From positions 252,501 to 316,500 of the forward strand of contig NZ_CP072360.1 in the NCBI RefSeq assembly GCF_018128065.1: a DNA stretch of 64,000 nt, in the 5' to 3' direction. The notes beneath the pieces were generated by a model that ran no database searches, was not told the origin of the DNA, and saw nothing but the letters and a program-made list of their open reading frames with translations. Shown in pieces: positions 1 through 64,000 of the stretch. Numbering within the stretch: position 1 is the stretch's first letter; each line of letters begins with the position of its first letter. The translations under genes and the position numbers were made by a program. The stretch comes from Prevotella melaninogenica. Lineage in GTDB: Bacteria > Bacteroidota > Bacteroidia > Bacteroidales > Bacteroidaceae.

Positions 1-866
<866 letters not shown>

Positions 867-1194
867 AAAATATGTGTTGGTGATGAATGAGGGGTGATAG
901 GTGGTGATGAACACCACTACTCCCAAACACGTCACCGAGTAATCTCTGTTTCAGAACGCTTATCCTTAGAATTTAAGTTTAAAAAGCACCTTTTCGCTTG
1001 AACTTAAGTTTTGAGGCAGTGCCTCAAAAGCAAGAACAAGGAATTGATCGGTTCGTTTCTTTTACCCATCTATTTGATATAAAATCAAACAGACGCTTCT
1101 TGTACTACTTCTCTGTTTATGTAAATCTTTTCAAAGAACTCTTTCTTTATCGCTTTAGTCAAAGCGCCAGGTGGCGGGTTTTGTAAAGCGAGTG
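867..1194 (-). other. rrn leader region
   Basis: About 320 bases between the predicted rRNA promoter and the mature 16S 5' end, without a credible coding region. It is presumably the transcribed rRNA leader with antitermination and processing signals. I could not pick out a confident boxA. Confidence 0.5.
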
Positions 1195-1226
1195 CAAAGG
1201 TATAGAGAATTTCTTTTCCCACCAAA
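1195..1226 (-). promoter_or_regulatory. rRNA operon promoter
   Basis: On the minus strand TTTG (1223-1226) lies exactly 20 bases from TACCTTTG (1195-1202). This matches the Bacteroidota -33/-7 promoter consensus TTTG-N19/21-TAnnTTTG. It reads toward the 16S gene. Confidence 0.75.
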
Positions 1227-1306
1227 TGTTTTAAGGATTATTTTTCAGAGAAATAAACTTTTTTATTTAAAATTGATTCAAATCAACTAATATCTTTAAA
1301 AATGAT

Positions 1307-1314
1307 TACTTTTG
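1307..1314 (+). promoter_or_regulatory. -7 element of the esterase gene
   Basis: TACTTTTG, 25 bases before the esterase start, fits TAnnTTTG. No good -33 element is visible at the usual distance. Confidence 0.45.
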
Positions 1315-1338
1315 TACCTTAAAAAAGAAAATTAAAGT

Positions 1339-2031
1339 ATGAGACATACAAGAGAGATTATTAAGATTTGGACTCACGATTGCATTCTACATAATGAAGA
1401 AAACTCAAAATTTTTCATTATACAACCTGTTGATAGCAACGATACAGAAGAATTAGAGCGACAAATCACCTATATTGAAGAGCATACGCAGACATCTTTC
1501 TGTCATATTGCCATTCGCATCAATAAATGGAATGCCGAGCTTACACCATGGTCAGCCCCACCCGTCTTTGGTAAGATTCCATTCGGTGATGGTGCCCATT
1601 CCACCTTATTATATATAATAGAGCATCTCATTCCAACATTGAATAAGCGATATTCATTAGGATTGAACAAAGGCAACACAATTTTAGGAGGATATTCATT
1701 AGCAGGACTCTTTTCACTATGGACTGCCTATCAACACGAGGTACCATTCCGAGGAATTGTTTCCGCATCACCTTCAGCGTGGTATATAGGTTGGTTAGAA
1801 TACGCCGAAAACCACCAACCGCAAGTAGAACACGCCTATCTCAGCCTTGGCGACAAAGAGGAGAAAACAAAAACAAAATTGATGTCAACTATCAGTAAAG
1901 ATATACTCCGACAAGAACAGATATTCACGGAGCAAGGCATCAATTGCAAAATGGAATGGAACGCAGGAAATCACTTCCAAGATAACGGCATTAGAATTGC
2001 GAAAGGTTTCCTTTGGTTAATGAACCAGTAG
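1339..2031 (+). CDS. alpha/beta-hydrolase fold esterase
   Basis: A 230-residue protein without a signal peptide, so probably cytoplasmic. It carries the nucleophile elbow GGYSLAG with Ser120, a likely acid Asp172 (LSLGDKEE) and a likely catalytic His212 (NAGNHFQ). Order and spacing fit an alpha/beta-hydrolase triad of the putative esterase type (feruloyl-esterase or S-formylglutathione-hydrolase-like). The substrate cannot be told from sequence. It stands alone between the rRNA operon and a lipoprotein gene on the opposite strand. The ATG at 1339 follows a -7 element closely, which supports this start. Confidence 0.75.
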   Translation: MRHTREIIKIWTHDCILHNEENSKFFIIQPVDSNDTEELERQITYIEEHTQTSFCHIAIRINKWNAELTPWSAPPVFGKIPFGDGAHSTLLYIIEHLIPTLNKRYSLGLNKGNTILGGYSLAGLFSLWTAYQHEVPFRGIVSASPSAWYIGWLEYAENHQPQVEHAYLSLGDKEEKTKTKLMSTISKDILRQEQIFTEQGINCKMEWNAGNHFQDNGIRIAKGFLWLMNQ

Positions 2032-2129
2032 TAAACAAGCCGAATACTCTGCTCAAAGAGAAAGTAGTCGGCAAATAAATATTCGATTGACTTCACAATT
2101 GAATATCTTCTAATACAGAACAAAAGCGC

Positions 2130-3056
2130 CTACTCAACCCCAGCAAGGTGCTTTGCTTCTGGTGAAAGAAACCTCTTTATCTTATCATAAGAGACAGTAA
2201 AGGTAGGCATTCCAATCGCATACGGACCAATCTCATACTGTCCATAACCAAAGACAACACCTTTCGGCGAAAGATAAACCTCATCCTCAGGCAGCGGGAT
2301 AATCCCCTTCTTAAGAAAGAGTTCCGCCATATCCTCTTTGACACGACTACTTACATTACGCGTACCATTATCCTCTTCACAACTTCTAAAATAGCTTTCC
2401 ACGCCAGCTCTGAGGATAGGTTGTAGTTCCTTAACATTCTTCACTTTCAAGATATTACGCAGCATAGCACCCGTCTTCTTATCAAAAGTTACCCCATACG
2501 TTCCAGACATTCCATGTGCTCCACCAGAATATATGTAAACAGACGAGGTATAAGAAACATAACGAGTAGTTTCATTTTCCTTCATAACATAGCTTGAAAA
2601 TGCTGGCGTCCAAGACGAATTTGAATCCTCGAGTTCTTCGAAATAAAGCTTCACATTAGTATAAGCAATCTTAGCATAATAGTTTATCATTCCCTTACCA
2701 TCTGCAAGATTCTTGTAAGATTGAGCTCTTACACCATCATAAACAACATAATCTGTTACTTTCCTCATCTCAGACGATAGATAAGCACGCAACGAATCAA
2801 CCAAAGGCTGCGGACCAGACTTCGGAAAAGAATAAGCAAAATCAACAGTTCCCTTATTCGTACTATAAGATTTACCGATAGAGTCAACCACCAATGGCAC
2901 ATCTTTCTCCACCACAACAGAATCAGAAGTGGAAAGAGGAGAAACAACAGTGTTCGCCAACTCTTTTGTTGTCGAAGCCTTTTCACTTTTGCATCCAACA
3001 GAAATAATGCTATTCAAAAGAGATGCTAAAAGGAATAAAAAATATCTTTTATTCAT
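2130..3056 (-). CDS. DUF3298 (RsiV-like) lipoprotein
   Basis: A 308-residue envelope protein. The N-terminus is a lipoprotein signal ending in SVGC, with Cys22 as the lipid-anchor residue. The C-terminal half has the DUF3298 pattern, including the YSGGAHG segment and the following TFDKKTGAML strand, as in the extracellular part of RsiV-type proteins. RsiV binds lysozyme in Firmicutes, but no sigma factor is next door here and no such role should be assumed. It is transcribed from its own promoter, divergent from the neighbouring oxidoreductase gene. Confidence 0.75.
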   Translation of the reverse strand: MNKRYFLFLLASLLNSIISVGCKSEKASTTKELANTVVSPLSTSDSVVVEKDVPLVVDSIGKSYSTNKGTVDFAYSFPKSGPQPLVDSLRAYLSSEMRKVTDYVVYDGVRAQSYKNLADGKGMINYYAKIAYTNVKLYFEELEDSNSSWTPAFSSYVMKENETTRYVSYTSSVYIYSGGAHGMSGTYGVTFDKKTGAMLRNILKVKNVKELQPILRAGVESYFRSCEEDNGTRNVSSRVKEDMAELFLKKGIIPLPEDEVYLSPKGVVFGYGQYEIGPYAIGMPTFTVSYDKIKRFLSPEAKHLAGVE

Positions 3057-3082
3057 ATCAACTAATGCTTGTTAAAAGACAA

Positions 3083-3114
3083 CAAAAATAGTCATTTCCC
3101 CCTTTATTTACAAA
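3083..3114 (-). promoter_or_regulatory. promoter of the DUF3298 lipoprotein gene
   Basis: On the minus strand TTTG (3111-3114), 20 bases, then TATTTTTG (3083-3090), a full match to the Bacteroidota consensus, 27 bases before the ATG. Confidence 0.7.
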
Positions 3115-3122
3115 ACTTTACC

Positions 3123-3130
3123 TACTTTTG
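3123..3130 (+). promoter_or_regulatory. -7 element of the oxidoreductase gene
   Basis: TACTTTTG on the plus strand, back to back with the divergent lipoprotein promoter. The -33 element is weak. Confidence 0.45.
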
Positions 3131-3217
3131 TTACATTAGGAAAGTAACAAAGCATATTTTATAGGCTTCCTTGTTGAAAACAGTCAATAAAATATGCTCT
3201 TAAAAGCAATAGGAAAG

Positions 3218-4161
3218 ATGAAGATTAGCATTATAGGAACAGGGATGATAGCTACCGAAGTTATCACGCTGCTAAAGACAGAAGTGAAAGGGATTGAAAT
3301 CACCAGTATATTTTCACATAGCAATCAGGAAAGGGTCGAATTTCTTGCAAAGATGAATCATATTGACAGAATTTATACCAACTATGATCAGCTACTCAAG
3401 GAAGACAAAGCCGATTTCGTTTATATAGCCTTAGTCAACAGTGCCCATTACGAATTCACTCGCAAAGCATTAGAAGCTGGACGAAACGTGATTGTAGAGA
3501 AGCCTTTTACCCTAACTGTTACCGAAGCTGAAGAATTAGCAGCAATGGCTCGAGAGCGAAAGCTATACCTCTTTGAAGCTATCTCACCCTTACATACCCC
3601 TAACTTCCACATGGTTAAGGATAGTCTGAAACGAATTGGTCCTATACACTTCGTACAATGCAACTTCTCACAATATTCAAGTAAGTACGACCGCTATCTG
3701 CAAGGAGATATTGCACCAGTATTCTATCCTGCATTAGGAGGTGGCGCACTTAACGACCTCAACGTCTATAACATCAATGTTGTTATCGGATTATTCGGAC
3801 AACCCACTTCAACTGAATATTTTGCCAACCGTGGTCACAATGGTATTGACACGTCTGGCGTGATGGTACTCTCCTACCCCACACTGACCGCAACTTGTAC
3901 AGCTGCAAAGGACTCCAGTAGCCCATCTTTATCCTCATACAAGGAGAAAAGGGATGGATACATATCCCAACACCAGCTAACGAGTTTGGTAGTGTGGAGA
4001 TGATGATACAAGAAAAGCTAACCAGTTATCGTCGTAACGCCTATGAAAGTCGCCTTGCCCATGAGTTTATCGACTTCAAGGATGTATGGGAGAAGAAGGA
4101 TTATAAACAAATGGAGGCATGGCTGGATAGGTCAGTAGAAGTGATGAGGGTGCTAAGGTAA
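3218..4161 (+). pseudogene. Gfo/Idh/MocA family oxidoreductase, frameshifted
   Basis: NAD(P)-dependent sugar or inositol dehydrogenase-type protein. It begins MKISIIGTGMIA, a Rossmann glycine motif, and has the EKPFT segment typical of Gfo/Idh enzymes. I start it at 3218 because the upstream ATG at 3194 adds eight residues before the first beta strand. At 3928-3930 the frame breaks: the open frame reads into unrelated residues and stops at 4003. One extra T restores SFILIQGEKGWIHIPTPANE and then a normal C-terminus ending at 4161. The reconstructed protein would be about 314 residues, the normal length for the family. This is either a decayed gene or a base-calling error in a T run. Confidence 0.75.
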
Positions 4162-4195
4162 AAAAAGCCTCACCCCAAAACAGCCTCACCCCCAA

Positions 4196-4217
4196 CCCCT
4201 CTCCGAAAGGAGAGGGG
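4196..4217. repeat. C/G-rich hairpin repeat, copy 1
   Basis: CCCCTCTCC-GAAA-GGAGAGGGG, a perfect 9-bp stem with a GNRA-like loop, between two convergent genes. Related hairpins occur at 13634, 25595, 38739 and 38855. It may work as a bidirectional terminator. Confidence 0.7.
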
Positions 4218-4337
4218 AGTAATTACCGAAGAGGGAAAATAGGTTGAACTACTTCAGGGAAGGATGTTTTATAAAATTATAAAATCAAAAAGGACACTCA
4301 ATAACTGAGCATCTTTTTTTTATATCCTTATTGTGTA

Positions 4338-5609
4338 TTACTTCAATGCTTGCTCAAGATCGGCAATGATGTCCTCTACGTTTTCAATACCCACTGAAAG
4401 GCGGATTAAGTCAGGTGCAATACCAGCCTCACGAAGTTGTTCATCTGTCAACTGACGATGGGTGTGACTCGCTGGATGCAGCACACAAGTACGTGCATCA
4501 GCCACATGCGTTACGATAGAAACGAAATCAAGACGATCCATAAACTTAATAGCATCTTCTCTCGAACCCTTCAAGCCAAAAGCAATAACACCACATGAAC
4601 CATTTGGAAGATACTTCTGCCCCAATGCATAATACTTATTTGAAGGCAGACCGCAATAGTTCACCCATGCCACCTTCTCATTCTTTTCCAACCACTCAGC
4701 CACCTTCTGTGCATTTGAGCAGTGCTGCTTCATACGAAGGTGTAAAGTCTCAAGACCTATATTAAGCAAGTATGAGTTTTGTGGTGCAGGTATACTTCCA
4801 AGGTCTCTCATCAACTGAGCTACCATCTTAGTAATATATGCCAGTTTACCAAAGGCTTTAGTATAGGTAAGCCCATGATAACTATCATCCGGAGTGGTCA
4901 ATCCTTGGAACTTCTCACTGTATTCCTCCCAATCGAAATTACCAGAATCAACAACGACACCACCAACCTGCGTGGCGTGACCATCCATATACTTTGTCGT
5001 AGAATGGGTAACAATGTCGCATCCCCACTCAAAAGGACGACAATTAATTGGAGTAGCAAACGTATTGTCGACTATTAGTGGCACACCATGTTTATGAGCA
5101 ATTCCTGCAAAACGTTCTATATCGAACACCTTACCTCCAGGATTTGATATTGTCTCACCAAAGAAACACTTTGTATTTGGCTGAAATGCAGCCTCAATCT
5201 TTTCATCGTCCCACTCTGGATCGATGAATGTACACTCAATACCCAACTTCTTCAGTGTTACACCGAAAAGATTAAATGTTCCACCATAAATAGTGTTGGA
5301 TGTCACGAAATGGTCACCAGCTCCACAAAGATTAAATATTGCATAGAAGTTGGCAGCCTGACCCGAAGAGGTTAGCACAGCACCAACGCCACCTTCAAGG
5401 GCAGCAATCTTCTTGGCAACAGCATCATTCGTAGGGTTAGCCAAACGTGTATAGAAATAACCACTATCCTCCAAGTCGAACAAACGTGCCATCTGCTCAC
5501 TGGTTTCATATTTGAATGTTGTACTCTGATAAATTGGCAACTGCTGGGGTTCACCCTTTATAGGTTTCCATCCACCATGAATACAAATAGTTTCGAGATT
5601 TCTTTTCAT
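4338..5609 (-). CDS. metY: O-acetylhomoserine sulfhydrylase (MetY type)
   Basis: A 423-residue cytoplasmic PLP enzyme of the Cys/Met metabolism family. It converts O-acetylhomoserine and sulfide to homocysteine in methionine synthesis. The PLP lysine is Lys206 in HSTTKYMDGH. The segments YTRLANPTN (cofactor phosphate region), SSGQAA and VDNTFATP are in place, and length is normal for the family. A full -33/-7 promoter lies 37 bases upstream. It is divergent from an Lrp/AsnC regulator, a common arrangement for a gene and its controller, so regulation by that neighbour is a reasonable inference. A cystathionine-type lyase is less likely given the length and the N-terminal HGGWKPIKGEP segment. 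Confidence 0.92.
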   Translation of the reverse strand: MKRNLETICIHGGWKPIKGEPQQLPIYQSTTFKYETSEQMARLFDLEDSGYFYTRLANPTNDAVAKKIAALEGGVGAVLTSSGQAANFYAIFNLCGAGDHFVTSNTIYGGTFNLFGVTLKKLGIECTFIDPEWDDEKIEAAFQPNTKCFFGETISNPGGKVFDIERFAGIAHKHGVPLIVDNTFATPINCRPFEWGCDIVTHSTTKYMDGHATQVGGVVVDSGNFDWEEYSEKFQGLTTPDDSYHGLTYTKAFGKLAYITKMVAQLMRDLGSIPAPQNSYLLNIGLETLHLRMKQHCSNAQKVAEWLEKNEKVAWVNYCGLPSNKYYALGQKYLPNGSCGVIAFGLKGSREDAIKFMDRLDFVSIVTHVADARTCVLHPASHTHRQLTDEQLREAGIAPDLIRLSVGIENVEDIIADLEQALK

Positions 5610-5645
5610 ATCCTTATATATTTATTACTCAATAGAATTCGATTG

Positions 5646-5676
5646 CAAAGTTATAACAAAACAATTTACTAACAAA
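5646..5676 (-). promoter_or_regulatory. metY promoter
   Basis: On the minus strand TTTG (5673-5676), 19 bases, TAACTTTG (5646-5653). It matches the Bacteroidota consensus and lies in the 159-base gap shared with the divergent regulator gene. Confidence 0.75.
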
Positions 5677-5704
5677 ATATACTGATATATTCAGAAAAAT
5701 GTAC

Positions 5705-5712
5705 TACTTTTG
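5705..5712 (+). promoter_or_regulatory. -7 element of the Lrp/AsnC gene
   Basis: TACTTTTG on the plus strand, 57 bases before the ATG. The -33 element is not clear. Confidence 0.45.
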
Positions 5713-5768
5713 TCCAATATTTACGATATTCAACAGAATAATATTCTGCAAAAAGAGAACCTAACAAA

Positions 5769-6248
5769 ATGAATAATATTGAGAACTTAGATGAAACAGA
5801 CCGTAAGATACTGCGTATTCTGCAACGTGATTCACACTTAACGGTAAAAGAATTAGCTGTAAAACTCCATCTCTCAACCTCTCCCACCTTTGAACGACAA
5901 AAACGTTTGGAACGTGATGGGTTTATAGAGCGATATATGGCTGTTGTAAATCCACATAAGGTTGGCAATGGTATTATGGTAATGTGTAATATCAGACTCA
6001 AACAACACTCTCAGGAACTCATACAAGAATTCATGAATGTAGTGCAGGGTATTGAGGAAATCACAGAATGTTATAACACCAGTGGCGACTATGATTTCCT
6101 TATTAAAGTCTATGCGCGTGACATGAAAAGCTATCAACAATTCATGCTCAACACCCTTGGAACAATTAATTGTATAGGAAGTTTACATAGTATCTTTATC
6201 ATTGACGAAACAAAGAACACACATGGAGTTCCTATCTCTATGCTTTGA
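5769..6248 (+). CDS. Lrp/AsnC family transcriptional regulator
   Basis: A 159-residue protein of normal family length. Residues about 8-65 form the winged helix-turn-helix (LDETDRKILRILQRD and the recognition region LHLSTSPTFERQKRLE). Residues about 75-150 form the RAM ligand-binding and oligomerisation domain, with the GDYDFLIKV strand. Lrp/AsnC proteins bind amino acids and control amino-acid metabolism genes. The position divergent from metY suggests a sulfur amino-acid role, which is inference. Downstream, convergent with the phosphate transporter gene, come a 22-bp-period repeat array and a terminator hairpin. Confidence 0.88.
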   Translation: MNNIENLDETDRKILRILQRDSHLTVKELAVKLHLSTSPTFERQKRLERDGFIERYMAVVNPHKVGNGIMVMCNIRLKQHSQELIQEFMNVVQGIEEITECYNTSGDYDFLIKVYARDMKSYQQFMLNTLGTINCIGSLHSIFIIDETKNTHGVPISML

Positions 6249-6313
6249 GTTTTAAGGAGTTAATGGCTTATCGAAATCGGCAATGACATCCTTAACTGGT
6301 CTTTCGACCCCTA

Positions 6314-6392
6314 ATAGTTATCGTGCGGACGCTCCGCACATGTTGTGTTGATGGTGAACACATGTTGTGCGAATGGCGAACACCAAATGTGT
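6314..6392. repeat. 22-bp-period palindrome array, family A, locus 1
   Basis: Three 13-bp palindromic cores at 6336, 6358 and 6380 (GCACATGTTGTGT, ACACATGTTGTGC, ACACCAAATGTGT) with 9-base linkers, plus a degenerate unit at 6314. The period is exactly 22 bp. It lies between convergent genes. Confidence 0.85.
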
Positions 6393-6501
6393 TGAAGATT
6401 AAATGAACTGCTCTATGTGGTTAATGAAAGTGCAACCGAATGTTAGAACCCATCAAGTGGTGATACTATAAGCATTCAAGAGATGGAAGTCATGATATAG
6501 T

Positions 6502-6535
6502 AAAGGCAAGGACACACATTGATGCCCCTGCCTTT
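6502..6535. terminator. bidirectional terminator between regulator and transporter genes
   Basis: AAAGGCA(A)GG pairs with CC(C)CTGCCTTT across a 13-14 base loop. It sits between the ends of two convergent genes. Confidence 0.55.
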
Positions 6536-6560
6536 ATCTTGTTTAATCATACTCAAAATT

Positions 6561-8270
6561 TTATGCGTCTTGCTGTCGAACACCCATACGAGCCTCAACA
6601 ACATTGACAACATAGTCGCCTAATTTCTCGCACTCCTGAATGATGTCCATGTACATCGTTCCCACTGCATAGGTGTACTTATGGTCGTTCACATCGTTGA
6701 TATTCTGCGAACGCAACTGATTACGATAGTTGTTGATTTCAGTCTCAATATTGAACGAACGATTCACATCATTGTCCTGACGATGACCAACAAGAATGCG
6801 GTTCATCTGTGTCAGAGCATCATCTGTCAATTCAAACATCTGATGCATGTGGTCATACTGATCTTGCGTGAAGTCTTCCTTGCTATTGATGAGACGGCTG
6901 GAGGTACGAGCAATGTTATAACAAGCATCACCGATACTCTCTAACTCAGAGATTTCACGAAGCATAGAACGTACCTTCTCCTTAGTTTCATCACTCAGAT
7001 GGGCATTAGAAACCTGGTCAAGATACTTCGCAATCTCTATCTCCATATTATCAGAAATACCTTCATACTTCTCAATACGACTGTAAAGTTTGCTGAATTT
7101 ATCCATATCTTTCTCACCAAGTAACTCACGAACCATACCAAACATACGCTGGATACGCTCTGCAAACGACTTTATCTCTTTTGAAGCCTCAAGCACAGAA
7201 AGTTCTGGAGTCTTCATGATACCAGTCTGAATGAAGTGCAGACGGAACTCGTCTTCGTCCTTGTTTGCCTTCGGTTTGATAATAATGCAGACAAGCTTCT
7301 CTAAATACTTGATTGGTCCAACGAGGATAGCTGTGTTGGCAAGGTTGAATGTGGTATGGAAAGCAGCAAGCACAAAACTTAGTTTGGCAGCATTAGCCGC
7401 AAAACCAGGCGCGCCTTTTGGCATATTTACATCATAACCCACCCAATCGCATACCATATTGATAAAAGGATGGAAAACACATAATACCCAGAGAACACCA
7501 AAGACATTGAACACCATGTGAGCCATCGCAGCACGACGTGCCTGCGTGTTAGCCGTCAAAGCAGCGAGGTTTGAGGTTACTGTCGTACCGATATTCTCAC
7601 CCATTACAAGTGCAATACCCTGATAAATAGGCAGTACGCCCGTTGAACAGAGTATCATCGTGATAGCCATGATAGCTGCAGAACTCTGCACACACATGGT
7701 CAACACGCTACCAATAAGTAGGAAAACAATAGTTGTTACGAAGCTTTGTGGGTCAAAATGACTAAAAAAGTCGAGTACAGCCTGATTATGTGCAAGATCC
7801 ATGTCAATACCCGTTTGGCGCAAAGTTCCCAATCCAAGGAACATAAAAGAGATACCAAAGAGAAAATCACCGATGAGTTTACGCTTCTTAGAGTAAATCA
7901 GTGCGATACCAACAAAGAATGCTGGCCAGACGAAATCGGTAATATTAAACGAGAAACCAGCTGACATAATCCATGCCGTTAGCGTCGTTCCGATGTTCGC
8001 TCCCATAATAACCGAGATGGCTTGAAGCAATGTCAACAACCCTGCATTCACAAAGCTAACCGTCATCACCGTCGTTGCTGTTGATGATTGTACAGCAGCT
8101 GTGATGAACGTACCCGTAAGAATACCAGTAAACCGGTTTGTAGTCATTGCGCCAAGAATGTGACGCAACTGTGGACCTGCCATTTTCTGCAGAGCCTCAC
8201 TCATAGTTTTCATACCGAACATTAGCAATGCCAATGCTCCAATGAGCTTAAAGAAAATCCAAATCGACAT
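6561..8270 (-). CDS. Na+/phosphate cotransporter with PhoU-like C-terminal domain
   Basis: A 569-residue inner-membrane protein of the NptA/YjbB type, moving phosphate with sodium. The two inverted PNaS repeats are clear. The first has QSST (61-64) and GANIGTT (90-96); the second has QSSAA (195-199) and GENIGTT (224-230). Hydrophobic segments fill residues 1-330. Residues about 355-560 are helical and charged like PhoU, often regulatory in these fusions. It is single-gene and convergent with the Lrp/AsnC gene. Import or export direction cannot be read from sequence. Confidence 0.88.
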   Translation of the reverse strand: MSIWIFFKLIGALALLMFGMKTMSEALQKMAGPQLRHILGAMTTNRFTGILTGTFITAAVQSSTATTVMTVSFVNAGLLTLLQAISVIMGANIGTTLTAWIMSAGFSFNITDFVWPAFFVGIALIYSKKRKLIGDFLFGISFMFLGLGTLRQTGIDMDLAHNQAVLDFFSHFDPQSFVTTIVFLLIGSVLTMCVQSSAAIMAITMILCSTGVLPIYQGIALVMGENIGTTVTSNLAALTANTQARRAAMAHMVFNVFGVLWVLCVFHPFINMVCDWVGYDVNMPKGAPGFAANAAKLSFVLAAFHTTFNLANTAILVGPIKYLEKLVCIIIKPKANKDEDEFRLHFIQTGIMKTPELSVLEASKEIKSFAERIQRMFGMVRELLGEKDMDKFSKLYSRIEKYEGISDNMEIEIAKYLDQVSNAHLSDETKEKVRSMLREISELESIGDACYNIARTSSRLINSKEDFTQDQYDHMHQMFELTDDALTQMNRILVGHRQDNDVNRSFNIETEINNYRNQLRSQNINDVNDHKYTYAVGTMYMDIIQECEKLGDYVVNVVEARMGVRQQDA

Positions 8271-8299
8271 ATAATAACTTAATTTGTGATGTCTGTTTC

Positions 8300-8330
8300 T
8301 TGGATATCTGCAAAACTTTCTCTAACTTTA
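8300..8330 (+). promoter_or_regulatory. promoter of the uridine-kinase-like gene
   Basis: TTG (8300-8302), 20 bases, TAACTTTA (8323-8330). One base off the -7 consensus, 54 bases before the start. Confidence 0.4.
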
Positions 8331-8383
8331 CAATCCTATTTACCCAAGGACAATATTGTTCCCTGACATAATTTTAACCATCA

Positions 8384-10051
8384 ATGATTATGAGACAAGT
8401 ACTGCATATCCGTTGCAAAAATAATAAAAAAACTCAAGAAGTCCCAATCGGAAGTACACTTTCTGACATTTATAAGGAAATTAATCTCCAAATACCTTAC
8501 GGACCAGTGAGTGCAAAAGTGAACAATAAGGTGGAAGGACTCCATTATCGTGTCTATCATAATAAGGACATAGAGTTCCTCAACCTGCTTTCACCATCAG
8601 GTATTCGCACTTACACCCGCTCGCTCTTCTTAGTGCTCTGTAAGGCTGTCCACGACCTTTATACGGGTAGTCAAGTGATTATAGACATCCCTGTTTCAAA
8701 TGGTTACTACTGTAACTTGAAGCTTGGACATGAGATTACAACAGAGGATGTTGACCGCATCCGTACACGAATGCAGGAGATTATCGACGCTAAGATGCCT
8801 ATCCAGCGTTACGAAACAACAACCGAGGAGGCTGTTAAGCTGTTCACTGAGTTAGGCGATATACAAAAGGCTAAACTCCTTAAAAGCAGCGGTAGCCTTT
8901 ATTGTGTCTATTATGTGCTTGACGATTATAAGGATTATTACTATGGTTCGATGCTTACCAACACGAGTCAACTTCATCTCTTTGGGTTGGAGCCTTACTT
9001 TGATGGGGTCCTCTTGCGTATCCCTTCCGTACAAGACCCTTCTAAATTAGGTGAATTGATACGTCAAGACAAGATGTTCGAGGTGTTCAAGGAGCATCAT
9101 AGATGGCAGAGTATCTTAGGCATTAAAACTGTAGGTGACTTCAACGAGGCGGTAAAGAATGGACTGGCAACCGACCTTATCAATGTCAGTGAGGCTCTGC
9201 AAGAAAAGAAGATATCGCAGATTGCCGATACGATTGCTGAACGAAAAGAGATAAAGGTAGTACTCATTGCCGGACCATCTTCGAGCGGTAAGACAACATT
9301 CTGTAAACGCCTTTCAGTCCAACTATTAGCAAGTGGTGTGAAACCTGTACAGATATCCTTAGATGATTACTTCGTTAACAGGGCGGAAACACCGAAAGAC
9401 GAGAATGGAGAACTTGATTATGAGAGTATCTATGCACTGAATATTCCACTTATCAATGAGCAGTTTAATGCACTTTTCCGTGGTGAAGAGGTGGAATTAC
9501 CAAAGTATAATTTCCAAACCGGAATGAGTGAAAAGAGCGGTAAAAAACTGCATCTTGGAGAGAATAACATACTACTTGTGGAAGGTATTCACGCACTCAA
9601 CCCTGCACTGACAGAGCAGATTGCAGACGACAAGAAGTTTAAAATCTACGCATCTGCCCTCACTACAATCCTGTTAGACGACCATAACTATATCCCAACA
9701 ACCGACAATCGACTACTTCGTCGTATTGTTCGCGATTACAAGTATCGTGGTTGTTCTGCACAAGAAACAATCCACCGCTGGCCAAGTGTACGTGCCGGTG
9801 AGAACAAGTGGATTTTCCCTTATCAAGAACAGGCTGATGTAATGTTCAACACGGCAATGCTCTTTGAACTTGCCGTCATTAAAACGCAAGCGGAAGAAGT
9901 GTTGGAACAAGTGCCAGAGAACTGTGAGGAATATGCTGAAGCCTATCGTCTGCGCAAGTTCCTCAAGTATTTTGCACCACTACCTTTCCGCAATCTCCCT
10001 CCAACATCCCTACTGAGAGAGTTCTTAGGAGGTAGTTCGTTTAAGTATTAG
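8384..10051 (+). CDS. uridine kinase-like P-loop protein with TGS-type N-terminus
   Basis: A 555-residue cytoplasmic protein with three parts. Residues about 5-70 look like a TGS/ubiquitin-like domain. Residues 70-250 resemble the editing-domain region of threonyl-tRNA synthetase. Residues about 288-490 form a uridine kinase/phosphoribulokinase domain with P-loop GPSSSGKT (297-304) and the following DDYFVNR segment. Proteins of this architecture are common in Bacteroidota and usually annotated as nucleoside kinases; the role of the N-terminal half is unknown. ATGs at 8384 and 8390 are both possible starts. It is monocistronic, with a strong terminator. Confidence 0.82.
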   Translation: MIMRQVLHIRCKNNKKTQEVPIGSTLSDIYKEINLQIPYGPVSAKVNNKVEGLHYRVYHNKDIEFLNLLSPSGIRTYTRSLFLVLCKAVHDLYTGSQVIIDIPVSNGYYCNLKLGHEITTEDVDRIRTRMQEIIDAKMPIQRYETTTEEAVKLFTELGDIQKAKLLKSSGSLYCVYYVLDDYKDYYYGSMLTNTSQLHLFGLEPYFDGVLLRIPSVQDPSKLGELIRQDKMFEVFKEHHRWQSILGIKTVGDFNEAVKNGLATDLINVSEALQEKKISQIADTIAERKEIKVVLIAGPSSSGKTTFCKRLSVQLLASGVKPVQISLDDYFVNRAETPKDENGELDYESIYALNIPLINEQFNALFRGEEVELPKYNFQTGMSEKSGKKLHLGENNILLVEGIHALNPALTEQIADDKKFKIYASALTTILLDDHNYIPTTDNRLLRRIVRDYKYRGCSAQETIHRWPSVRAGENKWIFPYQEQADVMFNTAMLFELAVIKTQAEEVLEQVPENCEEYAEAYRLRKFLKYFAPLPFRNLPPTSLLREFLGGSSFKY

Positions 10052-10068
10052 ATACGCTTCTACCATAT

Positions 10069-10105
10069 AAAAGGTGCGCTTTTGACTCTCAAAAGCGCAC
10101 CTTTT
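10069..10105 (+). terminator. intrinsic terminator of the uridine-kinase-like gene
   Basis: Perfect 16-bp stem (10069-10084 with 10090-10105), loop ACTCT, then a T-rich tract. Its inner CTTTT-N7-AAAAG and the following CTTTT 22 bases on match the 22-bp family at 26633. Confidence 0.85.
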
Positions 10106-10169
10106 ATTTTATTAGCTATCATCAGTTTCTCATTGTTCATTGACCATAGCAAACAAAGAGACAAAGCTA

Positions 10170-10856
10170 TTACTTTATTTTACGTTCCAATACTTTCAGC
10201 AAGTCAAAAGGATGTCTCTTCATGTCTTTCAATGAGAATCCATCACCCTGCAGGTACTCATCCATCTTTGGGAAACGATCAAAACACATACGAAGTGTTT
10301 TCTTAGCAGCCATACGTATGCCCGTTTCAGGAACATAATAAGTCACAACAACTTCGTCACCTTTAAGACAATAAGTATAAGCCCATGACTCTTCAGTATA
10401 AAATGTTGTCCCTGAACTACTATACCATACTGTTGGAGATAAAAAACCAAGTACTTCTTTCCCTTCATAAGTCAATTCCCAAAAGTACCGATGATTTGTT
10501 GGCTTCAAATTTTTAGGTAACGTTAATACCTTGCATGCATATAAAGACAAGTATTTACGTTGCTTCCCATCTACTGTTAACTCCATTTCTTTTGCATCAT
10601 CAGCTACATACTTTGTTCCCTTACCCGTTGATGTAGGTGAGATAAACAATGTCTGCATATTAATAATGGACTGACCATAAACACTTGCCATAACCTTTGC
10701 ATTCTTTACATCAACCAAATAACCTGACACTTTGCTACCATCTTTGAGCGTAAGGACGCATGGTAAAGGTTTGAATTCCTTTTTCTTAGCACTTACTGAG
10801 ACGATGCCAATCAACAACATTAGCATCATCAACATGATTACATTAATCTTTTTCAT
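10170..10856 (-). CDS. secreted protein of unknown function
   Basis: A 228-residue protein that I cannot assign to a named family. It has a Sec signal peptide of about 23 residues (hydrophobic core LMLLIGIVSVS, likely cut after ASA/SAK). The mature part opens with KPLPCVLTLKDGSKVSGYLV, a strand-rich segment that resembles small beta-barrel repeats seen in other Bacteroidota exported proteins. No lipobox and no transmembrane segment after the signal, so it is probably periplasmic. It has its own -7 element upstream and is followed by the uridine-kinase terminator from the opposite strand. Confidence 0.6.
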   Translation of the reverse strand: MKKINVIMLMMLMLLIGIVSVSAKKKEFKPLPCVLTLKDGSKVSGYLVDVKNAKVMASVYGQSIINMQTLFISPTSTGKGTKYVADDAKEMELTVDGKQRKYLSLYACKVLTLPKNLKPTNHRYFWELTYEGKEVLGFLSPTVWYSSSGTTFYTEESWAYTYCLKGDEVVVTYYVPETGIRMAAKKTLRMCFDRFPKMDEYLQGDGFSLKDMKRHPFDLLKVLERKIK

Positions 10857-10899
10857 AACTCATTTTATTGTTTTAGTTAGAGTTCTTTCGTTAACAATA

Positions 10900-10907
10900 C
10901 AAAGATA
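10900..10907 (-). promoter_or_regulatory. -7 element of the secreted protein gene
   Basis: TATCTTTG on the minus strand, 44 bases before the ATG. The -33 region is only a loose match. Confidence 0.5.
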
Positions 10908-11157
10908 TACAACAAATGTGAAACAGAGAAAGAAACTTCTAAAGTTTTGCAAATCTTTTTTTATAATATTGCTATCCAATAAAAGTGAAAAAGAATAGCT
11001 CTATTGCTGCATCTTTGTAGTTACCTCTATGGTATTACCTTTGATAAAACAAACCTCCTCTAACCAAATAATGTTAGTTACTTTTACGTAATACAACTCT
11101 TTTCTGACATTAAATTAATTCCACATTAATAGCCTATTGCGAGGTGTTTAGCCATCC

Positions 11158-11214
11158 GCACCATTCGTGCGAACCAACAACACCATTCGTGCTAACCATC
11201 AACACGACACGTGC
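11158..11214. repeat. 22-bp-period palindrome array, family A, locus 2
   Basis: Cores GCACCATTCGTGC (11158), ACACCATTCGTGC (11180) and ACACGACACGTGC (11202), joined by 9-base linkers. It lies in the 915-base gap 10857-11771. That gap also holds a family B repeat and an ISL3-like element, and no gene that I can see. Confidence 0.88.
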
Positions 11215-11410
11215 GGTATAACAACAGTACCTCTAAAGATGACAAAAAAGGAGACATTATGTTCATTATAACGAATATAATAAACTGCAAAACAAGGTAA
11301 CTTTACTCAGTTTTAAAATGCAAAAAGCAAAGGAATAAAAAGGTAAAAACCAAACTCTAAAACTTAGAAACTAATCTTTACTGATTTACTTTCATACAAA
11401 AAAGAAAATA

Positions 11411-11450
11411 TTTTCACGAGAAGAAGAATTTATTTTCATGAAAAGAATTA
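11411..11450. repeat. 22-bp-period repeat, family B, locus 1
   Basis: Two units, TTTTCACGAGAAG and TTTTCATGAAAAG, with CACGAG at 11415 and CATGAA at 11437, exactly 22 bases apart. It abuts the ISL3-like element. Confidence 0.55.
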
Positions 11451-11451
11451 T

Positions 11452-11705
11452 GGGTCTTCAGGAATTTGGAGTGATAGTGTTTAATATCTGATTATCAATA
11501 ACATTTATAATTTATATACTTTTATATCCCTTTGTTTACTGATATTAAAGAATACAAAGTACTAATTTAAAGGTTACGAAAGTTGTTGTTGTATCACATG
11601 GGTTATACACGCTACAAAACGCTTATAATGAACTATTTACAAATTTTCTTTACTAACAAGTGGCATAAAGGACATCATCGCATCACTCCAAATTCCGGAA
11701 GAGCC
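11452..11705. mobile_element. MITE-like element with ISL3-family-type ends
   Basis: 254 bases bounded by inverted repeats of about 24 bases. The left end starts GGGTCTTCAGGAATTTGG (11452) and the right end, read outward on the minus strand, starts GGCTCTTCCGGAATTTGG (ending at 11705). Both share GGAATTTGGAGTGAT exactly. The GGNTCTTC start is typical of ISL3-family insertion sequences. The interior is AT-rich and has no transposase or other reading frame. Flanking 8-mers do not match, so no target duplication is visible. It is best read as a non-autonomous derivative or a deletion remnant. Confidence 0.65.
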
Positions 11706-11771
11706 CTTTTATTGTGTTTATAGTTGCTGTTTCCGTATCATAAAATCACCTTATCATACAGCTTGATAAAG

Positions 11772-12392
11772 TTATTCGTTTTCTCCTTCTTCATCAGCAA
11801 TCTTCGGAGCTATGAATTTGACAGCTTTTCTGAAAGCACTGATAGGGCTAATCTTTCGCTTTCTTATTTCATCACTTGACAGTAAAGTAGCCTTATTGTC
11901 ATTGTGTTCAACAAGGATAAAAGCTAAACCATCATAGCGTACACGTAGTCTATCAGACACTATCTGATGGTAGGCTTTCCGGTATTTCTCCTGCTTCATA
12001 AAGGAATCTGAACGTGAGCAGAGGAAGACGATGCGGTTGTCAATCTTGAAATAATGCGTAGGATAGATATCATCAACAGACCATTCTCCACCCATAAACG
12101 CGTCATAATAAGCAGGATGGATAACAAAAACGTCACTGTTGATATAGACACCATTTGTATAAACACCATGGTCTTCGTATCCATATCCACATTTAAGAAT
12201 AAACGTACTATCCTTAGGATATTGCTTAATAAAACGATGAATGCATCCCAAAAAGGCTGATTTCATCTCTGTGGTGTCTACAAGAACCAAACTGTCTAAT
12301 GCATTACTTTCTGTTGTTTTTTGACAAGTCTTATTACAACAGGAGGATAGGAGGGTAAGAAGAAAGACGAAGAAGAGTGCAGTTTGTTTCAT
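11772..12392 (-). CDS. lipoprotein of unknown function
   Basis: A 206-residue predicted lipoprotein that I do not recognise. The signal MKQTALFFVFLLTLLSSC has a lipobox-like LSSC, with two adjacent cysteines, Cys18 and Cys19, as possible anchors. The mature part contains a GYGYEDHGVYTNG stretch and a C-terminal region rich in Lys and Glu. It lies 59 bases after the GT9 gene on the same strand, close enough for co-transcription, though a functional link is not evident. Confidence 0.6.
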   Translation of the reverse strand: MKQTALFFVFLLTLLSSCCNKTCQKTTESNALDSLVLVDTTEMKSAFLGCIHRFIKQYPKDSTFILKCGYGYEDHGVYTNGVYINSDVFVIHPAYYDAFMGGEWSVDDIYPTHYFKIDNRIVFLCSRSDSFMKQEKYRKAYHQIVSDRLRVRYDGLAFILVEHNDNKATLLSSDEIRKRKISPISAFRKAVKFIAPKIADEEGENE

Positions 12393-12451
12393 ACTTTCAT
12401 TATGTTGAAGTCTTATATCTTTATTCTTTAAAATCTTTCTATATTCTATTC

Positions 12452-13501
12452 CTACAGCAATCCCTCTTCAATACGCTGAATAATCTCTTCAGGAAGGATA
12501 TTATTCATACAAGCAAAGTCGCCACGATGGCAAGGTTTATTGCCAAAGACAGAGCAAGGACGGCAAGAGAGCGTATTGATTTGTACGGCATCTTCTTCCT
12601 TTTGATGCCAACCCATGAAGCCACAATAAGGATGAGTTGCACCCCATACGCTTACAACACGAGTGTTAGTAAGGGAAGCAAGGTGCATGTTAGCACTATC
12701 CATTGACAGCATAGTGTCGAGATGACTCATAAGAATAAGTTCCTTTTCGAGTCCTTTCAGTACATTGGCAACACATAGACATTGCGTATACTGTGTTGCC
12801 CATTGGTTCAACACTTCTATCTCATGTTTACCACCACCGAAGAGAAAGATACGCCAAGAAGAATGTTTCTCGGTCAGTTTACGCACCACTCGTTCCATCC
12901 TTTGCAGTGGATACATCTTACCTGCATGGGCTGCAAAGGGTGCTATACCTATCCAACATTCCTCTGGTTGTTTTATACCTATCGTATTAGGGAGACTCTG
13001 TAGGTCGCCACCTTCAGCTGGAAAGATACTCGTAAAGTCAGGTTTAATAGGATAGCCCAATGCTTCGAGTACATCAGCATAGTTTTGGAAGGAGGTAGGC
13101 TGTTGTATGAATACTTTGTTTTCAGTTTGGCATAAGCGTTTCTTCCCCTGTTTATGTTTGTTGATATGTGCTACGGAATAGCCACCAAGGAGGAAACGAA
13201 GACGGAGAATACGTGTACGTAGCACATTATGAAAATCAGCTACAGCAGTGAATTGTTTTGCAACTAAACGCCGATAAAGCGTATTAAGTCCTCTAAAACC
13301 TTTATATTCTCCTTTCAAGTCAGCAGCCATAAATTCGACATTTGGTGCTAAATGCTCGAAGAATGGCTGTGCAAAAGGACGAGAAAGCACACTGATTCTT
13401 ATATCAGGATACTGTTTAGCAAGCGAGTAAACAATAGGGACTGTCATGGCAATATCGCCCATAGCAGAGAATCTTATAATAAGAATATGTGGAGTTTTCA
13501 T
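12452..13501 (-). CDS. glycosyltransferase family 9 (heptosyltransferase-like)
   Basis: A 349-residue cytoplasmic or membrane-associated GT-B enzyme. The N-terminal ILIIRFSAMGDIAMTVP motif is the family 9 signature for ADP-heptose-type transferases that build the LPS core. The C-terminal half has the second Rossmann domain with MSMDSANMHLASL and the VSVWGATHP strand that bind the nucleotide sugar. Length is normal. It sits downstream of a DUF4254 gene, with a G/C-rich hairpin between them. The acceptor is not known. Confidence 0.87.
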   Translation of the reverse strand: MKTPHILIIRFSAMGDIAMTVPIVYSLAKQYPDIRISVLSRPFAQPFFEHLAPNVEFMAADLKGEYKGFRGLNTLYRRLVAKQFTAVADFHNVLRTRILRLRFLLGGYSVAHINKHKQGKKRLCQTENKVFIQQPTSFQNYADVLEALGYPIKPDFTSIFPAEGGDLQSLPNTIGIKQPEECWIGIAPFAAHAGKMYPLQRMERVVRKLTEKHSSWRIFLFGGGKHEIEVLNQWATQYTQCLCVANVLKGLEKELILMSHLDTMLSMDSANMHLASLTNTRVVSVWGATHPYCGFMGWHQKEEDAVQINTLSCRPCSVFGNKPCHRGDFACMNNILPEEIIQRIEEGLL

Positions 13502-13633
13502 TGGCTAACAAACATAAAGAAGCAAAGGATAATAAATAGAGAGGATTGCTATAATTAGTAGGGATAAGCAATAAGATGACTTATCTGATAACTAATAAAG
13601 CTCGTTCAAATTTACTCTTATCGAGTAATTGCA

Positions 13634-13659
13634 CCCCTCCCTTTGAAAAGCGGGAGGGG
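13634..13659. repeat. C/G-rich hairpin repeat, copy 2
   Basis: CCCCTCCC pairs with GGGAGGGG across a 10-base loop, between the DUF4254 and GT9 genes. On the plus strand it is followed by a T-rich tract. It could attenuate GT9 transcription. Confidence 0.6.
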
Positions 13660-13666
13660 GATTATT

Positions 13667-14272
13667 TTATTTCTTATTATAAAGAATCGGATTGGTTGCA
13701 GGGTCGTTGTACATCTTCATCTGACGATAAACCTTCATATACTTGCGACCATGCTGAATGTCGTCAAGCAATTGGTCAATGGCAAGACTAAGATCCTTTT
13801 GTTGTTCAAGGAGGATATTCAGCTTAGACTTACATTTCTCAATATGTTCAGCTGAAGCATCCGTGCGCTCAGTTTGCTCTTTCATGTGGTAAATTTTCAA
13901 TGCAAGGATTGACAAACGGTCAACAGCCCATGCTGGACTCTCGGTATTGATAGTCGCATCAGGGAGCGGCGTAACGTCAGAGTAGAGTTGACGGAAATAT
14001 GAATCAATCTGCTCAACGAGGTCAGTACGATCCTGATTAGAGCGGTCAATACGATGCTTGAGGCTCATTCCTTCCTCAGGATTGATATGTGGGTCACGGA
14101 TAAGATCCTCAAAATGCCATTGAACTGTGTCAATCCAGCATTTCAGATAGAGACGGTTTTCAATGGAATCTCTGTCGTAAGGGTTATTAATAGGCGTGTC
14201 TACATTGTCCGTAATATGGTAATCACGGATAGCCTGATTGAAAATCTCGTTACAATGTTTTGTAAATGACAT
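13667..14272 (-). CDS. DUF4254 domain protein
   Basis: A 201-residue soluble, helix-rich protein. It fits the DUF4254 family of Bacteroidota, including the N-terminal MSFTKHCNEIFNQAI and the WHFEDLIRDP segment. The function of the family is not known to me. I start it at 14272 rather than at the upstream ATG at 14329, because the predicted promoter (14300-14330) lies inside the longer version and family members begin at this Met. It is upstream of a family 9 glycosyltransferase, a pairing that suggests an envelope polysaccharide context. Confidence 0.82.
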   Translation of the reverse strand: MSFTKHCNEIFNQAIRDYHITDNVDTPINNPYDRDSIENRLYLKCWIDTVQWHFEDLIRDPHINPEEGMSLKHRIDRSNQDRTDLVEQIDSYFRQLYSDVTPLPDATINTESPAWAVDRLSILALKIYHMKEQTERTDASAEHIEKCKSKLNILLEQQKDLSLAIDQLLDDIQHGRKYMKVYRQMKMYNDPATNPILYNKK

Positions 14273-14299
14273 TCGATTTTTATTTTTCTGTTTATTTTG

Positions 14300-14330
14300 C
14301 AAATATATAGTAAATTCCTTAAAGGACAAA
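14300..14330 (-). promoter_or_regulatory. promoter of DUF4254 gene
   Basis: On the minus strand TTTG (14327-14330), 19 bases, TATATTTG (14300-14307). It sets the transcript start near 14293 and so rules out the longer coding start. Confidence 0.72.
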
Positions 14331-14570
14331 ATAAAAGCTCTTGTTTTTCATTGTTTATCACTTAAAACCAAATCGTTCATTAGAGCCTAAAACTATTTTG
14401 TTTTATTATTGAGCAGATTGTCTGTCTTTATTCGCAGGCGTAGTGAACTACATCAAGTAACAAAGATTGATAACATACCGATAAGAAATACCCCTCTAAG
14501 TGGATTTCATGCTCTTATAAGACCTTTCTAAATATAACACATAGCTACACTATAAGTTTATATTTTGTTT

Positions 14571-14653
14571 GCTGTCATTTTAACAGTTAGTATTAACTAT
14601 TTGTAAACTAATTGTTTATAAGTTTATAAACCCTGACAGGAGTGACAGGAAAA
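14571..14653. repeat. CTGTCA-bounded 80-bp element, copy 1
   Basis: It begins GCTGTCATTTTAAC and ends CTGACAGGAGTGACAGGAAAA, with a variable AT-rich middle. Related copies lie at 18626 and 32540. The rest of the gap 14331-15199 holds a family A array and AT-rich DNA without a visible gene. Confidence 0.65.
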
Positions 14654-14837
14654 TTATTTTGTCCCACTGACTATCTACGATTGAATTCCATTTATTTCTT
14701 GTTTTTTCTAAATATGGAGTGATATAGTTTCCTCCATACTAATGATATTTCTTAGTTAATATATGCTATTCCTCCGTATTTTACGAATGAGCTATAATCA
14801 ACCTTTTACCCTCACTAATTTACGTACGGAGGGGACA

Positions 14838-14894
14838 GCACGTATAGTGCAGATGCTGAACACCATTGGTGCGAACGCTTAGCACGGATGGTGC
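14838..14894. repeat. 22-bp-period palindrome array, family A, locus 3
   Basis: Cores GCACGTATAGTGC (14838), ACACCATTGGTGC (14860) and GCACGGATGGTGC (14882) at an exact 22-bp period, between divergent genes upstream of acpP. Confidence 0.88.
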
Positions 14895-15199
14895 GGATGG
14901 TTTATATCCATGTAAAGAACCTATTACAATCAAAGTGAAAACAACTATTAAGGTGTTACATTGTGGCGGATAGAATGCGTTTGATGAGTGATAACAAACA
15001 ACGTTATTGTATTTTCGTCTTAATAATAAGGTGTGGTAGTTTATTAAATCAGTTTAATTTCAATCAGTGGCATAAATAAAGTTTTGAATAATCAGATATA
15101 ATTGTTTGATTTTTCGTATAATTAAGTGACAAAATGGCAAAATTTATGCACAAAGATATATAGTTTGTGCAACGAAGAGTGCTTTTTTAATCAAAAAAC

Positions 15200-15230
15200 T
15201 TGCACACATGGAAAAAAAACATTTCCTTTG
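15200..15230 (+). promoter_or_regulatory. acpP promoter
   Basis: TTG (15200-15202), 20 bases, TTCCTTTG (15223-15230). The -7 element differs from consensus at one position. The leader would be about 47 bases. Confidence 0.5.
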
Positions 15231-15283
15231 CAACCGCATTTTGAATTTGGAAATCAATATTAAACATTTTAAAACTTACAATT

Positions 15284-15520
15284 ATGTCAGAAATTGAATC
15301 AAAAGTAAAGGCTATTATCGTAGAGAAGCTCGGCGTTGATGAGGCTGAGGTAAAGCCAGAGGCAAGTTTCACAAACGACCTTGGTGCTGACTCTTTGGAC
15401 ACTGTAGAGCTCATCATGGAGTTCGAGAAGGAGTTCGGTATTTCTATTCCAGACGATAAGGCTGAGAAGATCTCTACAGTAGGCGATGCTATCTCTTACA
15501 TTGAGGAGAACGCTAAGTAA
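15284..15520 (+). CDS. acpP: acyl carrier protein
   Basis: A 78-residue acidic four-helix protein that carries growing acyl chains in type II fatty acid synthesis. The phosphopantetheine attachment site is Ser37 in [10 protein letters not shown]. Length and sequence are normal for AcpP. fabF follows after 86 bases, but a strong terminator hairpin lies between them, so acpP is probably made in excess of fabF. This pairing is standard in Bacteroidota. Confidence 0.97.
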
Positions 15521-15541
15521 GGTTTACTCAAGATAAAAGTA

Positions 15542-15577
15542 CCAAGCAAAGCGTACGTCTTTGCTTGGCTTTTTTTT
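15542..15577 (+). terminator. intrinsic terminator between acpP and fabF
   Basis: CCAAGCAAAG-CGTACGT-CTTTGCTTGG, a perfect 10-bp stem followed by C and at least eight T. Probably partial read-through to fabF. Confidence 0.85.
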
Positions 15578-15606
15578 ACTTTACTTTTTTAATTTATATT
15601 TCACGC

Positions 15607-16869
15607 ATGGAATTAAAAAGAGTAGTTGTAACAGGTCTTGGCGCCGTTACTCCATTGGGTAACACTCCAGAGGAGACCTGGCAGAACATGCTGGCAGGTA
15701 AGAGTGGTGCTGCTCCTATTACACATTTCGATACAAGCCTTTTCAAGACAAAGTTTGCTTGTGAGGTAAAAGACCTTAACATCAATGATTACATTGACCG
15801 TAAGGAGTCTCGTAAGCTTGATCGTTACACTCAGTTGGCTATGATTAGTGCCATTCAGGGTGTTAAAGACGCTAACTTTGACATGGAGAAGCTTGATAAG
15901 AACCGTGTCGGTGTTATTTACGGTGTAGGTATTGGTGGTATCAAAACTTTTGAGGATGAGGTGACTTATTACGCTCAGCATCCTGAGAATGGTCCTAAGT
16001 TCAATCCTTTCTTCATTCCGAAGATGATTGCAGATATCGCTTCTGGACAGATTAGTATTCTGTATGGATTCCACGGTCCTAACTATACAACAACATCTGC
16101 TTGTGCTTCATCAAGCAACGCTTTGGCTTCAGCATTCAACCAGATTCGTCTTGGTAAGGCTGATGTTATTGTTAGTGGTGGTGCTGAGGCAGCAATCTGC
16201 GCTTGTGGTGTAGGTGGTTTCAATGCTATGCATGCACTTTCTACACGCAACGATGACCCAGAACATGCTTCACGTCCATTCTCAGCAAGTCGCGATGGCT
16301 TCGTAATGGGTGAGGGTGCTGGTTGTCTTATCCTTGAGGAGTTAGAGCATGCAAAGGCTCGTGGTGCTAAGATTTACGCAGAGATGGTTGGTGAAGGTGA
16401 GTCAGCTGACGCTCATCATATTACTGCTTCTCACCCAGAGGGTCTCGGTGCTAAACTCGTTATGAAGGCAGCACTTGAGGATGCTGGTTTGAAGCCAGAG
16501 GATATTGACTATATCAATGTTCACGGTACATCAACTCCTGTTGGTGACCTCTCTGAGGCAAAGGCTATCAAGGCTTTGTTTGGTGATGCTGCTTACAAGT
16601 TGAATATCTCTTCTACAAAGAGTATGACAGGTCACCTCCTCGGTGCAGCTGGTGCTGTAGAGGCTTTGGCTTGTGTCATGTCTGTGAAGGAAGATATCGT
16701 TCCTCCAACTATCAACCATGAGGAAGATGATAAGGATCCTGAATTGGATTACAACTTGAACTTTACGTTCAACAAGGCACAGAAACGTGAGGTACGTGCT
16801 GCACTTAGCAACACCTTCGGTTTCGGTGGTCACAATGCTTGTGTTGTATTCAAGAAGTATGCTGAATAA
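15607..16869 (+). CDS. fabF: beta-ketoacyl-ACP synthase II
   Basis: A 420-residue elongating condensing enzyme of type II fatty acid synthesis that joins malonyl-ACP to acyl-ACP. The catalytic triad is in place: Cys166 (TTSACASSS), His306 (NVHGTSTP) and His343 (TGHLLGAAG). I start at MELKRVVVTGLGAVTP (15607), where the family begins; the earlier in-frame Met at 15565 would lie inside the acpP terminator. The stop codon overlaps the rnc start by 11 bases, showing tight coupling. Confidence 0.96.
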   Translation: MELKRVVVTGLGAVTPLGNTPEETWQNMLAGKSGAAPITHFDTSLFKTKFACEVKDLNINDYIDRKESRKLDRYTQLAMISAIQGVKDANFDMEKLDKNRVGVIYGVGIGGIKTFEDEVTYYAQHPENGPKFNPFFIPKMIADIASGQISILYGFHGPNYTTTSACASSSNALASAFNQIRLGKADVIVSGGAEAAICACGVGGFNAMHALSTRNDDPEHASRPFSASRDGFVMGEGAGCLILEELEHAKARGAKIYAEMVGEGESADAHHITASHPEGLGAKLVMKAALEDAGLKPEDIDYINVHGTSTPVGDLSEAKAIKALFGDAAYKLNISSTKSMTGHLLGAAGAVEALACVMSVKEDIVPPTINHEEDDKDPELDYNLNFTFNKAQKREVRAALSNTFGFGGHNACVVFKKYAE

Positions 16870-17929
16870 TATAATTGATAGAATAAAGCTCCCTTTCCGC
16901 ACGGAGAAGGAGCTTTATTTGTCTTTGTACCAAATTATTGGCATTATCCCACACGATATCAGTTATTATAAGACTGCACTCTTGCACAAGAGCGTAGCAC
17001 ATCGTAACGCAAAGGGTAAACCAGTTAACAATGAACGCCTTGAGTTTTTGGGTGATGCTATTCTTGATGCCATTGTTGGTGACATTGTTTATGAGCATTT
17101 CCCAGGTAAGCGTGAAGGTTTCCTGACGAACACCCGTTCAAAGATAGTACAACGCGATACGCTAAATCGTCTGGCAAAAGAGATGGGAATCGGACAATTG
17201 ATTCTCTCTAACGGGCATACGTCTTCGCATAACAGCTATTTGGGTGGTAATGCTTTTGAGGCACTTGTAGGCGCTCTCTACCTTGACCATGGCTACAATG
17301 CTTGTATGAAGTTCATGAAGCAACAAGTTCTTGGGAAGCTTATCAATATTGACAAGGTTGCTTACAAGGAGGTGAACTTCAAGTCAAAGCTCATCGAATG
17401 GAGCCAAAAGAACAAGGTGAAGATGGAGTTCAAGCTGATTGAAAACCAAAAAGACCAGCAAGGTAGTCCTACCTTCCATTTTCAGGTGATTATAGAGGGT
17501 ATTCCATGCGGTGAGGGGCATGGTTATTCAAAGAAAGAGAGTCAGCAAGAAGCTTCTAAACTTACGCTTCAACGTCTGCGTCGTGAACCTCAGTTTATAG
17601 ATGAGGTATTCGCTGCCAAAGCAAACCGTACAAAGATGGAAGAGGAACCAGTGCTCAATGTTCCTGAAACGACACAGGACATGAACTTCATTGAAGGTTC
17701 TGAACCAAAGGCTGAAAAGCATGAGAATCCTTTCCAAACAGAAGTTTTTGATGAGAAATCATCAGCCGCTGATGAAAAGATAGAAGCACAAAATGAATCT
17801 TCTGTAGCATCAGAACGAAAGGAAGACAATGAGGATTTTGACCTCTCTGATATCTCTCATTTAAAACCTATTGACCGTGAATCCATCATCGCAGCTGCTG
17901 AGGCAGAAGCGTTTGATGAGGATAAATAG
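16859..17929 (+). CDS. rnc: ribonuclease III with long acidic C-terminal tail
   Basis: A 356-residue double-strand RNA endonuclease for rRNA processing and RNA turnover. The RNase III signature NNERLEFLGDAILD (57-70) and the second acidic motif NAFEALVGALYLD (131-143) are present, followed by the dsRNA-binding domain (about 172-242). The start ATG at 16859 overlaps the fabF end; a longer start would lie deep in fabF. Bacterial enzymes usually end soon after the dsRNA-binding domain, at about 220-250 residues. Here about 110 residues rich in Glu, Asp, Ser and Ala follow, with no domain that I recognise and probably disordered. Confidence 0.93.
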   Translation: MLNNIIDRIKLPFRTEKELYLSLYQIIGIIPHDISYYKTALLHKSVAHRNAKGKPVNNERLEFLGDAILDAIVGDIVYEHFPGKREGFLTNTRSKIVQRDTLNRLAKEMGIGQLILSNGHTSSHNSYLGGNAFEALVGALYLDHGYNACMKFMKQQVLGKLINIDKVAYKEVNFKSKLIEWSQKNKVKMEFKLIENQKDQQGSPTFHFQVIIEGIPCGEGHGYSKKESQQEASKLTLQRLRREPQFIDEVFAAKANRTKMEEEPVLNVPETTQDMNFIEGSEPKAEKHENPFQTEVFDEKSSAADEKIEAQNESSVASERKEDNEDFDLSDISHLKPIDRESIIAAAEAEAFDEDK

Positions 17930-17945
17930 CAGGACAAAAACAAAA

Positions 17946-18020
17946 ATAACAGGCGTTTACAGCCGATGGTAAGTGATAAATACATCCTTTCGTTCACTAT
18001 CTTCTGTAAACGCCTGTTAT
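17946..18020 (+). terminator. large hairpin after rnc
   Basis: Perfect 17-bp stem (17946-17962 with 18004-18020, containing AACAGGCGTTTACAG) closing a 41-base loop that has its own AGTGA/TCACT pair. A T-rich tract follows. Terminator, possibly also an RNase III substrate. Confidence 0.65.
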
Positions 18021-18352
18021 CTTTTGGCTGTTTTCTTATCATATATTAAGCCTCTATTAATCCTATAATCAAGTACTTAATATGTTAGAACTCTAATCTA
18101 CATTCTACGACATATTTACGAGAAGAGGAATAGTTCTATAACGAATCGTGTGGGTAAATAGTTTTTTCCTTGCCAGCGTTCCTATGTTTAATGGCTTTAT
18201 GGCTGAACAGATGAAGACGAATTAATCTACAAAGTATAAAGGTGTTTGAGCTAAACAAGCTTCTACACACCTCCTGTTTATTCTTAGTATTACAACATTT
18301 TGCTCACAATTCATCCCCTGTCATCCATATATCATAGTGAATTTAACCCTCC

Positions 18353-18431
18353 GCACATGTGGTGTTAACCTTCCGCACCATATGTGCTAAGCATCAGCAC
18401 AACATGTGCAGAGTATCAGCACCGCAGCAAA
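18353..18431. repeat. 22-bp-period palindrome array, family A, locus 4
   Basis: Cores GCACATGTGGTGT (18353), GCACCATATGTGC (18375), GCACAACATGTGC (18397) and a half unit at 18419, exact 22-bp period. It lies in the 1-kb gap between rnc and nrdA. That gap contains no gene that I can see. Confidence 0.88.
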
Positions 18432-18625
18432 TGATGGTAAACATTCACAAACATTGTATGAAATAAGACCTTAAAACATCCTTTTCCCTTGGCTAAAGTA
18501 TTAAAGTGTAAAACGCTAAAACTAAACTGAACAAATCAATTCTTTCTATAAGTACAACAGATATTATTCTAATCGGGGCAAACAATCCAAACGATTCGTT
18601 ATAGAGCCAGAGAATATTATTAATG

Positions 18626-18706
18626 GCTGTCATTTTAAAATTTGTATAAACTCATTATAAACCTATCAGTTAAATAAGAATAATGGGTGACGATAGTGAC
18701 AGGAAA
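18626..18706. repeat. CTGTCA-bounded 80-bp element, copy 2
   Basis: It begins GCTGTCATTTTAAA and ends GTGACGATAGTGACAGGAAA. The distance from the left GCTGTCA to the right GTGACAGG is 70 bases, against 71 and 72 in the other copies. Confidence 0.6.
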
Positions 18707-18725
18707 GTCTACTTTATTTTTACTT

Positions 18726-18809
18726 TTTTGGATAATAATCGAAAGTGATAAACTTCTAAAAATATTCCATTTTGGATAACAATGATATCACTTTTTTTTC
18801 TTAACTTTG
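18726..18809 (+). promoter_or_regulatory. nrdA upstream region: direct repeat and -7 element
   Basis: TTTTGGATAA occurs at 18726 and 18770, 44 bases apart, with inverted AAGTGATA (18743) and TATCACTT (18786). TAACTTTG at 18802-18809 is a likely -7 element, leaving a leader of about 110 bases. No NrdR box of the usual form was seen. Confidence 0.4.
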
Positions 18810-18928
18810 TCCATACGAAAACCTGTTATAAGACATAAATAACTAATAATTAGTTACTTATATGTAAATAAGGAAATCTCAATAGAGGGTTAAAGTATAA
18901 TAAAAAGGAAAACTATATATTACAAGTA

Positions 18929-21451
18929 ATGAATATAACGAAACGTAATGGAGAAGTAGAAGTCTACAATAACAAAAAGATTTCAATAGCCATTAAAAAG
19001 AGTTTTATTAGCACTGGGAAGGAAGTTTCAGACAGTGAGATAGCTGGAATGGTTAGTGAAGTAGAGCAGTTCATCACTGACAATCCCGAACTACGCACTG
19101 TGGAGGATATCCAGAACCGAGTGGAGAAGTGCCTTATGGCACATGGTCATTACGATGAAGCGAAGAATTATATCCTCTTCCGCTATCAGCGTAATGAGCA
19201 ACGACAAGCTATCAACTACATTGCGTGGTCAGCTGACGATCGTGAGTTGGCTGATGTGTTGCACAGTGTAGCCCGAGAATACCGCGAGCGTTCTTATAGT
19301 ATGGTGACACTTCAGGAGAAGTTTGCCAGCTTCACCAAACCCGGTATGTCACAGAAGGATGCTATTGAAGCACTTATCAAGGCTGCTGTGGAGTTGACAA
19401 CACCTGAGGCTCCAGCATGGGAGATGATTTCAGCACGTATTCTTTCTTATCGTTCTGAGAAGAAAATCACCCGTTTGGAGGAAGAGTTGGGACTCAAGAC
19501 CTTCTATCGTAAGCTTAAATATATGACCGAAGAAGGACTTTATGGTGATTATATTCTTCAGAACTATAGCGAAGAAGAAATCAACGAGGCTGCTACCTTC
19601 ATTGATCCTGAACGCAATAAGCTCCTTAATTATTCAGGTCTTGATCTACTTCTAAAGCGTTATGTTATAAAGAATTACTCTGGTAAAGTGATTGAACGTG
19701 TACAAGAAATGTTCCTTGGTATTGCGCTTCATCTTGCTATGCCAGAGCAGAAGGATAGTCGACTTATGTGGGTACGTCGTATCTATGACTTGCTTAGTAA
19801 GTTAGAAGTAACGATGGCAACCCCTACCCTTTCTAATTCTCGTAAGCCAAGTCATCAGCTTTCAAGTTGCTTTATTGACACCGTACCAGATAGTTTGGAT
19901 GGTATCTATCGTAGCTTAGATAACTTCTCACAGGTGAGCAAGTTTGGCGGTGGTATGGGTATGTACTTTGGTAAGGTACGTGCTACGGGTGGTAATATCC
20001 GTGGTTTCAAGGGTGTAGCAGGTGGTGTAATCCGCTGGATGCGACTCGTTAATGACACTGCTGTTGCTGTTGATCAGTTAGGAATGCGCCAAGGTGCTGT
20101 AGCCGTTTACTTAGATGTATGGCATAAAGATCTACCAGAATTCTTACAACTTCGTACCAACAACGGTGACGATCGTATGAAGGCTCACGATATTTTCCCA
20201 GCTATCTGTTATCCTGATCTTTTCTGGAAAATGGCAGAGGAAGACATGAATCAGAACTGGTCGCTCTTCTGTCCTAACGAGATTATGCGTATCAAGGGTT
20301 ATTGTCTTGAGGATTATTATGGCGAAGAGTGGGAACGTAAATATCTTGACTGCATTAATGATCAGCGCCTTTCACGCCGTGTAATCAGTATTAAGGATAT
20401 CGTTCGTCTTGTTCTTCGTTCTGCTGTTGAGACTGGAACACCATTTACCTTCAACCGTGACACGGTGAACAGAGCTAATCCAAACGGACATAAGGGTATG
20501 ATTTACTGCTCTAATCTTTGTACGGAGATTGCTCAGAACATGGCTCCAATTGAGACTGTATCGAAGGAAGTAGAGACAAAGGATGGTGATACTGTTGTTG
20601 TTACAACAACTCGTCCGGGTGAGTTTGTAGTATGTAACTTGGCAAGTTTGTCACTTGGTAGACTTCCATTGGAGGACGAGAAGAAGATGAAAGAAAAGGT
20701 TGCAACAGTTGTTCGTGCACTTGACAACGTTATCAACCTCAACTTCTACCCTGTTCCTTACGCACAACTTACCAACCAGCGTTATCGTTCAATTGGCTTG
20801 GGTATTAGTGGTTATCACCATGCTCTTGCTAAACGTCGCATCAAGTGGGAGAGTGAGGAGCATCTGCAGTTTATGGATAAGGTGTTTGAGACTATCAACC
20901 GAGCAGCTATTCTTGCCAGTTCAAACCTTGCTAAGGAGAAGGGAAGCTATCAGTTCTTTGAAGGAAGTGACTGGCAAACAGGCGCTTACTTTGATAAGCG
21001 TGGTTATGACAGTGCTGAATGGCAGGATGTTCGTAAGACAGTTGCATTGCAGGGTATGCGTAATGCTTATCTTCTTGCTGTCGCTCCAACCAGCAGTACA
21101 AGTATTATTGCAGGTACAACAGCCGGCTTAGACCCAATTATGAAGCGTTTCTTCTTAGAAGAGAAGAAGGGAAGTATGCTTCCACGTGTTGCTCCTGAGC
21201 TTTCAGATGAGACCTACTGGATGTATAAGAGTGCTTATCTTATCAACCAAAAATGGAGTGTTCGTGCTTCTGGTGTACGTCAGCGTCATATCGACCAGGC
21301 ACAGAGTATGAACCTCTATATCACCAATGACTTCACAATGCGCCAGATACTCGACCTTTACTTACTTGCTTGGAAAGATGGTGTTAAGACTATCTACTAT
21401 GTCCGTAGTAAGTCATTAGAGGTGGAAGAGTGTGAGAGCTGCTCATCATAA
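18929..21451 (+). CDS. nrdA: ribonucleoside-diphosphate reductase alpha subunit (class I)
   Basis: An 840-residue large subunit that reduces NDPs to dNDPs with the NrdB radical partner. An N-terminal ATP-cone (about 1-90, MNITKRNGEVEVYNNKKI) provides allosteric control. Active-site residues are visible: Cys314 (SSCFIDT) and Cys569 (VVCNLASLS) as the redox pair, and Asn529-Cys531-Glu533 in NLCTEI for the thiyl radical chemistry. The C-terminal CESC pair (835-838) shuttles electrons from thioredoxin. nrdB follows after 90 bases containing AATTCAN heptamer repeats. Confidence 0.96.
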   Translation: MNITKRNGEVEVYNNKKISIAIKKSFISTGKEVSDSEIAGMVSEVEQFITDNPELRTVEDIQNRVEKCLMAHGHYDEAKNYILFRYQRNEQRQAINYIAWSADDRELADVLHSVAREYRERSYSMVTLQEKFASFTKPGMSQKDAIEALIKAAVELTTPEAPAWEMISARILSYRSEKKITRLEEELGLKTFYRKLKYMTEEGLYGDYILQNYSEEEINEAATFIDPERNKLLNYSGLDLLLKRYVIKNYSGKVIERVQEMFLGIALHLAMPEQKDSRLMWVRRIYDLLSKLEVTMATPTLSNSRKPSHQLSSCFIDTVPDSLDGIYRSLDNFSQVSKFGGGMGMYFGKVRATGGNIRGFKGVAGGVIRWMRLVNDTAVAVDQLGMRQGAVAVYLDVWHKDLPEFLQLRTNNGDDRMKAHDIFPAICYPDLFWKMAEEDMNQNWSLFCPNEIMRIKGYCLEDYYGEEWERKYLDCINDQRLSRRVISIKDIVRLVLRSAVETGTPFTFNRDTVNRANPNGHKGMIYCSNLCTEIAQNMAPIETVSKEVETKDGDTVVVTTTRPGEFVVCNLASLSLGRLPLEDEKKMKEKVATVVRALDNVINLNFYPVPYAQLTNQRYRSIGLGISGYHHALAKRRIKWESEEHLQFMDKVFETINRAAILASSNLAKEKGSYQFFEGSDWQTGAYFDKRGYDSAEWQDVRKTVALQGMRNAYLLAVAPTSSTSIIAGTTAGLDPIMKRFFLEEKKGSMLPRVAPELSDETYWMYKSAYLINQKWSVRASGVRQRHIDQAQSMNLYITNDFTMRQILDLYLLAWKDGVKTIYYVRSKSLEVEECESCSS

Positions 21452-21452
21452 T

Positions 21453-21492
21453 AATTCAGAATTCACAATTCAGAATTCACAATTATGATTAC
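21453..21492. repeat. AATTCAN heptamer repeat, locus 1
   Basis: Five consecutive 7-base units of the form AATTCAN, ending AATTATGATTAC, between nrdA and nrdB. Confidence 0.75.
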
Positions 21493-21541
21493 CTCTCTTG
21501 CTAAATATTAGAAAAATGATAGAGTAAATATATAAGAAATA

Positions 21542-22588
21542 ATGGACAATCAATTAAAACGTAATACCTTATTCAATCCTTCAGGCGATATCGACTTGCG
21601 CTTGAGACGAATGATTGGTGGCAATACTACTAATTTGAATGACTTCAATAACATGAAGTATTCATGGGTAAGTGACTGGTACAGACAGGCAATGAACAAC
21701 TTTTGGATTCCGGAGGAAATCAATCTTTCACAGGACTTTAAGGATTATCCACATCTTGAAAAGGCTGAACGAGTAGCTTACGACAAGATTCTTAGCTTCC
21801 TTGTTTTCCTTGATTCGCTTCAAAGCAACAACCTCCCAACACTCAGTGAATATATCACTGCAAACGAGGTAAACCTCTGTCTGCATATTCAGGCATTCCA
21901 AGAGTGTATCCATAGTCAGAGTTATAGCTACATGCTCGATACTATTTGTAGTCCTGAAGAGCGTAACGACATTCTCTATCAGTGGAAGACCGATGAGCAT
22001 CTCTTGAACCGTAATAAGTTTATTGGTGACTGCTACAATGAGTTCCATGAGAAACGTGATAAGTTCAGCTTGATGAAGACGCTTATTGCTAACTTCATTC
22101 TTGAAGGTATCTACTTCTATAGCGGATTTATGTTCTTCTATAATCTCAGCCGAAATGGTAAGATGTCGGGGTCTGCACAGGAGATTCGCTATATCAACCG
22201 AGATGAGAATACACACCTCTGGCTCTTCCGTAGTATTATTCTTGAGCTGAAGAAAGAGGAGCCTGATATGTTTACTCCAGAGAAAATAAAGGTTTATGAG
22301 GATATGATGCGTGAGGGTGTACGTCAGGAGATAGCATGGGGACAATATGTTATCGGCAATGATGTGCAGGGTCTTAATGCGCAGATGGTGTCTGATTATA
22401 TCCGTTATTTGGGTAATCTTCGCTGGTCTGGACTCGGTTTTGGTTTCCTCTATGATGACAACCAAAAGGAACCTGAGAACATGAAGTGGGTAGGTCAGTA
22501 TTCTAATGCTAACATGGTGAAGACCGACTTCTTCGAAGCTAAGAGTACTGCTTACGCCAAGAGTACTGCACTGATTGATGACTTATAA
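21542..22588 (+). CDS. nrdB: ribonucleoside-diphosphate reductase beta subunit
   Basis: A 348-residue di-iron tyrosyl-radical subunit that partners NrdA. Iron ligands and radical site match the E. coli pattern: Asp91, Glu121, His124 and Tyr128 in ECIHSQSYSYM, with the second Glu...His group in the NRDENTHLWLF region. The C-terminus carries the acidic tail that docks in NrdA. It is transcribed with nrdA. Downstream lies a 780-base gap with heptamer repeats, a family A array and a cluster of DnaA-box-like sequences. Confidence 0.95.
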   Translation: MDNQLKRNTLFNPSGDIDLRLRRMIGGNTTNLNDFNNMKYSWVSDWYRQAMNNFWIPEEINLSQDFKDYPHLEKAERVAYDKILSFLVFLDSLQSNNLPTLSEYITANEVNLCLHIQAFQECIHSQSYSYMLDTICSPEERNDILYQWKTDEHLLNRNKFIGDCYNEFHEKRDKFSLMKTLIANFILEGIYFYSGFMFFYNLSRNGKMSGSAQEIRYINRDENTHLWLFRSIILELKKEEPDMFTPEKIKVYEDMMREGVRQEIAWGQYVIGNDVQGLNAQMVSDYIRYLGNLRWSGLGFGFLYDDNQKEPENMKWVGQYSNANMVKTDFFEAKSTAYAKSTALIDDL

Positions 22589-22591
22589 GTC

Positions 22592-22740
22592 TTAATTCAT
22601 AATTATAATTACCTTCGTAATTCATAATTCAAAATTCACAATTCATAATTATGATTACTTATTTTGGGTGTTATGAAAGGAAAATTCTAAACATAATAAT
22701 TCCAATAAATAGTAATTTAAATTATGAATTGTGAATTTCT
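22592..22740. repeat. AATTCAN heptamer repeat, locus 2 (inverted pair)
   Basis: The left block (22592-22660) runs AATTCAT/AATTCAA/AATTCAC and ends ATTATGATTACTT. The right block (22711-22738) reads as its inverse, ATTATGAATTGTGAATT. The two face each other around a 50-base core. Confidence 0.65.
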
Positions 22741-22869
22741 TTTTATCTCTATACGAACCATAAACATGAAAGACATCATATATGCTTTATTTATTTTTAG
22801 TAATCTAACTCGTTTATAACAGTAAATTAGTTCTTATTCAAGACTATACTGCAATGTAATTAGTGGTTA

Positions 22870-22926
22870 GCACCATCGGTGTTTACCCTCCGCACATCAT
22901 GTGCTGGGAATCAACACCAACCGAAA
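22870..22926. repeat. 22-bp-period palindrome array, family A, locus 5
   Basis: Cores GCACCATCGGTGT (22870) and GCACATCATGTGC (22892), then a half unit ACACCAACC at 22914. It lies directly beside the DnaA-box cluster. Confidence 0.8.
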
Positions 22927-22983
22927 TAATACAAAGTAAGATTCATAAAGGATGAAACTTGTATTCATAACTGTTGATAACTC

Positions 22984-23287
22984 TGTGGAAAACTATATTG
23001 ATAACTATTTTATAACTCTGTGGATATCCACACAAGAACAGAAGAAGAGGCTTCTATGTGGATATCCACAAGGTTATTAATGCAGTTTTATAGAAGTTTT
23101 ACACAACTTTCATATCAAAAAAGATATAAACTTATTATCTTTGCATCAATTGTGGATAATGTGGATAACTCAACATAATGCCTGAATATCAAACAATAAA
23201 ATGAGAATAACTTGTTAATAATATAACATCTAAGTTTGATAACCATTCTGGCAAGAAAACGGCAGAAAAGTTCTGCACTAATCCACA
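22984..23287. other. DnaA-box cluster, candidate chromosomal origin (oriC)
   Basis: Within 300 AT-rich bases there are two perfect TTATCCACA boxes in tandem on the minus strand (23151-23159, 23160-23168). There are also two identical 14-bp palindromes TGTGGATATCCACA (23019-23032, 23057-23070), each made of two overlapping one-mismatch boxes. Further one-mismatch boxes are TTTTCCACA (22984-22992, minus), TTTTACACA (23097-23105) and TAATCCACA (23279-23287). The density far exceeds chance for a 9-mer. No dnaA gene lies nearby, but in Bacteroidota the origin is often away from dnaA. GC-skew data would settle it. Confidence 0.65.
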
Positions 23288-23368
23288 GCCCATCATACTT
23301 AAACATTCTTTTTCTTTTAAAAGAGAAATAAAGAATAATATTAAAGTTGAACGGATAAAACGGAGAAT

Positions 23369-24178
23369 ATGAAAAAGTTGAAGATTTATATAGTTTGTCT
23401 CTTTGCGATGATTGCCGTCAGTGCCACCGCACAGTGTACATTCCGTAACACGGCGTTTAGCAGTGGAGAGTATCTTACCTACAACCTTTATTATAATTGG
23501 AAGTTTATTTGGGTAAAAGCAGGTACAGCCTCTTGGTACACGGTCTCCTCTACTTATAAAGGTATTCCAGCTTATCGTGCCTCGCTAACAACACGTGGTA
23601 ATGGTAAGCTTGACGATTATTTCGTATTGCGTGATACGTTGCTTGCCTACAACTCTAAGCAGATGGAACCGCTTTACTTCCGTAAGGGAGCAAGGGAAGG
23701 AAAGCGATATACGGTGGATGAGATATTCTATACTTATCCAAATGGTAAAAGTAAGATACGCCAACATAGAATCAACAACGAAGGAAAACATCAATGGATG
23801 GAGAATACATACGATGACTGTTCTTATGATATGATGAGCATTTTCCTTCGTGCACGTAGTTTTAATCCTGAGAACTGGAAGAAAGGTGAGGTGGTGAAGT
23901 TCCCTATCGTCGATGGAAATAGTCGACATGCAGCTCGTATAGTTTATGGTGGTAAGGAGAATATCAAGGCCGACAATAATCATAAGTATCGTTGTTTGCG
24001 TCTCACCTATTATGAATATGAGGATGATAAGTGGCGCGAAATAGCTAATTTCTATGTAACGGACGACAGCAACCATATCCCTGTTCGTCTTGATATGAGT
24101 TTGAAGTTTGGTTCAGCAAAGGCTTTTCTTGTTTCAATGAAGGGTATTAATAGTCCGATTAAATCTGAGGTAAAATAG
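23369..24178 (+). CDS. DUF3108 domain secreted protein
   Basis: A 269-residue exported protein with a signal peptide of about 21 residues (LKIYIVCLFAMIAVSATAQ). The mature part has the strand-rich DUF3108 pattern: FSSGEYLTYNLYYNWKFIWVKAG near the start and SLKFGSAKAFLVSMKG at the end. The family is exported in Bacteroidota; its role is not known to me. It is the first gene after the DnaA-box cluster and is followed by a hairpin. No close partner gene. Confidence 0.78.
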   Translation: MKKLKIYIVCLFAMIAVSATAQCTFRNTAFSSGEYLTYNLYYNWKFIWVKAGTASWYTVSSTYKGIPAYRASLTTRGNGKLDDYFVLRDTLLAYNSKQMEPLYFRKGAREGKRYTVDEIFYTYPNGKSKIRQHRINNEGKHQWMENTYDDCSYDMMSIFLRARSFNPENWKKGEVVKFPIVDGNSRHAARIVYGGKENIKADNNHKYRCLRLTYYEYEDDKWREIANFYVTDDSNHIPVRLDMSLKFGSAKAFLVSMKGINSPIKSEVK

Positions 24179-24255
24179 GAATTTATCAGTCTTATTCCTA
24201 TCTTATATATAGAGGATAAATTTTTAAAAGGACGATATAAAACCATTCCTTATAA

Positions 24256-24298
24256 ATTATAGGGGTATAACGTAATGCAAGCGTTATACTCCTATAAT
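24256..24298 (+). terminator. hairpin after DUF3108 gene
   Basis: 17-bp stem with one G-T mismatch (TTATAGGGGTATAACG with its complement), 9-base loop. There is no clear T tract. The rest of the 300-base gap before ychF shows only a -7 element. Confidence 0.5.
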
Positions 24299-24377
24299 CG
24301 TATGATAGAGATGAGATAGACTTCATTTGTATTCCACCTTATTTCCACTTCTTCTCGCTTATATCGAATTAATTATG

Positions 24378-24385
24378 TAATTTTG
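24378..24385 (+). promoter_or_regulatory. -7 element of ychF
   Basis: TAATTTTG, followed by GC as in many Bacteroidota promoters, 95 bases before the start. No clear -33. Confidence 0.45.
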
Positions 24386-24480
24386 CAGATAATAAGTAGC
24401 ATACGGCAAAGAGAAAGAACACTTCCTCTGCGTTCGTAAGTCTTATTTTTGGACAAAAGAAATAAACGTTTATTTAAGAT

Positions 24481-25584
24481 ATGGCATTAAAATGTGGTAT
24501 AGTAGGACTGCCAAACGTAGGTAAGTCCACACTTTTCAACTGCTTGAGCAGTGCCAAAGCACAAGCAGCTAACTTCCCTTTCTGTACGATTGAGCCGAAC
24601 CTCGGCGTAATTACCGTTCCTGACGAGCGTTTGAATAAGCTCGCTGAGATTGTTCATCCAGGACGAATCGTACCTGCTACCTGTGAGATTGTCGACATCG
24701 CAGGACTCGTTAAGGGTGCTTCAAAGGGTGAAGGATTGGGTAACAAGTTCCTTGGCAATATCCGTGAGTGTGATGCTATCATTCATGTAATCCGCTGTTT
24801 CGAGGACGATAACGTGGTACGTGAGGGTGGTATGGCAGTCAACCCAATTGAAGATAAGGAGATTATCGATACAGAGTTGCAGCTTAAAGACCTTGAAACC
24901 ATTGAGGCACAGCTTGCTAAACAGCAGAAAGTTGCTGCTGCAGGCAATAAAGATGCTAAGGTAATGGTATCTGTCTTGGAGGCTTATAAGGAAGTGTTAG
25001 AGCAGGGTAAGAATGCTCGTAGCGTTGAGTTTGAAAGCAAAGAAGAACAGCAAGCAGCGCACGACCTCTTCCTCCTGACAACAAAACCTGTACTTTACGT
25101 TTGCAATGTAGACGAATCAAGTGCTAAGACAGGTAACGAATACAGTCAGATGATTGAGAAGATTGCTGCTGAGGAAGGTGCTGAAGCAATGGTTATCGCG
25201 GCTAAGACAGAGGAAGACATTGCTTCTTTGGAGAGCTATGAGGATAAGAAAATGTTCCTCGACGAGCTTGGATTGGAAGAAAGCGGTGTGAGCCGACTCA
25301 TCAATAAGGCATATCATCTGCTCAACCTCCAGACCTTTATCACTGCTGGTGAGATGGAAGTAAAGGCATGGACCTTCCATAAGGGATGGAAAGCTCCGCA
25401 GTGTGCGGGAGTTATCCATACCGACTTTGAGAAGGGTTTTATCCGTGCAGAGGTCATCAAATACGACGATTACATTAAATATGGTTCTGAGGCAGCTATT
25501 CGTGAGGCTGGTAAACTCGGCATCGAAGGTAAGGAGTACGTTGTACAAGACGGTGATATCATGCACTTTAGATTTAATGTATAG
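24481..25584 (+). CDS. ychF: redox-regulated ATPase YchF (Obg-like)
   Basis: A 367-residue cytoplasmic P-loop protein of the universally conserved YchF/OLA1 family. Known members prefer ATP to GTP and bind ribosomes. The G1 motif is GLPNVGKST (8-16), the G3 motif [18 protein letters not shown] follows, and the C-terminal TGS domain ends with the typical [15 protein letters not shown]. Length is normal. A C/G-rich hairpin separates it from lgt 71 bases downstream. Confidence 0.96.
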
Positions 25585-25594
25585 CCCTATTTAA

Positions 25595-25616
25595 CCCCTC
25601 TCTATTCAGAGAGGGG
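25595..25616. repeat. C/G-rich hairpin repeat, copy 3
   Basis: CCCCTCTCT-ATTC-AGAGAGGGG, a perfect 9-bp stem, between ychF and lgt. It is the same design as the hairpin at 4196. Confidence 0.7.
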
Positions 25617-25655
25617 ATAATTATTGGTGCTATCTTCACTTTTAATAGCATAACT

Positions 25656-26498
25656 ATGAACAATCTACTTTATATTGCATGGCAGCCAAGTGAAGTGATT
25701 TTCCAGCTTGGTTCTCTTCCTATTCGTTGGTACGGAATGTGTTGGTTAGTAGGTCTTGCCTTGGGATATTTTATGATGCAGTGGCTTTTCAAACGTCATA
25801 AATTTCCTTCATCACAGTTTGATCCACTCTTCCTCTATGTCTTCTTTGGCGTATTGCTTGGTGCTCGCTTAGGTCATTGTCTCTTTTATGAGCCAGAGGA
25901 GTTCCTCACTTCTTGGAAAGGAATCATGACTATCTTTATTCCTATTCGTGAAATGGCTGACGGTTCATGGAAGTATGTGGGTTATCAAGGACTTGCATCG
26001 CATGGTGGAGTAGTCGGATTGCTTATTGCCCTCTTCCTTTATATTCGCAGGACGAAGATGAATACGTGGGTAGTACTTGACTTCTTCGGTATTGTATCAG
26101 GTATCACAGCCTGCTTTATTCGTCTTGGAAACCTGATGAATTCAGAGATTATTGGTAAGGTAACAGACGTTCCTTGGGCTTTTATCTTCTATAATGTAGA
26201 TGATAAACCACGTCATCCAGGACAGCTCTATGAGGCAATAGCCTACTTAATTATCTTTCTTTTTATTTATTTTATATATAGGAAGTATCCTAAGAAAGTG
26301 GGTACAGGACTTTATTTCGGACTCTGTCTTACACTTATCTTCACCTTCCGTTTCTTCATTGAATACACAAAGGAGATACAGGAAGCATTTGAGGCAGGTC
26401 TGCCAATCGATATGGGACAGATATTAAGTATTCCTCTTATTGCCCTCGGTGTATGGTCAATTCTACGCTCAAGAGGCAAAGAAGGAAAACTACCATAA
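25656..26498 (+). CDS. lgt: prolipoprotein diacylglyceryl transferase
   Basis: A 280-residue inner-membrane enzyme that moves diacylglyceryl from phosphatidylglycerol to the lipobox cysteine, the first step of lipoprotein maturation. The Lgt landmarks are present: SLPIRWYGMCWL, the ASHGGVVG segment with the essential His, RLGNLMNSEIIG (Lgt signature), and RHPGQLYEA. About seven hydrophobic segments are visible. It would serve the lipoproteins predicted in this window. A good terminator follows. Confidence 0.96.
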   Translation: MNNLLYIAWQPSEVIFQLGSLPIRWYGMCWLVGLALGYFMMQWLFKRHKFPSSQFDPLFLYVFFGVLLGARLGHCLFYEPEEFLTSWKGIMTIFIPIREMADGSWKYVGYQGLASHGGVVGLLIALFLYIRRTKMNTWVVLDFFGIVSGITACFIRLGNLMNSEIIGKVTDVPWAFIFYNVDDKPRHPGQLYEAIAYLIIFLFIYFIYRKYPKKVGTGLYFGLCLTLIFTFRFFIEYTKEIQEAFEAGLPIDMGQILSIPLIALGVWSILRSRGKEGKLP

Positions 26499-26523
26499 CT
26501 CGCTTTCGACTACGAATTACGCT

Positions 26524-26568
26524 AATTGCACGAATATTCCTTATCAATGAGTATTCGTGCAATTTGTT
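26524..26568 (+). terminator. intrinsic terminator of lgt
   Basis: Perfect 13-bp stem AATTGCACGAATA (26524-26536) with 26552-26564, then TGTTTT. Confidence 0.8.
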
Positions 26569-26632
26569 TTATGAATATTAATTAGTTGAAATTTGTAAAC
26601 TATTTTTATGCGGTTTAAACCCAATACATGCT

Positions 26633-26737
26633 CTTTTAGCTTCTAAAAGACGCCCTTTTGGCTTGCAAAAGATGCCCTTTAAGCCCCTTACTAACGCCCT
26701 TTTGAAGTCCAATTAAGCACCTTTTACTTTGCTACTT
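26633..26737. repeat. 22-bp-period repeat, family C
   Basis: CTTTT starts at 26633, 26655, 26677, 26699 and 26721, exactly 22 bases apart each time. The first two units form CTTTT-N7-AAAAG palindromes joined by ACGCC or ATGCC. The rest of the gap 26499-27028 shows nothing more than the lgt terminator. Confidence 0.8.
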
Positions 26738-27028
26738 TATAACTAATTGATTTTCTGTTGATTACAAACCTACTTTTTGTATGTGGTTTTATCGTTATTT
26801 ATTGATGTTTTACTCGAAATTATGTAATGATTTTTCAAACCCTTATCTGCATATTTTCGAAGTCCTAAAATGAAATGGTTTTCAATATCAGAGGATGATA
26901 ATAGGACAGATGGTTGACTGTCTTAGCCAAGTTTTTGTTTAATGAGTAACTTCGGTTCTTTCTTTAAAGCAATACGAAAAGCGTCTACACATTTAACGGA
27001 AGAACCTATTTTCTTCCTTATAATTCTT

Positions 27029-28015
27029 TTATTTATTTGTAATTCTTCTTGTAATATCTTCTAAAGACTGATAAAAAAGTGGAGCTGAAACATTGTTTAT
27101 GTTTCCTTCTTTATATACGCTATTGCATATATACAATAAGTCATCAATGTTTCCATGTAGTTCCATAATCCTTCTTGTAAGATTATTTGTGGCAAACATA
27201 CGCTTCATGAAAATGGCAGAAAGTTGAGCTGGTAGTTTATATAGCCATAATTCATTTCTGTAATATTTCATATTAATACCACGTGAAGCTGCTATTTTTG
27301 TTGTCTCACGAATAGTTTTAATCGTAGTTGCCAATAGCTTTAGAGAATTCATAAGTTTATGAACTGATGCTATACTGTCATTTATGTCTCCATTTTTACC
27401 TATGACAGAGATAACTGCAGCGTTGATAGCCATGTGTATCCATATCCATTCCAACATGTCATAAGGGTTCTCAAGCTTTATGTTAGAGGACTTAAATAGA
27501 TTAGAAATAGCCTCATAATTTGATATGGTTGTCTTATTTTTAGACTCTATCATGAAATGATCGAATAAACAACAATCAAGTTCAGCTTTAGTAGCAAGCT
27601 CTTCTTTTTTTATTTTTATGCAACCTCCAGCAACGGGAAAGCCTAAGATATAATCATATCCTTGCATAATTTTATCAAGATATTGCTTGTCATACCATAG
27701 ATTACAGCATAAGAGTATTGTGCCTTTGAATGCTTCTTTTCGTAGTATCTCCATTACATTGGCAATCTTCCCTTGTGAGATACTTACGAAAATCATGTCA
27801 TATTCTTTCTTTGAATGTGGATTTACTGTATATTCTTTTTTGACTTGAATACCCTTTGATGATTCTCTTCCATCTAATAATGTAACTTCAATATTGCTTA
27901 TATATTCCTTATTACTTCCTTCCCGAATATAATGTTCAACATTGTGTCCAGCCTCTTTAAACACAGAAGCATAAGTTGTTCCGATAACTCCTAATCCTAT
28001 AATTAATATATCCAT
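27029..28015 (-). CDS. ketopantoate reductase-like (ApbA/PanE) dehydrogenase
   Basis: A 328-residue NAD(P)-binding protein of the 6-phosphogluconate-dehydrogenase C-terminal fold. It opens MDILIIGLGVIGTTYA with the Rossmann glycine motif at 7-12. I start at 28015 because the predicted -7 element at 28034-28041 covers the longer start at 28036. It resembles PanE in layout, but the substrate is uncertain because PanE-like paralogues are common. Its codons are clearly more AT-rich than its neighbours, and it stands alone, which hints at transfer. Confidence 0.7.
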   Translation of the reverse strand: MDILIIGLGVIGTTYASVFKEAGHNVEHYIREGSNKEYISNIEVTLLDGRESSKGIQVKKEYTVNPHSKKEYDMIFVSISQGKIANVMEILRKEAFKGTILLCCNLWYDKQYLDKIMQGYDYILGFPVAGGCIKIKKEELATKAELDCCLFDHFMIESKNKTTISNYEAISNLFKSSNIKLENPYDMLEWIWIHMAINAAVISVIGKNGDINDSIASVHKLMNSLKLLATTIKTIRETTKIAASRGINMKYYRNELWLYKLPAQLSAIFMKRMFATNNLTRRIMELHGNIDDLLYICNSVYKEGNINNVSAPLFYQSLEDITRRITNK

Positions 28016-28033
28016 ATTTGTGTTTATTTTAGA

Positions 28034-28041
28034 CAAAGGTA
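28034..28041 (-). promoter_or_regulatory. -7 element of the PanE-like gene
   Basis: TACCTTTG on the minus strand, 19 bases before the chosen start. It overlaps the divergent mutS promoter region. Confidence 0.5.
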
Positions 28042-28049
28042 ATTAATTA

Positions 28050-28081
28050 TTTGGGCTTTCCTCCTTATTTTTGTAATTTTG
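28050..28081 (+). promoter_or_regulatory. mutS promoter
   Basis: TTTG (28050-28053), 20 bases, TAATTTTG (28074-28081). It is a full match to the Bacteroidota consensus. Confidence 0.75.
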
Positions 28082-28130
28082 TAAGTCTAAGGATAAAATA
28101 GGAAACAGACTTAATAAGGAAGTAAAAGAT

Positions 28131-30791
28131 ATGACAAAAGACGATAAGGGATTAACCCCGATGATGAAACAGTTCTTCTCAATGAAGGCACAACATCCTG
28201 GAGCATTGATGCTCTTTAGGTGTGGTGACTTTTATGAGACGTATGGTGAGGATGCTGTGGAGTCGGCAAGAATACTCGGTATTACCCTTACACGTCGTAA
28301 TAATGGTGGTAATGGCGACTCGATAGAGATGGCTGGTTTCCCACATCATGCCCTTGATACTTATCTTCCTAAGCTTATCCGAGCTGGAAAGCGTGTAGCT
28401 ATCTGCGACCAATTAGAAGACCCAAAGAAGAAACGTGAGGCTATCAAAGGCAAGAAGGGTCTGACGGCAATGGACAAGATGGTGAAGCGTGGCATCACAG
28501 AACTTGTCACTCCGGGTGTTGCCATGAGCGACAACGTGCTGAACTATAAGGAAAATAACTTCCTTGCAGCGGTACATTTCGGTAAAGGTTCTTGTGGAGT
28601 CAGTTTCTTAGATATATCTACCGGTGAGTTCCTGACTGGTGAAGGCAACTTTGATTATGTCGAAAAACTATTGGGTAACTTCCAACCAAAGGAGGTACTC
28701 TTTGACCGTGCGAAGAAACAAGACTTTGAACGCTATTTTGGTACACGCCTTTGTACATTCGAGATGGACGATTGGGTGTTTACCGATCAGACGGCACGTC
28801 AGAAGCTATTGAAGCATTTTGGAACAAAGAACTTAAAGGGTTTCGGTGTTGATCATTTGAATAATGGTGTTATTGCAGCAGGTGTTATCCTTCAATATCT
28901 GGAGATAACGCAGCATACACAAATCAATCATATCACTTCATTGGCACGTATTGAAGAAGATAAATATGTGCGAATGGACCGCTTCACGATTCGTTCTTTG
29001 GAGTTGATTGCCCCAATGAATGAGGGTGGATCATCGCTTTTGAACGTTATCGACAATACTGTTACGCCAATGGGTGGACGTATGTTGCGCCGTTGGATGG
29101 TCTTCCCACTGAAAGATGTAAAGCCTATCAACGAACGTTTAGACGTTGTTGATTATTTCTTTCGTGAACCTGATTTCCGCGAGTGTATCAATGAACAGTT
29201 CCATCGCATTGGCGACTTGGAGCGTATCATATCAAAGGTAGCAGTCGGTCGTGTGTCACCTCGTGAGGTAGTACAGCTGAAGAATGCCCTTATGGCTATC
29301 CAACCCGTTAAGACGGCCTGCCTTTATGCAAAGAGCGATACACTCAAGAGGATAGGTGAACAGCTGAATCTCTGTGAGTCTTTGCGTGATAGAATAGAGA
29401 AAGAGATACAGCCTGATCCTCCACAGTTGGTCAACAAAGGCGACGTGATAGCCTTAGGTTATAACCAAGAACTCGATGATTTGCGTTCTATCCGTGACAA
29501 TGGAAAGCAATATCTGTTAGAGATTCAAGAGAAGGAGATTGCTCAGACGGGTATTACTTCATTGAAGATAGGATTTAATAACGTGTTCGGCTATTACTTG
29601 GAGGTGCGCAATACGTTTAAGGATAAGGTGCCTGAGAATTGGATTCGTAAGCAAACATTAGCGCAGGCAGAGCGTTATATCACGCCAGAACTTAAGGAAT
29701 ACGAAGAAAAGATACTCGGTGCTGATGAGAAGATATTGGCTTTGGAAACTCAGCTTTATATGGAGCTGATACAGGATATGCAGGAGTTTATTCCGCAGAT
29801 ACAGATTAATGCCAATCTCATTGCCCATCTTGACTGTCTGCTTTCGTTCATGAAGGTGTCACAGTTGCAGCGTTATGTGCGTCCAGTAGTGGACGATTCG
29901 GAGGTTATAGACATAAAACAGGGTCGCCATCCAGTGATTGAAACACAGCTACCGATAGGTGAACAGTATGTGCCTAATGATGTACTGCTTGATACGGAAC
30001 ACCAACAGATAATGATGATTACGGGTCCGAATATGGCAGGTAAGTCTGCCTTGTTGCGTCAGACAGCCCTTATCGTACTCTTAGCACAGATTGGTTGCTT
30101 CGTTCCTGCTGAACGAGCACGTATCGGAATGGTGGATAAAATCTTCACACGTGTGGGTGCTTCGGATAACATTTCATTAGGAGAATCAACCTTTATGGTT
30201 GAGATGACAGAGGCTTCAAATATCCTAAATAACGTCACTCCACGCTCTTTAGTGCTCTTTGATGAGTTGGGTCGTGGTACAAGTACCTATGACGGTATTA
30301 GCATTGCATGGGCGATTGTAGAGTATTTGCACGAACATTCACGTGCACAAGCTCGTACCCTCTTTGCGACACACTACCATGAATTGAACGAAATGGAGAA
30401 GAATTTCCCACGTATTAAGAACTTCAACGTCTCTGTGAAGGAAGTGGATGGAAAGATAATCTTCGTTCGTAAGTTAGAGAAAGGTGGTAGTGAGCACTCC
30501 TTCGGTATTCATGTAGCGGAGATAGCGGGTATGCCTCGTTCTATTGTTAAGCGTGCTAACATTATACTTAAGGAGCTTGAAAAGGATAATTCACAAGTAG
30601 GTAGTGTCGGTAAGGCTGCCGTTGAGCGTCTTGACCAGAGCAGAGAAGGTGTTCAACTCTCCTTCTTCCAGCTCGATGATCCCGTCCTCACACAGATTCG
30701 TGACGAAATCCTCGGTCTTGATGTCAACAATCTTACACCTGTTGAAGCCCTTAATAAGCTGAATGATATTAAGAAAATCGTAAAGGGATAA
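28131..30791 (+). CDS. mutS: DNA mismatch repair protein MutS
   Basis: An 886-residue mismatch sensor. The N-terminal domain has the mismatch-stacking Phe34-x-Glu36 ([10 protein letters not shown]). The core and clamp domains follow, and the ATPase domain has Walker A GPNMAGKS (632-639), then [14 protein letters not shown] and the Walker [13 protein letters not shown]. The helix-turn-helix and C-terminal dimer region are complete, so length is normal. It is monocistronic, with its own promoter and a bidirectional terminator shared with the convergent Fic gene. Confidence 0.97.
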
Positions 30792-30818
30792 GGCTTAATC
30801 AACTTATAAAAAATCTAT

Positions 30819-30855
30819 CAATTCTTGCAAGTTCTTCAAAAACTTGCAAGAATTG
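30819..30855. terminator. bidirectional terminator between mutS and fic
   Basis: Perfect 15-bp stem CAATTCTTGCAAGTT with its complement, 7-base loop. A related hairpin lies on the other side of the Fic gene at 32262. Confidence 0.75.
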
Positions 30856-30891
30856 GCAGAAATCATACGTAGAAATAATATTAAATAGTAT

Positions 30892-32195
30892 TTATGTAAG
30901 TCTGGTTTTAGAGTCAAACAGTTCACCTTTAATGTAGCTGAATTTTACCTTATTAATAGGTATTTTCTTTAAAAACTGCTGCGAAACAAGCCCATCAAGA
31001 TCAGATTTTGCCGTCGTATGGCTGACAGAGAAGCGATTTTCTACTTCTTTTACGGTCATTATCATTTTTGGATTATCACGATACAAAGATAAAATAATAG
31101 CTTGTCTCTCATTTATGGAGCCTAACTTATGCAGATTGATGCTATTTTGTCGCTGGTATATTTTTCGTTGAATATAATCTTGTAGTTTTTTGAAGGCAAG
31201 TGAAAGTACTTTCAGATGATAAGTTACGAAATAACCTAAGTCATAATCATCAGTCTCAACATATAAGTAAGCTTTTTCATATTGTCGTTTTGAAGCATAG
31301 ATAATACGAGAGATAGATAAGTATTCTGTTAGCCAGTAGCCATTCTTGAGCATATACCAATAGAATAATGCTCTTGCTGTTCTGCCATTTCCGTCTACAA
31401 AGGGATGAAGATAAGCTAAGAGGAAGTGGATGATGATGGCTTTGATAATAGGATGTATAAAAACGTCCTTTGCTTCATTGTTGGCAAATTCACAAATTCT
31501 GTTTATGAAGTCAGGTATCTCTTTATAAGAAGGAGGTGTGTGTACTATCTCATTTGTGATACCATCAATAACAACGATATCGTTATTCTGACGAAATTTT
31601 CCTTCATTGGTACTATCATTCAATGTCTTTGCTGTCATCTTAGAATGGATTTTCAAGAGTAGTTCCATACTCATTTTATCATCCTTATGCTCAGCAATAA
31701 AGCGTATTCCCTCATAATTATTTACAATCATCTGTTCTGATTTGTTATGAGGTGATATACTTTTTCTTAGCATCTCTTTGGCAGCTCTACGGGTGGTAGC
31801 TGCTCCTTCCATCTGACTGGATGATATAGCTTCTTCCATTAGTGAGGATATGAGATACCGCTCTCTGTCTTCTGAAGGAATAATAGCTGAATTTTCCCAA
31901 GAACCTCCAAAGTTCATGTCAAATAATGACATAGCTTTTGCATATTGTTGGTAATGGATAGTGTGAAAGGACAGTCCTCCCATATTTTTATCTGTTGCAT
32001 GAGACGGTTAAGTTTAGCAGCTGCCCAAATGTGTTCAGATGAAAGATCAGCTGGATGAGACTTGTATTTTACTTCAGTCCAATACAAGTAATCATCATTG
32101 ATATTGCGTATCAATGGAGTAACGTCTGTTCGTGCAGATAATTTTGTTGCTTTTTGTATAAGTTTGGTATCTAACTTGGGAGGTTGTTCTATCAT
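30892..32195 (-). pseudogene. Fic family protein with DUF4172 N-terminus, frameshifted
   Basis: Fic enzymes usually transfer AMP to protein hydroxyls. The N-terminal DUF4172-like part (MIEQPPKLDTKL..., start 32195) runs out of frame near 31976-31977. One more G in GAGGAC restores IWEGLSFHTIHYQQYAKAM and the full Fic domain. That domain has the catalytic motif HPFVDGNGRTAR and an N-terminal inhibitory motif SSQMEG, so the ancestral protein was self-inhibited. A winged-helix C-terminus follows (SVSHTTAKSDLDGLV). The reconstructed length is about 435 residues. It is either a pseudogene or a base-calling error; the downstream part could still start at 31983. Confidence 0.78.
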
Positions 32196-32207
32196 AATTC
32201 TTTTTTG

Positions 32208-32215
32208 CAAATATA
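32208..32215 (-). promoter_or_regulatory. -7 element of the fic gene
   Basis: TATATTTG on the minus strand, 13 bases before the ATG at 32195, so the upstream TTG at 32210 cannot be the start. Confidence 0.5.
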
Positions 32216-32261
32216 ATACTTTTCTCTTATATTAAACGGTTAATAGTGAAGATTTAACATA

Positions 32262-32296
32262 AATTCTTGCAAGTTCTTCAAGAATTTGCAAGAATT
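32262..32296. repeat. hairpin related to the mutS/fic terminator
   Basis: AATTCTTGCAA pairs with TTGCAAGAATT across 13 bases. It shares ATTCTTGCAAGTTCTTCAA with the hairpin at 30819, so the fic gene is bracketed by two related hairpins. Confidence 0.65.
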
Positions 32297-32346
32297 GGTA
32301 GGTTCAATTAATGGTTGAAAGAATAGGTTGATAAGAGGAAAAGAAC

Positions 32347-32410
32347 ATAAAAAGACAAGGTAACAAAGTGAACAACTCAGATTAGTTCCTTTGTTACCCT
32401 GTCTTTTTAT
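32347..32410 (-). terminator. terminator of the sigma/anti-sigma/TonB operon
   Basis: 22-bp stem with one mismatch (32347-32368 with 32389-32410; contains AGACAAGGTAACAAAG), 20-base loop, T-rich on the minus strand. It shares wording with the hairpin at 36899. Confidence 0.75.
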
Positions 32411-32539
32411 CATGTCATAGAAATAAGAACTTGCTTTTTTCTAATCCAACTTAGTTATTCTGATAATTTTCACAACTGTATAATACTGCGAAGTACTATT
32501 GAACTAATGTATATACAAGAACATTTTTAATTCTATTTT

Positions 32540-32624
32540 GCTGTCACTTTTAACATTTAAGACTAATTGCTTATTTTCCAGATATCTATGTCATTTATAA
32601 TACTGACAGATGTGACAGGAAAAA
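32540..32624. repeat. CTGTCA-bounded 80-bp element, copy 3
   Basis: It begins GCTGTCACTTTTAAC and ends CTGACAGATGTGACAGGAAAA, the clearest copy. The remainder of the 530-base gap 32196-32725 holds the operon terminator and hairpins, and no gene that I can see. Confidence 0.65.
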
Positions 32625-32725
32625 TGATTATAGTCTGCAAAGCTAAGAGTTATTTCTCATGCCGCTTAATGTTGTTGCTGTCTCATCCTTTGTGTGCTAC
32701 TCTGTAGTTTTACTTATTCTCTTTC

Positions 32726-35302
32726 CTACTTTGCGCGCTGTGATTCTGTATCACGGTTGTCATGATAGGTACGATGAACCTGTTTGCCACCAAATGACCA
32801 TGTAGCACGAAGTCCGATATATCGAGAATGATTATCAAATCGGTTCGTGTTAGTATATTCTTGATAGAATATGGTATTTCGATTGATATTCTGATGAAAG
32901 GGATCGCCAATGGTAAGACTCATTTTCAAGCGGTCGTCCAGACAGCTGTATTTAAGGCTCATCCGCAGGTAAGCATGAGGATCACTTTGAGTCTGTGCAA
33001 AATATTCCCGGAACCAGTGCCGATAGTTGATCTCGGCAATGAGCGTCTTCTGCCGGTTGAGCAGGAACGAGAGCGAACCTTCAGCCCGCCTGCCCCATCC
33101 ATGTATCTGTAACACGTCCGTTTTGTAATCGGAATGGGAATCATAGTAATATACTTCTCCTCCTATGTTAAGGTTCATCCATGCCTGCACATTGCGGTTA
33201 TAATTGGCATAGACACCCGTCTTTTCATGGCGCAGGCCGTCATAGGGACCGGTTACCTGACTTCCGTTTGCGAGGAATGTGGTTCTCCAGCCTGTCTCCC
33301 CTTTGCCATGACTGCTGTAGAGAACGGCATAAAGTCCTTTCCCATTGCTATAGTTTATCTCCATGTTGCGAGTATAGGCAGCTGCGAGATAAGGGTTTCC
33401 TGTCATGTAATCAGTGGTAGATGTATAGATACGGAAAGGATTGAGGTCGTTGAAATCGGGTCGTTCTATCCCCCAGTTGGCAGCAAGTGCCAGATTCTGA
33501 TTATCTTTTAATTGCCAGTTGAGGTGCAGAGTGGGATAGAAACGTCCGTAATGACTGCGATTGATTTGTCTTTGTGTAAGCTGGTTGCTTTCCGTCCATG
33601 TATGTTCGTAGCGTAGTCCAGCTTGTAGCTGAAGTTTTTCTGTGAGCAGTTTCTTTGCTGATAAATAGGCAGCGAGGGTTCGTTCCTTATACAAGAATTC
33701 ATTACTTTCATCTGCATTGTATCTCCACTGTCCGTTGGAAAGGTTCTCCAGCATCAGACTTGTCTTATTGCGGATAGCTGAGAAAGATGACCCTGTCTCC
33801 ATATAGAGATGCTTGAAAGGCAGTGAAAAATCAAGTTTTAAGGCATTTATCTTGTAATTTGCCTTGCTTTTATTGCGTAGTGATTCAGTCATTCCGTTTG
33901 TTACCGATACGTTCTCACTTTGCGTGGGAGCATTACTGTTGAAGAAGTTATAGTTCACATTGAGTGTCTTCTCTAATGAGTCAAGTTTGTATTCAGCGTA
34001 CAGTGTCGTACTTATGTTGTTGTTCCAGACAGCTGGGGCATGAGCTGTCGTAAATGTTGTGTCCCTGTTAATTGAGACAAACGTGTGATTGGTAGAGATG
34101 TGATTGGTATAGAATGATGTCATGACACCCAGTTCCAAGCGCTTGTTAGCATGATATTTCACGATGGCATCTGCACTATACGAAGACCAAGGGGATATGG
34201 TCCGCTTTCTTGTACTGCGCTGGTGTCCATCTTTGAAGTCATAGACAGAATATGAGTTGTTGATTACTTTATCCAAAGACATTCCCAGACCTGTGGACAG
34301 CTCAAATTTCCTGCCGGCATAGTTGAGGTTTATATCCTGGAAATACCGCCCACGGTACTGCCGCTGCACCTCCTCGCTGATACTCCCACTCCACCCTTTC
34401 GACTGGTCACGCTTCATGACGATGTTGATGTATCCCGCATTGGCTTCTGCCTTATATTTTGCAGGTGGAATAGTTATCACCTCTATACGCTCAATATCTT
34501 CTGCCTTCAAGCTGCGGAGTTTTGCCTTTACAGCATCGGCAGTCATTTCAAGGATATGTCCATCAAGCATGATATGGGTAATGCCCTTACCTACGATGCT
34601 GACACTTTCGTCACTGACATTTAGCATTGGTACACGCCCCATCACTTCTATACCATTCATCCCCTTGGAGAAAGGGTCATTACTGACGAGATATTGCAGT
34701 CGGTCAACATCATTTTTAATAACTCGGCGCATACCTTTTACTGTCACGGATTTCAGTGTATATGGTTCAGTCTTCATACGGATAGTACCGATATTGCCGA
34801 CATTAATCAGCTTATAGTAGGTAGCAAATCCAATGAAAGAAACCCGTAGTAAGACCTTCCGTTGACTACATGGTATGACTAAGTCTCCCCCGTTATTGGT
34901 CACTCCGCCATTGATGAAACTGGAATCCGATGGATTCAACAAAGCTATATTGGCAAACGGTACAGGCTGGTTGTGCTGATCAACAATGTGTCCAATGACC
35001 TTTGTAGGTACTTTCTGTGTACATTCTACGAAGATAAGGCTATCACTGACGGTCATGCGCATGGGATAGAAACCCAATACCTCTCGTATTGCTTCGGGAA
35101 CGGTGCGGTTACGTAGGTTTACAGTGACTGTAAAATCCTCTAATTCATTATATATGAAGTTGATTGTATACCTTTGGCTGGCATTGTCAATATCAGTCAG
35201 CACATGTGGTAGGGATGTATTATTATAGTTTCGGGTAATATGCTGCGCCTGTACACCACAGACAATCAGTAGCAGTATACCAAGAAAGAGATGCTTTCTC
35301 AT
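32726..35302 (-). CDS. TonB-dependent outer membrane receptor with STN domain
   Basis: An 858-residue outer membrane beta-barrel protein. A signal peptide covers 1-19 (FLGILLLIVCGVQAQ). An STN/secretin-like signalling domain follows at about 22-90, then a carboxypeptidase-regulatory-like fold (about 95-175), a plug (about 185-300, VMGRVPMLNVSDES) and a barrel to the end. The STN domain and the FecR-like gene upstream point to cell-surface signalling, with a ligand seen at the receptor switching on the sigma factor. No SusD partner is present, so it is not a classic glycan-uptake pair. The ligand is unknown. It is the last gene of a three-gene operon. Confidence 0.85.
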   Translation of the reverse strand: MRKHLFLGILLLIVCGVQAQHITRNYNNTSLPHVLTDIDNASQRYTINFIYNELEDFTVTVNLRNRTVPEAIREVLGFYPMRMTVSDSLIFVECTQKVPTKVIGHIVDQHNQPVPFANIALLNPSDSSFINGGVTNNGGDLVIPCSQRKVLLRVSFIGFATYYKLINVGNIGTIRMKTEPYTLKSVTVKGMRRVIKNDVDRLQYLVSNDPFSKGMNGIEVMGRVPMLNVSDESVSIVGKGITHIMLDGHILEMTADAVKAKLRSLKAEDIERIEVITIPPAKYKAEANAGYINIVMKRDQSKGWSGSISEEVQRQYRGRYFQDINLNYAGRKFELSTGLGMSLDKVINNSYSVYDFKDGHQRSTRKRTISPWSSYSADAIVKYHANKRLELGVMTSFYTNHISTNHTFVSINRDTTFTTAHAPAVWNNNISTTLYAEYKLDSLEKTLNVNYNFFNSNAPTQSENVSVTNGMTESLRNKSKANYKINALKLDFSLPFKHLYMETGSSFSAIRNKTSLMLENLSNGQWRYNADESNEFLYKERTLAAYLSAKKLLTEKLQLQAGLRYEHTWTESNQLTQRQINRSHYGRFYPTLHLNWQLKDNQNLALAANWGIERPDFNDLNPFRIYTSTTDYMTGNPYLAAAYTRNMEINYSNGKGLYAVLYSSHGKGETGWRTTFLANGSQVTGPYDGLRHEKTGVYANYNRNVQAWMNLNIGGEVYYYDSHSDYKTDVLQIHGWGRRAEGSLSFLLNRQKTLIAEINYRHWFREYFAQTQSDPHAYLRMSLKYSCLDDRLKMSLTIGDPFHQNINRNTIFYQEYTNTNRFDNHSRYIGLRATWSFGGKQVHRTYHDNRDTESQRAK

Positions 35303-35308
35303 AGTGTT

Positions 35309-36001
35309 TTATTCTATGGTGATTGTACTGTCAGCCAAAGTTAGCTGTACTTTTTCAAACATGTTTAGTGTCTTTACTGCGTGTTCTACACTTTGGTCTC
35401 TGTTCCAAAGAAAGCGCAAACGTAGCTGTCCTGCTTCTGGGTTACGACAGACAGTTTTTATCCCATAGTAATCTGATATTTCTTGAACAATGTCCTGTAA
35501 CATAACATTATCAAACTGTTTGGGAGGAAGTATCTCTCCTACTCTCTTTTCTTCCAGCTTGCTATATGTGGCAGTTGTGCGTGTAGAGTCTTTTTCCCTT
35601 AATGTTTTTGTATGAACTATGTTGTTTGTGACTGTAACAGCTGAATCCGTTGCCAACTGTTTTCTACTACCTTTGACAATGCTAACTGCAGCAATGGCAA
35701 TTCCCGATACAGTGAGAATACCAATGACTACTGCTGCTATCTGTCTGTAATAGCGGTATATAGGTCTGGAAGTAGACTTCTTTTCCATTACCTTGTTCCA
35801 TTCCTCTTCTATGATTTCATCTGTCAGTTTATCGGAAGTCCGTCTGTACTCGTATGCACTGGTAGTGTCTGATATAAGTTGATATGTTTGCCTCAACTCA
35901 TCATCACGCAACAGTTCATTAAGCTGTTCATCAGTATATTGGTCAGGATGCTCCATCATGTCAAGCAACCTTTCCATCTGTCCGTAACTATCTTTTTTCA
36001 T
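35309..36001 (-). CDS. FecR-like anti-sigma factor (DUF4974 C-terminus)
   Basis: A 230-residue single-pass membrane protein. Residues about 1-85 form the cytoplasmic part, and one transmembrane helix lies at about 88-108 (AAVVIGILTVSGIAIAAVS). The periplasmic C-terminus matches DUF4974 (DIVQEISDYYGIK...LRFLWNRDQSVEHAVKTLN), the part that touches the receptor STN domain in such systems. The FecR core is short compared with typical 300-350-residue members. It overlaps the sigma gene by four bases (ATGA) and ends six bases before the receptor gene. Confidence 0.82.
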   Translation of the reverse strand: MKKDSYGQMERLLDMMEHPDQYTDEQLNELLRDDELRQTYQLISDTTSAYEYRRTSDKLTDEIIEEEWNKVMEKKSTSRPIYRYYRQIAAVVIGILTVSGIAIAAVSIVKGSRKQLATDSAVTVTNNIVHTKTLREKDSTRTTATYSKLEEKRVGEILPPKQFDNVMLQDIVQEISDYYGIKTVCRNPEAGQLRLRFLWNRDQSVEHAVKTLNMFEKVQLTLADSTITIE

Positions 36002-36495
36002 TTCTGGTTGGGATTAAATTGTTCTTTCATCTTCCTAATTGCCTGTATCAAGTGCTTGTAGACAGCAGCTTCGCTGATGCCAACCTGTTCTGCAATGGCT
36101 TTATAGGACAGTTGCTTGTCAAAGCGTAGACGGAAGACTGTACGGGTCTGTGTTGTCAGCTTATTGTCTGCAAAAGCCAATAATTCCATGTAGCAATCAG
36201 TCTGGTGCTGTATGGGCGATAAGTCAGGCTCTGTCTCTATTGTCAACAGCTTATTGACACGCTCTTTCATCTGTTTCTGTCTGATGATGTCTAAGCACTG
36301 GTTGCGTACACTTACAAGTAGATAAGCGCCTGTACCTTTCTTAGGCAGGTGGAAATTGTCACGGAATAACCGTACAAACACCTCGCTCACGGCATCCTTT
36401 GCCTCGTCAGAATCGTGCAGCATTGCCACTGCCAGCCTGAACATTGCGCCGTAGTGCATTCGAAACAGGTACCCAATGGTTTCTTCTTTCGACAT
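35998..36495 (-). CDS. ECF RNA polymerase sigma factor
   Basis: A 165-residue sigma-70 family protein. Region 2 is at about 10-75 (FRMHYGAMFRLAVAML, DAVSEVFVRLF) and region 4 at about 105-158 (LRFDKQLSYKAIAEQVGISEAAVYKHL, helix-turn-helix). There is no region 1 or 3, as usual for ECF factors. It is the first gene of the operon with its anti-sigma factor and TonB receptor. No clear TAnnTTTG element is visible directly upstream; autoregulation through another promoter type is possible. Confidence 0.92.
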   Translation of the reverse strand: MSKEETIGYLFRMHYGAMFRLAVAMLHDSDEAKDAVSEVFVRLFRDNFHLPKKGTGAYLLVSVRNQCLDIIRQKQMKERVNKLLTIETEPDLSPIQHQTDCYMELLAFADNKLTTQTRTVFRLRFDKQLSYKAIAEQVGISEAAVYKHLIQAIRKMKEQFNPNQK

Positions 36496-36630
36496 AGATA
36501 TCTATTCGTTTTTTATCTGTTCTCATCCTTATAACGAATGAAAGTGGATTTTCCCAACCCCTTAATACCATAAATTGTCTTTAAAGTTGGAAATGACCTT
36601 ATTAATTGCTTGTTTTGTACTTAACTTCTG

Positions 36631-36813
36631 GGTCCTATTGTACTTAGCTAACAAGTCCTAAGTTTTTACTGAAAAGCTCTTAAGCTTTTACTGAAAAGCT
36701 CCTAAGCTTTTACTAAAAAGCTCCAGACAACTTAGCGAACAAGTCCTATCGTACCCAGCGAATATGTCCTATTGTACCCAACCGCTGGGTACGATAGGAC
36801 CCAGCAGCTGGGT
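36631..36813. repeat. 22/23-bp-period repeat array, family D
   Basis: Seven units starting TCCTA or similar at 36633, 36656, 36678, 36700, 36722, 36744 and 36767. The inner units read TCCTAAGCTTTTACTGAAAA. The end folds into a strong hairpin (36767-36800, CCTATTGTACCCA with TGGGTACGATAGG). It lies upstream of the sigma gene and downstream of the S41 gene. Confidence 0.8.
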
Positions 36814-36898
36814 GTAAAATATCTATTTGTTGGGTATAACAATTCTTTAATTGCTGCCATAGTTTATTGGGTTTAAGGGAAGAATAAAAGGTTAAAAA

Positions 36899-36946
36899 AC
36901 AGAGTAATAAGGGAACATATCATTGTTGTTCATTTTCTTACTCTGT
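36899..36946 (-). terminator. hairpin terminator after the S41 gene
   Basis: ACAGAGTAA...GAACA pairs imperfectly with TGTTC...TTACTCTGT. The flanking CTGTCTTTT and GTCATA wording also occurs at the terminator at 32347. Confidence 0.55.
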
Positions 36947-36980
36947 CTTTTGTTAAGTCATAAAAAGAATGTTTGTCTTT

Positions 36981-38059
36981 TTAATTTGTTTTTATATGTT
37001 TGGAAACCCATATCACCCATGTATCAACGTTGTCTTTTAGAGCGGTTGGAAGTGGAATAGGTATCTTTACATCTGGTTTGATACCCAATTCTTTGTTTTT
37101 AATTTGCAAAGCGAAATCTTCATCAACACAAAGAGGGAATAGCAGGTAATTTGGCTATGTGGAAGTTTAAAAGGAGTTACATTACCAGACAGGTTTGCTC
37201 CATTAGTATTGTCCTGTCCATATATTTTCCCACGATTGCAATAATCTTTGGTAAAACGGGCTAACGTTTCTCCAGAACTTGCTGTTTTACTATCGACGAG
37301 GATTGCGACTTTAGTTAAATTGCTTGATAAGAAGGTCATTTCCTCATCGTGATCCTCTTCTGTTAATGGCACAAACTGAGACTTTGATTTCTTTGCTTTC
37401 TCAGCAAGGTTCATGTTCCCTTGTTGCATCAGCGCATCTATATTTGCTGGACTACTTCTGAATAATACTTTCCAAGCCTTGTCAGGTTTATGGTCTGCAA
37501 GTATTTCAAAGAATGGTTCCCAAATAGCATCATTCCCACCAGTATTGCCCCGTATGTCTAAAATCAGGTATGGGCAGTTTCTCTTTTTAAATACTTCTGC
37601 CACGCTGTCAACCCATGCAAAGGTTGGATTCTGACCACCACAAGACGGTACTCTTACTAAATATGTATCTGAGTCAACCATACATGCAAGTGGTTGAGGA
37701 TTATATTCCATCTTTTCTTTATATTTAGTGTGCACCTTTCGGTCATATTCCTGCCAGAATTTATGTCGGTCAACGATAAAATGTGTATCGAATTGAGAAA
37801 AGAACCAGAAGACATAATTGCAAGTTGCAGTCTCTATATCTTGTCCTTTCAACAAGTGTTTTCTGATGGTCTTCTTATGTTTTCTGTATTCCTTTCCGTA
37901 CATTTTGTAGATGTATGGGAAAGTGGCAAGGTTGGCTTCAGTGAATTGTGTGAGGTATTGATAGTCTTGCAGATTATTGTTTATGCTGTCAGGACACGTT
38001 GCGGATGATGTTAATGTCCATGATAAAGATAAGAATACAAAGAACAGTTTGAGGTTCAT
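36981..38059 (-). pseudogene. S41 family peptidase (tail-specific protease type), frameshifted near the C-terminus
   Basis: An exported serine protease of the C-terminal processing family. A signal peptide follows the chosen start at 38059 (MNLKLFFVFLSLSWTLTSS); the Met 33 bases upstream adds a hydrophilic stretch. The S41 core has LILDIRGNTGGNDAIW and the nucleophile region SKTASSGETLARF. Near 37138 one base is missing from a T run. The present frame ends at 37067 with an unrelated tail, while an added T gives CYFPLCVDEDF and then ELGIKPDVKIPIPLP, the expected C-terminus ending at 36981. It may be a pseudogene or a base-calling error. Confidence 0.72.
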
Positions 38060-38119
38060 AATACTTTCTTTTGGGACATATACGCCCCCCAATATATTAT
38101 CTTCTCCGATATCTGATAC

Positions 38120-38695
38120 TTACTTTAGAAGTAGCTGACGAGCAAACTCCCATATGACAATACCAGTTGTTACACTTACATTCAATGAGTGTTTGGTGCC
38201 GAATTGTGGAATTTCAAGACAGCCGTCGCTCATATCTACAACGCTCTGCTTTACACCTTTCACCTCGTTGCCCAGCACGATAGCGTAGTGGGTGGATAGG
38301 TGTTGGGTGTTGGGTGTTGGGTGTTGATAGTTTGTTGGGTTCTCTGTGTTGAGTTCCTGTAGCTTTGTTGAGCCTTCCACCTGTTCCACACTATATACAA
38401 ATACGCCTTGACGATGGAGTTCTTCGATAGCATCCTCTGTACGTTCAAAGTAACGCCAATCAACTGAATCCTCACCACCGAGTGCTGTCTTATGAATCTC
38501 TGCATTGGGTGGTGTGGCTGTGATACCGCATAGATAGACAGCTTCCACACGGAAAGCATCAGCAGAACGGAAGACACTTCCCACATTATGTAATGACCGC
38601 ACATCGTCTAACACAACGATGAGTGGCAACTTATCAGCCTCCTTGAATTCCTCAAGGGAAAGCCTATTCATTTCGATGGTGCGTAGTTTTCTCAT
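38120..38695 (-). CDS. TrmH/SpoU family RNA 2'-O-methyltransferase
   Basis: A 191-residue SPOUT-fold enzyme that methylates ribose in tRNA or rRNA with S-adenosylmethionine. The family motifs are clear: LDDVRSLHNVGSVFRSADAF (motif 1), IVLGNEVKGV (motif 2) and IPQFGTKHSLNVSVTTGIV (motif 3, the trefoil knot). I start at MRKLRTIEMNRL; the Met seven codons earlier is less likely. Residues about 117-135 (ENPTNYQHPTPNTQHLSTH) are an insertion coded by GGTGTTG heptamer repeats just before motif 2, with no counterpart expected in the family. The target RNA is unknown. Confidence 0.85.
   Translation of the reverse strand: MRKLRTIEMNRLSLEEFKEADKLPLIVVLDDVRSLHNVGSVFRSADAFRVEAVYLCGITATPPNAEIHKTALGGEDSVDWRYFERTEDAIEELHRQGVFVYSVEQVEGSTKLQELNTENPTNYQHPTPNTQHLSTHYAIVLGNEVKGVKQSVVDMSDGCLEIPQFGTKHSLNVSVTTGIVIWEFARQLLLK
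38299..38326. repeat. GGTGTTG heptamer repeat inside the methyltransferase gene
   Basis: Four exact tandem copies of GGTGTTG. Seven is not a multiple of three, so gain or loss of a unit would shift the frame. Confidence 0.9.
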
Positions 38696-38738
38696 AAAAT
38701 AATAAAGCCCGTCCAAATACTACCAGCCCCTCCCCCTT

Positions 38739-38759
38739 CCCCTCCCCCATAGGGAGGGG
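38739..38759. repeat. C/G-rich hairpin repeat, copy 4
   Basis: CCCCTCCC-CCATA-GGGAGGGG, just upstream of the methyltransferase gene. Confidence 0.65.
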
Positions 38760-38854
38760 CGTGAATACCGAGATACCCCTATGTTATGGATAGTTCTTGA
38801 TGCTCTTTATAAAATAGTATATCAGCTTATGTATGGTTTTTTGTTATCTGCACT

Positions 38855-38872
38855 CCCCTCCCTTTGGAGGGG
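38855..38872. repeat. C/G-rich hairpin repeat, copy 5
   Basis: CCCCTCC pairs with GGAGGGG across four bases, right after the SufE gene. Copies 4 and 5 bracket the short gap between SufE and the methyltransferase. Confidence 0.6.
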
Positions 38873-38888
38873 TTGGGGGAGGCTTCTT

Positions 38889-39305
38889 TTACTGCAAACT
38901 AAACCCTACTGCATACGCCTTAATCTTCGTCACCATAGAGAGTAAGCCGTTGCTACGTGTAGGTGAGAGATGCTGACGAAGGCCTATCTTATCAATGAAA
39001 TACAAGTCTGCATCAATAATCTCTTGCGGAGTATGATTACTCAAAACACGTATCAGAAGGGCAATGATACCCTTTGTGATGAGTGCATCAGAGTCAGCAG
39101 TGAAGATAAGTTTACCATCTATATTGTCACACTGCAGCCATACACGGCTCTGACAACCGTCAATGAGGTTCTGCTCGTTCTTATACTGTTCCTCTAATGG
39201 CTCTAACTCGTTGCCCAAGTCAATGAGCATTTGGTATTTATCCATCCAATCAGTGAAGTCTTCAAACTCACCAATTACTGCATCTTGTGCTTCGTTTATT
39301 GTCAT
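38889..39305 (-). CDS. SufE family Fe-S assembly protein
   Basis: A 138-residue sulfur acceptor that works with SufS-type cysteine desulfurases in iron-sulfur cluster assembly. The active cysteine is Cys51 in LIDGCQSRVWL, exactly where E. coli SufE has it. Length is normal. No other suf genes lie nearby. Heptamer repeats separate it from the U32 gene upstream. Confidence 0.92.
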   Translation of the reverse strand: MTINEAQDAVIGEFEDFTDWMDKYQMLIDLGNELEPLEEQYKNEQNLIDGCQSRVWLQCDNIDGKLIFTADSDALITKGIIALLIRVLSNHTPQEIIDADLYFIDKIGLRQHLSPTRSNGLLSMVTKIKAYAVGFSLQ

Positions 39306-39318
39306 AGATCCTTATTTT

Positions 39319-39537
39319 TAATTCATAATTCAGAATTCACAATTCATAATTATGATAACTTCTGTGGGCAGAGTTTATTGCTACAAGCAGCTTACAATAT
39401 TGTTATTTACCATATAATATTAACCAATAGAAGTAATCATCGTTGTGAATTTGGATTGTGAATTATGAATGTTGAATTCAGAATTACCATAGTAATCATA
39501 ATTATGAATTATGAATTGTGAATTCTGAATTAGAATG
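39319..39537. repeat. AATTCAN heptamer repeat, locus 3 (inverted pair)
   Basis: The left block (39319-39357) has five AATTCAN-type units ending ATTATGATAACTTC. The right block (39443-39533) is its inverse (ATTATGAATTGTGAATTCTGAATT). Between them is a 75-base core with TTGCTACAAGCAGCTT, similar to wording near 61600. Confidence 0.65.
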
Positions 39538-39539
39538 AT

Positions 39540-40784
39540 TTACTTTGTTACTAACTTAAACAGTTTATCATTTGGGCGTACCTTGTCCGGTACTGGGATT
39601 GAAACGCGCCAGCCTTGTTCTGCTTTATCAACAGGATTGAGGTCGTAGCGGATTTCTTCCGCATTGAGGAACATAGCTCCAGTGCTGTTACCTGTGATAA
39701 GAAGCTTCTCTCCCTTTACAAAAGTATTAGCCTCAACGGCAACCTCAGCCACGCCAAGACGAGAGAAATACTTGATCACCTTACCGATGAGTACCTTCTT
39801 CTCTGTAGCCTTATTGCCATAATCCTTGGTCCATTCGCCCATCTTCTGACCTTGATAGTAGCCATCCCAGAAGCCACGGTTGAAGACTGTTGAGAGTCTC
39901 TCGTCCCACTGGTCCTTCTTTTCTTCGGTGAAGGTACCATCGAGTACGCTCTCTATTGCCTCCTTATAGCAGCTCACAACGGTGTGAACATACTCTGGTC
40001 CACGCGCACGACCCTCAATCTTAAACACACGTACACCAGCATCCATCATCTTATCAATGAAGCGAACACTCTTTAAGTCCTTAGGACTCATAATGTACTT
40101 GTTATCAATCTCTAACTGATTACCCGTCTCATTGTCTGTAACCGTATAGCTACGACGGCATATCTGGGTACAAGCACCACGGTTAGCAGAGCGGTTAGAG
40201 TCGTGAAGACTCATATAACACTTGCCCGAAATTGCCATACAGAACGCACCATGGCAGAACATCTCGATACGAACAGGCTGTCCCTTCGGTCCACAGATAT
40301 TCTGTTTGATAATCTGTTCGTGTATTTCCTTCACCTGATCCATATTCAGCTCGCGTGCCAATACGGCAACATCAGCAAATTGAGCGTAGAACTTTAGGGC
40401 GTCAATATTAGATATATTCAACTGTGTTGAGAGGTGAACCTCAACCCCCACCTGACGGCAATACATCATTACAGCAACGTCACTGGCAATGACAGCGGTG
40501 ATGTTAGCAGCCTTGGCAGCATCGATAATCTCGTGCATTGTCTCAATATCCTCGCCATAGATGACGGTGTTTACAGTCAAATAAGTCTGTATACCTTTTG
40601 CATTACAAGTCTCGGCAATCTCTTTGAGGTCGTTAATAGTGAAGTGGTTGGCCGAATGGGAACGCATATTTAGCTTCCCGATACCGAAGTAAACCGAGTT
40701 AGCTCCGGCATTGATGGCAGCTGCTAACGACTCACGTGAGCCAACAGGTGCCATTATCTCAAATTCATTTATATTCTTGTTCAT
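39540..40784 (-). CDS. peptidase U32 family protein (TrhP/YegQ-like)
   Basis: A 414-residue cytoplasmic protein. The U32 signature is in the cysteine-rich segment CHGAFCMAISGKCYMS...RGACTQICRR, whose cysteines hold an iron-sulfur cluster in the TrhP/YegQ type. These proteins take part in 5-hydroxyuridine formation at tRNA position 34, so the family name peptidase is probably misleading here. The N-terminal TIM-barrel part (EIMAPVGSRESLAAAINAGA) is typical. With divergent miaB it makes a second tRNA-modification gene in 2 kb. Confidence 0.87.
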   Translation of the reverse strand: MNKNINEFEIMAPVGSRESLAAAINAGANSVYFGIGKLNMRSHSANHFTINDLKEIAETCNAKGIQTYLTVNTVIYGEDIETMHEIIDAAKAANITAVIASDVAVMMYCRQVGVEVHLSTQLNISNIDALKFYAQFADVAVLARELNMDQVKEIHEQIIKQNICGPKGQPVRIEMFCHGAFCMAISGKCYMSLHDSNRSANRGACTQICRRSYTVTDNETGNQLEIDNKYIMSPKDLKSVRFIDKMMDAGVRVFKIEGRARGPEYVHTVVSCYKEAIESVLDGTFTEEKKDQWDERLSTVFNRGFWDGYYQGQKMGEWTKDYGNKATEKKVLIGKVIKYFSRLGVAEVAVEANTFVKGEKLLITGNSTGAMFLNAEEIRYDLNPVDKAEQGWRVSIPVPDKVRPNDKLFKLVTK

Positions 40785-40911
40785 TGTTTTATTTTCATTA
40801 CCAAACAGTTAGCAAGCAATAAGAAATCTGTTACCTTTCGTAGACTTATTCCTATGCTTTGCTTTGTCTGTTGCTATCCTTTATTTATTGTGAATGTGTC
40901 TATTCAGTCTG

Positions 40912-40919
40912 CAAAGGTA
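40912..40919 (-). promoter_or_regulatory. -7 element of the U32 gene
   Basis: TACCTTTG on the minus strand, about 130 bases before the start. The -33 is weak. Confidence 0.45.
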
Positions 40920-41010
40920 CGGAAAATATCCGATAAAGGGCGTAAACGAGTTTGTAAGTTTTGCAAATTACTTGCATTAATGCAATATATTGCTATGTGT
41001 TTTAGCTTCA

Positions 41011-41089
41011 ACACGATTGGTGCTTACCAAGAACACCATGCGTGCTAAGCCTTAGCACCATCTGTGCTGAGGGCTAACACATTAGCAGA
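41011..41089. repeat. 22-bp-period palindrome array, family A, locus 6
   Basis: Cores ACACGATTGGTGC (41011), ACACCATGCGTGC (41033), GCACCATCTGTGC (41055) and a half unit at 41077. It lies between the divergent U32 and miaB promoters. Confidence 0.88.
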
Positions 41090-41259
41090 AGACGGAAAGA
41101 AAACGTCCTAAATACCATTATGATAGATAGTAAAAACCTAAGAATAAACTTATATGGAAAATGTTTAAGAGTCAGCATTATTCACTAAAAAGAATATATC
41201 AGTTCTTTTCTAAGAGTCAAATAGTTAGAACGTTTTTCGGTTGTATGCGATAAAATTAG

Positions 41260-41267
41260 TATCTTTG
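41260..41267 (+). promoter_or_regulatory. -7 element of miaB
   Basis: TATCTTTG followed by GC, 30 bases before the ATG. The -33 position holds TTTC. Confidence 0.5.
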
Positions 41268-41296
41268 CATGCTAATTTTTTCGAGATAACAACAGA

Positions 41297-42625
41297 ATGA
41301 AGAAACTATATATTGAGACATACGGCTGCCAGATGAATGTGGCAGACTCTGAGGTTGTGGCTTCTGTCATGAAGATGGCAGGTTATGACGTATGCGAAAC
41401 AGAGGAAGAAGCAGATGCTATCTTCCTCAATACCTGTTCTATACGTGAGAACGCAGAGAACAAGATATATAATCGTTTGGAGGCATTGCACGCCGAGCAG
41501 AAGAAAGGTCGTGACCTTATCTTGGGCGTATTGGGATGTATGGCAGAGCGTGTAAGGGACGATTTAATTCAAAATCACCACGCCAATCTTGTGTGTGGTC
41601 CTGACTCTTACCTCAACTTGCCTGATATGATTGCACAGTGCGAGAACGGTACGAATGCAATGGATATCGAACTCTCTACCACTGAGACCTATCGTGATGT
41701 TATCCCACAGCGTATTGGTGGCAATAGAGTGTCGGGCTTTGTTAGTATTATGCGTGGTTGCAATAACTTCTGCCACTATTGTATCGTTCCTTTTACCCGT
41801 GGACGTGAGCGTTCACGTGATGTAGAAAGTATCTTGAAAGAGGTTAAGGACTTGCATGACAAGGGTTTCAAGGAGGTTACTCTCTTAGGTCAGAACGTCA
41901 ATTCTTACGGATTGTTGCCAAATGGTAAGCGTCCTGAGAATGGTATTTCGTTTGCAGAATTGTTGCATAAGGTGGCACAGAGTGTACCAGATATGCGTGT
42001 GCGCTTCACGACTTCCAACCCAGAAGATATGACAGAGGATATCATTGAGGCAGTAGCTACCGAGCCTAATCTCTGTAATCACATCCACTTCCCTGCACAG
42101 AGCGGTAGTAATAGCGTGCTGAAGTTGATGAACCGTAAGTACACTCGTGAGGACTACCTTGAGAAGGTGGCTGCTATTCGTCGTCTTATCCCTGATTGTG
42201 GACTTACAACCGATATCTTCATTGGTTATCACAATGAGTCGGAAGAAGACTTCCAAGAAACACTCTCGTTGATGCGTGAGGTAGGTTTCGATTCTGCCTT
42301 TATGTTCAAATACTCTGAGCGGCCGGGAACATACGCTGCAAAGCACCTTCCAGACAATGTATCTGAGGAGGTGAAGATTCGCCGTTTGAATGAGTTGATT
42401 CGCTTACAGACTGAGATTTCAGCTGAACAGAACAAGAAAGACGAGGGCAAGGAGTTTGATATCCTTATCGAACGCTTCGGTAAACGTAGCCGTGAACAGC
42501 TGATGGGGCGTACTCCACAGAACAAGGCTGTAGTCATGCCACGTGGCAATCATCATATTGGTGAGACCGTCCGTGTACGCATCACAGGCTCAACCAGTGC
42601 TACACTCTTTGGCGAAGAAGTGTAA
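41297..42625 (+). CDS. miaB: tRNA-2-methylthio-N6-dimethylallyladenosine synthase
   Basis: A 442-residue radical-SAM methylthiotransferase that modifies A37 of tRNAs. The N-terminal domain has the three auxiliary-cluster cysteines Cys11, Cys47 and Cys81. The radical-SAM motif is Cys155-x3-Cys159-x2-Cys162 (RGCNNFCHYC), and a TRAM domain closes the protein. These features separate it from RimO and MtaB. It has its own promoter, and its terminator overlaps the promoter of the next gene. Confidence 0.96.
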   Translation: MKKLYIETYGCQMNVADSEVVASVMKMAGYDVCETEEEADAIFLNTCSIRENAENKIYNRLEALHAEQKKGRDLILGVLGCMAERVRDDLIQNHHANLVCGPDSYLNLPDMIAQCENGTNAMDIELSTTETYRDVIPQRIGGNRVSGFVSIMRGCNNFCHYCIVPFTRGRERSRDVESILKEVKDLHDKGFKEVTLLGQNVNSYGLLPNGKRPENGISFAELLHKVAQSVPDMRVRFTTSNPEDMTEDIIEAVATEPNLCNHIHFPAQSGSNSVLKLMNRKYTREDYLEKVAAIRRLIPDCGLTTDIFIGYHNESEEDFQETLSLMREVGFDSAFMFKYSERPGTYAAKHLPDNVSEEVKIRRLNELIRLQTEISAEQNKKDEGKEFDILIERFGKRSREQLMGRTPQNKAVVMPRGNHHIGETVRVRITGSTSATLFGEEV

Positions 42626-42647
42626 ATATACTTTATATATAAAGATA

Positions 42648-42670
42648 AACCGCAAAACAATTTTGCGGTT
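42648..42670 (+). terminator. intrinsic terminator of miaB
   Basis: AACCGCAAAA-CAA-TTTTGCGGTT, a perfect 10-bp stem, then TTGCTTTTT. Confidence 0.8.
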
Positions 42671-42692
42671 TTGCTTTTTATAGCTATATTTG
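42662..42692 (+). promoter_or_regulatory. promoter of the MsbA-like ABC transporter gene
   Basis: TTTG (42662-42665), 19 bases, TATATTTG (42685-42692). The -33 element lies in the miaB terminator stem. Confidence 0.75.
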
Positions 42693-42724
42693 CAAAATTG
42701 AATATAAGATAAGAAGATTAGTTG

Positions 42725-44584
42725 ATGAAGGAATTCATACACGTTTTACGCAGGTTCGTACCGCCATACAAGAAGTATCTTGTGCTGTCAATCATTTTCA
42801 ACATATTGTCAGCAATTCTCAATATATTCTCCTTTGCAACGCTTATACCACTCCTTCAGATTCTTTTTAAGGTTGATGCAGGAACAGGAGCGATGCGTGC
42901 AATGGCTTGGAGTGAAGGCTCTTTCAAGGAAGTATTATCGAACAATGCGGATTATTATACGCAGATATACATCACCAGTTGGGGACCAACAACCGTCTTA
43001 TTGGCTATCGGTTTGGTCCTTGCTTTCATGACTTTCCTAAAAACTGGAGCCTACTTCCTTTCCTCTGCTTCTATCATTCCTATCCGAACAGGCGTTGTAC
43101 GTGATATTCGTAACCAACTCTATGAGAAGATAACATCCCTTTCTCTCGGCTTCTTTAGTGAGGAAAGAAAGGGAGACATCATCGCTCGCATGAGTGGTGA
43201 CGTACAAGAGGTTGACAACTCCATCATGTCATCTATCGACATGCTCTTTAAGAATCCTGTTCTTATTATCATTTACTTTACCACACTGCTTGTTATCTCT
43301 TGGCAGTTGACCCTCTTCACGCTTATTTTCGTACCTATCTTCGGATGGTTTATGGGCTTTGTTGGTCGAAAGCTGAAGCAGAATAGTATGTCAGCGCAGA
43401 AGTTGTGGAGTGATACGATGAGTCAAGTAGAAGAAACCTTAGGCGGATTAAGAGTCATCAAAGCCTTCTGTGCAGAAGGAATGATGAAAGAACGCTTTGA
43501 CAAGATTAACTCACAATACCGCAATGACATCATGCGTGTGAACATTCGTCAGCAGTTAGCTCACCCTATGAGTGAGTTCCTCGGAACGGTCATGATAGTT
43601 GTCGTGCTTTGGTTTGGTGGTACCCTCGTTTTGGGTGAATACCCTATTATTAGTGGACCTACCTTTATCTATTATCTTGTTATCCTCTACAGTATTCTTA
43701 ATCCATTGAAAGAATTCTCCCGCGCAGGCTATAATATTCCTAAAGGGCTTGCCTCAATGGAGCGTATTGATAAGATTCTCAAGGCAGAAGTAAAGATACA
43801 AGAGCCAGAGAAACCAGTACATATCGATAGCTTTGAGCATGAGATAGAGTTCCGTCATGTCAGCTTTGCCTATACTGATGGTAAGGATGATGATGGTAAT
43901 ACAGAACTTCACTGGGTATTGAAGGATATCAACCTCGTTATTCCAAAGGGTAAGACAATTGCTTTGGTAGGGCAGAGTGGTAGCGGAAAGTCTACCTTGC
44001 TTGACCTCATCCCACGTTACTACGATGTGCAAGAAGGCGAAATTCTCATTGACGGAATCAATATTAAGGATTTAGGAGTACACGACCTCCGCCAGCTTAT
44101 AGGTAATGTAAATCAAGAGGCAATCCTCTTCAACGATAGTTTCAAGAATAACATCTCCTTCGGTGTCAATGCAACAGACGAGGCAATAGCCGAAGCAGCG
44201 AAGATTGCCAATGCTCATGAGTTCATCCTTAGCAGTGAAAAAGGATACGACACGAATATCGGTGACCGTGGTGGACGTCTCTCCGGCGGACAGCGTCAGC
44301 GTGTTAGTATTGCTCGTGCTATCCTTAAGAATCCACCAATCCTCATCCTTGACGAAGCTACTTCTGCCCTTGACACAGAGAGCGAACGCCTTGTACAGGA
44401 TGCCCTCTATAAGCTTATGAAGACACGTACGACCATAGCTGTGGCGCACCGCTTATCAACTATCAAGAATAGTGATGAGATTTGCGTGCTGCATGAAGGT
44501 GAGATTGTAGAAAGAGGAACGCATGATGAACTGATGGATATAGAAGGATACTATAAGAAACTGCATGATATGCAGGAGATATAA
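42725..44584 (+). CDS. ABC transporter, fused permease/ATPase (MsbA-like)
   Basis: A 619-residue half-transporter. About six membrane helices fill residues 20-330. The ATPase half has Walker A GQSGSGKST, signature LSGGQRQR and Walker B ILILDEATSALD, ending in the H-loop VAHRLST. Members of this type flip lipid A precursors or export other lipids and drugs. The position upstream of an LtaS-like enzyme and an LpxL-like acyltransferase favours lipid A or other envelope lipid export. I use ATG 42725; the TTG before it is unlikely. Confidence 0.85.
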   Translation: MKEFIHVLRRFVPPYKKYLVLSIIFNILSAILNIFSFATLIPLLQILFKVDAGTGAMRAMAWSEGSFKEVLSNNADYYTQIYITSWGPTTVLLAIGLVLAFMTFLKTGAYFLSSASIIPIRTGVVRDIRNQLYEKITSLSLGFFSEERKGDIIARMSGDVQEVDNSIMSSIDMLFKNPVLIIIYFTTLLVISWQLTLFTLIFVPIFGWFMGFVGRKLKQNSMSAQKLWSDTMSQVEETLGGLRVIKAFCAEGMMKERFDKINSQYRNDIMRVNIRQQLAHPMSEFLGTVMIVVVLWFGGTLVLGEYPIISGPTFIYYLVILYSILNPLKEFSRAGYNIPKGLASMERIDKILKAEVKIQEPEKPVHIDSFEHEIEFRHVSFAYTDGKDDDGNTELHWVLKDINLVIPKGKTIALVGQSGSGKSTLLDLIPRYYDVQEGEILIDGINIKDLGVHDLRQLIGNVNQEAILFNDSFKNNISFGVNATDEAIAEAAKIANAHEFILSSEKGYDTNIGDRGGRLSGGQRQRVSIARAILKNPPILILDEATSALDTESERLVQDALYKLMKTRTTIAVAHRLSTIKNSDEICVLHEGEIVERGTHDELMDIEGYYKKLHDMQEI

Positions 44585-44606
44585 AGGTCCAGAAGTATTG
44601 AAAGAT

Positions 44607-46619
44607 ATGAAGGGATTATTAAAAACAACATTTGGTTCGCCAATAGCATTAGTGTTCAACTTGCTATTGGCGTATGCCATTTTCTTTGTAGCACGATTGA
44701 CTTACTTCTTTGTCAATTACAGTTACTTTATTGACGGTCTCAATGCTTCTTCGCTCTGGATGTGGGTGCGAGGAGGTCTTCTCTTTGATACGACCGCCAT
44801 TCTTTACACACATATTCTCTACATCGTAATGATGCTTCTGCCACTATGGCGGAAAGAGAACCCTGTCTATCATAAGGTTTGTAAGTGGGTATTCATGGTT
44901 GTTAATGCTTTTTCTCTTGCTATCAACCTTGCCGACTCGGTTTATTTTCCATTCACACTGCGCCGTACAACGACCAGTGTGTTCCGTGAGTTCGACAATG
45001 AGAACAACATTGCTGGTATCTTGTTCCACAATGCTGTTACCCATTGGTACCTTATTCTGATTTTTATTATTGTTCTATGGCTTGCCAATAAGCTATATGT
45101 AAAGTCACATACTGACCACCGCAGCTATAAAAGCCTACGTCAACGATTAGTTTATGCGGCACAACTTTTCGTATGTCTTGCCGTGGCTGCTGTCCTTACA
45201 GTAGGTGGTTGCCGAGGCGGATTGCAGTCGGGTGTACGTCCGATAACTATTAGTAACGCCAACCAGTACGTAGAACGTCCAACTGATTGTGCCTTAGTAC
45301 TCAACACCCCTTTTGCTCTTATCCGCACGATAGGCAAGTCCGACTTCTCCGTTCCTGATTACTTCCCCTCTTTGGCAGCTGCCCGTGAGGTCTACGACCC
45401 TGTTTATTGGATGCAGTACAAGGAGCCTAATCCTACTTCAGGCGTACGCCTTCCCAATAAGAAGAACATTGTTATTCTCATTGTTGAGAGTTTCGGACGT
45501 GAGTATATCGGAGGGTTTAACCGTGACTTCTTCGATGGAAAATACAAAGGTTATACACCGAATGTAGACAAACTCATTGATAAAAGCCTCGTTTATCGCT
45601 TCTCTTATTGCAACGGACGTAAGAGTATTGACGGAATGCCATCCATCCTCTGTGGTATTCCTCGCTTTGGAGAACCTTTCATTCTCACTCCTGCTTCGAT
45701 GAATGACTATACAGGTATGCCGGGATTACTTAGTAAATGGGGCTATCAGACCGCTTTCTTCCATGGTGCTAACCGTGGTTCGATGGGTTTTCTTGCCTTT
45801 GCTAATAAGATTGGATTCCAGAAGTATTATGGTCGACAAGACTATAGCGAAGACCCTCGTTTCGGTGGTGATAAGGACTTTGATGGCAACTGGGGCATTT
45901 GGGATGAGCCTTTCTTGCAGTACTATTGTACGAAGATGGGAGAGATGAAGCAGCCGTTTATGACAGCTCTCTTCACTGTTTCAAGCCACGACCCATTTGT
46001 TGTTCCAGAGAAGTATAAGAACGTTTATAAGGAAGAACACCTACCTATCCATAAGTGCATACGCTATACAGATATGGCGATAGGCAAGTTCTTTGAGTCT
46101 GCGAGCAAGCAGCCTTGGTTTAAAAATACCATCTTCGTGCTTACAAGCGACCATACTAATCAGAGTGATCACGAGCAGTATATGACCGATATAGGTGGCT
46201 TCTGTTCACCTATTATAATCTATGACCCATCAGGTGAGATAAAGTCTGGACGTATAGATGGCGTGGCACAGCAGATTGATATTATGCCAACTCTGTTGAA
46301 TCACATAGGTTATAACGCTGGCCCTTACCTCTCTTTCGGAAAGGACTTGCTGCATACAGCGGCAGAAGATACTTGGGCTGTGAACTATCTGAACGGTATT
46401 TATCAGTATGTAAAGTATGGTTATGTACTCCAATGGGATGGTAAACAGACAAAAGCCATCTATCGAGTTACAGATGCATTGATGAAGCAAAACCTTCTTG
46501 GGCAGGTCCCTGAACAAGTTAAGATGGAGCGAGAACTGAAGGCTATTATCTATCAGTATATGTATCGTATGGTAAATGATAAGATGCATCCAACGATTAA
46601 AAACCCAGAACTTCAATGA
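44607..46619 (+). CDS. LtaS-like membrane sulfatase-fold enzyme, copy 1
   Basis: A 670-residue inner-membrane protein. Four or five membrane helices fill residues about 15-190, followed by a large periplasmic alkaline-phosphatase-fold domain. Metal and nucleophile motifs are visible: NIVILIVESFGRE (metal-binding Glu), GRKSIDGMPSILCGIP (likely nucleophile Ser), and FVLTSDHTNQSDH (second metal site). Family members move phosphoglycerol, phosphoethanolamine or related groups onto lipids or glycans. I start at 44607, after the ABC gene stop; an earlier start would overlap it and lack the membrane-leader pattern. The stop overlaps the acyltransferase start by four bases. Confidence 0.83.
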   Translation: MKGLLKTTFGSPIALVFNLLLAYAIFFVARLTYFFVNYSYFIDGLNASSLWMWVRGGLLFDTTAILYTHILYIVMMLLPLWRKENPVYHKVCKWVFMVVNAFSLAINLADSVYFPFTLRRTTTSVFREFDNENNIAGILFHNAVTHWYLILIFIIVLWLANKLYVKSHTDHRSYKSLRQRLVYAAQLFVCLAVAAVLTVGGCRGGLQSGVRPITISNANQYVERPTDCALVLNTPFALIRTIGKSDFSVPDYFPSLAAAREVYDPVYWMQYKEPNPTSGVRLPNKKNIVILIVESFGREYIGGFNRDFFDGKYKGYTPNVDKLIDKSLVYRFSYCNGRKSIDGMPSILCGIPRFGEPFILTPASMNDYTGMPGLLSKWGYQTAFFHGANRGSMGFLAFANKIGFQKYYGRQDYSEDPRFGGDKDFDGNWGIWDEPFLQYYCTKMGEMKQPFMTALFTVSSHDPFVVPEKYKNVYKEEHLPIHKCIRYTDMAIGKFFESASKQPWFKNTIFVLTSDHTNQSDHEQYMTDIGGFCSPIIIYDPSGEIKSGRIDGVAQQIDIMPTLLNHIGYNAGPYLSFGKDLLHTAAEDTWAVNYLNGIYQYVKYGYVLQWDGKQTKAIYRVTDALMKQNLLGQVPEQVKMERELKAIIYQYMYRMVNDKMHPTIKNPELQ

Positions 46620-47572
46620 AAAAAGCCCTTTATAAAACCCTTTATTTCCTTGCTTACGGCTTTTGGTATTTAGTGGCTCTGCTACCTTTTCCAGTGCTGT
46701 ATCTGCTCTCTGATGGTCTTTATTTCGTAATGGCAAAGGTGATAAAGTATCGCCATAAGGTGATATGGAAGAACCTCAAGAATAGCTTCCCAGAGAAGAC
46801 TGATGACGAACTCCGCCAAATTGAGCAAGGATTTCACCGCTGGTTCTGCGATTACATTGTGGAGACACTAAAGCTGATGACCATGAGTAAGAAGCAGCTG
46901 ATAAAACGTATGACCTTTACTGGCACGGAAGAGCTGAACAGAGTGCTGTCGGAAGGTAAGTCGGCTGCTATTTATTTAGGTCATTTGGGTAACTGGGAGT
47001 GGATTACTTCCCTGCCTTATTGGGTAGATAATGCGCTCTGCTGTCAGCTTTATCACCCATTGGAAAACGAATACTTCGACCGTCTTTTCAAGTTTGTGCG
47101 CGAGCGTCAGGGTGCACTTTGTATTCCTATGCAAGAGTCTTTGCGTAAGATTATCCAGTTTGGTCGCAGTGGTAAGCCGCTCGTTGTGGGTTTTATCTCA
47201 GACCAATCACCCTTCTGGTGGAGCATTCATCACTGGGTTCAGTTTATGAATCAGGAGACTCCCGTACTTACTGGAGGTGAAAGAATCGTAAAGCACATGA
47301 GCCAAGTCTTTGTTTATGGAGATGTGACACGTACCAGTCGTGGACATTATAACTGTGAATTCCGCATCATTCGTGAAGAGACCAAGGGACTACCAGATTA
47401 TGAGATAACCGACCTCTACTTTCAAGAGTTGGAGAAGTCTATCCGTCATCAGCCTGAAATCTATCTTTGGAGTCACAATCGTTGGAAACGTACACGTGGC
47501 CGCTTTGACGAATACTTTGAGGTGATTGATGGTAAAGTACGCCTGCGTGAGGGTAAGGAGATGATTTACTAA
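46616..47572 (+). CDS. LpxL/HtrB-like lipid A acyltransferase
   Basis: A 318-residue membrane-bound acyltransferase. An N-terminal hydrophobic helix (about 8-32) precedes the catalytic HLGNWEW, the His-x4-Glu motif of lysophospholipid/lipid A late acyltransferases. It adds a secondary acyl chain to lipid A. Translation is coupled to the preceding LtaS-like gene by an ATGA overlap, which suggests joint work on the same lipid. A short hairpin follows. Confidence 0.87.
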   Translation: MKKALYKTLYFLAYGFWYLVALLPFPVLYLLSDGLYFVMAKVIKYRHKVIWKNLKNSFPEKTDDELRQIEQGFHRWFCDYIVETLKLMTMSKKQLIKRMTFTGTEELNRVLSEGKSAAIYLGHLGNWEWITSLPYWVDNALCCQLYHPLENEYFDRLFKFVRERQGALCIPMQESLRKIIQFGRSGKPLVVGFISDQSPFWWSIHHWVQFMNQETPVLTGGERIVKHMSQVFVYGDVTRTSRGHYNCEFRIIREETKGLPDYEITDLYFQELEKSIRHQPEIYLWSHNRWKRTRGRFDEYFEVIDGKVRLREGKEMIY

Positions 47573-47628
47573 GTCACAATCAAGCTGACTTAGGTCTTAT
47601 AAGTCTTATGTTCAATGACAATAAAAGT

Positions 47629-47657
47629 AGCTTATTAAGGCTAAATAAGCTCTCTTT
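47629..47657 (+). terminator. hairpin after the acyltransferase gene
   Basis: AGCTTATT pairs with AATAAGCT across seven bases, followed by CTCTTTT. It is a weak terminator candidate. Confidence 0.45.
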
Positions 47658-47710
47658 TACCTTGCGATTTGCCTTCCTTAAGCGTTTTATATGATGGTCA
47701 ATGGCGAATT

Positions 47711-47803
47711 ATTTTCATGAAAAAAAATATTTATTATCATGAAGAAAAATATTTATTTACGTGAAAAAAAATATTTCCACCCGTGAAAATAAATGTCTAT
47801 GTG
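47711..47803. repeat. 22-bp-period repeat array, family B, locus 2
   Basis: Four units of the type TTTTCATGAAAAAAAATATT, with the C of CATGAA or CGTGAA at 47716, 47738, 47760 and 47782, exactly 22 bases apart. It lies in the 353-base gap before the second LtaS-like gene; apart from the hairpin at 47629, nothing else is seen in that gap. Confidence 0.85.
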
Positions 47804-47925
47804 CTGTAGAGAGACCTACTCATAATGTCCTTTATAAGCAGAAATAACGGTAAAAACAATGACTATTGATGCTTTGTTGTTGCTGGAATCATACCATCTT
47901 AAAAGAGAAATAAGTTAATCAAATA

Positions 47926-49908
47926 ATGTATAAGAATTTAAAGTACTTAATCAAACATTCTGCCGTCATCCTTGTTATCCTATTGCTCGTTCGCATTTGC
48001 TTTGCTGTTGCGTTTGTTCCTATGAGTGTTATCAGCAGCAATCTGGCAGTCTTTCCTCGTTTACTTTTTAACCTTCTACGCTTTGATGTGCAGGTGATAT
48101 GCTATGTATTGTTACTGCCTACGGTCCTAACTTTCATCTTTGCAGTCCTTCGTAAGCCTTGGACAGACCATGCGTTGAGCCGTTTCCGTTTGATTTATTT
48201 CTCTATTGTCAGTGTTCTTCTACTGATAATTAGTGGTATAGATATGGGCTTTTATGCTAATTTCAATAGCCATATCAACCTTACCTTTTTTGATTTCTTC
48301 AATGAAGGACCGATGAGTTTGATACAGACTGTATGGGAGGAATATCATTGTGTCTATGAAGCTATAGCCTTCCTACTGATTACATTACCAGTTCTTTTAT
48401 TGATCCGTAAAATAGAGTTGGGTAACTTATCTTCTCGTCGTTCTGTGCGATCGTCATACGGTCGGAAGTCATCACGCCGCAATTCAATTAATCTTTTGCT
48501 TATCATTTTGCTATATATCGTCTTTTTGGCTATTGGTCTGCGTGGGTCAGTATGGCGTTTCCCTTTACAGATTGAGGACACCTTTGTATCGAATCAGAAA
48601 ACTCTTAACGACCTTGTTCCGAATGCTGTCTATATGCTGAAGAAGGCTTATAAGGAGAAGAGGAATGCCTTTAAGATGGAGAACACGTCTGATTTGTTGA
48701 AGCAGTATAAGTTCAAGAGCTTGCAAGAGGCACTGGATATCTATACTGGTGGTAAAGTAAGGATGGTGAAGAACGATACGCTTACAGCTCTGCAGCATGC
48801 ACTCTTCGCAAAAGTGGGTGATAGCTTGAAGCTGCGACAACCCAATATTGTCATTATTTATAGCGAGAGTTGGAGTAATTATCTGTTCAATCTCCAGCAG
48901 AAAGATGCAGAGATGTACTTCGGTTTAGATCGTCATTTCAAGGAAGACCTACTCTTCCGTAACTTCCAATCAGTGCAGAATGGTACGGTAGCTTCGCTTG
49001 AGAACCTCTATGTCTCTACCCCTTTCCCACGCTTCTTTGCCTCGGCTTATCGATTCAAGGCACTCCCTACGTCGATAGCTCTACCTTTTAAAGCCAGTAA
49101 TTACACAACAATGTTCATGTCGGGAATGGATGCAGCATGGGAAAACTGTGCTGAGGCGTTGGTTCATCAGCAATTCGATGCTATCTATGATAAGTTCTTT
49201 ATTTTGAAGGACTATCCTCATGCGACTTATAATAGTATTGGTGTTTACGATGAATACCTCTTTCAAGCGTTGTTAGATAAGTTAAATAAACCGTCAAAGA
49301 AACGGCAGATGATTGCAGTGATGACAACAACAAATCATCCGCCTTTTGAGTTCCCAAAGGACTTGAAACTCCCTCCTTTGCCCGATTCTTTCTATAGCAA
49401 GAAATGTTTTGCTGAGCATAATCGTAGGGTGTTAGATAAATATCTCACAGGATTCCGCTATTATAACAAGGTGTTGAATGAGTTTCTCAATCGTTTTAAA
49501 GCCTCTGCAGCAGCAAAGAATACGATACTTGTCATCACAGGTGACCATAATGTGCGTTCTATCCTTAATTATGATGCTGTAGACAAGCGGTATGAACACT
49601 CCGTTCCGCTCTATATATATCTGCCACCTTACCTACGCAAGGAGGCTTATAACAAGCTAACCAGCCGATGGGGAAGCCATGATGATATCTTAGCGACATT
49701 AGCTCCTTTTGCTTTCCGTAATACAAAGTATTTCAAGCTGGGTAAGAATCTTTTAGATACGTCCGTATCGGATAGTACTTATTATAGTGCAAACGTTGAA
49801 CAGATAGAGTCTATTCCTACCTATCGAAAGAAGGCTGAGCGACTAACCGCAGCCCGCAACCTTCTCCGTCAGGTATATTTTGGTTTATATTGGAGGGATA
49901 AACTATAG
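47926..49908 (+). CDS. LtaS-like membrane sulfatase-fold enzyme, copy 2
   Basis: A 660-residue paralogue in layout of the enzyme at 44607. About five membrane helices fill residues 10-220, then a periplasmic domain. Motifs are NIVIIYSESWSNY (metal Glu), NGTVASLENLYVS (likely nucleophile Thr) and ILVITGDHNVRS (second metal site). The different nucleophile segment suggests a different acceptor from copy 1. The true substrate cannot be told. A perfect convergent terminator follows. Confidence 0.82.
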   Translation: MYKNLKYLIKHSAVILVILLLVRICFAVAFVPMSVISSNLAVFPRLLFNLLRFDVQVICYVLLLPTVLTFIFAVLRKPWTDHALSRFRLIYFSIVSVLLLIISGIDMGFYANFNSHINLTFFDFFNEGPMSLIQTVWEEYHCVYEAIAFLLITLPVLLLIRKIELGNLSSRRSVRSSYGRKSSRRNSINLLLIILLYIVFLAIGLRGSVWRFPLQIEDTFVSNQKTLNDLVPNAVYMLKKAYKEKRNAFKMENTSDLLKQYKFKSLQEALDIYTGGKVRMVKNDTLTALQHALFAKVGDSLKLRQPNIVIIYSESWSNYLFNLQQKDAEMYFGLDRHFKEDLLFRNFQSVQNGTVASLENLYVSTPFPRFFASAYRFKALPTSIALPFKASNYTTMFMSGMDAAWENCAEALVHQQFDAIYDKFFILKDYPHATYNSIGVYDEYLFQALLDKLNKPSKKRQMIAVMTTTNHPPFEFPKDLKLPPLPDSFYSKKCFAEHNRRVLDKYLTGFRYYNKVLNEFLNRFKASAAAKNTILVITGDHNVRSILNYDAVDKRYEHSVPLYIYLPPYLRKEAYNKLTSRWGSHDDILATLAPFAFRNTKYFKLGKNLLDTSVSDSTYYSANVEQIESIPTYRKKAERLTAARNLLRQVYFGLYWRDKL

Positions 49909-49914
49909 ATTACG

Positions 49915-49952
49915 AATAGAGGGTGTAAGATTTGAAGCTTACACCCTCTATT
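49915..49952. terminator. bidirectional terminator
   Basis: Perfect 15-bp stem AATAGAGGGTGTAAG with its complement, 8-base loop, between convergent genes. Confidence 0.85.
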
Positions 49953-49972
49953 GTTATATGATTATTATTCGT

Positions 49973-50758
49973 TTATTTCTGTTCGTCTTCTGTCTGTTTC
50001 TTTATCCTTGCCTCTATTACTTTCGCAACAATCATAAACTGGTAGAAGCCTGTCATAATACTATCAATAAAGCCTGTAACACCGTTTCTTATTTCTCCAT
50101 TCATAAAGTAGGATTTGAAGAAACGCCAGAAAGGACGGAAGAGTAATGCTCCAACTCCATAGTTCTTAACCTGTTTTTTGAGGACTTCGTTAGTGGTATA
50201 GCGGTTACATTTCTCTAACATATCAGCCAGATAGTTCTCTGCTAAGTGAATCAGTCGTACGTTGTAAAGATGGTTGTCGATATGTTCAACAGTCCCTTGT
50301 ACTTGTGGGAAGGAGTGTATGTATGGAGGCCAGACGGTTCCTTCACGGATAAAGAAGCGAAGTTGGTAATCCTTTGAAAAGCCTTTCTTGGCAGTATTCA
50401 TAAATCGGTTCTGCCTTGGAATATAAAGACCTTTCGCACAGTTAGGCTTGTTGATGTGCTGATAAAGATAGGTCTTTAACTCTGGTGTCACCAATTCATC
50501 AGCATCAACGACGAGTACCCACGGACAACTTGCACTTTGTATGGCAAAGGTTCGGGCTGGTTCAACACAGGTATGATCAGCTTTTGGGAAGGTGACAACC
50601 TTACATCCGGCACGTTGGGCAATCTCCACGGTATGGTCAGTACTCTCCATATCGCAGATAATAATCTCATCGAAATCCTTAACAGAATCGAGTACACGCT
50701 GCAGGAATTTCTCTGCATTGTAGGTATTGATTACAACTGATATCTCTTTTTTTTCCAT
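49973..50758 (-). CDS. glycosyltransferase family 2 (LPS core type)
   Basis: A 261-residue GT-A fold enzyme without membrane helices. It begins EISVVINTYNAEKFLQ and carries the metal-binding acidic pair in VLVVDADELV, both typical of family 2 members similar to WaaE. It adds a sugar to LPS core or another glycan. It is encoded alone on the minus strand, divergent from the glycosyltransferase operon. The predicted -7 element lies 9 bases before the ATG, so the transcript would have almost no leader. Confidence 0.85.
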   Translation of the reverse strand: MEKKEISVVINTYNAEKFLQRVLDSVKDFDEIIICDMESTDHTVEIAQRAGCKVVTFPKADHTCVEPARTFAIQSASCPWVLVVDADELVTPELKTYLYQHINKPNCAKGLYIPRQNRFMNTAKKGFSKDYQLRFFIREGTVWPPYIHSFPQVQGTVEHIDNHLYNVRLIHLAENYLADMLEKCNRYTTNEVLKKQVKNYGVGALLFRPFWRFFKSYFMNGEIRNGVTGFIDSIMTGFYQFMIVAKVIEARIKKQTEDEQK

Positions 50759-50766
50759 CTTATGGG

Positions 50767-50774
50767 CAAAGATA
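50767..50774 (-). promoter_or_regulatory. -7 element of the GT2 gene
   Basis: TATCTTTG on the minus strand, immediately before the coding start, implying a near-leaderless transcript. Confidence 0.45.
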
Positions 50775-50928
50775 CGATTTTTTTCTGTACATTTGCATTA
50801 TGCCAATTGAAAAATAAAACCATTGGTGGATTTGTTGGAATAGTATATTTGAAAGATAGAAATACCTACTGATTTGGTAAAGGCAATGTGTTTTATTGGT
50901 ACAAAATGTGTTTGAATTATTCATTACT

Positions 50929-51642
50929 ATGATAGAAAAGCCCTTGGTTACGGTTATTACCGTTTGTTATAACGCTGTATCACTGATAGAGAAGACTATC
51001 CGTAGCGTTTTGGCACAACAGTATGAGCAGATTGAATACGTTGTTGTTGATGGCGGTTCTACCGATGGGACAATAGAGATTATTCGTAAGTATGAAGCTC
51101 ATATCAGTCATTGGATAACGGAACAAGATGAGGGTATCTATGATGCAATGAACAAAGGGGTTGCAATGTCTACTGGAGAATGGTGCATCTTCCTAAATGC
51201 TGGTGACACATTTGCAGCTGATGATGTTTTGAATAGAGTCTTTCAAGTTTCGCGTGAAGCTGATGTTATTTATGGTGATGTCGTAAAGAATGGCATTGTT
51301 AAGCCTGCAGAAGTACCGCATAATAGTCATAGAATGTATTTTTGTCACCAAAGTTGTCTGACACGTACAGCCTGTCTTCGAACTTTTCCATACGATACAA
51401 GTCATCGAATGTCAGCAGACTTTAAGTTGTATAAGCTGCTTTGGAAAAAACATTATCGCTTTCTTCAACTGCCTTTTGCTATTTCCAACTTTGATACAAC
51501 AGGTGTTTCTAATACGAATCGGTCACGAGGACTATACGATAACATACGAATTATTCGAGAGTTAGACGGATGCTTAGAACAAATACGACTTTTACCACGT
51601 CTTTATTTCGTCTATTTCCTTTGTAAATTAAAGAAACAATAA
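50929..51642 (+). CDS. glycosyltransferase family 2 (WcaA-like)
   Basis: A 237-residue GT-A enzyme. The N-terminus PLVTVITVCYNAVSLIEKTI and the VVDGGSTDGT loop are classic family 2, and the acidic metal site is in IFLNAGDTF. I start at ATG 50929 because the earlier TTG at 50896 would add residues before the first strand. It is the first gene of a four-gene operon of glycan genes with short gaps. The sugar and acceptor are unknown. Confidence 0.85.
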   Translation: MIEKPLVTVITVCYNAVSLIEKTIRSVLAQQYEQIEYVVVDGGSTDGTIEIIRKYEAHISHWITEQDEGIYDAMNKGVAMSTGEWCIFLNAGDTFAADDVLNRVFQVSREADVIYGDVVKNGIVKPAEVPHNSHRMYFCHQSCLTRTACLRTFPYDTSHRMSADFKLYKLLWKKHYRFLQLPFAISNFDTTGVSNTNRSRGLYDNIRIIRELDGCLEQIRLLPRLYFVYFLCKLKKQ

Positions 51643-51669
51643 GTTATAACAAATAACAATTATATCGCT

Positions 51670-52434
51670 ATGATACCCAAAGTCATTCATTACTGTTGGC
51701 TCAGTAACGACCCATATCCTGATAAGATAAGGAAGTGTATGGACACTTGGAGGAAGGTGTTGCCCGACTATGAGATAAAGTTATGGAACACTGAGAACTT
51801 TGATATGTCAAAGGCTCCAGTCTATGTGCGCGAAGCTTTCGAGCAACGTAAGTGGGCTTTTGCAGCCGATTATATCCGTATGTATGCGCTGTATACTGAG
51901 GGTGGCATCTATCTTGACTCTGATGTAAAGGTCTTGAAGTCGTTTGATGAATTCCTAAACTATAAGTTCTTCACTTCATTAGAGTACCATCCAAAGCAGA
52001 TTGAGATGACTGGAGCGATGGATATGATTGATGAAGAAGGCAATCGTATTAAGGATGATTTCGTCTCTGGGATACAGATTCAGGCTGCTGTTATGGGTTC
52101 TGAAGCTGGCTGTCAGTTCGTGAAAGATGTCTTAGACGACTATGAGAAACGTGAGTTTATCTATCCAGAAGGCTCTAATGGTAAGGGAGTAATCTCGCCA
52201 TTTGTCTATGCAAGGGTAATGGAAAAGTATGGCTTCAAGTACTTGGATAAAGATCAACCACTCGAAGACAATATGATGGTGTTCCGTTCGGAAATCTTTG
52301 CAGGTAACAAGTATGAGGCAACACCAGCTTCATACGCCATCCACTATTGTGCTCATAGCTGGAAACGAACCCCGATGGAGAAGTTAAACCGATGGTTGAA
52401 AAGGAACATCCCTTGTCTGTTTCCTAAGAAATAA
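51670..52434 (+). CDS. glycosyltransferase family 32 (capsular polysaccharide type)
   Basis: A 254-residue GT-A enzyme with the family 32 start MIPKVIHYCWLSNDP and the DXD motif in GGIYLDSDVKV, where the Asp pair binds metal and nucleotide sugar. Relatives transfer hexoses in capsule or exopolysaccharide synthesis. It lies 27 bases after the GT2 gene and 5 bases before the GT87 gene, so the operon is tight. Confidence 0.87.
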   Translation: MIPKVIHYCWLSNDPYPDKIRKCMDTWRKVLPDYEIKLWNTENFDMSKAPVYVREAFEQRKWAFAADYIRMYALYTEGGIYLDSDVKVLKSFDEFLNYKFFTSLEYHPKQIEMTGAMDMIDEEGNRIKDDFVSGIQIQAAVMGSEAGCQFVKDVLDDYEKREFIYPEGSNGKGVISPFVYARVMEKYGFKYLDKDQPLEDNMMVFRSEIFAGNKYEATPASYAIHYCAHSWKRTPMEKLNRWLKRNIPCLFPKK

Positions 52435-52439
52435 ATGTG

Positions 52440-53621
52440 ATGAAAGATAGAATAAAGCAACTCTTACACCATCCCTTGCTCTCTAACCGATGGTTCCTTA
52501 TGGGCTTATGGTTTATCATTGCCCTCGCGGGAATGCTGAAGTATAAACGAAGTTTTAATAACTTCCTAATCTTCCGTGGTGTTTATTGGCACACGGTGAA
52601 TGGAACTTCACTCTATGAAGCCTATCCTACGGAGTATTGGGATGTGAATCATTATGGTCCGGTGTTCTCACTTGTCATCGCACCTTTTGCTATTCTGCCT
52701 CTTTGGGTGGGTATGTTGCTGTGGTTATTGTTCCTAACAGCGTGGCTATACTTGGCTATTGTCCGTTCAGGACTGCGTGAAAAGCAAAAGATATTTATAC
52801 TTTGGTTCTGTGGAATAACGCTCCCAACGGCATTGTTTATGCAGCAGTTCAATATAGCTGTGGCTGCAATGATTCTCTCTTCCTTCTTCCTTATTGAGAA
52901 AGAAAAGGATGGCTGGGCTGCTTTTTTCATCGTCTTGGGTACGTTGGTGAAGCTATATGGTATTGTAGGATTGGCTTTCTTCTTGTTCTCTCGGCATAAG
53001 TTGCGCTTGTTGATGTGGCTTGCTGTGTGGTCAGTTGTACTCTTCTGTGCACCAATGCTTATTAGTTCGCCTTCGTATGTCATAGGACAATATCACGAAT
53101 GGTTTACTTGTTTAGTGGAAAAGAACGCAGAGAACCTCGGTTCTATACAGCAGAATATCTCTCTTTTAGGTCTTGTTCGTCGTACAACGGGTTGTATGAA
53201 CTATTCTGACCTATGGTTGATTCTGCCCGGAATGGTACTCTTTGCACTTCCTTACCTGCGTTTCTCTCAGTATAAGAACCTCGCCTTCCGTGAGACAATA
53301 CTTGCTTCTGTACTCTTGTTTGTCATACTTTTCAGTACAGGTAGCGAAGCCAGCGGATATGTGATAGCCTTGTTAGGCGTTTGTATATGGTACACCGCCG
53401 CTCCTTGGAAGCGTGGAAAGTGGGCGATAGCATTGATGGTATTTGTCTTCCTACTCTCTGGTATGGGTAGTAGCGACCTCTTCCCAAAGTTTATCCGACA
53501 GGAATATATCAAGCCATACGCCCTCCGTGCGTTGCCAATCAGTATTCTTTGGCTATGGCTTTGTTATGAGTTATGTACAAAGGATTATACTCCAATAGAA
53601 AAGGTTGATGCTCATGAATAA
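52440..53621 (+). CDS. membrane glycosyltransferase (DUF2029/GT87-like)
   Basis: A 393-residue polytopic protein with about ten hydrophobic helices over its whole length. GT87-like enzymes use polyprenyl-phosphate sugars, such as mannose, on the outer face of the membrane. The early HYGPVFSLVIAPFAILP loop and overall pattern fit this group, but no single catalytic residue is certain. I use ATG 52440; the GTG before it is unlikely. The last bases overlap the next gene by eight. Confidence 0.72.
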   Translation: MKDRIKQLLHHPLLSNRWFLMGLWFIIALAGMLKYKRSFNNFLIFRGVYWHTVNGTSLYEAYPTEYWDVNHYGPVFSLVIAPFAILPLWVGMLLWLLFLTAWLYLAIVRSGLREKQKIFILWFCGITLPTALFMQQFNIAVAAMILSSFFLIEKEKDGWAAFFIVLGTLVKLYGIVGLAFFLFSRHKLRLLMWLAVWSVVLFCAPMLISSPSYVIGQYHEWFTCLVEKNAENLGSIQQNISLLGLVRRTTGCMNYSDLWLILPGMVLFALPYLRFSQYKNLAFRETILASVLLFVILFSTGSEASGYVIALLGVCIWYTAAPWKRGKWAIALMVFVFLLSGMGSSDLFPKFIRQEYIKPYALRALPISILWLWLCYELCTKDYTPIEKVDAHE

Positions 53622-54738
53622 GAAGATAATAGGTTATGATGCTAAGCGTATCGTAAGAAACGGTACTGGATTAGGTAGCTATGGGCGTACGCTTATCAAC
53701 GACCTTGCTCCGTTGATGCCTGATACAAACTTACGACTCTATGCTCCTGATGCTGGACATGACGACCTTCGTAATCAGGTTGAATTGCGAGATAACGTGC
53801 AGTTCTGCTATCCTGACCACCTTCGTTTCCGTCTGCAGCGTGACTTATGGCGTGTGAAAGGCGTAGTAAAAGACTTGAAAAGGGATGGAGTAGAACTCTA
53901 TCATGGGCTTTCGGGTGAGCTTCCTTCAGGCTTGGCAGCAGCTGGCATCCCCAGTGTTGTCACTATTCATGACCTTATCTTCCTACGTCATCCGGAGTTC
54001 TATCCCGCTATTGACGTTTTTTTCTACAAGCGGAAGTTCTTTAAGACACTGCGAGAAGCAACCCGCATCATTGCCATTAGCGAATGTACGAAGCGTGACA
54101 TCTTATATTATGGTGACTTTCCAGAGGACAAGATAGACCTTGTTTATCAAAGCTGTAGCACTCACTTTAATCAGTCGGTAAGTCCTTCACTGATAGAGGA
54201 AGCCCGCCGTAAGTATCAACTCCCACAGCGTTATATATTAAATGTAGGAACGGTAGAAGTGCGAAAGAACATTCTTTTGGGTATTCGTACTATGGCAAAG
54301 CTACCTTCCGACTTACATCTTGTCATCGTAGGACGGCAGACCAAGTATCAGAAAAAGCTCGATGCAGAAATCAAACGCTTAGGGATTGGCAAGCGCATAC
54401 ACTTCTTGCAGGGTGTTCCTAACGACCTTCTCGCAGCTATTTATAATCAAGCTGAGGCTTTCATTTATCCTTCTCGTTATGAAGGCTTTGGTATTCCTAT
54501 CATCGAAGCCATACAAAGTGGATTGCCAGTCGTAGCTGCTACGGGTAGTTGTTTGGAGGAAGCAGGTGGTCCGGATTGCCTTTATGTAGGTCCAGACGAC
54601 GTTGATGGCACTGCAGCTGCAATCTTATCAGCGATTGAAAATCGTAGGGAAATGGTTAGTAAAAGCCAACTTTATGTGAAACGATTCGAAAATCAAGATG
54701 TAGCCTCGCAGGTTCTTGAGGTCTATAATAAGGTATAA
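53614..54738 (+). CDS. glycosyltransferase family 4 (GT-B)
   Basis: A 374-residue GT-B enzyme. The C-terminal half has the family 4 nucleotide-sugar site: GTVEVRKN, HLVIVGRQTKYQKK and the Glu-x7-Glu motif in YEGFGIPIIEAIQSGLPVVA. The N-terminal acceptor domain starts with KKIIGYDAKRIVRNGTGLGSYGR. I start at ATG 53614, which overlaps the preceding gene by eight bases. It is the last gene of the glycan operon and is closed by a strong terminator. Confidence 0.87.
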   Translation: MNKKIIGYDAKRIVRNGTGLGSYGRTLINDLAPLMPDTNLRLYAPDAGHDDLRNQVELRDNVQFCYPDHLRFRLQRDLWRVKGVVKDLKRDGVELYHGLSGELPSGLAAAGIPSVVTIHDLIFLRHPEFYPAIDVFFYKRKFFKTLREATRIIAISECTKRDILYYGDFPEDKIDLVYQSCSTHFNQSVSPSLIEEARRKYQLPQRYILNVGTVEVRKNILLGIRTMAKLPSDLHLVIVGRQTKYQKKLDAEIKRLGIGKRIHFLQGVPNDLLAAIYNQAEAFIYPSRYEGFGIPIIEAIQSGLPVVAATGSCLEEAGGPDCLYVGPDDVDGTAAAILSAIENRREMVSKSQLYVKRFENQDVASQVLEVYNKV

Positions 54739-54744
54739 AGCATT

Positions 54745-54790
54745 ATCCCCAAGCCCTTTTCTTGTCATAAAGAGCTTGGGGATGAGTTTT
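54745..54790 (+). terminator. intrinsic terminator of the glycosyltransferase operon
   Basis: ATCCCCAAGC pairs with GCTTGGGGAT (54774-54783), then GAG and six T. Confidence 0.82.
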
Positions 54791-54801
54791 TTCTTCCCTT
54801 T

Positions 54802-54880
54802 TCTATTGTTGTGTTACTGCTTAGCACCAATCGTGCGAACGCCCCGCACCATGTGTGCGGACGCCTAACACCAATGGTGC
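54802..54880. repeat. 22-bp-period palindrome array, family A, locus 7
   Basis: Half unit GTGT at 54811, then cores GCACCAATCGTGC (54824), GCACCATGTGTGC (54846) and ACACCAATGGTGC (54868). It lies between convergent genes and is the cleanest set of palindromes. Confidence 0.9.
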
Positions 54881-54908
54881 GAACGGCTAATATTACTCCT
54901 GCAAACCA

Positions 54909-54986
54909 TTAACACCCACCATTCAACACCTATCACCCAATCCTGCCAACCATCAACACTTAACACCCATCACCTAACACCCATCA
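54909..54986 (-). repeat. GGGTGTT heptamer repeat running into gtrA
   Basis: On the minus strand a run of 7-base units (GGGTGTT, AGGTGAT, GGGTGTT, AAGTGTT and similar) with one longer interruption. The last residues and stop codon of the GtrA-like gene lie inside it. Confidence 0.75.
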
Positions 54987-55393
54987 GCCTTTTTCCCTTT
55001 CACAAACACAAGTCGTAATAAAACGAAGTTGATAGGGACTACTATCACCATCACAAGGATAGGCGACAACCATTTGCTTACACCCATCCAAAGGAAGAAC
55101 TGGAGCAGTCCTATCTCTAAAAGATAGTTGAGAACGTGGCTACCGGCAAAGCCTGCAACATTGCTCTTTGACGGCTTTCCCTTAAAAGTAAAGTAGGTAG
55201 TAAGTCCGTAGTTACAAAGAAGTCCTACGCCATAACCAGCGGTATAAGCAATAGTTGTATTCGTAAACAGCAGACAAAGACAATAGATACCATAATGGAT
55301 GAGCGAACATATCGTACCCGTTATACCAAAACGGAATAGTCGCCAGAAGTCTTTTTGCCAGCGTTGCCAAAGCTCTTTAATGCTTGTCGCCAT
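54974..55393 (-). CDS. GtrA family membrane protein
   Basis: A 139-residue protein with four predicted membrane helices (FRFGITGTICSLIHYGIYCL, TIAYTAGYGVGLLCNYGL, the LNYLLEIGLLQFFLW region and ILVMVIVVPINFVLLRLVF). GtrA-like proteins are thought to flip or carry undecaprenyl-linked sugars. It follows the GtrB-type transferase gene by 13 bases, the usual pairing. The C-terminal DGC and stop are coded by a heptamer repeat, so the end may differ between strains. Confidence 0.88.
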   Translation of the reverse strand: MATSIKELWQRWQKDFWRLFRFGITGTICSLIHYGIYCLCLLFTNTTIAYTAGYGVGLLCNYGLTTYFTFKGKPSKSNVAGFAGSHVLNYLLEIGLLQFFLWMGVSKWLSPILVMVIVVPINFVLLRLVFVKGKKADGC

Positions 55394-55406
55394 ATAGAAA
55401 GGGGGA

Positions 55407-56351
55407 TTAATCGAGTATTTGACTGATGTTATAAAGCGGACGCTGTTTTACCTCTTCATATATTTTGGCAATATAAACTCCCACTGCACCGATTGAAATC
55501 ATCAGCATGGCGCCCACGAGCCAGATACTGAGAATGAGCGAAGCCCAGCCTGCCACCTCTGTGTGATTTAGGAAAGCATGGATGACATAGATACCGATAC
55601 ACAAGCTGACGAACAAGAAAGCGATACCAAGATAGATGACATAGTAAATGGGTTTCACGGAGAATGACGTAATACCGTCCAATGCTAAACTGAGCATCTT
55701 TCGTAATGTGTACTTAGACGTACCAGCCTTACGCTCGCTAATGCGGTCGTCAACCGTTGTTGATTTTAGTCCGATAGAAGGGATGAGTCCACGTAAATAG
55801 AGGTTACGTTCCTTATATCCAGAGAGCATATTCAATGCTTTGCGGCTCATCAAGCGGAAGTCTGCATGATTGAAAATACTGTTCACACCCATCGTTTCTT
55901 GTAGATGGTAGAACGCTTGTGCTGACATACGTTTCAACATTGGGTCGGCTTTGCGCGAAACCTTTACACCATAGACAATCTCGTTACCTTCCTCAAAGGC
56001 ATCAACCATCTGTGGAATACATTTCTTATAGTCATCTTGCAGGTCGGCATCAAGTGTGATAACGGCATCAGCCCAGTCCTTTGCCGTCATCATACCAGCC
56101 ATAATAGCATTCTGATGTCCCACGTTATGGGCAAGATTGATACCCTTTATACGTGGATATTGCTTGTGGAGCTGTTGGATAATTTCCCATGTTCGGTCAC
56201 GGCTTCCGTCATTGACAAACACAATCATCGAGTCATCGGAAATCTTCCCCTGACTGATGAGTTCGTCGAATAGCTCCATGAGCTGTGCTACCGACTGTTC
56301 TAAAACCTCTTCCTCGTTGTAGCATGGAGAGACCGTTGCAAGTTTTATCAT
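55407..56351 (-). CDS. GtrB-like polyprenyl-phosphate glycosyltransferase (GT2)
   Basis: A 314-residue protein. A GT-A domain (about 1-230) starts LATVSPCYNEEEVLEQSV and has VITLDADLQDD as the metal site and the SERKAGTSKYTLRKM loop typical of dolichyl- or undecaprenyl-phosphate glycosyltransferases. Two C-terminal membrane helices follow (about 235-300). It makes a lipid-linked sugar for the neighbouring GtrA-like protein. It sits between the deacetylase and gtrA genes, all on the minus strand. Confidence 0.9.
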   Translation of the reverse strand: MIKLATVSPCYNEEEVLEQSVAQLMELFDELISQGKISDDSMIVFVNDGSRDRTWEIIQQLHKQYPRIKGINLAHNVGHQNAIMAGMMTAKDWADAVITLDADLQDDYKKCIPQMVDAFEEGNEIVYGVKVSRKADPMLKRMSAQAFYHLQETMGVNSIFNHADFRLMSRKALNMLSGYKERNLYLRGLIPSIGLKSTTVDDRISERKAGTSKYTLRKMLSLALDGITSFSVKPIYYVIYLGIAFLFVSLCIGIYVIHAFLNHTEVAGWASLILSIWLVGAMLMISIGAVGVYIAKIYEEVKQRPLYNISQILD

Positions 56352-56430
56352 ATCTTTTATTCTGCCTGTTGGGATGTTTCTTAGGATATTCTCGGTTCCT
56401 GCTGTCTGCTATTCAGCGCAGGGCATGTAC

Positions 56431-57210
56431 TTATTTCTTCTGTCGGTTGACAAAGTCTACATAGGTAATAAACTCCTGTTTGTCTGCTTTCATTGCCTTA
56501 ATAAAGCGGTCGAGACGCTGTTCTAATTCGTGTCCACTGTGGTTCTTAATGATGAAAGGCATCTTAAACTCTGGATGTGACTTAAGATTATAGAACTCCC
56601 AAGGGTGGAAATAAGTCACAAAGTAGCCATCATGGCGCAATACTTGCCGTACCAAACGAAGATAGAACCACTCTGGGAAGTTGTGCATAGACAACCAAAA
56701 GAGCGGGATACGTAGGTGTGGACTAACGCTGGCAGGTATCTGCATCACCTTACCTTGCATAAACCATGTACGTGGAGTGGTGAGGTGCATATATCGACCC
56801 GGTATAAAAGCAGGATTCAAAGAAGAGTTATAAAGGTAGCCAGCCTTCTCTATCTCCTCATCTGATACGGGAAACATGCGTGGCTGACGATAGCCCGCAA
56901 CCTTCACACCTGTTACACGTTCGATGATTTCCTTAGAGCGGAAAACGTCCTCAGGCTGTGGCTTCCAGTGGTCAACACCATGGCAAGCGACCTCGTGACC
57001 TTCGTTCTTTATGCGTTCCATGACTTCTGGCGCCAGTTCAGCAAAGTTACCTGTACAGAAGAAGGTAGCACAGACATTGTTTGCCTTTAGTATGTCGAGG
57101 ATGCGATTCGTACCTTCTACGGAAACCTTCATACCCTCTTCAATTGAGAAGTCTACCCCATGTTCACGTGGTACATCAAACTCTTCCGTATCGAAGCTTA
57201 GTAATATCAT
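56431..57210 (-). CDS. polysaccharide deacetylase (NodB fold)
   Basis: A 259-residue NodB-type deacetylase. The first catalytic-metal motif is LSFDTEEFD (Asp7, Asp12 region) and the zinc histidines are in HEVACHGVDHW. The C-terminal part (YFHPWEFYNL) resembles DUF3473 members that act on envelope or exopolysaccharide sugars. No signal peptide is seen. It is the first gene of a three-gene unit with GtrB- and GtrA-like genes. Confidence 0.87.
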   Translation of the reverse strand: MILLSFDTEEFDVPREHGVDFSIEEGMKVSVEGTNRILDILKANNVCATFFCTGNFAELAPEVMERIKNEGHEVACHGVDHWKPQPEDVFRSKEIIERVTGVKVAGYRQPRMFPVSDEEIEKAGYLYNSSLNPAFIPGRYMHLTTPRTWFMQGKVMQIPASVSPHLRIPLFWLSMHNFPEWFYLRLVRQVLRHDGYFVTYFHPWEFYNLKSHPEFKMPFIIKNHSGHELEQRLDRFIKAMKADKQEFITYVDFVNRQKK

Positions 57211-57358
57211 TATCTCTTCAGTTTCTTAATTTGTCCAATTTCCTTTATCAAAAGAAAGCTGTTCAATAAGGCATTCTTCTTTTTGTGGATTGCCTTAACA
57301 AGTCCCTCAGATATTGTCTTGTTTTATTGTGTAAAGCTTTCATTTGTATAAAGTATTG

Positions 57359-57366
57359 CAAAGTTA
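57359..57366 (-). promoter_or_regulatory. -7 element upstream of the deacetylase operon
   Basis: TAACTTTG on the minus strand, 150 bases before the start. No proper -33. In the rest of the gap 57211-57696 I see only AT-rich DNA and no gene. Confidence 0.4.
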
Positions 57367-57696
57367 CAATAAAACTCTGATATTATTTGTATAAGAAGAC
57401 ATTGATTTAGGGCTTATTAATCATTAATTAGAAGGCTGATAAGCCTATAGAATTATTTTTATAAAGAAAAACTTCTTCATAAAAAAAACATTTTCAAGAG
57501 CGTTATTTTTACTTTCAAAACTTGTTTTATCAGAATATTATTGTTAGTTTTGCACAGAATAATACACACATAAATTATGTGTAAAACACTACTGGTAAGG
57601 TGATTGATAATGATATAACTGATGTTATTTATCGTAATAGGAAACGTCTTTGTAGTATATTTATATCATCTTTGCAGCCGTTAAACCATAGAAAAT

Positions 57697-60174
57697 ATGA
57701 AAGTTAGTAAGTTAATCTTTACTTTAGGTATGATGGCTATTGCTATAGCCGCACATGGTCAGACATCAACAATATCAGGTGTATTGCTCGATTCCCTTAC
57801 CCATGAGGGTGAGCCTTATGCCACTATCAGAGTCTACAAAGGCAAGAAGAGCGAGACACCAGTGGCTATGTCGGTGACAGCAAAGGACGGAAAGTTCTCT
57901 CAAAAGGTAACAGGACAGGGCAGTTATTTCGTTTCTTTTACTTCAATGGGACGTAAGGAAATTCTGCGTAAGGTACAACTTACGGCAACAGGTGGTACCA
58001 TCAACCTTGGAAATCTCCTTGTACAAGACGATACAAAGCAGTTGAAAGATGTCGAGGTTGTGGCACAGAAGCCGCTTGTAAAGATGGAAACCGACAAGAT
58101 GACCTACGATGTACAAAGCGACAATGATGTCAAGACAAATACCGTACTTGATATGTTGCGTAAGGTTCCGATGGTAACTGTGGACGGACAAGACAACATT
58201 ACTGTCAACGGACAAGGTTCTTTCAAGGTCTATGTAGACGGAAAACCTAACGTAATGTTCTCTTCCAATCCTTCACAGATATTCAAGGCTATGCCTGCTT
58301 CGGCTGTGAAATCTATCGAAGTAGTTACTAATCCCGGTGCAAAATATGATGCAGAAGGAGTCGGTGGTGTGCTGAATATCATCATGAACACTGGTGATGG
58401 AAAGAGCAAGGCAAAGCTGAACGGATATAATGGTAGTGTGGCTGCCACCATGAGTAACAAGGGATACCGTGGCTCAACCTTCTTTAGCGGACAGCAAGGA
58501 AAGCTCACCTACAGTGCTAACTTAATGGTATCAAAAGGTAAGTCAGACGGAACAGAAACAGAGATACGCCGTACCTCATCTGTTGGGTCACGTATGGACT
58601 ACTGGCAGAGGGGTAATACTAATTTTAATTTCACGATGGGTAATATTAGTTTAGGCTATGAACTCGATTCGGTGAGTAATATTGGTGCTACGTTCGGTTT
58701 GACTGGTTACGCGATGAAGAATGATGGTCATCCTACAACAACCTTCTCTGGTGGAGCCTATGGTACTGGCTTTACGTATGGCAACGAGATGACGATGGAG
58801 AATAAAAACAAGTCATTTAATGGAAGTGTAGACTATCAACGCTTCTTTAATAAGGAACGTACAAGCAGCCTGACACTAAGTTATCTCTTCACAACTTCCC
58901 CTGCGGAGAACAACAACCGACGTATTTATGATGCTTTGCCAGCAGGTGTGACAATTCCTTTATCAGATCTTTATTCTGCGGCTAAGACACGTGGAACAGA
59001 ACATACAGTGCAGGTTGACTTCACAACACCATTAGGAAAAAAACAAACGTTGAGTACTGGTTTAAAGTTTATCTCTCATCGTAACTCGTCTGACTCTAAG
59101 TTTTATGATATCATAGGCGGTACAGAAGTCTATAATGCAGCCAACAGTGTGAACTATAAGAATACACAGAGTATCTTGGCTGAATATGCAGAGTACAGTG
59201 CAACTATGGGTAAGTTTGGAGCAAAGGCAGGTTTGCGTTATGAGCACACGTGGGAGAAGGTGAACTTTATCGTTGGTTCTGGTTCCGACTTCAAGAAGAA
59301 TTATGGAAGTCTGGTACCCTCTGCCAGCTTCAGCTATAACATCTCTGGTGGTGTCAATTTAGGCTTGAATTATAACATGCGTATCAGCCGCCCGGGCGTT
59401 AGTTACCTCAACCCATACATTGATCGTTCTAACCCAACGGTCTTGAGTTATGGTAATCCAGACCTGTCGGTTGAGAAGAGCCACAACGTTAGCTTAGTAT
59501 TCAATTACTTTACACCGAAGTTTATGATGAACATGACACTCGGTGAAGCTTTTGCCAACAATCAAATTGAGCAGTATTCGTTTATGAACGGAACAGTGCT
59601 GAACACAACTTATGGCAATATCGTACGTAGCCGTTGGACCAATTTCAGCACCTTTATGAACTATGCTGTCACCCCTAAGACACGTATCATGCTCAATGGA
59701 AGCTTTGATTATGGAGATATCCGTTCCCAGCAGTTGGGCGAATACAACCACGGCTGGCAAGCAAGTGCATTCTTGGGCGTACAGCAAACCTTCCCATGGA
59801 AGATAAATTGGAGTGTGTTTATGGGTGGACTGACAAAGAAATACTTATTGCAGGGACATAATGGAGGTTTTAATATGTTCACATCAACCCTCTCAAAGAG
59901 TTTTATCAAGGACAAGCTCAATCTTAGTTTGATGTACTTTGTACCTTTGACTGGAAAGATGCACATCAAGCAATACAGCCACGGTGCTAACTTTGAGAAT
60001 CACATGAACATTACGATTCCAGCACAACACGTGGCATTGACCATCACTTGGAATTTTGGAAATACAAAGAAGCAGTTCCAAACACACAAGAGTAATATTT
60101 CAAATGACTTCCAAGAGAAGAAGAATGATCAGCAAATGAACGGTATTGGAATGGGTTCTGGCGGTGGTATGTAG
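57697..60174 (+). CDS. TonB-receptor-like outer membrane beta-barrel protein
   Basis: An 825-residue outer membrane protein. A signal peptide covers 1-21 (ISKLIFTLGMMAIAIAAHG-like core). A carboxypeptidase-regulatory-like domain follows (about 25-110), a plug at about 125-220 (LDMLRKVPMVTVDG and AVKSIEVVTNPGAKYDAEG), then a barrel. There is no STN domain and no SusD, sigma or FecR gene next to it, in contrast to the receptor at 32726. The substrate is unknown. The C-terminus is Gly- and Met-rich (GIGMGSGGGM). Confidence 0.83.
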   Translation: MKVSKLIFTLGMMAIAIAAHGQTSTISGVLLDSLTHEGEPYATIRVYKGKKSETPVAMSVTAKDGKFSQKVTGQGSYFVSFTSMGRKEILRKVQLTATGGTINLGNLLVQDDTKQLKDVEVVAQKPLVKMETDKMTYDVQSDNDVKTNTVLDMLRKVPMVTVDGQDNITVNGQGSFKVYVDGKPNVMFSSNPSQIFKAMPASAVKSIEVVTNPGAKYDAEGVGGVLNIIMNTGDGKSKAKLNGYNGSVAATMSNKGYRGSTFFSGQQGKLTYSANLMVSKGKSDGTETEIRRTSSVGSRMDYWQRGNTNFNFTMGNISLGYELDSVSNIGATFGLTGYAMKNDGHPTTTFSGGAYGTGFTYGNEMTMENKNKSFNGSVDYQRFFNKERTSSLTLSYLFTTSPAENNNRRIYDALPAGVTIPLSDLYSAAKTRGTEHTVQVDFTTPLGKKQTLSTGLKFISHRNSSDSKFYDIIGGTEVYNAANSVNYKNTQSILAEYAEYSATMGKFGAKAGLRYEHTWEKVNFIVGSGSDFKKNYGSLVPSASFSYNISGGVNLGLNYNMRISRPGVSYLNPYIDRSNPTVLSYGNPDLSVEKSHNVSLVFNYFTPKFMMNMTLGEAFANNQIEQYSFMNGTVLNTTYGNIVRSRWTNFSTFMNYAVTPKTRIMLNGSFDYGDIRSQQLGEYNHGWQASAFLGVQQTFPWKINWSVFMGGLTKKYLLQGHNGGFNMFTSTLSKSFIKDKLNLSLMYFVPLTGKMHIKQYSHGANFENHMNITIPAQHVALTITWNFGNTKKQFQTHKSNISNDFQEKKNDQQMNGIGMGSGGGM

Positions 60175-60189
60175 CCATAACTTATATTT

Positions 60190-60231
60190 TTTCCATGAAG
60201 AAAGATATTTCTTTTCAGAAGAGGAAAGTAC
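60190..60231. repeat. 22-bp-period repeat, family B, locus 3
   Basis: CATGAAGAAAG at 60194 and CAGAAGAGGAAAG at 60216, 22 bases apart, in the gap after the barrel protein gene. It is a weak match. Confidence 0.4.
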
Positions 60232-60333
60232 AAAGCCTCTGAACGCAAATGATCATCACACAAAAGACATCAAGAAGATGCTACCTTGATAATGTCCAAT
60301 TCTAAGCGGACTGTAAAAGGTAAAGAAACAAGA

Positions 60334-60380
60334 AAATGCCACTTCCTAACACAATACTTGTGCGCCAGGAAGTGGCATTT
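60334..60380. terminator. bidirectional terminator
   Basis: Perfect 14-bp stem AAATGCCACTTCCT with its complement, 19-base loop, between convergent genes. Apart from the family B repeat at 60190, nothing else is seen in the 330-base gap. Confidence 0.8.
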
Positions 60381-60504
60381 GTCGGTATTTTACACCTGCT
60401 ATTGAGGAAAGAGTTTACTCTGCTCTGAATATTTAAATGGATTGTCTGTCCACAACAGTTACGTCTTTTATTCTTTCTGTGCAAGTGTTTTTTGTCTTGT
60501 TTTC

Positions 60505-61515
60505 CTACTCTTTAACCTCCCAAATTTCGTTGGTTTCAAGCATTTCCATGAAAGTATGATAATGCTTCTGTGCTTTTATCTCTTCAATCTGTTGGTTGAC
60601 AGCAGCATCATAGGTAGGTGCTTCGACATCACGGATAACGCCAAGAGCAATAGGGAAGCCGTCTTCATTACTCATCATAGCAAGTTTCAACTGCAAAGTA
60701 TTATCTTGGCAATGAGCATCATGTATGAGAATATCATCACGGGTAACACCATTCTCTCCAATCTTAACAACTTTCAAGCCGAAACCTTCTTGTATAAGTC
60801 CATACTCATTGTTAGCACCAAAGATCAATGGTTCGCCATGTTTAACGTAGATAGAGTTTTCTTTTCTACCTGCAGAGGTATAAACAGAGTTGTGACAACC
60901 ATCATTAAAGATGACACAGTTCTGCAAAATCTCACACACGGCAGCTCCCTTATGCTGATAAGCAGCCTTCAGGATATCGATTGTCTCAGTATTGTCGCTG
61001 GCAACACTACGTGCGAAGAAGTTACCGCGAGCACCAAAACAAAGCTCTGCTGGACGGAATGGGTCTTCTGTCGTACCGTAAGGACTTGACTTAGAGACGA
61101 AGCCACGTGGGCTGGTTGGTGAATACTGTCCCTTTGTTAAGCCATAGATACGGTTGTTCAAAAGTATCATATTCAGGTCCACATTACGGCGCATGGCATG
61201 GATAAAGTGGTTACCACCGATGGCAAGAGCATCACCATCGCCCGATACTTGCCAGATGGTAAGGTTCGGATTGGTTACCTTTGCACCAGTAGAGATTGCT
61301 GCTGCACGACCATGAATGGTCTGCATTGCGTATGTGTTAGCATAATATGGTAATCGGCTTGAACATCCAATACCACTGATAACGGCTGTTTCATGAGGTG
61401 GAACACCTAACTCTGCCATCGCTTTCTGCAAACTGGCAAGGAAGAAATGGTCACCACAGCCAGGACACCAACGTGGCTGTCCCTTCTTAAAATCTTGTGC
61501 TGTATATTGATTCAT
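60505..61515 (-). CDS. korB: 2-oxoacid:ferredoxin oxidoreductase beta subunit
   Basis: A 336-residue thiamine-diphosphate subunit that works with the alpha subunit next door to convert 2-oxoacids, probably 2-oxoglutarate, to acyl-CoA with ferredoxin. The CPGCG motif near residue 17 starts the fold and the thiamine-binding GDGDALAIGGNH follows. I start at MNQYTAQDFKKGQPRW (61515); the Met nine codons earlier is inside a repeat-rich stretch. It is separated from korA by 162 bases carrying heptamer repeats. Confidence 0.9.
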   Translation of the reverse strand: MNQYTAQDFKKGQPRWCPGCGDHFFLASLQKAMAELGVPPHETAVISGIGCSSRLPYYANTYAMQTIHGRAAAISTGAKVTNPNLTIWQVSGDGDALAIGGNHFIHAMRRNVDLNMILLNNRIYGLTKGQYSPTSPRGFVSKSSPYGTTEDPFRPAELCFGARGNFFARSVASDNTETIDILKAAYQHKGAAVCEILQNCVIFNDGCHNSVYTSAGRKENSIYVKHGEPLIFGANNEYGLIQEGFGLKVVKIGENGVTRDDILIHDAHCQDNTLQLKLAMMSNEDGFPIALGVIRDVEAPTYDAAVNQQIEEIKAQKHYHTFMEMLETNEIWEVKE

Positions 61516-61530
61516 GACTTTTTTATTTAA

Positions 61531-61677
61531 TTCAAAATTCACTGTTTGTAATTCAAAATTCAGAATTCAGAATTATGATTACTTCTATTTGCTATGAACT
61601 ATTACAAGCAACTTGTCAACTTGTCAACCCATCAACTTGTATCGCTGTGGGTTATTACAAGCAACTTGTCTACTCGC
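61531..61677. repeat. AATTCAN heptamer repeat, locus 4, with TTACAAGCAACTTG repeats
   Basis: AATTCAA and AATTCAG units end ATTATGATTACTTC, like locus 3. Then TTACAAGCAACTTGTC occurs twice (about 61602 and 61655), with ACTTGTCAAC-type repeats between. Confidence 0.65.
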
Positions 61678-63576
61678 TTATTCAAGTATTTTCGTATAGA
61701 AAGTACCCGTTTCTTCCTTTGGTAATGGAGCCTTAAGGAGCTTTTCAAAGGTTGACACCAATTCAGTGACAACGAATGGCTGTCCCTTAACTTGGTTATA
61801 CTGATAAGGAGCGAAATGGTTGATACGGATACGAAGGAGGGCAGCAAGCTGTCCAAGATTCTGTTCAGCAACAACAACCTTCTTGTAACGACTAAGCACC
61901 TCTGCGGTATTCTTTGGCAATGGGTTTACATACTTAAACTGCGCCAAAGCAACCTTATGTCCCTTCTTGCGCAATTCTTTCATTGCAGAATAGAGGTGAC
62001 CATACGTACTTCCGAAGCCAACAATGAGCAAGTCGGCATCCTTCTCATCACCCAAAACCTTCAAATCAGGCACAGGGATACGAGCGACCTTTTCCCAACG
62101 GATATGATCCATCTTGTCATGGTTCTCTGGATCGGTTGAGATGGCACCTGTCTCGCCGTCTTTCTCCAAGCCACCAAGGATGTGTGTATAGCCTTCCGTA
62201 CCTGGAATAGCCCAGTAACGTGCCAATGTCTTAGGGTCACGTTTGTATGGAGTATACTTATACTTCTGATCTTCTGTAACGAAGTGAGGGCGGATTTCTG
62301 GCAACTCATCGATATCTGGAAGTTTCCAAGCAGAAGAACCATTAGCAATGAAAGCATCGGTAAGGAGCACAACTGGTGTCATATGTTCCAATGCAATCTT
62401 ACATGCGTTGTAGGCTGCATCAAAGCAATCAGTAGGACTTGTAGCTGCAATAACAGGCATTGGACTCTCTCCATTACGACCATAAAGCACCTGTAGGAGG
62501 TCGGTCTGCTCACTCTTGGTAGGCATACCCGTTGATGGACCACCACGTTGTACGTCAATAATTACCAATGGAAGCTCGTCGATAAGCGCAAGGTTCATTG
62601 CCTCACTCTTCAAACATATACCAGGACCAGAGGTTGAAGTAGCTGCCAAGGCACCAGCGAAAGCTGCACCAATAGCCGATGCACAACCTGCAATCTCGTC
62701 TTCACACTGTACGGTTGTCACACCCATTGACTTATGTTTTGCCAACTCGTGTAAGATATCTGTTGCAGGAGTGATAGGATAAGAACCCAAGAAAAGACGC
62801 AATCCAGCACGTTCTGCAGCTGCCATCAATCCGTAGGCTGTAGCCTTATTACCTGTAATATCCATGTAACGTCCAGGTTCCTTCACTTTTGACTCAATAC
62901 GATAGGTATTAGGAACAGAGGCATGTACGTTATGACCATAGTCATATCCTGCACGTACCACCTTAATATTCGCCTCAGCAATGGCTGGTTTCTTCTTGAA
63001 CTTTGTTTCAAGATAGTTATTAACCAACTCCAAGTCGCGATTGAAAAGCCAGCAGACAAGACCCAGGGCAAACATATTACGGCACTTCAACATAGACTTG
63101 TTATCCATGCCTGTATCAGCCAAACAGTCCTTCACCATCTTTGTTATCGGACAAGCCACTACCCGATCAGGGTCAATACCCATCTCGCCTAAATAGTCAT
63201 CACTACGAAATTCAGCCTTCTGAAGGTCTCTCTGACCGAATGAATCAGTATCGATAATAATCGTACTGTTAGGTTTACAATGTTTGTACTGCATCTTTAA
63301 CGCAGCAGCATTCATTGCCACGAGAACGTCACAGAGGTCACCAGGCGTATAAACTTTGCCCGAACCGATATGAACTTGGAATCCACTCACACCGGTTAAG
63401 GAGCCTTGCGGGGCACGGATGTCTGCTGGATAGTCTGGGAACGTAGATACACCATTGCCGATAGAAGCCGATACGGTTGTAAAAATGTTACCCGCAAGCT
63501 GCATACCATCACCTGAGTCACCAGAAAAGTGTATTACAACACTGTCGAGTTCTTTCACTTCGATTTGTTCTTCCAT
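61678..63576 (-). CDS. korA: 2-oxoacid:acceptor oxidoreductase alpha subunit (fused gamma-alpha)
   Basis: A 632-residue subunit. Residues about 8-190 form the gamma domain (VIHFSGDSGDGMQLAGNIF). The alpha part then has GSYPITPATDILHEL, CEDEIAGCASAIGAAFAG and a C-terminal transketolase-like domain. Fused gamma-alpha with a separate beta subunit is the KorAB form, which favours 2-oxoglutarate in the anaerobic TCA pathway of Bacteroidota. A pyruvate or branched-chain substrate is possible. Confidence 0.88.
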   Translation of the reverse strand: MEEQIEVKELDSVVIHFSGDSGDGMQLAGNIFTTVSASIGNGVSTFPDYPADIRAPQGSLTGVSGFQVHIGSGKVYTPGDLCDVLVAMNAAALKMQYKHCKPNSTIIIDTDSFGQRDLQKAEFRSDDYLGEMGIDPDRVVACPITKMVKDCLADTGMDNKSMLKCRNMFALGLVCWLFNRDLELVNNYLETKFKKKPAIAEANIKVVRAGYDYGHNVHASVPNTYRIESKVKEPGRYMDITGNKATAYGLMAAAERAGLRLFLGSYPITPATDILHELAKHKSMGVTTVQCEDEIAGCASAIGAAFAGALAATSTSGPGICLKSEAMNLALIDELPLVIIDVQRGGPSTGMPTKSEQTDLLQVLYGRNGESPMPVIAATSPTDCFDAAYNACKIALEHMTPVVLLTDAFIANGSSAWKLPDIDELPEIRPHFVTEDQKYKYTPYKRDPKTLARYWAIPGTEGYTHILGGLEKDGETGAISTDPENHDKMDHIRWEKVARIPVPDLKVLGDEKDADLLIVGFGSTYGHLYSAMKELRKKGHKVALAQFKYVNPLPKNTAEVLSRYKKVVVAEQNLGQLAALLRIRINHFAPYQYNQVKGQPFVVTELVSTFEKLLKAPLPKEETGTFYTKILE

Positions 63577-63645
63577 AGATTATTTCTTGTTTATGTTAGT
63601 AAATCGTTTCTGTATTTCTTGCTTTTCCCGCTGTAGCGGTCATAC

Positions 63646-64000
63646 TTATTTTATGATTTTCTCACCATTAGAGACATAAATTCCCTTGGGTAACTCACGC
63701 TCATTTGTCCCCATCTTAACCCCCTGCAACGAATAGATTTCGTTGCTTTCCTTGCTTTCTTGAATCCTTGTCATCGGAACACTGACACCTAATGGAATAT
63801 GTTTTTTCTTCTGATAGACACGTATCCAGTCAATACACATCTCATAGGTATGATTCTCATTAGGGTTTTTCGCCCACGAACCATTGCCCACAGACTGATT
63901 GAGAATCAGGTAGAAATTGGACTTATCAAACGGCCATTGCTCTTGACTATCATTCTGTTTCTTATATTGAAACACACGTTTACCATCGGCAAAGAATGTC
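63646..64000 (-). CDS. glycoside hydrolase family 16 protein, C-terminal part (partial)
   Basis: The last 118 residues of a larger secreted enzyme that continues past the right edge. In-frame codons reach the edge (TFFADGKRVFQYKK), so the 63975 position is not a start. The segments FYLILNQSVGNGSW and YEMCIDWIRVYQK are the end of a GH16 jelly-roll, as in laminarinase-type beta-glucanases. The tail after about residue 70 (YSLQGVKMGT...PKGIYVSNGEKIIK) resembles T9SS sorting domains. Catalytic residues lie outside the window. Confidence 0.8.
   Translation of the reverse strand, partial: TFFADGKRVFQYKKQNDSQEQWPFDKSNFYLILNQSVGNGSWAKNPNENHTYEMCIDWIRVYQKKKHIPLGVSVPMTRIQESKESNEIYSLQGVKMGTNERELPKGIYVSNGEKIIK

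What the first reader, a model, noticed from the sequence alone, without database searches (positions are those of the whole stretch)
54802..54880. Seven intergenic arrays of one 13-bp palindrome with a strict 22-bp period
RCAC-N5-GTGY cores separated by exactly 9 bases occur at 6314-6392, 11158-11214, 14838-14894, 18353-18431, 22870-22926, 41011-41089 and 54802-54880. Each has two to four units. Sequence inside the core and linkers varies, but the half-sites and spacing do not. That is what selection on paired protein contacts on one helix face, or on a repeated RNA hairpin, would give. All seven lie between genes, in convergent, divergent and tandem settings, so a simple role as promoter or terminator does not explain them. 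I know of no named family with this form.
Basis: partly seen in the sequence, partly recalled or inferred. Interest (0 to 1): 0.78.

Follow-up and report, generated by a model that had tools for sequence, protein, structure and literature searches.

The report
Evenly spaced phased DNA-binding-site arrays
Scattered between the genes of this Prevotella are short arrays of a repeated DNA motif at an exact 22-base pitch in which evolution has held still mainly the few letters a protein would touch, and related species carry arrays of the same shape with different letters, which points to an undescribed class of protein-binding sites on the chromosome.

Summary
In detail: 13 two-unit matches in the window, 0 in 100 shuffles; 218 in the genome, 0 for the reversed pattern. 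In 424 kb, cores lie only 22 or 44 bp apart. Arrays are intergenic (60 of 61 placed) without orientation preference. In two relatives about 90% identical, 9 of 11 and 10 of 11 are at the same gap. There CAC/GTG letters differ at 3/168, 3/186 and 0/174 sites against 4-17% in spacers, and all 19 R/Y changes are transitions. Mirror positions show no excess of base pairing. This fits paired protein contacts, not hairpins. On contig C1 no two arrays lie within 3 kb (7.1 expected). A relative nearly without these arrays has the same 4-5-4-9 geometry built on CTTY/RAAG; two others use GAAR/YTTC. At seven matched gaps one array family faces another. One window copy rides in an IS66-type miniature transposon. 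Best explanation: phased operator arrays for a cooperative DNA-binding protein, perhaps architectural. The protein is not identified; my paper searches found no description.

The parts
6314..6392 (.). RCAC array, strict cores at 6336, 6358, 6380 plus a left half-unit; convergent gap 6248-6561
   Evidence: array present in G146, family-C array in G132
11158..11214 (.). RCAC array, strict cores at 11158, 11180, 11202; tandem gap
   Evidence: identical copy in G026 inside a 96%-identical tract
14838..14894 (.). RCAC array, strict cores at 14838, 14860, 14882; divergent gap upstream of an acyl carrier protein-like gene
   Evidence: orthologous arrays in G132 and G146
18353..18431 (.). RCAC array, strict cores at 18353, 18375, 18397 plus a right half-unit; tandem gap; inside the miniature transposon below
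18132..18608 (.). 477-bp miniature transposon-like element with terminal inverted repeats (18132-18155 and 18585-18608) carrying the array
   Evidence: IS66 parent
22870..22926 (.). RCAC array, strict cores at 22870, 22892 plus a right half-unit; tandem gap
   Evidence: orthologous arrays in G132 and G146, none at the place in G003 and G026
41011..41089 (.). RCAC array, strict cores at 41011, 41033, 41055 plus a right half-unit; divergent gap
   Evidence: orthologous arrays in G132 and G146, none in G003 and G026
54802..54880 (.). RCAC array, strict cores at 54824, 54846, 54868 plus a left half-unit; convergent gap
   Evidence: locus aligned in G132 and G146
11387..11441 (.). 22-bp-period array of another family (B, TTTCATGAAAA type), about 170 bp from the RCAC array; extent approximate
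26626..26680 (.). 22-bp-period array of family C (CTTTTG..CAAAAG-RYGCCC type); extent approximate
36659..36713 (.). 22-bp-period array of family D (AAAAGCTCTTAAGCTTTT-ACTG type), only one found in the sample; extent approximate
47709..47763 (.). 22-bp-period array of family B; extent approximate

Best explanation
Each array is a row of phased operator sites on double-stranded DNA. A dimeric, sequence-specific protein reads paired CAC/GTG half-sites (purine before CAC, pyrimidine after GTG); neighbouring dimers sit exactly 22 bp apart, about two helical turns, so they bind side by side on one face and can cooperate. Some 150 such arrays per genome (60 counted on C1, the number on C2 estimated from 138 hits), in intergenic DNA and at least 3 kb apart on C1, most likely serve chromosome organisation (loop anchors or domain boundaries) rather than single genes. 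Related lineages use the same geometry with other half-sites, as expected of paralogous proteins whose recognition surface has switched. SHOWN: geometry, half-site conservation, intergenic placement, spacing on C1, other half-sites at the same geometry, facing of different families at matched gaps. INFERRED: protein binding, dimers, cooperativity, a paralogous protein family. GUESSED: the architectural role.
For: Half-site conservation with R/Y changes 19 of 19 transitions; no excess of base pairing across mirror positions; single pitch 22/44; placement indifferent to gene direction; RCAC arrays kept at the same gap in 9 of 11 (G132) and 10 of 11 (G146) conserved gaps; whole 22-bp units gained or lost at two loci; spacing on C1: 0 gaps under 3 kb against 7.1, 20 gaps of 7-12 kb against 9.9, each p 0.0003; CTTY/RAAG in G026 and G003 and GAAR/YTTC in G329 and G265 at the same 4-5-4-9 geometry.
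Against: No protein is identified; neighbouring genes gave no candidate by eye. Four mirror pairs show statistical dependence (though away from complementarity). RCAC arrays are missing from most sampled genomes: 12 of 150 and 14 of 299 have any match. At the same gaps G026 has an RCAC array in 0 of 9 and some array in 6 of 12. For families B and C selection is not shown. The architectural role rests on spacing and lack of gene logic alone.
Confidence: 0.5

Rival explanations
1. A selfish dispersed repeat (MITE- or BOX-like): copies spread by a transposase, target immunity keeps copies apart, and the half-sites are only what a transposase reads.
For: One subset does ride in an IS66-type miniature element with terminal repeats; 8-bp duplications exact at 3 of 8 copies with both ends, one more with a mismatch, and at the parent. 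Conserved oriented flanks suggest past spreading of the others too. Repulsion fits immunity.
Against: 15 of 73 arrays belong to that element, the rest do not; the element's ends are absent from G132 and G236, which have 267 and 235 hits. Arrays stay at the same gaps between species and half-sites stay frozen in place while spacers and flanks change. RAYT transposase not found in G132, G146, G236.
Confidence: 0.22
2. Operators of an ordinary global transcription regulator with many targets.
For: Paired half-sites in phased tandem are how cooperative repressors bind; 60 start-facing neighbours exist.
Against: 17 of 60 placed arrays lie between convergent genes and only 8 between divergent ones, close to the background of gaps of at least 150 bp (61 and 52 of 256); distances to gene starts vary from tens to hundreds of bp; neighbours are varied housekeeping genes.
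Confidence: 0.12
3. RNA elements: tandem hairpins acting as terminators or processing signals.
For: The cores are inverted repeats; some other 22-bp families (CTTC, family C) could form long hairpins.
Against: No excess of Watson-Crick pairs: the R..Y pair is complementary in 59% against 57% expected, inner and linker pairs below expectation; random orientation; no Rfam match at the arrays.
Confidence: 0.08
4. Neutral tandem repeats made by slippage at a favoured 22-bp length.
For: Units are gained and lost and several unrelated 22-bp-period families exist.
Against: Units in an array differ except at the half-sites; half-sites are conserved between species; lag 22 stands out: 56 loci against a mean of 3.3 and a maximum of 8 at lags 16-20 and 24-33, with 14 at lag 21.
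Confidence: 0.04

Closest known systems
REP / BIME sequences with RAYT transposases
   Same: Dispersed, intergenic, palindromic, many copies; proposed links to supercoiling and nucleoid proteins (PMC3733652, listing and passages)
   Different: No RAYT (Y1 transposase) found in the array-rich G132, G146, G236; no GTAG or CGTC tag in the flank consensus; strict 22-bp unit pitch, half-site conservation
BrickBuilt MITE minisatellites of Porphyromonas gingivalis (PMC4596501, passages)
   Same: Bacteroidales; tandem units of similar length inside a MITE, variable unit number
   Different: 23-nt unit with another sequence; here most arrays are not inside the terminal-repeat element
BOX elements of pneumococcus (recalled)
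   Same: Modular: two distinct caps with a variable number of middle units, intergenic
   Different: Middle units here are 22-bp paired half-sites in which only the half-sites are conserved
Cooperative operators of phage repressors such as lambda CI (recalled)
   Same: Paired half-sites a few bases apart, tandem sites about two turns apart, cooperative binding and looping
   Different: Some 150 chromosomal arrays not tied to one promoter; protein unknown
Chromosome-organising sites such as matS, parS or Noc sites (recalled)
   Same: Dispersed palindromic sites thought to be read by a resident protein
   Different: Those are mostly single sites, often confined to one chromosome region; here multi-unit arrays along the chromosome with half-sites that differ between lineages

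Membership tests
REP/BIME (RAYT-mobilised) | A resident RAYT (Y1_Tnp) transposase | tested here: not met
   PF01797: no match in G132, G146, G236, G329, G124; in G000 two adjacent matches, one with an in-frame stop; some genomes without arrays have it
REP/BIME (RAYT-mobilised) | GTAG or CGTC tag at one end | tested here: not met
   Flank profiles show no such tag at a conserved place
BrickBuilt | 23-nt repeat of the published consensus within an element with terminal inverted repeats | tested here: not met
   Different unit sequence and length; terminal-repeat element in a minority
IS66-derived MITE (window 18132-18608 only) | Terminal inverted repeats shared with an IS66 element | tested here: met
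   Ends shared with a 2.66-kb element holding PF05717 and PF03050 reading frames
IS66-derived MITE (window 18132-18608 only) | 8-bp target duplication | tested here: inconclusive
   Not seen at the window copy; exact at L030, L032, L061 and at the parent, one mismatch at L036, not seen at L026, L042, L062
ISL3-derived MITE | ISL3 transposase with the same ends | tested here: not met
   ISL3 transposases exist in G000 but the fetched loci do not carry these ends
Cooperative operator array of a dimeric protein | Conserved symmetric half-sites with tolerant spacer | tested here: met
Cooperative operator array of a dimeric protein | Constant helical phasing between sites | tested here: met
   Only 22 and 44 bp
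Cooperative operator array of a dimeric protein | A protein that binds it | not testable with these tools
   No binding data; neighbours gave no candidate by eye
Structured RNA | Compensatory changes in stems | tested here: not met
   No excess of Watson-Crick pairs; some mirror pairs are dependent but not complementary

The most novel reading that the evidence does not exclude
Bacteroidaceae chromosomes carry a general, undescribed class of sites: intergenic arrays of paired half-sites at a common 22-bp pitch, read by a family of paralogous cooperative DNA-binding proteins whose recognition letters switch between lineages while geometry, and in part position, are kept, and which divide the chromosome into segments of several kilobases.
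Probability: 0.35. Interest if true: 0.92.

Novelty: new variant of a known kind. Interest (0 to 1): 0.78.

Why it matters
If a resident protein reads these arrays, they would be spaced anchor sites visible directly in the sequence of common human commensals, and would make the question of what sets kilobase-scale chromosomal domains in bacteria testable by removing defined sites. Different half-sites at one fixed geometry would also be a natural experiment in how a protein and its many sites change specificity together.

Tried and rejected
ISL3 origin of the miniature element: guessed from its ends and 8-bp duplications (recalled); rejected when the relative with the same ends proved to carry IS66 genes. 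RAYT/REP origin: rejected. RNA hairpin: disfavoured. A binding-protein gene next to an array: none seen among neighbour translations read by eye; I scanned only the three IS66 frames against Pfam. Families B and C by 'unit-conserved' positions: 0.050 against 0.094 in flanks, but choosing positions unchanged in one genome about halves the rate under neutrality, so it is no evidence; for the same reason the first half-site rates (1/162, 1/180) were redone with arrays called in either genome. Facing of families at matched gaps: 6 of 12 gaps with an array in G000 also have one in G026 against 2 of 52 without (p 0.0003), but gap length confounds this; among gaps of at least 200 bp in both it is 5 of 10 against 0 of 4, p 0.22; in G003 1 of 3 against 1 of 7. 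The genome-collection scan (118 stretches, 80 listed with names) includes homogeneous tandem repeats in unrelated bacteria that match by chance. The complementary-phase pattern finds no further locus on C1, but remnants exist: of 17 single strict cores in 424 kb, L021:15809 has an array-like linker, and one miniature-transposon copy lacks a recognisable array (L026:18112). One search failed part-way and its labels were shifted because some requested stretches did not exist; redone. The G000 totals of 544 kb and 56 lag-22 loci count one 20-kb stretch twice (L027 lies inside L089-L090), 2 of the 56.

Full report
OBSERVATION. RCAC-N5-GTGY-N9-RCAC-N5-GTGY occurs 13 times in the window and in none of 100 shuffles. 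The whole genome (3.34 Mb, two contigs; window = C2:252501-316500) has 218 hits per strand and none for the reversed pattern. In an unbiased 424 kb sample, core pairs within 150 bp are 22 bp (31) or 44 bp (10) apart and nothing else. The complementary-phase pattern GTGY-N9-RCAC-N5-GTGY-N9-RCAC has 243 hits and finds the same 60 loci on C1. Both lists are capped but reach the end of C1; C2 was not listed, and the remaining 138 hits suggest some 90-105 loci there.

ANATOMY. 73 distinct arrays were collected: all 60 of C1, the 7 of the window and 6 from C2 samples; 45 have two strict cores and 28 three. Flanks are conserved and oriented (one side reads about TTTACCATCTTT...GTGY) and arrays usually run from a GTGY-N9-RCAC block to another. 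When only CAC/GTG is required, the base before CAC is a purine in 236 of 238 cores and the base after GTG a pyrimidine in 237 of 238. Inner letters are biased (RCACMWNWKGTGY), the linker reads about Y-KRASSMTYM-R. Mirror positions are not more complementary than expected from their composition (R..Y 59% against 57%; the variable inner and linker pairs all below expectation). Four of these pairs do show dependence beyond 300 shuffles, but away from complementarity.

PLACEMENT. Of 61 arrays that could be placed (12 pieces were too short), 60 are intergenic: tandem 35, convergent 17, divergent 8, against 143, 61 and 52 among gaps of at least 150 bp; the gene caller is a simple hexamer-scored ORF caller of my own. 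The element's own orientation relative to its neighbours is spread over all four combinations (19, 17, 16, 8). On C1 the 60 arrays are more evenly spaced than chance. With gaps over 50 kb removed and a null drawn from intergenic slots: no gap under 3 kb against 7.1 expected (p 0.0003), 20 gaps of 7-12 kb against 9.9 (p 0.0003). With all gaps kept: 0 against 5.2 (p 0.0022) and 20 against 9.0 (p 0.0003) (uniform null). Large array-free stretches exist (up to 153 kb).

CONSERVATION. Stretches of two relatives (G132, G146; about 90% identical) were compared. Where both neighbour genes are conserved, a gap with an RCAC array in G000 also has one in 9 of 11 cases (G132) and 10 of 11 (G146), but in 0 of 9 in G026 and 0 of 3 in G003. 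With arrays called in either genome of a pair (10, 11 and 11 loci), CAC/GTG positions differ at 3/168 (G000-G146), 3/186 (G000-G132) and 0/174 (G132-G146); the N5 and N9 spacers at 37/310, 58/339 and 14/317 (Fisher p 4e-5, 7e-9, 3e-3). The R/Y positions differ at 7/55, 9/61 and 3/58, all 19 as transitions, against 48 transitions and 61 transversions in the spacers. The number of strict core pairs differs in 9 of 32 comparisons; at two loci the alignment shows an exact 22-bp step (140657, one unit more in G132; 168580, one fewer in G146).

A TRANSPOSON PASSENGER. Fourteen arrays, one of them window 18353, align over much of about 470 bp with inverted terminal repeats; seven of them have both ends within four mismatches, and a fifteenth is partial. 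Whole genomes: 20 and 22 ends on the two strands in G000, 1 and 1 in G146, 2 in G124, none in G132, G236, G026 or G003. A 2.66-kb element at G000:C1 38,084-40,743 has the same ends, an 8-bp duplication, an IS66 TnpB frame (PF05717), an IS66 transposase (PF03050) in two overlapping frames, and an array near its right end. So an IS66 element carries an array and short derivatives spread it in this lineage; most arrays are not in this element.

OTHER HALF-SITES, SAME GEOMETRY. G026, about 78-80% identical and with only 2 RCAC hits, still shows lag-22 and lag-44 self-similarity in intergenic DNA. Reading the loci shows CTTC-N5-GAAG cores with 9-bp linkers. The two-unit pattern CTTY-N5-RAAG-N9 has 31 hits in G026, 16 in G003 and 0 in the other 14 genomes searched; its reversed control, meant as a null, hit 57 times in G329, 52 in G265 and once in G003. 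Searched directly, GAAR-N5-YTTC-N9 gives the same numbers and 0 in the other 20 of 23. RCAC hits: G132 267, G146 262, G236 235, G329 32, G265 31, G124 23, G305 21, G011 15, G429 7, G003, G026 and G433 2 each; 12 of 150 genomes of the genus draw and 14 of 299 of the family draw have any match, own genome included, draws overlapping, single hits possibly chance. A 2.5-unit pattern is found in 1 of 60 genomes drawn from the class, the own one.

A WIDER 22-BP SIGNAL. Loci with at least 22 of 33 matches at lag 22: G000 56 in 544 kb (2 of them counted twice), G132 39 in 186 kb, G146 36 in 187 kb, G026 59 in 435 kb, G003 11 in 40 kb; in 80 kb each G279 6, G292 6, G010 3, G367 2, G219 1. Means at lags 16-20 and 24-33 in these genomes are 0.07-3.3, with maxima up to 13. 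G444 and G454, from other families of the class, and 50 kb of E. coli have 0. In G000 55 of 56 lie outside long ORFs. Lag 21 gives 14 in G000. Several unrelated families contribute. For these I have no proof of selection.

DIFFERENT FAMILIES AT THE SAME GAP. Of 64 gaps conserved between G000 and G026, 6 have an array in both, 6 only in G000, 2 only in G026. In the six, families differ: RCAC faces CTTC (twice), a GATAC type and a TTGGACA type; family B faces CTTC and a TATAC type. A seventh is G000x 175217: RCAC in G000, family C in G132, both sides conserved. At window 6248-6561, RCAC is in G000 and G146; G132 has a family-C array beside the same left-hand gene and a paralogue of the right-hand one; G026 and G003 have a TGATAC/GTTTCA-type array beside the right-hand gene, their left side not being alignable. 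The association is significant but confounded by gap length.

MECHANISM. Letters frozen only at symmetric triplets, purine/pyrimidine readout beside them, no pairing constraint, a two-turn pitch and indifference to transcription point to side-by-side dimers on double-stranded DNA, working like the cooperative operators of phage repressors (recalled). Spacing and lack of gene logic suggest an architectural role, which is a guess. No protein is identified.

LITERATURE. Seven searches and passages of three papers (PMC4596501; PMC5771137; PMC3733652) show no description of such arrays. The library lacks most subscription journals, so this is weak evidence of novelty.

Noticed in passing
   Followed up: no
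window about 11464-18711: The segment between about 11.5-11.8 kb and 18.0-18.7 kb is inverted in both G132 and G146 relative to the window; the second breakpoint region holds the miniature transposon with the array.
   Followed up: partly
window 9958-11305: 96% identical to G026, which is otherwise about 78-80% identical; includes the array at 11158, one of the few RCAC arrays in G026. Looks like recent horizontal transfer.
   Followed up: partly
L088 near 12510 (G000:C2 near 389,000): An array abuts TGTTTCACGTGGAACA, which fits the parS consensus as I recall it, conserved in G132 and G146.
   Followed up: no
G000:C1 427,815-581,004 and 607,201-729,229: Two long stretches without RCAC arrays.
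   Followed up: no
L086:9650-12523: An IS66-type transposase frame about 1.1 kb from a single array of another 22-bp family (E, ATGTTACTCTGTCTT type).
   Followed up: no
G026 loci L223-L242: A separate abundant intergenic palindrome (GAC 13 bases before GTC, roughly GGACAGACG..CGTCTGTCC).
   Followed up: no
window 1-866: Part of a 16S ribosomal RNA gene on the minus strand.
   Followed up: no
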